A stretch of DNA of 23,606 nucleotides from a virus, in IMG/VR virus record IMGVR_UViG_3300031276_000015, positions 1 through 23,606 of that record; one strand, given 5' to 3'. The stretch's first letter is position 1, and every line of letters starts with the position of its first letter. The notes below the pieces were generated by a model. That model saw only the letters and a program-made list of their open reading frames with translations, made no database searches and was not told the DNA's origin. Below, one piece after another: positions 1 through 23,606 of the stretch. Made by a program: the position numbers and the translations under genes.

Positions 1-7
1 AAAAAAC

Positions 8-61
8 CTTGTATTCGTTGGTAATACTACATTTACAAGTTATTCGGAAAAACCGACCAAC
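8..61 (-). other. possible RNA pseudoknot or attenuator at window edge
   Basis: Two six-base complementary pairs interlock here: 8-13 with 34-39 (CTTGTA/TACAAG) and 17-22 with 56-61 (GTTGGT/ACCAAC). Their order A-B-A'-B' fits an H-type pseudoknot or two mutually exclusive stems. A small TCGG-AAAAA-CCGA hairpin lies at 44-56. On the minus strand the first pair is followed by a run of T (positions 6-1), so it could also act as an intrinsic terminator. No gene is visible in 1-105. The arms are short and the region is AT-rich, so chance is possible. Confidence 0.25.
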
Positions 62-105
62 TGATTTTAAAGTATGATATTTAAAATGACATCATAAATA
101 AGCGT

Positions 106-129
106 TTATGGTAAAATATGTGTATTCAT
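106..129 (-). CDS. seven-codon mini-ORF with a strong ribosome binding site
   Basis: An ATG sits eight bases after a perfect GGAGGT and opens a reading frame of only seven codons (MNTHILP) ending in TAA. The ATG overlaps the stop of the upstream micro-ORF in an ATGA junction, as real genes in this window do. It could be a leader peptide for the structured segment downstream, or the remnant of a gene cut by mutation. No function can be assigned. Confidence 0.25.
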   Translation of the reverse strand: MNTHILP

Positions 130-209
130 TTGATTTTACCTCCAAAAATTCTTATTATGGCTATTATGCCATAAATAATAAATATTATTAAAAATATTTT
201 CTCAATCAT
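126..209 (-). CDS. 27-aa single-helix membrane micro-protein
   Basis: The 28-codon frame starts with MIEKIFLII, continues almost entirely with I, L, F, A, Y and G, and ends in the basic tail GGKIK, as expected for one transmembrane helix with the C-terminus inside. The start overlaps the stop of the upstream gene in ATGA, so translation is probably coupled. It resembles the micro-protein at 1537-1644 (MIExIxL then IIYxII), and the two flank the Rha block, suggesting a duplication. The terminal residues encode the GGAGGT used by the mini-ORF that follows. No family is recognised. Confidence 0.6.
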   Translation of the reverse strand: MIEKIFLIIFIIYGIIAIIRIFGGKIK

Positions 210-556
210 TTTTTAATACCTTCTCTATATTTAATCATTTCATCAAACCAATTAAATGTAATTAAATCTTTGTTAATCATTGGTAATATTGTCTCAAGTC
301 CACTTGACCATTTTAAAATAGTGGTATGTTCACTTGTTTTCATTGTATTTAATTTAGTAGGTCCAAATTTTAACATACTATCTTGATTAATTGTTTGATA
401 ATGGTATTGAAATTCAATATTTATTATTTTATCCCCCCAATTTTTAAAATTTCTTACCTCATTTTTTAATTTATTGGGGAAAAAATCAGAGTTTAAAATT
501 ATATCAATTATCATTTTTTCATTTTCATTTTTCATTTTTTCATTTTCATTTTTCAT
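206..556 (-). CDS. small protein cotranscribed with Rha, unknown function
   Basis: A 116-residue protein of unknown family. The N-terminus is a perfect tandem repeat of the heptad MKNENEK, after which the sequence becomes ordinary and globular (MIIDIILNSDFFPN onward) with several Trp and aromatic residues and no obvious motif. The ATG overlaps the Rha stop codon as ATGA and lies nine bases after GAGGG, which supports the first of three repeated ATGs; starts at 535 or 514 are possible. It ends in EGIKK followed by ATGA, the same junction as the end of Rha. Its position next to Rha suggests a partner or regulatory role, but this is inference from location only. Confidence 0.72.
   Translation of the reverse strand: MKNENEKMKNENEKMIIDIILNSDFFPNKLKNEVRNFKNWGDKIINIEFQYHYQTINQDSMLKFGPTKLNTMKTSEHTTILKWSSGLETILPMINKDLITFNWFDEMIKYREGIKK
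515..556 (-). repeat. 21-bp perfect tandem repeat at the gene start
   Basis: Two identical 21-base units (536-556 and 515-535) each encode MKNENEK and each begin with ATG. A third ATG follows at 514. The repeat offers alternative starts one unit apart and could expand or contract by slippage without changing the frame. Confidence 0.85.
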
Positions 557-1293
557 TTTTTAATTCCCTCGATTTCGATTGTTTTAAATTCTATTGATGG
601 AACGATAGTTTTACCTTTTAAGCTTGCAAATAATTCTACACGTTTCTTAGCTAATTGGTATATATCTTTGTAAAACATTTCTTTTTCCATGCCATCAATT
701 AATGCTTTTAATATAATTTCATCCGCTTGTTTTAATTCATCCAATTGATTAATATTTAGAATCTCTCTAATGTTTTTAAATTTTTGCTCAATTAAGAATA
801 ACGCCTTATTTTCCATATTGGTTAATGTGATATAATATTTATTAGCGTTTTTACTACCTTGTTTAGTAGCATATTCAACAAATTGTTTTATAGTGTCGGT
901 TTGCTTTAACCTTGACACTTTTCCTTTTTCTCTTACTTCAAAATATTCTTGATTAGCTTTTTGAACACTTAAATTTAATAATATTTGCCTCATTCTAAAA
1001 AATTCTTTTGTGATTTGTTTTTTAAATTCTAAAACCTTATCATTATCTGACTGTTTTACCCTTAACATCATAATCAAAAATGTCAATTGTTGTTCATTTA
1101 AATATACATATTCTGTTGGTCTTCCTTTTGACTTCCGCATTTGAAATGTCAAAGTTCCAAATTCATTAAAATCATTTAAATATTCTCTTATTAATTGAAT
1201 AATACCTTTGTGTGTTCTTTTTAATTCTCTTGCAACTATTAAACTAGTTGTTAATGGCTCATTATTTTTTAATATAACTAAATCATTTGACAT
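553..1293 (-). CDS. rha: Rha family phage regulatory protein
   Basis: A 246-residue protein whose first 110 residues match the pRha family. It begins with a short beta segment, then TSLIVARELKRTHKGIIQLIR, the FGTLTFQMRKSKGRPTEYVYLN segment and the LTFLIMMLR helix. Rha proteins are found in temperate lambdoid and Firmicute phages, and in phage P22-type systems Rha interferes with infection of hosts lacking IHF. The C-terminal half (120-246) is helical and charged, of the type that varies between Rha proteins. The ATG lies eight bases after a full AAGGAGG. The gene has its own consensus promoter and is followed by an ATGA-coupled gene. Placement right after the terminase genes is unusual for a morphogenesis block and suggests a moron-like insertion. 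Confidence 0.92.
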   Translation of the reverse strand: MSNDLVILKNNEPLTTSLIVARELKRTHKGIIQLIREYLNDFNEFGTLTFQMRKSKGRPTEYVYLNEQQLTFLIMMLRVKQSDNDKVLEFKKQITKEFFRMRQILLNLSVQKANQEYFEVREKGKVSRLKQTDTIKQFVEYATKQGSKNANKYYITLTNMENKALFLIEQKFKNIREILNINQLDELKQADEIILKALIDGMEKEMFYKDIYQLAKKRVELFASLKGKTIVPSIEFKTIEIEGIKK

Positions 1294-1307
1294 AAATGAT
1301 TCCTCCT

Positions 1308-1354
1308 TAATAGAAATTTTATTCTATTATACGTAAATGGAATAAATATGTCAA
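1308..1354 (-). promoter_or_regulatory. consensus sigma-70 promoter of rha with overlapping dyad
   Basis: On the minus strand TTGACA (1349-1354) is separated by exactly 17 bases from TATAAT (1326-1331), a perfect match to the housekeeping consensus. An 8-bp inverted repeat, TAATAGAA at 1308-1315 and TTCTATTA at 1322-1329, covers the -10 end and the expected start site, a classic operator position. The ribosome binding site AAGGAGG follows directly. The promoter should be strong unless repressed. Confidence 0.85.
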
Positions 1355-1360
1355 TATAAT

Positions 1361-1540
1361 TTAAATCTTTAAATCTCTAAGATAATTAATTATCTTATTT
1401 ACAGTCGAATACTTAATATTAAAAATTTCTTTATCAATTTTCATAGTCTCATTATCATAAGTTGTAATTTCCATTTCAAATTTTTTAGATTTTTCATTAA
1501 AACTAATTTCTATATTTAATATTTTCCTTTTATTATTCAT
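1361..1540 (-). CDS. 59-aa hypothetical protein
   Basis: A 60-codon frame starting in an ATGA overlap with the stop of the upstream micro-protein. The protein is charged (MNNKRKILNIEISFNEK, then alternating Lys/Glu/Asp) with a beta-rich first half and a helical C-terminus ending YLRDLKI. Its stop lies seven bases before the rha -35 box. The short phage protein has no recognised family. The coupling to the terminase transcript suggests it is expressed with late genes. Confidence 0.62.
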   Translation of the reverse strand: MNNKRKILNIEISFNEKSKKFEMEITTYDNETMKIDKEIFNIKYSTVNKIINYLRDLKI

Positions 1541-1644
1541 TTTTTTTTAAAATCCTTTCTAGTTTCTATTATCGTTTTAGTGCTAAAAACAATAACAATA
1601 ATAGAATAAATAATACATACTGCTAATAATATATTTTCAATCAT
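1537..1644 (-). CDS. 35-aa single-helix membrane micro-protein
   Basis: The frame opens MIENILLAVCIIYSII and continues hydrophobic to about residue 22, then ends in a basic tail (TRKDFKKK), giving one transmembrane helix with a cytoplasmic C-terminus. Its ATG overlaps the TGA of the large terminase gene and its own TGA overlaps the next ATG, so it is translationally chained on both sides. The codons for TRKD contain AGAAAGGAT, the likely ribosome binding site of the next gene. It resembles the micro-protein at 126-209. Confidence 0.6.
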   Translation of the reverse strand: MIENILLAVCIIYSIIVIVFSTKTIIETRKDFKKK

Positions 1645-2906
1645 TTATTCATTTTCACTCTCCAACCTGTTTTTAAGATAATATCATCTAGACTATACCT
1701 TACGGCGTCAATTGTATGATTGTCTTTATCTGGATATTGTTTTATCCATTTACCCTCTTTGTTTTTTTCATATTCATAAGTCGAAAACTCTCTGTAAGTA
1801 TTTGGAGTTCTTTTTCTATCAATATTAATAACATCAAGGTCCTGTAAAAATTTTATTCCATGTCTTACACTGTCCGGGCCTTTTTCGCATGGATAGGCAT
1901 TTACATTATATTCCGTTACCATTGTATTAATTGTCCTCTTTTCTTGGCTATCAGCCTTTATTAATTCGTAAGGATGGCATTTATTATTTACTTTTTCACT
2001 CAATTCCCTAGTACTAATTCCATATTCAAATAATTCATCAAATGGAGTTAAAGACTTTTTATTTTTCTGGTAACAACTTTTTACAAATGCCGACGGATCC
2101 ACCGTAAAACCAAAATCTAATCCTTGCCTAATTTTTTCAAATAAGAAAATATCATCATCAATTAAAGTAATCGATTTAATATTTTTAAATATTTCACCGC
2201 CTAATCCTGTAACCTTTCCAAGATATTCATTATCATAGGCTTTTTTATTTTTCTTTTTAAGATCATTTGCATCAATTATAAAATCATTACCCAACCATTC
2301 TTGTGGTACGTCTAAGTATGTACTATGATGCCTTAATCTGCCGGTTTTTTCATCTTCAGCATCAATATTAGCCCAATGGCTCGCATTAGGCGGTGGATTA
2401 AAAGAATATAAACCAAAACAATTTCCACCTCTAGCAATAGATTGATTTAAATTTCTTATTTCTTCTATCCCATCAAATTGGTCATATTCTTCATACCATC
2501 TATATTTTAAATAGCCATCTTCTGGGGTAATACTTTTTATTTTGGTTGGCTCGTCACAACCAAAAAATAATATTTGCTGGCCGCTTGGTAAATATGTGGC
2601 CTGTAGTGGATTTAAAGTACATTTCCATTTATGAGATACTTTTAATTGATTAAGGCCCCATTTGATTTTTTTATATACTGTATTTCTACATGTATTAGCT
2701 ATCTTACGCATTACAACTGCATGAGTTTTTTGTTTGTGTACATGATAGTCTTCCATCATACCCCACGGGATAATCATAGAAGCAAAGGACGATTTTGTCG
2801 AACCTCTTCCACCTGTCAACATTAACTCTCTTAACTTGCCATCTAAAACCGGATCAACTAATTCATGAAAACTTGGGGCTAATAACTTACATAAATTAAC
2901 TTCCAC
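1641..2906 (-). CDS. terL: phage terminase large subunit
   Basis: A 421-residue terminase motor and nuclease of the PBSX-like family, which packages phage DNA into the prohead and cuts it. Visible motifs are the Walker A-like GGRGSTKSS (residues 32-40), the Walker B segment RWYEEYDQF (135-143), the coupling motif SFNPP (168-172) and the nuclease domain with GLDFGFTVDPSA from 262 and HTIDAVRYSL near 397-406. The length is normal. The start is GTG, overlapping the small subunit gene by 11 bases. No clear ribosome binding site precedes it, so coupled translation is likely. It sits directly after the small subunit gene and ends in an ATGA overlap with a micro-ORF. Confidence 0.96.
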   Translation of the reverse strand: MEVNLCKLLAPSFHELVDPVLDGKLRELMLTGGRGSTKSSFASMIIPWGMMEDYHVHKQKTHAVVMRKIANTCRNTVYKKIKWGLNQLKVSHKWKCTLNPLQATYLPSGQQILFFGCDEPTKIKSITPEDGYLKYRWYEEYDQFDGIEEIRNLNQSIARGGNCFGLYSFNPPPNASHWANIDAEDEKTGRLRHHSTYLDVPQEWLGNDFIIDANDLKKKNKKAYDNEYLGKVTGLGGEIFKNIKSITLIDDDIFLFEKIRQGLDFGFTVDPSAFVKSCYQKNKKSLTPFDELFEYGISTRELSEKVNNKCHPYELIKADSQEKRTINTMVTEYNVNAYPCEKGPDSVRHGIKFLQDLDVINIDRKRTPNTYREFSTYEYEKNKEGKWIKQYPDKDNHTIDAVRYSLDDIILKTGWRVKMNK

Positions 2907-3378
2907 GTTTAAAAACTATGTCTTCTTTCTGTTCTCCGTCCGCAAAATCAGGATAACGTTTTATTAATACTGTAATTGCATTAATTGCCCCTTTAATCAA
3001 ATCTGTATTAATAATTGCATCTGTTCTGTCTTTCTCTGCTCTATCAATATTATTTTTTGACTTCCTGACAACCATAGATAAATAATTTAGTATTTCTTGA
3101 AGACTAATACATGCATTTTTTTCGCTTTCTATCCTTGATATTTCACTTATTCTCTGTTTTATATGATTTTTTTCCATTGCTCTACAACCGGCCTTTGATA
3201 AAGTACCTCTTTGTCTGGAATTTAAATCCTCAAATTTAACATCTAATTTAATATTACTTGCCATACCAGCATGATAAGCACTAAAAACCGTATCTATACT
3301 TGTAACATAGTTTTGGCAAAAAATTTCTTCCTGTGGTGTTACTTTATATAAATATACTAAATTATCACTTTCTTTCAT
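2896..3378 (-). CDS. terS: phage terminase small subunit
   Basis: A 160-residue DNA-recognition subunit of the terminase. The TPQEEIFCQNYV segment near residues 14-25 followed by a short helix pair around AYHAGM matches the N-terminal helix-turn-helix region of the Terminase_2 family. The following ISEISRIESE region is helical and suits the oligomerisation part. The ATG follows GGTGGGTG encoded in the end of the upstream gene. The overlap with the large subunit gene confirms the pair. It would bind the packaging site of the phage genome and hand it to the large subunit. Confidence 0.88.
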   Translation of the reverse strand: MKESDNLVYLYKVTPQEEIFCQNYVTSIDTVFSAYHAGMASNIKLDVKFEDLNSRQRGTLSKAGCRAMEKNHIKQRISEISRIESEKNACISLQEILNYLSMVVRKSKNNIDRAEKDRTDAIINTDLIKGAINAITVLIKRYPDFADGEQKEDIVFKRGS

Positions 3379-3380
3379 GG

Positions 3381-3728
3381 TTAATCACCCACCATTTTAT
3401 TTTTCTTGGTTTCCTGTACACCACCATTTAACAAAGCAATCCATAATTCTAAATTCTGTAATGCTGTCTCAGCCTTTTCAAAAAATGATAATGATTGCCT
3501 TTTGTCTTCAAACTCAACTAAAGCGTGAAATTTTCCCCTATCATCATTATATTTTACATATACTTTATAGGTATTATTATTTGCCATATATTCATATGTC
3601 ATATTTCCGGCCAATCTATCATATTCTATTACTTTATATTGTAATCTAACATTATTAACAAATTTTTCTTTCAATTCAACTTTTTTAGTGGTTGGCTGTG
3701 ATGATTTTTGGTTTTTTGGTTCTGTCAT
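3381..3728 (-). CDS. hypothetical phage protein upstream of terminase
   Basis: A 115-residue protein of unknown family. The first 20 residues are polar and disordered-looking (MTEPKNQKSSQPTTKKVE). The rest looks like a mixed alpha/beta fold with an extended beta region (YKVYVKYNDDRGKFHALVEFEDK) and a C-terminal helix (FEKAETALQNLELWIALLNGG). The chosen ATG at 3728 lies nine bases after GAAGGG; upstream in-frame ATGs at 3734 and 3737 are too close to that site. It overlaps the end of the DUF1617-like gene by 44 bases and ends three bases before the small terminase start, so expression is probably coupled. Confidence 0.75.
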   Translation of the reverse strand: MTEPKNQKSSQPTTKKVELKEKFVNNVRLQYKVIEYDRLAGNMTYEYMANNNTYKVYVKYNDDRGKFHALVEFEDKRQSLSFFEKAETALQNLELWIALLNGGVQETKKNKMVGD

Positions 3729-4161
3729 CTTCATCATTCCCTTCTATTAATATTCCATAATCCATTAAAACATCTATATCTTTTATATATAAAGGAGAGT
3801 TACAAACATCTTCTAGTTTTAATTTTATAGTTTCAAATTCAAATTTTATTTCAGTTTCTAACACTGGTAATATTTTTTCTTGATATTTTATTTTGTTTTC
3901 CTGTTCAAAATCATAAATATCCATCATTACACCATTTATATTTTGTTTTTTAGTAATTGGTTTACCTTTAGAATCCTTTTTACATAATGAAAGAGCTATA
4001 TCATCCTTTATTTTTACAAATATTTTTTCTTCCTCTTTTAATTTTCTTGCAAGTTTTAATAATTTTACCCTTACACTTGGTTTTAAACTTGGTGCTTGAT
4101 AAAATTTATTTACTGCTATTACAATATCTAATAAATATTTAAAACGGCAAACTATCATCAT
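3685..4161 (-). CDS. DUF1617-like phage protein
   Basis: A 158-residue protein. The order of features resembles DUF1617 proteins of Firmicute phages: an N-terminal helix with a VNKF segment, PSVRVKLLKLARKLKEEEK, a short insert containing KDSKGKP, a DFEQENKIKYQEKILPVLE helix, and an acidic C-terminal part where a beta strand reads KDIDVLMDYGILIE. The family has no known function and typically sits among early or lysis-proximal genes. The ATG at 4161 follows GGAGGT by seven bases, better than the ATGs further upstream that fall inside the SSB-like gene. It overlaps that gene by 23 bases. Confidence 0.6.
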   Translation of the reverse strand: MMIVCRFKYLLDIVIAVNKFYQAPSLKPSVRVKLLKLARKLKEEEKIFVKIKDDIALSLCKKDSKGKPITKKQNINGVMMDIYDFEQENKIKYQEKILPVLETEIKFEFETIKLKLEDVCNSPLYIKDIDVLMDYGILIEGNDEDDRTKKPKIITANH

Positions 4162-4474
4162 AATTGTTACCTCCATCATTTTTAATATATTCTTTAACTT
4201 CTATTGGAATTATTGTTAAATTAGTATAATTCCCATTTTTTGAAACTTTCAAATATCCATGAATTTCTACTATTAAAAATTCGTCTGGATTTGCTATTTT
4301 CTTTTTCATATCTACAGTAAACATATTAGCGGACTTTTCATTTAGAAACATTTGATAATATGTATTAATATAATTACCGTTATTATCTTTATCACTATTA
4401 GACAAATTTAATATTTTACTATTTCCAACATCTTTTATTTTGCCACAACTAAACCGCCCTTTTATTTCTAACAT
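4139..4474 (-). CDS. SSB-like single-stranded DNA-binding protein
   Basis: A 111-residue protein with the pattern of an OB fold: beta strands around GRFSCGKIKDV, NTYYQMFLN, EFLIVEIHGYLKVSKNG and TNLTIIPIEVKEY, followed by an acidic flexible tail ending DDSLPF. The DD-x-(I/L)-P-F end is the signature of bacterial SSB tips that dock repair and replication proteins. It is shorter than host SSB (about 160-180 residues) because the linker is missing. The ATG follows GGAGGAGG by nine bases. The gene lies between the amidase and terminase blocks, away from the other DNA-metabolism genes, so its role in replication rests on sequence alone. Confidence 0.62.
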   Translation of the reverse strand: MLEIKGRFSCGKIKDVGNSKILNLSNSDKDNNGNYINTYYQMFLNEKSANMFTVDMKKKIANPDEFLIVEIHGYLKVSKNGNYTNLTIIPIEVKEYIKNDGGNNYDDSLPF

Positions 4475-4673
4475 TTTCTTTTGCCTCCTCCAATTTAACT
4501 AATTCGCTTATCATAATAAAATCTATTTCACTTAAACTTTTTATCATGTGATTAAGCATCATAATACTAACTACAATACTAATTTCAAGCCCAAACCTAG
4601 AAAATAAATAACCAAACAAAAAACAATCAATCAAATTAAATACCGGCTTGAATTTTTGATAAAATATTTTCAT
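4449..4673 (-). CDS. small two-helix membrane protein
   Basis: A 74-residue protein with an aromatic, basic N-terminus (MKIFYQKFKP), a hydrophobic stretch through about residues 12-45 that could form two closely spaced transmembrane helices (IDCFLFGYLF and ISIVVSIMML), and a charged C-terminal helix (ELVKLEEAKENVRNKRAV). The start at 4673 lies just after the amidase stop. An upstream in-frame ATG at 4718 would lie inside the amidase gene and add a lysine-rich leader. Position after the amidase suggests a lysis accessory such as a second holin or antiholin, but no family is recognised. Confidence 0.6.
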   Translation of the reverse strand: MKIFYQKFKPVFNLIDCFLFGYLFSRFGLEISIVVSIMMLNHMIKSLSEIDFIMISELVKLEEAKENVRNKRAV

Positions 4674-4680
4674 ATTTTTT

Positions 4681-5448
4681 TTATTCTTTTTCTTTTTTAA
4701 TGATTGCATCAAATCCATGTTTATTCAGAGCATTAATCAAATTATCTGCATTTTCTTTGTCTCTAAATGCGCCGGCTTGCACCTTATACAGATAACTATC
4801 TTTGTCGGGTTTTTTTATTGTAATACCATGTCTTTTAAGAATATAGGAAGATACAAAGAAAACAGCTTCATTAAAATATTTATTATTATAACATTTCTTT
4901 AAATCGCTTTCATTATCACCAAAAAACAATTCTATAATTTTAACTTTACAATTACTTGGAGTATCACGCATCATATAATAATAATCTCCGCGTGTTCCTT
5001 TCCTTTGAACTATACCCCTATTAGTCAAATTAAAAGTTTTACAATAATAATTTAAAAATTGACTCGACCATTTATAATCAATATCATTTTCTTTTTGAGT
5101 AATACTTAAAAGTATTTCGGATCCATTTGATTTTTTATCATATGCGTTGCAATGAAAACTATAAACTTGAAGGCTATCAACTTTTTTTGCATTATTTGAT
5201 AATAGTGTAGTTCTTGCAGATGGTATTACTGTCAAATCTGTTGTCCTAGTCTGTCCAATCTTCATATATTGACTACAAATAGCATAAACAGCACGCCCAA
5301 ACTTTAAATTATAATCTTTTTCCTTTGTTCCATTTATAAATGTACATCCGGGATCTGTTCCCCCGTGACCATAGTCAAACCAATCATAATCATCATTTGT
5401 CATATCTTTTTTAATTATGTTTAATCCTTGCACTTCATACCAATTCAT
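4681..5448 (-). CDS. N-acetylmuramoyl-L-alanine amidase endolysin with SPOR-like tail
   Basis: A 255-residue phage lysin that cuts the bond between muramic acid and L-alanine. The catalytic domain is Amidase_3-like: zinc ligand H28 in DYGHGGTDPGC, probable ligand E43, H99 in YSFHCNAYD followed by SGSE-like NGSE, and the catalytic glutamate E173 in KIIELFFGDNESD. There is no signal peptide, so export depends on the holin. The last 36 residues (YLYKVQAGAFRDKENADNL onward) look like the first half of a SPOR peptidoglycan-binding domain, which normally runs to about 70 residues. The ATG follows AAAGGAT and sits one codon after the previous stop. Confidence 0.93.
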   Translation of the reverse strand: MNWYEVQGLNIIKKDMTNDDYDWFDYGHGGTDPGCTFINGTKEKDYNLKFGRAVYAICSQYMKIGQTRTTDLTVIPSARTTLLSNNAKKVDSLQVYSFHCNAYDKKSNGSEILLSITQKENDIDYKWSSQFLNYYCKTFNLTNRGIVQRKGTRGDYYYMMRDTPSNCKVKIIELFFGDNESDLKKCYNNKYFNEAVFFVSSYILKRHGITIKKPDKDSYLYKVQAGAFRDKENADNLINALNKHGFDAIIKKEKE

Positions 5449-5712
5449 TTAATCAATCCTTTCTAATATCAATCTGTATTCCTCCGCCTCTATTTCCCTG
5501 TAAGCCTTTTCAAATACTTCCACTGGTGACATGGAAATATAAGGTTTTTCGTCTTTTCCTATTGGTGGATAAACTACAACATACACAAAATCATCTAAGT
5601 CATAATGTCTACTTTTAGACATGTCAACATCTGGACCATGTTTTATTTCTAAGTATTTTCTAAAAGTTACTTTTTCAGCCTTTATAATCTTACTACCTAC
5701 ATAATTTTTCAT
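5449..5712 (-). CDS. conserved phage protein of the VG(S/T)KII...VFEKAYR type
   Basis: An 87-residue soluble protein. It opens with YVGSKIIKAEKVTFRKYLE and closes with a VVYPPIG...SMSPVEVFEKAYREI segment. This pattern recurs in small phage proteins of many hosts, usually with an SWSP-x-x-VFE ending, but no function is known to me. Its ATG overlaps the stop of the upstream 42-residue gene, and AGAAAGGAT, encoded in that gene's end, is the ribosome binding site. It lies between the holin cluster and the amidase and would be expressed with lysis genes. Confidence 0.72.
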   Translation of the reverse strand: MKNYVGSKIIKAEKVTFRKYLEIKHGPDVDMSKSRHYDLDDFVYVVVYPPIGKDEKPYISMSPVEVFEKAYREIEAEEYRLILERID

Positions 5713-5837
5713 TTAATAACATCCTTTCTTGTCTCAATAAATTTAGAATAATTACATTTATGTATTATTTTTGCTTTTTTGCTATTTATTATTTTTATTA
5801 ATGTATTATTTAAAAGCCACATTCTAAAATAATTCAT
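5709..5837 (-). CDS. 42-aa basic micro-protein
   Basis: A 43-codon frame beginning MNYFRMWLLNNTLIK, rich in Lys, Ile and Asn, ending FIETRKDVIK. The ATG follows AGAAAGGAATTATATAAATTAAT at a rather long spacing. The end overlaps the next ATG as ATGA, and its TRKD codons carry that gene's ribosome binding site, the same device seen at the end of the micro-protein at 1537-1644. It may serve mainly to carry ribosomes to the next gene. Confidence 0.5.
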   Translation of the reverse strand: MNYFRMWLLNNTLIKIINSKKAKIIHKCNYSKFIETRKDVIK

Positions 5838-5863
5838 ATTAATTTATATAATTCCTTTCTTGT

Positions 5864-6034
5864 TTATTTATCACCTTTCCATTTAAACTTATTCAATCCA
5901 TTTCTTAAATATATTTCTTGATTGTACTTACATCCCCAACATTCTATAGAATTATTGAATTTATATTGATTTATACAATTCAAGCATTTTATATTATTAT
6001 CTATTCCAGATAAAAAATTATTAATCCAGTCCAT
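5864..6034 (-). CDS. 56-aa zinc-ribbon-like protein
   Basis: A small protein with two CxxC knuckles, CLNC at residues 17-20 and CWGC at 32-35, separated by eleven residues, which fits a compact zinc-binding fold. The rest is aromatic and basic (KFKWKGDK at the end), compatible with nucleic acid binding. The ATG comes two bases after the previous stop, with AAGGAT as ribosome binding site. The junction around it is nearly identical to that preceding the amidase. No family is recognised. Confidence 0.65.
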   Translation of the reverse strand: MDWINNFLSGIDNNIKCLNCINQYKFNNSIECWGCKYNQEIYLRNGLNKFKWKGDK

Positions 6035-6038
6035 TTAA

Positions 6039-6353
6039 TCAATCCTTCATTTTCTTAGCTAAATTTAACAGTTCATCATACATTTTTACAGCCTCTTCAA
6101 AAGTAACATTATATTCACTCATAAATTTAAAAGCATATGCCATCAAATTACATTGATTAGACAATGCTTTTAATTCATCCTTTTCCTTGCAACAATAAGT
6201 TATTTTAAATTCTATATTATCACCATCGCGGCGATCTTTTACAATTGCCGCATGGGTAATTTTATCAACATCTAACTCAGTGCCATCATTTAAGATTATT
6301 TTTCTTATTTCATAGGCTGTCGGATCATTTTTACTTACTGTACGTTCTTTCAT
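6039..6353 (-). CDS. hypothetical phage protein, 104 aa
   Basis: A soluble protein starting MKERTVSKNDPTAYEIRKI. The first half is beta-rich (ILNDGTELDVDKITHAAIV, IEFKITYCCKE) and the second half helical, ending YDELLNLAKKMKD. It shows no signal peptide or membrane helix. The ATG at 6353 lies nine bases after AAGGAGA, which is encoded in the last codons (DKENF) of the holin gene. An in-frame ATG at 6374 lies inside the holin gene and is less likely. No family is recognised. Confidence 0.72.
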   Translation of the reverse strand: MKERTVSKNDPTAYEIRKIILNDGTELDVDKITHAAIVKDRRDGDNIEFKITYCCKEKDELKALSNQCNLMAYAFKFMSEYNVTFEEAVKMYDELLNLAKKMKD

Positions 6354-6354
6354 T

Positions 6355-6552
6355 TTAAAAATTCTCCTTATCATTTGGATTATTTAAGATCCCGAACAAT
6401 ACAAAACAACTAATAATAAAAGTAACTGTATGCTGTAAAACTTCCTCATTTAATCCAATAGTTCCATATAGTCCCCACTCGCCTAAAATTGCAAATAATC
6501 CCGTTGCTATAGTAGACCAGACAACCGGGCTTTTCAATCTATTTTGATTCAT
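6355..6552 (-). CDS. phage holin
   Basis: A 65-residue membrane protein. It starts with a basic N-terminus and a SPVVW segment, has a first hydrophobic helix (STIATGLFAILGEWGLYG), a short hydrophilic turn (LNEEVLQ) and a second helix (HTVTFIISCFVLFGIL), and ends in NNPNDKENF. The two-helix layout and the GILNNPxDKENF ending match small class II holins of Clostridia and Bacillus phages. It would form pores that release the amidase encoded about 0.9 kb downstream. The ATG lies nine bases after AAAGGAG, which overlaps the end of the upstream gene. Confidence 0.82.
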   Translation of the reverse strand: MNQNRLKSPVVWSTIATGLFAILGEWGLYGTIGLNEEVLQHTVTFIISCFVLFGILNNPNDKENF

Positions 6553-6973
6553 GACTTTTTTCTCCTTTCATTAATTTTTCATCAATTGAATATGTTCTAT
6601 TATCTGGATTAACTAATTTTACCCAATCATAATCAATATCAAAAAATCTTTTAATGAATTTTTGAGCTAATTTATTTCTAGTATCATAATCAACTATACA
6701 TAAATTATCCATTATCCAACATGCTATGTTTGAGTGCCAGCCTAATAAAATATCATCATCATTTAATATATTTTGTCTTAGTAAAGCATATCCATTCACA
6801 CATGGAAGACTTTTTAAATATTCTTTGATATCAATTAAGTCTTGTATCTGTCTTTTTTTCTTTTCTATAAAAGACACTATAAAAGACATATTACCATCAT
6901 TTAATAAACATAACTCATACTCTTGCCTTAATTCATTTTGGATTTTACTTAATTTTTTTAAACAATCATCCAT
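6539..6973 (-). CDS. hypothetical phage protein, 144 aa
   Basis: A soluble, mostly helical protein beginning MDDCLKKLSKIQNELRQE. It has a KKKRQIQDLIDIKEYLKSL helix and a Trp-rich second half (LLGWHSNIACWIMDNL, DYDWVKL). It ends overlapping the holin start, and its last codons carry the holin ribosome binding site. The ATG at 6973 is nine bases after GGAGG. An overlapping ATG at 6977 in another frame stops after three codons, and an in-frame ATG at 7012 lacks a ribosome binding site. No family is recognised. Confidence 0.72.
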   Translation of the reverse strand: MDDCLKKLSKIQNELRQEYELCLLNDGNMSFIVSFIEKKKRQIQDLIDIKEYLKSLPCVNGYALLRQNILNDDDILLGWHSNIACWIMDNLCIVDYDTRNKLAQKFIKRFFDIDYDWVKLVNPDNRTYSIDEKLMKGEKSHESK

Positions 6974-6977
6974 CCAT

Positions 6978-7151
6978 CTAAACCTCCAATTCGAAACATT
7001 GTTGATATACATTGTCTATTACATTTAAACCTTCTTCTTGGAGCATGAAGAATATTTGGTCCACCTTATCATTATCAAATTTTAGATAATAATATTTTCC
7101 TTCTTTCAATAATTTTTCCCTTATTTCTTGATATGAAATTTCATTAATCAT
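6978..7151 (-). CDS. 57-aa hypothetical protein
   Basis: A 58-codon frame with ATG overlapping the stop of the upstream membrane protein gene (ATGA). The protein (MINEISYQEIREKLLKEGKY, then YYLKFDNDKVDQIFFMLQEEGL) looks like a small alpha/beta unit with balanced charge and a hydrophobic strand, as in many phage accessory proteins. The GGAGG near its end serves the next gene. No family is recognised. Confidence 0.65.
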   Translation of the reverse strand: MINEISYQEIREKLLKEGKYYYLKFDNDKVDQIFFMLQEEGLNVIDNVYQQCFELEV

Positions 7152-7627
7152 TTAAAAACAACCTCCTTGACGTCAACATCCCAACCTTTACCCTCAATAA
7201 TTCCTATTACTGTTATTTCATCACTTTTTTGTAACTTAGCAACGATTGATTTATCTTTATCTTTTAATTTTAATCTAACTGTTGTCAATGCGAACTCTTC
7301 ACTAGATAAAGTAACGGTTAAACTGTTTAAAACTTCGCTAATATCATTTATTTGTCCGGTTATTTCATATTTTTTATTTTTATATTTTTGGTCTGCAGCT
7401 ATCTCATTTTCGTCATATTCTTTTATTAAAGTATCTGCATCTATTTTGCCTATAATTTCTTTTGTTGGTTTTGGTTTAGTAATTGGTTTAGTGCTTGTTG
7501 CCGTACTATCAATAATAACCGGTGTTTCTATATCACTATCCAACAAACCACCTATACAACAAAACATTGCACAAATTATAAAAAATCCACCTATTGAAAG
7601 ACATATTATCATTAGTTTTTTATTCAT
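7148..7627 (-). CDS. membrane-anchored OB-fold (tRNA_anti-like) protein
   Basis: A 159-residue protein. The N-terminus has a basic start and a transmembrane segment (MIICLSIGGFFIICAMFCCIGG, residues 6-27) that could be an uncleaved anchor. A Thr/Pro/Lys-rich linker spans about 38-56. The rest matches the tRNA_anti-like OB-fold pattern: DADTLIKEYDENEIAADQKYKNKK, then YEITGQINDI, beta strands, and a final DEITVIGIIEGKG. This domain occurs in phage-encoded and bacterial membrane proteins of unknown role. An outward-facing OB domain would suit an envelope or superinfection-exclusion function, but that is speculation. The ATG overlaps the previous stop and follows GAGGT. Confidence 0.68.
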   Translation of the reverse strand: MNKKLMIICLSIGGFFIICAMFCCIGGLLDSDIETPVIIDSTATSTKPITKPKPTKEIIGKIDADTLIKEYDENEIAADQKYKNKKYEITGQINDISEVLNSLTVTLSSEEFALTTVRLKLKDKDKSIVAKLQKSDEITVIGIIEGKGWDVDVKEVVFK

Positions 7628-7794
7628 TCTTCAATAACCTCCTCTATCCATTCTTTCCCGAACACATAACCATCTACATGATATAAATTACCTTCTTTTC
7701 TAGCTGTTAAATAACCATTATTGGATTGTTTTTTCAATAGTTCATTAACCCAAGCTTTTCTACTATCTAATCTATCTTTAATTTTAACCTTCAT
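7624..7794 (-). CDS. 56-aa hypothetical protein, possible winged/HTH-like
   Basis: A small basic protein starting MKVKIKDRLDSRKAWVNELL, followed by KKQSNNGYLTARKEGNLYHVDGYVFGKEWIEEV. The helix-turn-strand pattern with GYLTARKEGN...VDGY hints at a winged DNA-binding domain, but it is too short for confidence. The ATG at 7794 lies nine bases after GGAGGT and overlaps the previous gene by 11 bases. An upstream in-frame ATG at 7836 has no ribosome binding site. It is followed by an ATGA overlap with the OB-fold gene. Confidence 0.65.
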   Translation of the reverse strand: MKVKIKDRLDSRKAWVNELLKKQSNNGYLTARKEGNLYHVDGYVFGKEWIEEVIEE

Positions 7795-8119
7795 AAATTC
7801 TAACCTCCACAGTTTCAATATTCCCATGATTTCCATAATAAAATCTAGTTGACCATATTATATTTAAATCAATTTCAAACATTTTTAAATCATTTAAATA
7901 AACAAAGGCTTTTTCTTCTTCTTCATCAACAATATATGTTAAACTTCCAACATCACTTTTAAACTCTTCAATATTTCTTTCACTTGTTAAAAATCTAATA
8001 TATTTCAACCCTTGCATTTTTTGCAACACTTCACAATCTAAACCATAATTTTTTCTAACATTTTCTATAGCTTCCTCAAAAGCATTTTTTACATCTTCAT
8101 TTATAAATGCATTATTCAT
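7784..8119 (-). CDS. hypothetical phage protein, 111 aa
   Basis: A soluble acidic protein. An N-terminal helix (VKNAFEEAIENVRKNYGLDCEVLQ) precedes a beta-rich region (LKYIRFLTSER, LTYIVDEEEEKAFVYLNDL, MFEIDLNIIWSTRFYY) and a closing strand ETVEVRIYEG. Such a helix plus sheet unit is common in phage accessory proteins, but no family is recognised. The ATG overlaps the previous stop in ATGA, so its expression is coupled to the coiled-coil protein before it. Confidence 0.72.
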   Translation of the reverse strand: MNNAFINEDVKNAFEEAIENVRKNYGLDCEVLQKMQGLKYIRFLTSERNIEEFKSDVGSLTYIVDEEEEKAFVYLNDLKMFEIDLNIIWSTRFYYGNHGNIETVEVRIYEG

Positions 8120-8385
8120 ATTATTTCGCCCCCATATCCATCTAATATAAAAATTGCAGATTGAATTAATTTACCAAGTTTATTATTCTTTCTTTTAAGT
8201 TCGGTTATCTCTTGATCTAATTTATAATTTTCTTCTAACATGCCATTATTCAATTTTTTATTAGCATTTATTATTGTTTCTAAAACTTCTTTTATTTCTT
8301 CATTTTCTAAAGATGTATTTTCCAAACATGCAAATACCTCAGTTTTAAAATCCTCAATATTATATAATCTTGCAACTTCTTTCAT
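8116..8385 (-). CDS. coiled-coil hypothetical protein, 89 aa
   Basis: A mostly helical protein. The central part (IKEVLETIINANKKLNNGMLE, then YKLDQEITELKRKNNKLGKL) carries the heptad spacing of a coiled coil, suggesting an oligomer. The C-terminus (IQSAIFILDGYGGEII) is more hydrophobic. The ATG shares bases with the TAA of the upstream micro-ORF (TAATG), and GGAGATGATAGG encoded in that micro-ORF is its ribosome binding site. No family is recognised. Confidence 0.7.
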   Translation of the reverse strand: MKEVARLYNIEDFKTEVFACLENTSLENEEIKEVLETIINANKKLNNGMLEENYKLDQEITELKRKNNKLGKLIQSAIFILDGYGGEII

Positions 8386-8465
8386 TACCTATCATCTCCT
8401 AAATAATATTTAATAATTCCATACAACAAAGCAATTATACACAATACAATCATTATTTTTAACAT
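8385..8465 (-). CDS. 26-aa single-helix membrane micro-protein
   Basis: A 27-codon frame. MLKIMIVLCIIALLYGIIKYY forms one transmembrane helix and GDDR is a charged tail. It is joined to both neighbours by TAATG overlaps: its ATG uses the stop of the gene before and its stop overlaps the next start. The GDDR codons contain GGAGATGATAGG, the only plausible ribosome binding site of the downstream gene. It is too short for family assignment but belongs to the set of micro membrane ORFs repeated in this window. Confidence 0.58.
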   Translation of the reverse strand: MLKIMIVLCIIALLYGIIKYYLGDDR

Positions 8466-8899
8466 TAAAAATCACGTCTTTTCATAAAATCTAATATATT
8501 ATATTTTAAACACATAAAATTAGGGACCTTTAACATTGAATCTCTATCTAGGTTATAAATATTTCCTGTAAAATTTTCTTTAAATCTTACAACTTCATAT
8601 ATTTTAGTATCATCTTTTTTGCTAATAAAGAGCTTTCCGTAATAATGAATATAATCATTTATTTCATTTTTTTGTCTATCTATTAGATATTCATTATAAT
8701 AAAACACTATATCTTGATTATTAAATTCTTTAAAATAACTAATATCTCCGATTCCATAACCATATTTTTGGTTTATTTCATTAGTTAAAAGTTTAAAATT
8801 ATCTGCCATTTTTTTTTCTCTATCATCCAACCATTTTTTAATAATATCAATATCTTCATCAGATAAACTATCCAGAAATTGACTCATTTTTTCCTTCAT
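8465..8899 (-). CDS. hypothetical phage protein, 144 aa
   Basis: A soluble protein. Its start, MKEKMSQFLDSLSDEDIDII, followed by KKWLDDREKK, is a charged helix pair. The rest is Tyr-, Asn- and Phe-rich with beta segments (NQDIVFYYNEYLI, YHYYGKLFI, IYEVVRFKENFTGNIY) and ends FMKRRDF. No family is recognised. The ATG at 8899 follows GAGGAG by seven bases. A second ATG four codons later is possible, and one at 8947 is upstream of the ribosome binding site. It overlaps the preceding membrane/coiled-coil gene by 32 bases. Confidence 0.7.
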   Translation of the reverse strand: MKEKMSQFLDSLSDEDIDIIKKWLDDREKKMADNFKLLTNEINQKYGYGIGDISYFKEFNNQDIVFYYNEYLIDRQKNEINDYIHYYGKLFISKKDDTKIYEVVRFKENFTGNIYNLDRDSMLKVPNFMCLKYNILDFMKRRDF

Positions 8900-9179
8900 T
8901 GTTCGACTCCTCCTCATCAAAATGGACCTCACATTTCCCCATAACATTTTCTACATCAAATTCTTTTGTAATATCTAAAAGAAAAAGTCTAAGTGTGTGC
9001 ATCTGTCTAATAATTTGATTTAATTCTTTATTATAAACCTTCAAATTGTTATTCATTTTTTCAGTTAATTTTAAAACCTCTTCACTGTCACCAATGTGCC
9101 TTATTTTGTGAACATATATTAAATACCCTATTATTGTTAATAATATAATAGTTATCAATATACAATACATTTCTAACAT
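8868..9179 (-). CDS. membrane-anchored coiled-coil protein, 103 aa
   Basis: The N-terminal segment MLEMYCILITIILLTIIGYL is a transmembrane helix with few basic residues before it. It is followed by a charged helical region (EEVLKLTEKMNNNLKVYNKE and beyond) likely to form a coiled coil, and an acidic tail (HFDEEESNNEGKNES). The layout suggests a membrane-tethered rod, as in spanin-like or holin-associated proteins, but no family is recognised. The ATG lies after GGGGTGAAATGCA. The 16-base sequence preceding it is identical to the one before the gene at 21908-22393. Confidence 0.68.
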   Translation of the reverse strand: MLEMYCILITIILLTIIGYLIYVHKIRHIGDSEEVLKLTEKMNNNLKVYNKELNQIIRQMHTLRLFLLDITKEFDVENVMGKCEVHFDEEESNNEGKNESISG

Positions 9180-9192
9180 TGCATTTCACCCC

Positions 9193-9255
9193 TTAATACT
9201 GCTCTTTACTCTCCTCAATCTCCATTTCCTATAAGCTTACAATTAACAAATTCAT
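9193..9255 (-). pseudogene. micro-ORF interrupted by an in-frame TAG
   Basis: An ATG overlapping the previous stop (ATGA) opens a frame reading MNLLIVSL, then TAG at 9229-9231, then EMEIEESKEQY and TAA. If the TAG were sense this would be a 20-codon gene fitting tightly between its neighbours. The hydrophobic-then-acidic composition recalls the other micro-ORFs. A nonsense mutation or simple chance are both possible. No other gene in the window suggests TAG readthrough. Confidence 0.25.
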
Positions 9256-9581
9256 TTTTTCTCCTCCATCATATAATATTTATCACATACAGCCATAACT
9301 TGGATTAATTCCTTTATACAATTAAACGCTCTATGATGAATAGTCCCAATGATAGTATCATTTATTTTATCTGCTTTGATATCTTCCCATAGTATTTTTT
9401 TATAATTATCAATCCCGGATATTTCTTTTAACACTTCTTCATATTCTTCTAATAAAACCGCAAAAAATTCATGTATATTATGAAAATGTCCGTATTTATC
9501 AATAGCCATGAATTTTTGTTTTTTTACTAAATTTGACATTGCTTCCATTAACATATTGTCATACTCTTTATTTTCTATCAT
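9252..9581 (-). CDS. MazG-like phage protein
   Basis: A 109-residue all-helical protein. The segment HEFFAVLLEEYEEVLKEI near residues 36-53 followed by LWEDIK and a late helix AFNCIKELIQVMAVCDKYY resembles small phage MazG-like proteins, where an EExxE helix and a later helix place acidic residues around a metal for hydrolysis of nucleoside triphosphates to monophosphates. The second ExxD motif of true MazG is not clearly present (ExxQ is seen), so activity is uncertain. The ATG overlaps the previous stop, and GAAGGT just upstream gives the ribosome binding site. Confidence 0.52.
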   Translation of the reverse strand: MIENKEYDNMLMEAMSNLVKKQKFMAIDKYGHFHNIHEFFAVLLEEYEEVLKEISGIDNYKKILWEDIKADKINDTIIGTIHHRAFNCIKELIQVMAVCDKYYMMEEKK

Positions 9582-9820
9582 TTAATAATACCTTCACTTT
9601 CTAAAATTCTTTTTATCTCCATAGCATTTCTAACACTCTTATAATTTAAAAATGAAATAAAACCAGTTATAAAACCAACTATTAAAAATCCATATTCTGG
9701 TCCATTATTTCCAGTTATAAAACTTATAAGAAAATATATATTTATGAAGAAATTTATAAATAAAGCTATAGTCATTGAGGCCCCATTTTGCATTATTATT
9801 AAATCAAGTCGCTCTTTCAT
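9578..9820 (-). CDS. two-helix membrane protein, 80 aa
   Basis: Two hydrophobic segments (MTIALFINFFINIYFLISFI, about 16-35, and FLIVGFITGFISFL, about 45-58) are separated by a short polar loop (TGNNGPEYG) and followed by a charged helix NAMEIKRILESEG. This hairpin topology is common in small phage membrane proteins including holins, but its distance from the amidase and the lack of family motifs leave function open. The ATG follows GGAGAG by seven bases, encoded in the end of the zinc-ribbon gene. Confidence 0.68.
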   Translation of the reverse strand: MKERLDLIIMQNGASMTIALFINFFINIYFLISFITGNNGPEYGFLIVGFITGFISFLNYKSVRNAMEIKRILESEGIIK

Positions 9821-9821
9821 T

Positions 9822-10016
9822 CTATAACTCTCCTATCTCTATTTGCTTATTTTTTTCATCTTCTATTAATTCAATACCTTGTAATTTATATTTTCTTATT
9901 TCAGATTTACTTAACCATTGTTTCCATGCATGACATTTTTTACAATACATTCCAACATGGACACTTTTCTTTTTAATATAAAATATTTCATTTAGACAAT
10001 GTTTACATTTAAACAT
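9822..10016 (-). CDS. 64-aa zinc-ribbon protein
   Basis: Two CxxC knuckles, CKHC near residues 4-7 and CKKC near 25-28, are 17 residues apart, a standard zinc ribbon. A Trp-rich helix follows (HAWKQWLSKSEIRKYKL) with an acidic tail. Such proteins in phages often bind nucleic acids or RNA polymerase. The ATG at 10016 lies eight bases after GGAGGT, and the GTG one codon earlier is less favourable. The gene joins a tight cluster of small early proteins. Confidence 0.72.
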   Translation of the reverse strand: MFKCKHCLNEIFYIKKKSVHVGMYCKKCHAWKQWLSKSEIRKYKLQGIELIEDEKNKQIEIGEL

Positions 10017-10083
10017 CACAAAATACCTCCAATTTATTAATCAATTTAAATATTTCATCCCTATTCAAAATATTTAAATCCAT
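10009..10083 (-). CDS. possible 24-aa peptide
   Basis: A 25-codon frame encoding MDLNILNRDEIFKLINKLEV and four more residues. It starts inside the end of the preceding 51-codon gene and overlaps the start of the zinc-ribbon gene. It would fill the otherwise empty 50 bases between them and reads as a plausible amphipathic helix. No good ribosome binding site is seen, so this may be chance. Confidence 0.3.
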   Translation of the reverse strand: MDLNILNRDEIFKLINKLEVFCDV

Positions 10084-10216
10084 TACATCTAAAATTTATT
10101 ATTTTTAATTTATTAAGACCATATTTATCTATTTGCCTATTTCTCCATATATCCGATATTTTGTTAGTTTTATATTTATTCTTCAACTTATTTCTTTCGA
10201 TATTTCTTAATTTCAT
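10061..10216 (-). CDS. 51-aa basic hypothetical protein
   Basis: A 52-codon frame whose ATG overlaps the preceding stop (ATGA). The product is very basic (MKLRNIERNKLKNKYKTNKI, then DIWRNRQIDKYGLNKLKIIN), which suggests nucleic acid binding. The segment with I-x-x-I-W-x-N-R-x-I-x-K-Y-G reads like a short helix-turn-helix or homing-endonuclease-type DNA-binding helix, but the protein is too short to assign. Confidence 0.55.
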   Translation of the reverse strand: MKLRNIERNKLKNKYKTNKISDIWRNRQIDKYGLNKLKIINFRCNGFKYFE

Positions 10217-10398
10217 TTTTTAGCTTCCTCCTTTAATTTATCCCTATATTCTATCCTTTTAAATAAATTGTCTTGGATATGTTCTATAACTTCAATTTCA
10301 TTTGTTAGCCTCATCCCATGCCCTTCTAACATATCCAATAACATTAATATATTGGTTACCTTTTCGGCTTGATATTCAAGCCCCAAATTTTTAGCCAT
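10213..10398 (-). CDS. 61-aa helical protein
   Basis: A charged helical protein starting MAKNLGLEYQAEKVTNILML, with heptad-like leucine/isoleucine spacing through LLDMLEGHGMRLTNEIEVIEHI and a basic-acidic end (FKRIEYRDKLKEEAKK). It is probably a small coiled-coil dimer. The start at 10398 leaves about ten bases after AAAGGTG. The ATG three codons earlier is too close to that site. It overlaps the end of the Cys-rich gene by eight bases and is coupled to the next gene by ATGA. Confidence 0.65.
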   Translation of the reverse strand: MAKNLGLEYQAEKVTNILMLLDMLEGHGMRLTNEIEVIEHIQDNLFKRIEYRDKLKEEAKK

Positions 10399-10576
10399 AA
10401 ATACCATACACCTTTTTTAATCGTTTTGCCTCACAACAAAAACAATATCTATTTTTTATTGAAATTACATTCTCACAATTATATGTGATACATTTATGTG
10501 TTGTTATACCATTATTATAAGTTCTTTTATTCTTTGGAATCATTGAACTATTAAAACCTAACTGTTGTGATTTCAT
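10391..10576 (-). CDS. Cys-rich first gene of the accessory operon
   Basis: A 61-residue protein with cysteines in HKCITYNCEN (Cx4C) and NRYCFCCEAKR (CxCC), enough for one zinc site. It is basic overall and likely binds nucleic acid or a protein partner. The ATG lies nine bases after AAAAGGGGG. It is the first gene after the 1-kb control region and is preceded by an extended -10 promoter, so it should head the long accessory transcript running to the lysis genes. No family is recognised. Confidence 0.68.
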   Translation of the reverse strand: MKSQQLGFNSSMIPKNKRTYNNGITTHKCITYNCENVISIKNRYCFCCEAKRLKKVYGIYG

Positions 10577-10600
10577 GTCATGTAACCCCCTTTTTATGCT

Positions 10601-10647
10601 ATTGTATCATAAAAGAGACTCTTTTCCCATTAAACGACACTAAACGA
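10601..10647 (-). promoter_or_regulatory. accessory-operon promoter with spacer dyad and tandem TCGTTTA
   Basis: Minus-strand TGATACAAT (10601-10609) is an extended -10 with no clear -35. Its spacer holds a perfect dyad AAAAGAG-A-CTCTTTT (10611-10625). Farther upstream TCGTTTA occurs twice with a 10-bp period (10641-10647 and 10631-10637). This places a repressor-type dyad against the -10 and activator-type direct repeats near -35 to -50. The operator differs from the ATAC-N6-GTAT type of the early promoters, suggesting a different regulator. Confidence 0.55.
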
Positions 10648-10687
10648 TTATTTTTCTTAAATTGAATTTGTTTTAGAATGGGGAAAT

Positions 10688-10714
10688 GGGATTGATATAA
10701 AATGTATCAATCCC
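10688..10714. repeat. 10-bp perfect inverted repeat
   Basis: GGGATTGATA (10688-10697) and TATCAATCCC (10705-10714) form a perfect stem with a seven-base loop. No T-run follows on either strand, so it is not a standard terminator. The GGGATT ends belong to the GGGAW repeat family found further up the control region. Confidence 0.8.
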
Positions 10715-10821
10715 ACCTATTAAATTGAAAAAACTTCTATTATTTAATTCCATAGGGTATATGTATAATTTGTATAATTTACTTAAATTAACTATTATTA
10801 CAAGTTCACATTTAATATAAC

Positions 10822-10853
10822 AAAAAAAGGAATAAAATGCAATCCCTTTTTTT
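10822..10853 (-). terminator. bidirectional intrinsic terminator
   Basis: A 12-bp stem with one mismatch: seven A-T pairs, two G-C pairs, an A-C mismatch and two more pairs, with an eight-base loop at 10834-10841. The arms themselves are A7 and T7, so a U-tract follows on both strands. It would end transcripts coming from the promoters at 11024-11170 before the accessory operon promoter. Confidence 0.7.
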
Positions 10854-10890
10854 ACGATTGTGTACTCTTTGGCTAGAACACTATATTAAA

Positions 10891-10927
10891 ATATGTTGAG
10901 TTACAATTATATTATAACTCAACATAT
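10891..10927. repeat. 13-bp perfect inverted repeat
   Basis: ATATGTTGAGTTA (10891-10903) pairs perfectly with TAACTCAACATAT (10915-10927) around an 11-base loop. No U-run follows, so it is more likely an RNA stem or a protein-binding dyad than a terminator. It sits within the candidate small RNA. Confidence 0.85.
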
Positions 10928-11023
10928 CCATTTTGACAAAAATAATTACCACTCATAGATAAAAACTATTCTATCACTTTTCAAACAAATTATATATCTA
11001 TTTAATCAAAATCTACAAGTCGA

Positions 11024-11053
11024 ATTTTATCATACAATTGTACTAATAAGCAA
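11024..11053 (-). promoter_or_regulatory. promoter of the candidate small RNA
   Basis: Minus-strand TTGCTT (11048-11053), an 18-base spacer and TAAAAT (11024-11029) preceded by TG. The spacer ends in GTATGA, as at the early promoters, and contains the palindrome TACAATTGTA (11033-11042). Confidence 0.45.
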
Positions 11054-11070
11054 CAAACTGTTTACATAGA

Positions 11071-11130
11071 CTATAATATAATAAATGCTGTTAATATTAA
11101 TTCAACCCATTTTTTTAATTTTTTCTCCAT
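11071..11130 (-). CDS. 19-aa hydrophobic micro-ORF in the control region
   Basis: The frame reads MEKKLKKWVELILTAFIIL and stops at TAG. A basic N-terminus is followed by one short hydrophobic helix. AAAGGA lies ten bases upstream, and an extended -10 promoter (11162-11170) would start a transcript about 25 bases before the ATG. It is the only plausible coding frame in the 1-kb control region. A truncated membrane protein, a leader peptide or a type I toxin-like peptide are all possible. Confidence 0.42.
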   Translation of the reverse strand: MEKKLKKWVELILTAFIIL

Positions 11131-11161
11131 TTTATATATTTCCTTTCCATTTTTTAACACA

Positions 11162-11170
11162 ATTATATCA
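11162..11170 (-). promoter_or_regulatory. extended -10 promoter upstream of the 19-aa ORF
   Basis: Minus-strand TGATATAAT is a perfect extended -10 (TG-n-TATAAT). No -35 resembling TTGACA is seen 16-18 bases upstream, which extended -10 promoters can tolerate. The predicted start near 11155 precedes the micro-ORF. Confidence 0.45.
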
Positions 11171-11241
11171 TTTTTAAAAAGGGAATAGAATTAGGGATTC
11201 ATTTTTTAGAGAAAATCCCTTGCCTTTTTCTGGAAAAGGGA

Positions 11242-11274
11242 AAAAGGGAATTAATACGGGATTAATTCCCTTTT
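11242..11274. repeat. 14-bp perfect inverted repeat in the origin region
   Basis: AAAAGGGAATTAAT (11242-11255) and ATTAATTCCCTTTT (11261-11274) pair without mismatch around a five-base loop ACGGG. The arms contain two copies of the GGGAW element facing each other. It could bind an initiator dimer or extrude as a cruciform, and its T4 end could also give weak termination. Confidence 0.85.
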
Positions 11275-11475
11275 AGTAAACAGTTATTATTATTAGGCTT
11301 GTAGAGAAAAGGGAAATTTGATTTTTTTTCATTCCCTGACATCAAATTCACTATTTATCTTTCTTTATAACTTTTTAGGGATTATATTATATATATATAT
11401 AAAGTTTTGAAAAAAATAAAAAATATCCTCCGAATATCCATATATTAGGATAAATATTTTCCATATGTTGTAAAT

Positions 11476-11484
11476 TGTGGATAA
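11476..11484 (-). other. DnaA box TTATCCACA
   Basis: The minus strand reads TTATCCACA, an exact match to the DnaA box consensus. An alternating TA run lies about 75 bases away at 11389-11400. This supports the origin call, though one nine-base match can arise by chance. Confidence 0.5.
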
Positions 11485-11579
11485 CTTTTTGTTTTTTTTT
11501 CCTATAAGAATTTTAACATCGAAAATCGATCCCTTTTTCCCTTTTTTTAAATTAAATCAACTTATAACTGGATTTTTGC

Positions 11580-11607
11580 AAAAAAAAACAGGGATTTTTT
11601 AATCCCT
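11580..11607 (-). terminator. intrinsic terminator of the primase-helicase gene
   Basis: On the minus strand AGGGATT-AAAA-AATCCCT forms a 7-bp stem (11590-11596 with 11601-11607), followed after one G by nine T residues (11580-11588). It begins about 38 bases after the stop of the primase-helicase gene. This is the clearest Rho-independent terminator in the window. Confidence 0.85.
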
Positions 11608-11644
11608 TTTCATGTTTTAAAAAAATCCCTTTCCCTTTTCATAT

Positions 11645-14314
11645 TTATAAAGCATCCCAAATTGTATTTTCATTACAACTTAATTGTTTGTATAATCTTT
11701 CTTTTAGTTCTGGATGTATTCCATGTATAAATTCTTGATAGCAATGTGCATTAATATGTATTGGCCAATAATAATTTTTACCATCCGATTTTTTTTGAAT
11801 TGCTATTCCATTGTTTTCTAAAGTTTCTCTAAACTCTGCAACTTTTGGCATATAATTATTATTATATGTTTTGCAAAATTCTTTAAAAATATTATGTAGT
11901 ATTGTTGTTTCTATACATTCATTTATTTTATCAGTGTCTAATTCTCTGCAAAATTGGCTAACAAAATTTAATGATATATTATTTTCATTTTTATATAAAT
12001 ATCTTTCTACTTCACATTCTTTGGGAATATCTAACTTTTTATTTTTGAATACATTTTTCAATTCTTCCATAATATCAATAATAATATAATCCAATTCATT
12101 TAATAAATCTTTGATTAAAGTAGGGTTTTGGTCCTCTTTTTTTATTACATTATTATGAGATAATATTACAAATCTGTTATAAATGTCTTTGTCAGCATCC
12201 AATGTAAATGTTGGTAGTTTATTTGTAACATTCCATAGAAGACCTTTATATTTGTAAGAAAATTCACCCTCAAATTTAAATTCTATATTAAAATTATCTC
12301 CACCTGTTATTTGTTTAAATGTTGCCAGTTCAGTCAATTTCATGAATTTCATATCAGAAGAGCCGGCAAGCCTCTTGTTTAAAATATTAGAACCCCCAAA
12401 TCTTTCTTCTAATTTTGATAGTTCTATTGATGTAAAATTCCCTTTGCCCAATATTTCTTCTGTTAATTTTTTTAATTTTGATTTACCGGTGTCATGTTTT
12501 CCCACTGTAAATATAGCATTTTTAAATATACTACAATCAATATTTGATATTGCTAGACCCATTATTTGTTTGTATACTTTCATAATGTTTTTATTTCCAT
12601 CACAAAAAGTGTTTAAAAAATTATTCCAAATAATTCCTTTACATTCTGTATTAATATCATAATTGCAATTTAATTGAATTGTACTCAATATTTTAGGCGA
12701 ATGTTTTTCTAGTTTCCATGTTTCTATATTAAATAAACCATTTTTAAAATTTATATATTTTTCAGGATTTAATTCATCAAAACTATAATAATATAAATCA
12801 TTGATAAGTAAATTAAATACTTCTGTTATAACTCCCATAGATTGTAATTCTAAAGGTATATATCTTTTTAAATATCCCTTAAATTCTTTTGTTGTTATTG
12901 CCTTGTAATGACCTTCATCATAATAAAAATATTTTTCTCCTCCGTATATATCATCTTTTGCAAAAATAAAAGGTGATTTAATTTGTAAATATTCTGCTAG
13001 TATAGGGCACAATATTTTTGTTTTTGTTTTCCCTGTTTTTTCATTAATATCTAAATTAATCCAATTCATTTCTTTTATATCTTCTATTAAAGCGCCTTGT
13101 TTTTTTACTTGGGAAAAATATTTCATTAAAATGTAATTAATTTTTGTTTTTGCTTCTAGTTTTTTATTAAAAATAATCCCTAAATTAAATATTTCATTAA
13201 TTTTTTTTGCAGCATCAAGCGGATTTTTTATATATTCCATTTCCATTACAAAATCTATTACAGATCCACCTTTTTTACAACTAAAACAATTCCATAAATT
13301 AATAAAAAAATTAGCACGAAAAGACGGATTACTTTCATTATGTTCCGGTAATGGACAATGTATATTTTTATTAGAAATTTTTATATTATAATATTCAAAT
13401 ATTTGTTCTAAGTTTACACTATATTTTATAAAATCAAAAACATTATCAAAATTATCATCCTCCGACTGCAATATATTTACATTATGAGAACTTGTTAAAT
13501 ATTTGTCGTCGATTCCTTTATTATCAATTTTTTTCTTTTCACATTTATTTTTAAATGCTTTAACATTCTTTACATAGTTATTAGGCTTTTTCATTGAATT
13601 TATAAGAGCTTTTAAAGTAAAATTTGCTTTGTCGATACATTTAGGATTTTTATTATTATAAATATCACCAGTTAAAATTATAGGTCTATTACTAAATATT
13701 TCAACCTTACATTTGTCAGGTATTAGAATTAATTCTTTGTGCATTTCATTAACTTTAATACTTAATTGTGTATTGTCCATCAATGATTTTATATCATCAT
13801 TATTTTTGTACAATATATGAATCCCTCTACCACTGACAGACTTTTCAATGTAACAATTATCTTTTTTAAAATAACTAATTATTAATTCAGCCCAATTATA
13901 TAATTGCCAGTTTTCACCATAAGCGTTGTCAATATCAATACAAATATATTCATTGTTTAAATGAAAAGAATGATATAATTGTAAAGGATTATTGTTGACA
14001 ACTTCATCAAACGACTTAAAGTTTTCTTTATCATTTGATGATAAAGAAACTCCATTAATATTACATGGATTTTTCCCTTTTTGTATGGTATACTGCTTAA
14101 AAGGGTTATTTTCATTTGTGAATAGTTTTACGTTTTTATACTTGGATGTTTCAATCTCTTCCTTGCTTGCTAATCGTTTAAAAGGTTTCATTGAATAAAA
14201 CCAAGTTTTTTTGTTTCTTAATTCACTTGGAATTATCTTAATGCTTTCTAGAAAACGATTTGCAACCGTAAAATCATATTTAGACTTGCCATCATCATAC
14301 AATTTACCTAACAT
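11645..14314 (-). CDS. phage replicative primase-helicase (PrimPol, CHC2 zinc finger, SF3 helicase)
   Basis: An 889-residue protein with three modules. An archaeo-eukaryotic-type primase/polymerase region has the metal-binding CIDIDN (125-130) and SGRGIHI (161-167). A CHC2-type zinc finger has C320, H325, C343 and C346 (CPLPEH, then CFSC). A D5-type superfamily 3 helicase has Walker A GKHDTGKS (605-612), a Walker B region near KRLAGSSDMKF (647-657) and the Asn-containing motif NVTNKLP (695-701). It would prime and unwind DNA at the phage origin. The start at 14314 follows GGGGAGGA by about seven bases. A frame extension to 14371 overlaps the HTH gene and lacks a ribosome binding site. It is probably cotranscribed with the HTH gene, and the candidate origin lies immediately downstream. 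Confidence 0.94.
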   Translation of the reverse strand: MLGKLYDDGKSKYDFTVANRFLESIKIIPSELRNKKTWFYSMKPFKRLASKEEIETSKYKNVKLFTNENNPFKQYTIQKGKNPCNINGVSLSSNDKENFKSFDEVVNNNPLQLYHSFHLNNEYICIDIDNAYGENWQLYNWAELIISYFKKDNCYIEKSVSGRGIHILYKNNDDIKSLMDNTQLSIKVNEMHKELILIPDKCKVEIFSNRPIILTGDIYNNKNPKCIDKANFTLKALINSMKKPNNYVKNVKAFKNKCEKKKIDNKGIDDKYLTSSHNVNILQSEDDNFDNVFDFIKYSVNLEQIFEYYNIKISNKNIHCPLPEHNESNPSFRANFFINLWNCFSCKKGGSVIDFVMEMEYIKNPLDAAKKINEIFNLGIIFNKKLEAKTKINYILMKYFSQVKKQGALIEDIKEMNWINLDINEKTGKTKTKILCPILAEYLQIKSPFIFAKDDIYGGEKYFYYDEGHYKAITTKEFKGYLKRYIPLELQSMGVITEVFNLLINDLYYYSFDELNPEKYINFKNGLFNIETWKLEKHSPKILSTIQLNCNYDINTECKGIIWNNFLNTFCDGNKNIMKVYKQIMGLAISNIDCSIFKNAIFTVGKHDTGKSKLKKLTEEILGKGNFTSIELSKLEERFGGSNILNKRLAGSSDMKFMKLTELATFKQITGGDNFNIEFKFEGEFSYKYKGLLWNVTNKLPTFTLDADKDIYNRFVILSHNNVIKKEDQNPTLIKDLLNELDYIIIDIMEELKNVFKNKKLDIPKECEVERYLYKNENNISLNFVSQFCRELDTDKINECIETTILHNIFKEFCKTYNNNYMPKVAEFRETLENNGIAIQKKSDGKNYYWPIHINAHCYQEFIHGIHPELKERLYKQLSCNENTIWDAL

Positions 14315-14336
14315 GCTTTTTCCTCCCCATTTGTTT

Positions 14337-14531
14337 TTATTCTTCAACAAATTCCTTAAAGATTTCTTCAAATTTCATGCCAGATACATTAATTAAATAT
14401 ATTATTTCTGGCAGTCTTAAGCCCTCTTTATTCATCAATCTTTGCCCTAATCGGTCCTTGTTACACCCCAAATCCATTGCCATGTCCTTTATTTGTAACC
14501 CATTTTCATATAATAAATGCTTTAAAATCAT
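14337..14531 (-). CDS. Cro/XRE-type helix-turn-helix regulator
   Basis: A 64-residue single-domain DNA-binding protein. The first helix (MILKHLLYENG) leads to LQIKDMAMDLGCNKDRLGQRL, a helix-turn-helix in the XRE style with alanine and glycine at the expected turn positions. It closes with EIIYLINVSGMKFEEIF as the last helices. Such small proteins act as dimeric Cro-like repressors. The ATG at 14531 lies nine bases after GGAGG; an earlier ATG at 14540 abuts that site. It has its own extended -10 promoter with degenerate copies of the early operators, so autoregulation and control of the early promoters is a reasonable hypothesis. Confidence 0.78.
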   Translation of the reverse strand: MILKHLLYENGLQIKDMAMDLGCNKDRLGQRLMNKEGLRLPEIIYLINVSGMKFEEIFKEFVEE

Positions 14532-14560
14532 TTCTATCATCCTCCAATTTTTTTCTTTTC

Positions 14561-14602
14561 ATTATATCATACAAAAAAATAAGTTACAAGACTAAAAAGT
14601 CT
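14561..14602 (-). promoter_or_regulatory. promoter of the HTH and primase genes with variant operators
   Basis: Minus-strand TTGTAA (14584-14589), 17 bases, then TATAAT (14561-14566) preceded by TG: a strong extended -10 promoter. Two sites lie where the early promoters carry operators: a half dyad ATACAAAAAAATAA at 14569-14582 (plus-strand reading) and the dyad AGAC-N6-GTCT at 14589-14602. Their centres are 20 bp apart. The GTATGA just before TATAAT is also the last codon and stop of the micro-ORF at 14567-14662. Confidence 0.65.
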
Positions 14603-14662
14603 AATTATATACATCAATATAATTAGACAAATGATTATTATTACTATTTTATCACTATTCAT
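14567..14662 (-). CDS. 31-aa membrane micro-protein
   Basis: The frame encodes MNSDKIVIIIICLIILMYII, then RLFSLVTYFFV, an almost uninterrupted hydrophobic helix with a single Asp-Lys near the start and one Arg. The ATG overlaps the end of the AbrB-like gene by eight bases, so translation is probably coupled. The coding sequence also holds the 12-bp dyad at 14599-14628 and ends inside the HTH promoter, so some of its sequence is constrained by DNA signals. No family is recognised. Confidence 0.48.
   Translation of the reverse strand: MNSDKIVIIIICLIILMYIIRLFSLVTYFFV
14599..14628 (-). repeat. 12-bp perfect inverted repeat upstream of the HTH promoter
   Basis: GTCTAATTATAT (14599-14610) and ATATAATTAGAC (14617-14628) form a perfect dyad with a six-base centre. 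On the minus strand the stem is followed by TTTTT, so the RNA could act as a weak terminator closing the AbrB transcript before the HTH promoter. As DNA it sits just upstream of the -35 and could be an operator. Confidence 0.7.
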
Positions 14663-14819
14663 ATTTTTTTAAAATAATCCTCTCATTTTCAATATCCAGT
14701 TCGGCAATTACTTTATCAGTTGTTTTAATATCTAGTTGTTTACACATTCTATAAGGTAATACTAGCCTTGATGAATATTCTTTTTTTTGATATTTTTGAA
14801 CTTTTATTAATTTTCTCAT
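14655..14819 (-). CDS. AbrB/SpoVT-like DNA-binding protein
   Basis: A 54-residue protein whose layout matches a single AbrB-type swapped-hairpin domain: an initial strand with basic residues (MRKLIKVQKYQKKEYSSRLV), the LP-x-x-x-x-x-x-L-x-I motif in LPYRMCKQLDIKTTDKV, then IAELDIENERIILKK. These proteins dimerise and bind AT-rich promoter DNA as transition-state regulators or antitoxins. No toxin gene is evident next to it; the next frame is a membrane micro-ORF. The ATG follows AGGAGG by about nine bases. It has its own promoter overlapping the previous terminator. Confidence 0.72.
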   Translation of the reverse strand: MRKLIKVQKYQKKEYSSRLVLPYRMCKQLDIKTTDKVIAELDIENERIILKKYE

Positions 14820-14841
14820 AATATTTATGCCTCCTGATATA

Positions 14842-14869
14842 ATTATAAAAAAAAAGTCCCCTTTTTCAA
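14842..14869 (-). promoter_or_regulatory. promoter of the AbrB-like gene
   Basis: TTGAAA (14864-14869), 16 bases, TATAAT (14842-14847) on the minus strand. The predicted start lies at the very edge of the AGGAGG ribosome binding site, giving an extremely short leader. The -35 lies within the coding end and terminator of the RecU-like gene. Confidence 0.55.
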
Positions 14870-14873
14870 GGGA
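14847..14873 (-). terminator. intrinsic terminator after the RecU-like gene
   Basis: Minus-strand TCCCTT-GAAA-AAGGGGA (about 14857-14873) followed by nine T residues (14847-14855). The stem includes the stop codon of the RecU-like gene. The T-run doubles as the spacer of the next promoter, so termination and initiation share the same bases. Confidence 0.65.
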
Positions 14874-15276
14874 AAAACATTTTTGTTAAATTAAAACTTT
14901 TCATATCTTTTGGGTACCAAGTTTTTTTAATTAAAATACCCTCTTTGTAGATATTTAGGATAGGAAGCATGTAATATTTATTACTACTATAAAAGTATAC
15001 CAAGAAAAAACAATCAATACCATGCTTAGATAAATTATATAAATTATCGGCTTGCTTAATATCTTTTTTTGTTATTATCCATGCATTACTAATTGTTTCC
15101 TTTGCATCAAATGCACATTTATAATTATTACTTAATATGATATAATCAAAACATTCTCCACTTATATATTTTCCATTGTGTAATCGGTGCGGTTGGTTTT
15201 TCCATCCGAACCCTTTACCTGATCTATTTATAACTTCTATTAATTTATCTATCTGATATTCAAAGTTATTTTTCAA
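14866..15276 (-). CDS. short RecU-like Holliday junction resolvase
   Basis: A 136-residue nuclease of the RecU fold. The core aligns as D44-Y in GECFDYIILSNNYKC, then F-D57-A-K59-E-T in AFDAKET, matching the D...E-x-K-E-T metal site of RecU with Asp in place of Glu. A downstream Q75 (IKQADNL) matches the conserved glutamine helix, then CFFLVYFYSSNKYYMLP. Host RecU proteins are about 200 residues and carry a stalk; this one appears minimal. The start is TTG eight bases after GAGGT, overlapping the zinc-ribbon gene. It would resolve recombination intermediates made by the Rad52-like protein and helicase encoded upstream. Confidence 0.78.
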   Translation of the reverse strand: MKNNFEYQIDKLIEVINRSGKGFGWKNQPHRLHNGKYISGECFDYIILSNNYKCAFDAKETISNAWIITKKDIKQADNLYNLSKHGIDCFFLVYFYSSNKYYMLPILNIYKEGILIKKTWYPKDMKSFNLTKMFFP

Positions 15277-15610
15277 AGTTTAATACCTCTATTCCTAATA
15301 TTTTTCTATTAAATCTAAAAGGTAAACAACATTTCACACAATGAAAATTATAAGTTTTTTCAACTTTTCTTTCTTCTATATCCATATCATATCTATAATA
15401 ATTTGTTTTGCCTAATTTAATGTGATATTCTGTATTACATCTATTACATTTATATATTTCCTTTTCTGGTTGCTTGTTTTTTATTTCTAATTGACCATTA
15501 ACCAATAATTCTAAAAATAAATTTATATCAAAACCGGTTAATGAGTTAAATCTATTTTGTATGTTTTTATTTTGTAAATTTTCCATCATTATTAAATCTA
15601 AATTATCCAT
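15266..15610 (-). CDS. zinc-ribbon protein, 114 aa
   Basis: A protein with a helical N-terminal third (MDNLDLIMMENLQNKNIQNR and LELLVNGQLEI) and a C-terminal zinc ribbon with knuckles CNRC near 75-78 and CVKC near 107-110, separated by about 28 residues of beta-rich sequence. It resembles DNA-associated phage proteins and may bring nucleic acid binding to the recombination operon. The start at 15610 is eight bases inside the end of the preceding gene and is the first ATG after GGAGTTGGAAAAAG. It overlaps the RecU-like gene. Confidence 0.7.
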   Translation of the reverse strand: MDNLDLIMMENLQNKNIQNRFNSLTGFDINLFLELLVNGQLEIKNKQPEKEIYKCNRCNTEYHIKLGKTNYYRYDMDIEERKVEKTYNFHCVKCCLPFRFNRKILGIEVLNFEK

Positions 15611-15809
15611 AAACTTTTTCCAACTCCTCAACATTTATATTTTCTCTACCACCACTAAAATAATGATTTTTACCCATTATATCTCTAATGATTAAGTAGT
15701 CTTGGTTTATTTTGTAATCTGCTAGTTTGGCCATTATTTTATTATAATGGCTATCACCAAAACAATTGACAAATATATTTTTATCATCCATTCTTATGTT
15801 TTTTATCAT
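15603..15809 (-). CDS. 68-aa hypothetical protein
   Basis: A small alpha/beta protein starting MIKNIRMDDKNIFVNCFGDS, with a helix YNKIMAKLADYKI and a strand YLIIRDIMG, ending NVEELEKVYG. No membrane helix. The ATG lies eight bases after AAAGGAGG, a strong site. It overlaps the upstream membrane protein gene by 26 bases and the zinc-ribbon gene downstream. No family is recognised. Confidence 0.7.
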   Translation of the reverse strand: MIKNIRMDDKNIFVNCFGDSHYNKIMAKLADYKINQDYLIIRDIMGKNHYFSGGRENINVEELEKVYG

Positions 15810-15996
15810 CGTTTTTTCCTCCTTTCTTTTTTAATGATAGACAACTAAAAAGTAAAAAGAATCCTGATAAAATACAATTTAGTTGTAACCATTGTTTGTC
15901 TGCTAGATTAGATCCATTAAATGTTGCTAGGCCTAATCCAAATATTAAGCATAGAAAAAAACTTACAATTACCATTAATTGGCTATATTTATTCAT
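15784..15996 (-). CDS. two-helix membrane protein, 70 aa
   Basis: Two hydrophobic helices (LMVIVSFFLCLIFGLGLATF, about 7-26, and LNCILSGFFLLFSCL, about 39-53) flank a polar loop (NGSNLADKQWLQ). The C-terminus is strongly basic (KKKGGKNDDKKHKNG), so both ends likely face the cytoplasm. The ATG follows AGGGGG by about eight bases. The loop codons contain one of three CTAGCAGACA repeats found here. Function is unknown, and its position in a recombination operon is unexplained. Confidence 0.68.
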   Translation of the reverse strand: MNKYSQLMVIVSFFLCLIFGLGLATFNGSNLADKQWLQLNCILSGFFLLFSCLSLKKKGGKNDDKKHKNG

Positions 15997-16049
15997 TGCT
16001 AATTTCCCCCTTTCTTTTATGTCTGCTAGACTTCTTTATTGTCTGCTAG
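15897..16049 (-). repeat. three copies of CTAGCAGACA
   Basis: The minus-strand decamer CTAGCAGACA occurs at 16040-16049, 16020-16029 (20 bases apart) and 15897-15906. The first supplies the stop codon of the helicase gene, the second is intergenic, and the third encodes Leu-Ala-Asp in the membrane protein gene. CTAG is also frequent in the adjoining end of the helicase gene. It may be a protein-binding or recombination site. Confidence 0.6.
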
Positions 16050-17590
16050 GTGCAACTTTTATCACATAGCAAGTGATTTATTAAACTAGCAGCCTGTTCT
16101 TTGTTTAATTTTTTGCTAGAAATCAATTCAGTTAATTTTATATTTTTTTCGCTTGCTAACCTAGCAATAAAATTTATTTGATCTTGGCTTGCTAGATTTT
16201 TTCCCCATCTTTTTATTTTGCTAGTATTCCAAATATTGGAATCATCTTGATAATTATCAACTAGAAAATTGAATATTAAATCAAAAGCTTTTTGCATAGG
16301 TATTAAATTTCCATTATTCATTTTCGTACTGCCTAATTCATTTGGTTTTTTAATTGTAAGATCCAAACCTTTCAGTCTTAACCTCAGTGATCCATCAGGC
16401 ATTAGAAGATAATTTACGTTATGTGTATCATATCCATTTTTCTTTTTAAATATTTCAACATTTTTAATATTTTTAATCCAAGTTTTTGGGCTGTCTGCAT
16501 ATTCAAAAACTAATGCTTCGATATCAAATAAATCGCCTTCAATTTCATCCTGTTGTTTTTTATCTAATATTTCAGCATTGAGGCCAAATAATGTCGGCGC
16601 TGTGCATAAATCTAGACTTGAAGCACCAACACAGTCAATTAATAAAAGTTTTTCCTTGCCTTCATATAACCTCAATCCTCTTCCAACCATTTGAGTATAT
16701 AAACTTGCATTTTGTGTCGGTCTAGCAATTATAACCGTCTCTATTAGTGGAATGTCGGTCCCTTCTGTAAATACTAAACAATTGATTAAGCATTTAAATT
16801 TCCTGTCGGTAAAATCTTTTATTATTTGTTCCCGGTCTTCTTTTTTTGTTTTTCCATCTATGACCTTTGAACCTTCAATTCTCTTTTGTATTTCATAGCA
16901 ATGATTAACACTGGTACAAAATATAATAGTTTGCCCTCTAGCATGCTTATAAAAAGTGTCTGCTATTCCGTCATTTGCTTGATTTATATTAACTGCTAGG
17001 TCTAAAGATTTGGCCTGATAATCTCCGCCTGATTTTTTAACTTCTGACAAATCATAATCAATTGTTACTCTCTTACAATCTATACCGCACAGGAAATTAT
17101 TTAAAATCCCCCATTTTAAATCACGCTCGAAAATAATTTCGTCAAAAACATCTGACAATTTAATGTTATCTCCGCGATTTGGTGTCGCTGTGAACCCTAG
17201 TAAATAGTCTGGCTCGAAATATTCAATTATTTTTTTATATGAAGATGCCGCCGCGTGGTGGGCTTCATCTATTATTATATAATCAAAATCATCTTTTTTA
17301 AAGGTATCTAAGCGATTTACTAAAGTTTGAACACTTGCACTAATAACTTTTTCATTGGAATATTTATTTTGTCCCTGACATATCCCATAAGAGCAATTAA
17401 AGAATTTTTGCGGCTGTGTAACTAACTCTTGTCTATGAGAGACAATTAATAATCTTTTTTTAAATGGGACTTGTGAAAAAGTAACCGTTTTTCCAAGTCC
17501 AGTGGCCATCTGTATTAAATACTTACCAGGTTTTTTATTTTTTATTATATCAATACATTTTTCTTGATATGGTCTTAATTGTATATCCAT
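16046..17590 (-). CDS. DEAH-box superfamily 2 helicase
   Basis: A 514-residue helicase. The Q-motif-like start RPYQEKCI (7-14), Walker A ATGLGKT (29-35), SHRQEL (51-56), DEAH (108-111), FTATP (133-137) and the arginine-finger motif QMVGRGLR (300-307) are all present and intact. The last 60 residues (SQDQINFIARLA, then LNKEQAASLINHLL) form a small helical domain often seen at the end of phage SF2 helicases. It resembles UvsW/RadD-like enzymes that remodel forks and junctions. It lies downstream of the HIRAN gene, from which it is separated by two small ORFs, and upstream of the RecU-like gene. Confidence 0.93.
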   Translation of the reverse strand: MDIQLRPYQEKCIDIIKNKKPGKYLIQMATGLGKTVTFSQVPFKKRLLIVSHRQELVTQPQKFFNCSYGICQGQNKYSNEKVISASVQTLVNRLDTFKKDDFDYIIIDEAHHAAASSYKKIIEYFEPDYLLGFTATPNRGDNIKLSDVFDEIIFERDLKWGILNNFLCGIDCKRVTIDYDLSEVKKSGGDYQAKSLDLAVNINQANDGIADTFYKHARGQTIIFCTSVNHCYEIQKRIEGSKVIDGKTKKEDREQIIKDFTDRKFKCLINCLVFTEGTDIPLIETVIIARPTQNASLYTQMVGRGLRLYEGKEKLLLIDCVGASSLDLCTAPTLFGLNAEILDKKQQDEIEGDLFDIEALVFEYADSPKTWIKNIKNVEIFKKKNGYDTHNVNYLLMPDGSLRLRLKGLDLTIKKPNELGSTKMNNGNLIPMQKAFDLIFNFLVDNYQDDSNIWNTSKIKRWGKNLASQDQINFIARLASEKNIKLTELISSKKLNKEQAASLINHLLCDKSCT

Positions 17591-17596
17591 TTAATT

Positions 17597-17695
17597 TTAT
17601 CCTTTCATAATTATTAAAATCATACCTATTAATACAAATAATGCTGTTATAATTCCCCAAAAATAAATTTCTATAACTATTTTATTGTTATCCAT
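17597..17695 (-). CDS. 32-aa membrane micro-protein
   Basis: The frame encodes MDNNKIVIEIYFWGIITALF, then VLIGMILIIMKG, a single hydrophobic helix with a polar N-terminus and basic end. The ribosome binding site AGGAGG is eight bases before the ATG, the best evidence among the micro-ORFs that such frames are translated. The stop lies six bases before the helicase start, and the last codons AAAGGA supply the helicase ribosome binding site. No family is recognised. Confidence 0.68.
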   Translation of the reverse strand: MDNNKIVIEIYFWGIITALFVLIGMILIIMKG

Positions 17696-17706
17696 TGTTT
17701 TGCCTC

Positions 17707-17865
17707 CTATTTAAACTTTAATTGCTTACTCTTTAGTTTCTTTAAATTTATATTTTTTGCACAATACTTTAATAAAAATTTTAACTCGTGTCCTGTCTCT
17801 TTGCATGGATTATTATTATAATTCCAAAACAATCTAATTAATTCTTTTAATTCATATTCATTCAT
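17707..17865 (-). CDS. 52-aa basic hypothetical protein
   Basis: A 53-codon frame with a strong AAAGGAGG seven bases before the ATG. The first 30 residues form a helix with an aromatic face (MNEYELKELIRLFWNYNNNP). The end is strongly basic (LKKLKSKQLKFK). Two cysteines are present but not in a zinc pattern. A basic tail suggests nucleic acid binding. It lies between the HIRAN protein and the helicase genes. No family is recognised. Confidence 0.66.
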   Translation of the reverse strand: MNEYELKELIRLFWNYNNNPCKETGHELKFLLKYCAKNINLKKLKSKQLKFK

Positions 17866-17908
17866 TGTCTTTCCTCCTTTATCAATTCTTTATTTAAAAT
17901 TAATAATA

Positions 17909-18391
17909 CTAATCCCAAAAAAAATCATTAAACAAAGTGTCCCAAAAATCGTTTTCTTCTTCATTGTCCATAAAATCAAACCCGTCGTCTTCTTCTCTTG
18001 TATTATAAACATTGAATATTGAACTATCTAATTGTGGTTTATCATGTTGGCATGATGCAATATACCAATTGTCAATTTCTTCATTCATTCTCTTATAATA
18101 TTCTTCATCTTCTTTTTTTTCATATTCAACAATATAAATACATGAAGGTGCTTGTCCTATTATCCTATAAACCGATGTTGTATTAATTGTTCCATCATTT
18201 TGATTTTTTGCAACATAACCAAATTTAACTAGTTTGTCATCATCATCATAATAATAAGCACCAATTGCTTTTTTATCATATTTATTATTTTCTTCCTCAT
18301 TTAAAATTATTTTTTCACCTATAAATAGTTTTGGATTCATTTTAAACTTTTCATCAATATATTTCATACCTACAATTGCTATCTCTCTCAT
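17909..18391 (-). CDS. stand-alone HIRAN-domain protein with acidic tail
   Basis: A 160-residue protein. The first 80 residues match the HIRAN fold: an opening IVGMKYI strand, IGEKIILNEEENNKYDKKAI (24-43, equivalent to the N-x-YD-x-x-AI signature), then KFGYVAK (56-62). HIRAN domains bind 3' ends of single-stranded DNA and in HLTF/Rad5 are fused to an SF2 helicase that reverses stalled forks. Here it stands alone, upstream of the phage SF2 helicase in one operon. The C-terminus (EEDDGFDFMDNEEENDFWD and on) is very acidic and aromatic, like an SSB tail or a DNA mimic. The ATG overlaps the previous stop. Confidence 0.72.
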   Translation of the reverse strand: MREIAIVGMKYIDEKFKMNPKLFIGEKIILNEEENNKYDKKAIGAYYYDDDDKLVKFGYVAKNQNDGTINTTSVYRIIGQAPSCIYIVEYEKKEDEEYYKRMNEEIDNWYIASCQHDKPQLDSSIFNVYNTREEDDGFDFMDNEEENDFWDTLFNDFFWD

Positions 18392-18591
18392 TTTTCCAAC
18401 TCCTCCAATTCTCTAATAACATACTCTCTATTAATTAAATTGTTTTTATAGCTCTCAATCATTCCCGGCCTTATATCATCCCCATATAAAGCATGATATT
18501 GGGATAATATATAGTCAAACAATCTAATTGCAGCTTTTAACCGCCTTTTTTCATTTTTTACCCATAAACTTCTAACCGTTGACATTGACAT
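18388..18591 (-). CDS. 67-aa basic helical protein
   Basis: A basic helical protein: MSMSTVRSLWVKNEKRRLKA, then IRLFDYILSQYHALYGDDIR and a final helix NREYVIRELEELEK. It is probably a small nucleic-acid-associated protein. The ATG at 18591 lies ten bases after AAGGGA. A TTG start at 18600 is too close to that site. It overlaps the HIRAN gene in ATGA, and the codons for ELEELEK include GGAGGAG, the HIRAN gene ribosome binding site. No family is recognised. Confidence 0.68.
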   Translation of the reverse strand: MSMSTVRSLWVKNEKRRLKAAIRLFDYILSQYHALYGDDIRPGMIESYKNNLINREYVIRELEELEK

Positions 18592-18646
18592 AATATACAA
18601 ATCCCTTCATAATTAAAATATAATTTAACATTTCATTACTTGCCAT

Positions 18647-18683
18647 ATTAATGATTTGGGGGGTTAACCCCCCATTCATTAAT
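18647..18683 (-). repeat. very strong GC hairpin after the zinc-ribbon gene
   Basis: TGGGGGG-TTAA-CCCCCCA (18657-18674) is a perfect inverted repeat, extended outside a small bulge by ATTAATGA (18647-18654) and TCATTAAT (18676-18683). In total about 15 base pairs. It overlaps the stop codon of the zinc-ribbon gene. No T-run follows, so it is not a standard terminator. In such AT-rich DNA a G6/C6 stem is exceptional. Confidence 0.9.
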
Positions 18684-18849
18684 TTACTTCTTCTGTCTCT
18701 GTCTTTGTCCAATCGCAAGAACTGCAATCATAATTGATTTTTATTCTTGTAACTGTTTTCCAACCTTTAGTTTTTATATCTTCCTTATAAGGTTTTCCCG
18801 GATTTTTATTGACTGATTTGCCACACTTAGGGCACTTCATATACCACAT
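18679..18849 (-). CDS. 56-aa zinc-ribbon protein
   Basis: A protein starting MWYMKCPKCGKSV, with a second knuckle CSSC near residues 42-45. Two CxxC pairs 32 residues apart make a classical zinc ribbon. The middle is basic (KNPGKPYKEDIKTKGWKTVTR), suggesting nucleic acid binding, and the tail is Thr/Glu-rich. The ATG lies seven bases after GAGGTG. It is the first gene after the operator-bearing promoter at 18876-18918, so it heads the HIRAN-helicase-RecU operon. Confidence 0.75.
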   Translation of the reverse strand: MWYMKCPKCGKSVNKNPGKPYKEDIKTKGWKTVTRIKINYDCSSCDWTKTETEEVN

Positions 18850-18875
18850 TTAACAACACCTCACTTTCTATAATT

Positions 18876-18918
18876 AGTATATCATACTTTTAAGTATGCC
18901 TCAATACTTTTAAGTATA
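18876..18918 (-). promoter_or_regulatory. early promoter with paired ATAC-N6-GTAT operators
   Basis: TTGAGG (18899-18904), 17 bases, TATACT (18876-18881) preceded by TG. Operator 1, ATAC-N6-GTAT, fills the spacer (18884-18897). Operator 2, with the identical 14-base plus-strand sequence ATACTTTTAAGTAT, lies at 18904-18917 against the -35. The centres are 20 bp apart, two helical turns. Both operators lie inside the coding end of the gene at 18882-19244. It drives the zinc-ribbon and recombination operon. Confidence 0.8.
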
Positions 18919-19244
18919 TCTCCAAGAATTTTATAATTTGTAATTTTCTTGATATACTCCTGTAATTTGTTTTGTCTAATAGTTATAATATCAGACAAAC
19001 ATTGGTTTATATGTTTGTCTCTTATATATTCATTTTTTTGAGAATATATGTAATCATTTGGACCCATTCCATGACATTCTCTCGTTCCTATTGCCTGTAA
19101 ATAATGTGAGGCATTAACCTTTTTATATCTACTATCATCCATTAAGATTATTAATGTTTTTGTAATTCTTTTAATTTTATTAATATGTATAGTTGAATAA
19201 GTATAATTATTACACTCTACATACACAATATCACCTGTTTTCAT
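18882..19244 (-). CDS. hypothetical protein with small beta-barrel start, 120 aa
   Basis: The protein opens MKTGDIVYVECNNYTYSTIH, then KIKRITKTLIILMDDSRYKKV, a strand pattern like a KOW/SH3-type small barrel that often binds nucleic acid. The middle has CHGMGPNDYIYSQKNEYI and the C-terminal third is helical (QNKLQEYIKKITNYKIL). The last codons are constrained because they include the operators of the next promoter. The ATG follows GGAGG by eight bases. No family is recognised. Confidence 0.7.
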   Translation of the reverse strand: MKTGDIVYVECNNYTYSTIHINKIKRITKTLIILMDDSRYKKVNASHYLQAIGTRECHGMGPNDYIYSQKNEYIRDKHINQCLSDIITIRQNKLQEYIKKITNYKILGDILKSIEAYLKV

Positions 19245-19247
19245 TCT

Positions 19248-19460
19248 TTATTCCTCCTCTATTTCTATTTCTACATAATCATTCTTTTCATCAAAGAACT
19301 TAATACTATCATTTGGCCTAAAATCTATGTTTTCCTCTTTTATTAACATTGTTGTGGCTGTATAAATGTAACCTAGTTTTTCGACCGCTTTTTCTTTATT
19401 ATTTGTTGTTGTATGGCAATATACAAAATTACCATTTACATATTCATTTATTTTAATCAT
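19248..19460 (-). CDS. 70-aa hypothetical protein
   Basis: A small acidic protein starting MIKINEYVNGNFVYCHTTTN, with a helix KEKAVEKLGYIYTATTMLI and a final acidic strand (DYVEIEIEEE). The GAGGAGG in the terminal Glu codons is the ribosome binding site of the next gene. The ATG follows AAAGGGAGA by about eight bases. It lies just after the 30-bp palindrome at the end of the Rad52-like gene. No family is recognised. Confidence 0.7.
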   Translation of the reverse strand: MIKINEYVNGNFVYCHTTTNNKEKAVEKLGYIYTATTMLIKEENIDFRPNDSIKFFDEKNDYVEIEIEEE

Positions 19461-19477
19461 TTTATTCTCCCTTTCTG

Positions 19478-19507
19478 CTTATTTGCTACTAATTAGTAGC
19501 AAATAAG
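19478..19507. repeat. 30-bp perfect palindrome at the Rad52-like gene end
   Basis: CTTATTTGCTACTAA (19478-19492) is exactly complementary to 19493-19507, with no spacer. It covers the last codons and stop of the Rad52-like gene and the gap to the next gene. No T-run follows. It could be an mRNA stem protecting the upstream message, or a DNA-binding site for a symmetric protein. Confidence 0.9.
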
Positions 19508-20466
19508 GCTTTTACATCTTCATCAACTGGTTTTGGTTCTAATTCTTCCTTATCTGGAAGTTTCTTTAATTTTTCAATTATATAGTTTACATGTTTCTTT
19601 GTCATATAGGCAATAGATTTTAATTGCCATTTCTTGACAAACCATTCTAACTCATCAGTATTTCTACCTTTTTTATCTAATAAAACTAATATTTTTTTGT
19701 GATCTTTTGTGCTAATCATGGTATCAATATAATTCATCAAACATTTAAAACCCTCTATTCTCAATTCTTTTTTACTATTAACTTTAAATTTATCTTTAAT
19801 AATTTTTTTTATTTCTTCATCATTTAAAAGTATATTTCTTGTTTTGGCATATATACATTTTATATGCTTGTCTTCAATGATTGGATTAGTATCTTCTATA
19901 ATAACTTTATTTCCTTTGCTATTAACTGACTGATAACTATTATTGCTAGGTTTCTTTTCACTAGGTTTCTTTGTTATTTGTGTTGATGGTAAGGCCCAAT
20001 AGTAAACCGTACCATCTCTTAATTTTGCATATTCTGTGTAATAATCATCCTTTTTAGTGCTAGTTTTCACAAACTTATAGTCTTCATCATATAGATATCT
20101 ACCTATACCAAAACCGCTTGATGCTGCTCTTTTAAATGAAGCACTCGCGCCGCCTTTTAGTTCTTCAAAGTCTGTCAAGTCTGCAACATCAGACTTGACA
20201 ATTTTTTTACCTTCAAAATTAACTATTATTTTACTGATAAAGCCGCTTTTTTGTTTTCCTTTGTTGTCAATGTAGTCAACCGGGATAACTTCATTATCCC
20301 AATTGTCCCACCCGAACACTTCATCGAGTCTATTTTGTACTAATCTTGCATCTATGTATTTACAAACCTTTGCCCAAATGCCATTATTATTTTTACCGGC
20401 CTCAATGATTCTCCACTTTTCATCTTTTGGATCAAAAGGTTTTGTTAATTGTTCTCTTATATTCAT
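19489..20466 (-). CDS. Rad52-family single-strand annealing protein
   Basis: A 325-residue recombinase that anneals complementary single strands. The first 135 residues carry the Rad52/Sak signature: RLDEVFGWDNW (46-56), a beta hairpin around IVNFEGKKIVKSDVADLTDF, and KGGASASFKRAASSGFGIGR (104-123) with YLY after it, the conserved DNA-binding helix. The remaining half is helical (NDEEIKKIIKDKFKV, then a closing charged region) and may bind partners. The ATG at 20466 is eight bases after AAGGAGG. An upstream ATG at 20472 is too close. It follows the operator-controlled promoter at 20825. Confidence 0.93.
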   Translation of the reverse strand: MNIREQLTKPFDPKDEKWRIIEAGKNNNGIWAKVCKYIDARLVQNRLDEVFGWDNWDNEVIPVDYIDNKGKQKSGFISKIIVNFEGKKIVKSDVADLTDFEELKGGASASFKRAASSGFGIGRYLYDEDYKFVKTSTKKDDYYTEYAKLRDGTVYYWALPSTQITKKPSEKKPSNNSYQSVNSKGNKVIIEDTNPIIEDKHIKCIYAKTRNILLNDEEIKKIIKDKFKVNSKKELRIEGFKCLMNYIDTMISTKDHKKILVLLDKKGRNTDELEWFVKKWQLKSIAYMTKKHVNYIIEKLKKLPDKEELEPKPVDEDVKALFATN

Positions 20467-20480
20467 TCTCATTTCCTCCT

Positions 20481-20774
20481 TTAAAATGGTAGACTTTCAT
20501 TTAATATACTTTCTTCAATAGCTCTACATTTAGAAATAAATCTATCTCTGTAATTTAATTCTTCTTTCGATCTTGAATACTCATCCTTGTAAAACTCTTC
20601 ATTTACATCAATTTTTAAATATTCTTTTAAGTATTTTTTTGTTGTCCTCACAAACTTGTAATTTGTCATAGTTCCATGACATTCTTGATTAAAATAAACT
20701 TCACCCCTATTATAAACTTTAATTATCCATACCTTCCAATTATCCCACTTGTCATTAATTCTAATAGTTTTCAT
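20481..20774 (-). CDS. hypothetical protein with SSB-like C-terminal tip, 97 aa
   Basis: A basic, aromatic protein starting MKTIRINDKWDNWKVWIIKV, with YFNQECHGTMTNYKFV and a helical second half (TTKKYLKEYLKI, then ELNYRDRFISKCRAIEES). It ends ILNESLPF, similar to the SSB tip D-D-x-I-P-F. That suggests docking to SSB-binding partners, with the single-strand annealing protein encoded next. No domain is recognised. The ATG at 20774 follows AAAGGGGG by eight bases; a TTG two codons earlier is less likely. It is the first gene of the early operon. Confidence 0.68.
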   Translation of the reverse strand: MKTIRINDKWDNWKVWIIKVYNRGEVYFNQECHGTMTNYKFVRTTKKYLKEYLKIDVNEEFYKDEYSRSKEELNYRDRFISKCRAIEESILNESLPF

Positions 20775-20824
20775 TTTCAAATCCCCCTTTTATTTTTGCC
20801 TTGCCTCAACTTATATATATATAT

Positions 20825-20867
20825 ATAATATCATACAAAAAAGTATAATGCAATACTTTTTTGTATG
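20825..20867 (-). promoter_or_regulatory. first early promoter with paired ATAC-N6-GTAT operators
   Basis: TTGCAT (20848-20853), 17 bases, TATTAT (20825-20830) preceded by TG. Operator 1 is ATAC-AAAAAA-GTAT (20833-20846) in the spacer, and operator 2 is ATAC-TTTTTT-GTAT (20853-20866). Together they form a 15-bp perfect inverted repeat (20832-20846 with 20853-20867). Centres are 20 bp apart and the gap to the -10 is two bases, exactly as at 18876-18918. Confidence 0.82.
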
Positions 20868-20870
20868 TTT

Positions 20871-20879
20871 TGTGGATAA
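20871..20879 (-). other. DnaA box-like TTATCCACA beside the early promoter
   Basis: A second exact TTATCCACA on the minus strand, four bases upstream of the operators. An alternating TA run (20814-20826) lies close by, as at the DnaA box in the candidate origin. It may be chance or a host DnaA control site. Confidence 0.35.
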
Positions 20880-20897
20880 AAAAAAATTACATTTATA

Positions 20898-21893
20898 TTA
20901 CACTTGAATTAACATGATATAGTAATCAGTACCATTAATACAAATTCTAAATTTATGACTAAATTGTGTTTCGTCTGTATCGGCTGTTACTGCTTCCTCT
21001 GTTAATATTCCTAGTGTTACATTTGCATCATCAGTACAATAAAGATCAATTTGATTTGAAGTTACATTGGTTGGAGTTGTAAGGTTTTTTAATGATATGC
21101 ACCCCTGAGCAAATCCGGCTACAACTTGAGGAGAAGTAGCACCACCAATTAATAAATTTCTTTCTTGGTCAAATCTAGCAGTGACCAATAAGTTTGCATC
21201 TGCATCCGCCGACAAATCATCACCAGTTAAAATATACACATTACCACCTGATAATTTTATCTGTGATGTATAACCATCATATATTACTTCCCATCTATCA
21301 GAAGTATCATCATAATATAAATTATCACTAATAAATAAATAACTTGGATAAGTAGCAGTTTTACTAAAAGCTATACTTCCATTTCCTCCAAGTTGCATGT
21401 AATTATAAGTGTCTTTCCAGTCTTTTTTTACTCCTGTTCCAATCATTAAATTGTAAGTTGTATTTATGCTATCTGTCGCATAAGTCCAATAACTACTCGT
21501 GTTTGGATTTAAATAACATCTTTTATCTGTAATTGTAGACATTGCACCGGATGCAGTGATAACAGTATAAAGTGGAATTGATCCCGGAGTAAATCCAGTT
21601 GTATTTTTTGAAACTGTTCCGGATGTGTTTACTTCAATATAGTTAGTGCTGTTATCTGTTAATGCTATACTGGATCCTGACACATTTGTCGTTGAAGTTC
21701 CATTTTGAACTCTACCATTTCTATAATAAAAAGTTAATGCGGTATGACTTGCCGCATCTTGGGCGAAATTATTGCTAAATACTGCGCCATCTATTAGCCA
21801 ACATAATGTATTTAATTCATTTCCCCAAACATTAAAGCTATTTGCAACTGTTGGTAACCCTAACAACATATTAGTTGTATAAGAAACTGACAT
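20898..21893 (-). CDS. tail-fibre-like protein, 331 aa
   Basis: A protein rich in Thr, Ser, Asn, Gly and Tyr with a repetitive beta-strand pattern and few charges, typical of phage tail fibres or receptor-binding proteins. The N-terminus MSVSYTTNMLLGLPTVANSF, then WGNELNTLCWLIDG, resembles the base-attachment region of fibre proteins (W-G-x-x-x-N). The distal part has CISLKNLTTPTNVTSNQIDL, then a final YYIMLIQV strand. It is the last of the tail genes and would bind the host surface. The ATG lies seven bases after AAAGGAGG. No lectin or lyase motif is seen. Confidence 0.72.
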   Translation of the reverse strand: MSVSYTTNMLLGLPTVANSFNVWGNELNTLCWLIDGAVFSNNFAQDAASHTALTFYYRNGRVQNGTSTTNVSGSSIALTDNSTNYIEVNTSGTVSKNTTGFTPGSIPLYTVITASGAMSTITDKRCYLNPNTSSYWTYATDSINTTYNLMIGTGVKKDWKDTYNYMQLGGNGSIAFSKTATYPSYLFISDNLYYDDTSDRWEVIYDGYTSQIKLSGGNVYILTGDDLSADADANLLVTARFDQERNLLIGGATSPQVVAGFAQGCISLKNLTTPTNVTSNQIDLYCTDDANVTLGILTEEAVTADTDETQFSHKFRICINGTDYYIMLIQV

Positions 21894-21907
21894 TAAAATC
21901 CCTCCTT

Positions 21908-22393
21908 TTACCCAAAATTTTCTATTCTTTGTACATATATTGCTTCATCTGCCGAAAGTATTGTGCTCCATAATCTACGACTAACTAATAATCCGGTATC
22001 TTTGCCAGCACCGGCACCCCATACAGCCGCAAGAGATCCGGCAAATATACCAATTTCATTTATAGCCCCTGTATAATCAACACCTGATAGAATAAATTCT
22101 GTTGTTACTTCTCCGGTACCTGTTACGTTTTGATCTGTTTTACTAGTTCTAAATACTTCGGTTTGTAATGTTGTATCATCGGATTTCTCCGGATCTGTTC
22201 CGGTACCTATTGCAAATTCTAATACTTCTATGTCCGGTACGCCTCCATAAAAAGGTTTAACTATTTCATTAAGCGCAATATCAGTCAATGTATTATAAAT
22301 AATTTTTTTTTCTATTACCTTTAATGTTTTAGTATTTACTTTTTTCAAAAGGTAAATACCTTTATGCTTATAAAAATCTTTATATCTCATCAT
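21908..22393 (-). CDS. small baseplate or tail protein, 161 aa
   Basis: A mostly beta protein with a basic start (MMRYKDFYKHKGIYLLKKVN), then FAIGTGTDPEKSDDTTLQTE, VTTEFILSGVDYTGAINEIG and a final WSTILSADEAIYVQRIENFG. The GTGTxPxxxxDTxL...E...GxINEIGIF pattern is common in Firmicute phage proteins found between the tail hub and fibre. The ATG at 22393 or the next codon follows AAGGGGTG. Its junction with the upstream gene is identical over 16 bases to one at 9179. Confidence 0.66.
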   Translation of the reverse strand: MMRYKDFYKHKGIYLLKKVNTKTLKVIEKKIIYNTLTDIALNEIVKPFYGGVPDIEVLEFAIGTGTDPEKSDDTTLQTEVFRTSKTDQNVTGTGEVTTEFILSGVDYTGAINEIGIFAGSLAAVWGAGAGKDTGLLVSRRLWSTILSADEAIYVQRIENFG

Positions 22394-22401
22394 TTCACCC
22401 C

Positions 22402-23606
22402 TTAATCATATAGAGTATTTGTTAATATAGTTGTTCCCGGTGATAATGTTAAACTTGGTGCTAGTGTAGCAAGAGGGACGAGTAATTCACATTGTTGTAA
22501 ATTATACGTTCCTTGCCAATTATATTCGTCTTTATATTCATAATAGTAAACAATTGAATCATCGCTTAAAATGTCTGTTTTTTGTGTTAAAAGTGATTTA
22601 AAATAATCTTCCCAATTACCCACAAATTCACCAGATAATAATTTAATTTCATATGTTATATGTTCGGCTGTTTGATGTTTTCCTCTTATGCTTTCTATTA
22701 AGTACCAGTCATCAATATCAAATAATGGTTTCTCTATCTTTATTAATTTATTTATATCAATATCTCCCAAATCATCCTCTATAGTAAGCATAATATAATT
22801 TTGATCGGAGTATTTTTCTATTAATCCTTTGGCATAATCAACAGCCGCTAAATTTGAATTAATATCTTTGTTTTGGAATACTTCTTCATATATTCCGCTA
22901 TTCCCTTCTATTCCGGCACGTTCTGCAATTTTAGTAACATCTTGATATTTAATTCTAACATCAGTTAACCCATAAAAACTTACCCTTATTTGGTCGGCTG
23001 TTGGGTTAAGATCAGTCAATGGTGTTTCTCCGTCATCATGTACAAGTTGTTTACTCCCATAATTCCAATAAAATTGTTTACCTGTGTCAATTCCGTTTAT
23101 GCCTACGGTTTGAGTTGCCCAACCGGCACCATTTACGTTAATTTCAATAACTGGTTCTTTGGCAATTCCAAATTTAACAGTATAAGTCATTGATTCGCCG
23201 TCTGGTTTTGGGCTTGGTGTATAATTTGTTTGATATAAAGTTTCTTTTAACCCACCATCTATATATTGTACATTTCTATATTCATTTAAAGTATTAAATG
23301 GTTTAAATCCTTTATGTTGAAATGTGTTGTCAATAACTGTTGTACACTTGTTTGTAGCTTTTATATAAAAATTTAGTTTTTTATCAAAATCAATGTTCCA
23401 ATTATAACCCGGTGCCGCTAACTGTAATTTATTTAATGCTTCTTCACAACTACAATAATTAAATGTTACTATATCAAATGTTGGCCCGTCTTGAATAGTT
23501 CCATAACTCACACCTAGCTCATTAATATAATTATCAATAATGCTTTTAACTATATATCCGGCTGTTTTATTTGTATAGGATCTTCCTATTTTTCTTCTAG
23601 TTGCTA
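22402..23606 (-). CDS. tail/baseplate protein, N-terminus outside the window
   Basis: At least 401 codons are open to the window edge at 23606, and no start is forced inside. The first visible residues, RSYTNKTAGYIVKSIIDNY, followed by CSCEEALNKLQLAAPGYNWN, match the central part of long-tail baseplate hub proteins, where N-K-T-A-G-x-I-V-x-x-I-I-x-x-Y and a later FDxxxxLxFY segment are typical. The C-terminal half is beta-rich (LIKIEKPLFDIDDWYLIESI). A GTG at 23511 is possible but unlikely as the real start. The gene is followed by the small baseplate gene after a TTAAGGGG junction. Confidence 0.8.
   Translation of the reverse strand, partial: ATRRKIGRSYTNKTAGYIVKSIIDNYINELGVSYGTIQDGPTFDIVTFNYCSCEEALNKLQLAAPGYNWNIDFDKKLNFYIKATNKCTTVIDNTFQHKGFKPFNTLNEYRNVQYIDGGLKETLYQTNYTPSPKPDGESMTYTVKFGIAKEPVIEINVNGAGWATQTVGINGIDTGKQFYWNYGSKQLVHDDGETPLTDLNPTADQIRVSFYGLTDVRIKYQDVTKIAERAGIEGNSGIYEEVFQNKDINSNLAAVDYAKGLIEKYSDQNYIMLTIEDDLGDIDINKLIKIEKPLFDIDDWYLIESIRGKHQTAEHITYEIKLLSGEFVGNWEDYFKSLLTQKTDILSDDSIVYYYEYKDEYNWQGTYNLQQCELLVPLATLAPSLTLSPGTTILTNTLYD

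Follow-up and report, generated by a model that had tools for sequence, protein, structure and literature searches.

Three promoters on the minus strand of this phage fragment share one layout, in which two symmetric dyads are set around the -35 element and in the 17-bp spacer, and the third of them lies directly before the gene for a small helix-turn-helix (HTH) protein. The computed results are the sites themselves, their promoter geometry, a third copy in front of the HTH gene, and an association of the same architecture with XRE genes in other phages. The best explanation is that a dimeric Cro/CI-type (XRE) repressor uses the dyads as its operators, the most likely binder being the HTH protein, a reading to which we assign a probability of about 0.6.

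The window, meaning the whole stretch analysed, is a 23,606-base virus record (IMGVR_UViG_3300031276_000015; GC 27%) and apparently a fragment. Essentially all of its recognised genes lie on the minus strand. Tail-like genes come first in transcription order and are followed by a 99-aa ORF, a Rad52/Erf-like annealing protein, small ORFs, a HIRAN-domain protein, a DEAD/ResIII helicase, a RecU-like protein, a MazE/AbrB-like protein, the HTH protein and a P4-family primase; the primase is followed by a geneless stretch of about 1 kb, by small genes, by holin-like and amidase genes, and then by terminase subunits and a Rha-type regulator. The geneless stretch (10577-11644) holds scattered ATCCCTTTTT/GGGAAAAGG repeats and inverted repeats and is possibly an origin or regulatory region, and the base composition of the plus strand is strongly asymmetric (T 42%, A 31%, C 17%, G 10%). 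Searches of IMG/VR returned no relatives of the primase, helicase or annealing protein, and the terminase profile matched nothing in genome contigs. The terminase search of IMG/VR returned two distant contigs and L003, the only close relative (terminase 67%, Rha 76%). Past Rha, the gene order of L003 continues into portal-type and head genes, so the missing part of the window phage looks structural. The features used below are as follows.

22402-23604, 21908-22393 and 20898-21893, minus strand: tail-like genes, first in transcription order
20825-20866, minus strand: promoter P1, TTGCAT-17-TATTAT with extended -10, start expected at about 20818; far dyad 20853-20866 (abuts the -35), near dyad 20833-20846 (fills the spacer)
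20481-20780, minus strand: 99-aa ORF, first gene behind P1, no family match
19489-20472, minus strand: Rad52/Erf-like single-strand annealing protein, second gene behind P1 (Rad52_Rad22, E 3e-14)
18876-18917, minus strand: promoter P2, TTGAGG-17-TATACT with extended -10, start expected at about 18869; far dyad 18904-18917, near dyad 18884-18897
18679-18849, minus strand: 56-aa ORF, first gene behind P2
16046-17590, minus strand: DEAD/ResIII helicase, downstream of P2
14655-14819, minus strand: 54-aa MazE/AbrB-like protein, just upstream of P3, alternative DNA-binding candidate (MazE_antitoxin, E 0.00035, below cut-off)
14561-14602, minus strand: promoter P3, TTGTAA-17-TATAAT with extended -10 GTATGATAT, geometry as at P1 and P2, directly upstream of the HTH gene
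14337-14540, minus strand: small HTH protein of 64-67 aa, candidate repressor; the ATG at 14531 fits the GGAGG better than that at 14540
11645-14371, minus strand: P4-family primase/helicase, downstream of P3, overlapping the end of the HTH gene
5102-5115, no strand given: lone perfect dyad within the amidase gene, with the sequence of the P2 dyads (ATACTTAAAAGTAT); its surroundings show no recognised promoter

P1 reads ATACAAAAAAGTAT-TGCATT-ATACTTTTTTGTAT-GA-TATTAT and P2 reads ATACTTAAAAGTAT-TGAGGC-ATACTTAAAAGTAT-GA-TATACT, giving a common order of dyad, TTG, dyad, GA and TATNNT with a spacer of 17 bp. The exact ATAC-N6-GTAT dyads lie 20 bp apart, centre to centre, in both pairs; the near dyad occupies 14 of the 17 spacer bases and stops two bases short of the -10, the last T of the far dyad is also part of the -35, and the TG of the extended -10 lies within GTATGATAT. 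At P2, both dyads fall within the last 12 codons of ORF 18882-19244, whose stop TGA supplies the TG of the extended -10. The preliminary description had claimed just this: two promoters of identical paired-operator architecture, with a near dyad two bases from the -10, a far dyad at the -35, an extended -10 at both and one pair inside a coding end, and each point was reproduced. The two identical 14-mers of P2 are read in different frames (ATA CTT AAA AGT AT and A TAC TTA AAA GTA T), which rules out a protein repeat as their cause. All three promoters are followed, 20-40 nt downstream, by a gene start that has a ribosome site.

Coincidence in an AT-rich genome is exceedingly unlikely as the source of these pairs. 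The GC content of 27% would favour it, and one-mismatch dyads show no large excess (23 against 16). Against this, exact ATAC-N6-GTAT occurs in the window four times in two pairs and once alone, where 0.47 copies are expected; pairs separated by 14-40 bp appeared in none of 1500 dinucleotide shuffles of the window; and of all 256 four-base half-sites with a six-base centre, only ATAC forms close pairs in the window. Other phages, described below, show independent recurrence with the same promoter spacing. Chance is thus refuted for the P1 and P2 pairs, and a score like that of P3 arises by chance in about 1 of 400 shuffles. The search for further pairs that the preliminary description had proposed found, within this 23.6-kb record, no other ATAC-N6-GTAT pair and only the lone copy at 5102-5115, possibly a chance occurrence. 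The P1/P2 pattern was not found in the other viral contigs scanned. Paired symmetric, operator-like dyads overlap a sigma-70 promoter, as expected of a Cro/CI-type paired operator-promoter with its two or more operators of about 14-17 bp, and the feature is real and, by indirect tests, very likely functional.

Together, the P1 dyads form a perfect inverted repeat of 15 bp, which might instead be mainly an RNA hairpin or terminator ending the tail operon, its promoter resemblance being secondary. P1 does fold into a 15-bp stem (z -6.2), and the perfect repeat lies behind the stop of the 331-aa ORF at 20898. Yet the fold is absent at P2 (z -1.5) and P3 (z -0.3), the coding strand has no clean T run after the stem, and the geometry relative to the -35 and -10 is identical at all three promoters. 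An intrinsic terminator would have a GC-rich stem and a T run, common to the sites; the stem here is AT-rich and found at P1 only. We rejected an RNA hairpin for the three sites as a set, since P1 alone folds, and consider this reading very improbable.

The third promoter is the new element in this phage's promoter-operator design. The preliminary description had counted two early operons; the count was incomplete, having missed P3. We used the 24 positions common to P1 and P2 as a template for a promoter scan of the window, in which P1 and P2 score 24 of 24, P3 scores 20, and the next places score 19 (the P1 pair on the opposite strand) and 17; a score of 20 was reached in just 1 of 400 shuffles. 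P3 reads AGACTTTTTAGTCT-TGTAAC-TTATTTTTTTGTAT-GA-TATAAT. Its far dyad, AGACTTTTTAGTCT at 14589-14602, is a variant (AGAC-N6-GTCT) changed symmetrically from T to G, so that ATAC becomes AGAC and GTAT becomes GTCT, and its near dyad, TTATTTTTTTGTAT, is degraded to TTAT-N6-GTAT with one good half left. On the minus strand, the string GTATGATAT has three copies, one each at P1, P2 and P3. A scan independent of ATAC, accepting any 4+4 dyad with an N6 centre that abuts TTG-17-TATNNT, returned only these three promoters (0.38 expected). The HTH gene start at 14531 has a GGAGG site 9 bases ahead and an expected transcription start near 14554, about 23 bases ahead. Given its altered dyads, P3 could belong to another regulator.

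The region around the annealing gene has further structure of its own. Strong hairpins at 19478-19507, 20173-20200 and 18993-19020 are terminator-like on the plus (non-coding) strand, where the region holds seven terminator-like sites compared with 0.6 in shuffles. The plus strand also has a TTGACA-17-CATAAT match at 18585, from which an antisense RNA could arise. Inside the 120-aa ORF, at 18988-19025, an inverted repeat AGACAAACAT...ATGTTTGTCT lies directly before an extended -10 (TGATATTAT); it has the AGAC/GTCT ends of the P3 far dyad at a different spacing.

To place this layout among other phages, we scanned IMG/VR for AT-centred dyad pairs with a variable gap (42 stretches) and, in a second scan, for dyad-TG-N(2-6)-dyad-N(0-4)-TATNNT (22 viral stretches and 11 in genome contigs). 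The spacer is exactly 17 in 36 of 48 matches and 16 or 18 in nearly all others, with 13-21 allowed by the pattern; three matches have a spacer of 20, two of them second readings of 17-bp sites. The near dyad shifts, with gaps of 4, 5, 6, 7 and 8 bases (10 in L010), while the promoter elements stay put, and dyad centres are 18-24 bp apart, a range of more than half a helical turn. One contig, L009, which is related to the L032 group, has the exact geometry of the window including the 20-bp spacing. The ATAC-N6-GTAT pair on a promoter with a 17-bp spacer is a recurrent design in unrelated phages.

Small HipB-like XRE proteins are encoded beside the promoters in L009, in L032 with its near-copies, and in L041, L059, L060 and L069; the genes beside the L061 promoter are CI-like and Cro-like; and XRE genes stand beside the promoters of L062/L065, L066/L071 and L070 (with a peptidase S24 domain), while at L067 the XRE gene is divergent. 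This pattern does not hold for L063 and L068, and in the L032 group the XRE gene is more distant from the second promoter. An XRE gene lies within 600 bp in most phage lineages with the architecture, compared with 1 of 47 dyad pairs without the promoter geometry, a contrast somewhat inflated by an XRE profile seeded from some of these loci; Pfam independently confirms most of the XRE proteins submitted to it, and the one such pair with an XRE neighbour, L010, itself shows the architecture at gap 10. Most genome-contig matches have no XRE gene near and were left out as support, except L055, a Lachnospiraceae contig with an XRE gene near its dyad promoter. In L061, the ATAC-pair promoter drives a Cro gene and, downstream, a Rad52-like protein 41% identical to that of the window, with a CI-like gene divergent to this promoter. 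Together, the shuffle statistics and the XRE neighbours in unrelated phages give good support to the earlier proposal that the window pairs are selected repressor sites on early promoters. Literature searches for a named ATAC or GATAC operator yielded nothing usable.

Denser arrays of the same dyad also occur. In L032 (and in L011, L018, L020, L027 and L042), six ATAC-N6-GTAT dyads cluster at 11023-11137, at a distance from the XRE gene, and three of the six follow one another at 15-bp intervals; the 14-kb L032 stretch holds 16 dyads in all. In L022, an AT-rich viral contig, four dyads of the ATACAATTTTGTAT type lie 29-30 bp apart at 2194-2296 in an iteron-like arrangement.

Within the window, the HTH protein is the leading candidate for the repressor acting on the dyads, since DNA binding is predicted for it, its gene belongs to the same gene block and P3 stands before that gene. 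The preliminary description had named it as a binder to test; P3 strengthens that choice, while a weak family score and a recognition helix without the usual Gln weaken it. Its scores are Pfam HTH_26 E 0.027 (below cut-off) and PHROG transcriptional regulator E 0.0025, its model has five helices at low confidence, and PDB sequence and fold searches gave nothing significant. Neither it nor the MazE-like protein matched phage records. The HTH protein did not align with the L032-type small XRE proteins, leaving homology to them unsupported; an apparent match was rejected as circular, the profile having included the window protein. Gln28 of the 434 repressor contacts the first A of its half-site. 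Most of the other phages' proteins carry Gln at that position, whereas the recognition helix of the HTH protein, CNKDRLGQRL, carries Lys.

One somewhat doubtful alternative places the gene of the Cro/CI-type repressor beyond the window and gives the HTH at 14337 another role; the binder would then be a lysogeny repressor from the missing phage part, or a protein of a resident prophage or of the host. The record is an incomplete 23.6-kb virus fragment, CI-like genes adjoin the operators in L061, L066 and L070, and the HTH recognition helix lacks the usual Gln, all of which would suit it; a CI protein beyond the window, as also suggested earlier, is possible, and there is no lysogeny module in the usual place within it. 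It is made less likely by the tail genes, which lead straight into P1 and the early operon, a junction without any integrase or divergent repressor, and by L003, whose continuation into portal-type genes suggests that the missing part is structural; moreover, P3 links the HTH gene to the same promoter design. The MazE/AbrB-like protein is an improbable binder. It has a predicted DNA-binding fold and adjoins P3, and MazE/AbrB relatives act as dimers on palindromes, but its family score is below cut-off, the paired ATAC dyads of other phages adjoin XRE genes, and no AbrB-like gene was seen among the neighbouring ORFs that were read there.

With the HTH protein as repressor, we infer repression, affinity order and timing as follows. 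A dimer on the far dyad would cover the edge of the -35 and one on the near dyad the spacer up to the extended -10; with both bound, the promoter would be occluded and RNA polymerase could not bind. Transcription from P1 would serve the operon of the annealing protein, that from P2 the block of genes which follows (helicase, RecU-like protein and others), and that from P3, where the sites are weaker, the HTH gene together with the primase. Made early, the HTH protein would silence P1 and P2 before its own promoter, the degraded P3 operators letting it accumulate before self-shutoff, and the outcome would be a self-limiting early pulse. The preliminary description had suggested a cooperative dimer-of-dimers repressor, but the exact 20-bp spacing at P1, P2 and P3 need not mean direct dimer-dimer contact. 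Spacing in other phages, set by the promoter elements, runs from 18 to 24 bp, so exactly 20 bp is no general requirement, and this spread speaks against cooperative binding that would demand exactly 20 bp. Across 49 bases, P1 and P2 share 71% identity, so their common spacing could reflect duplication of one promoter. More tentatively, this phage may lack a lysogeny repressor and rely on a single Cro-like protein of about 64 aa, autoregulated by weakened operators, to time its three early promoters, of which one fits almost entirely within the final codons of a gene.

These results provide a concrete proposed regulon, three promoters and one candidate repressor, for a phage with almost no database relatives, and the ATAC-N6-GTAT pair on a 17-bp-spacer promoter, as a recurrent mark of Cro/CI-type control in unrelated phages, can serve to locate regulators and early operons in viral contigs that lack annotation.

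Lambdoid phages carry paired operators on their early promoters, and those of 434 are 14 bp long with the form ACAA-N6-TTGT. The window resembles 434 in its 14-bp dyads with conserved 4-bp ends and a variable, AT-rich 6-bp centre, and in having two dyads per early promoter that overlap the -35 and spacer. It differs in its half-site, ATAC, in repeating the operators on three same-strand promoters, and in having no divergent cI/cro pair or three-operator switch; the lambda-type arrangement of divergent cI and cro with operators between them was not found, there being no divergent gene at P1, P2 or P3. In Staphylococcus phage phi11, CI and Cro use three homologous 15-bp operators near or overlapping promoters, and the repressor dislodges RNA polymerase (PMC3991615); unlike in the window, the operators lie in one cI-cro intergenic region and the genes are divergent (PMC3991615). 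L061, a 59-kb IMG/VR contig, shares with the window the ATAC-N6-GTAT pair, a promoter with a 17-bp spacer and a Rad52-like annealing gene, but its CI-like gene is divergent, a third dyad stands apart at 808 and the centres of the pair are separated by 21 bp. L032, L041, L059, L060 and L069 differ in their HipB-like proteins of 79-91 aa, not alignable to the window HTH, in spacings of 18 and 22 bp, and in a serine recombinase that adjoins in most; like the window, they have a small XRE gene directly behind an ATAC-pair promoter, and in several members a second operon of the phage bears an additional pair.
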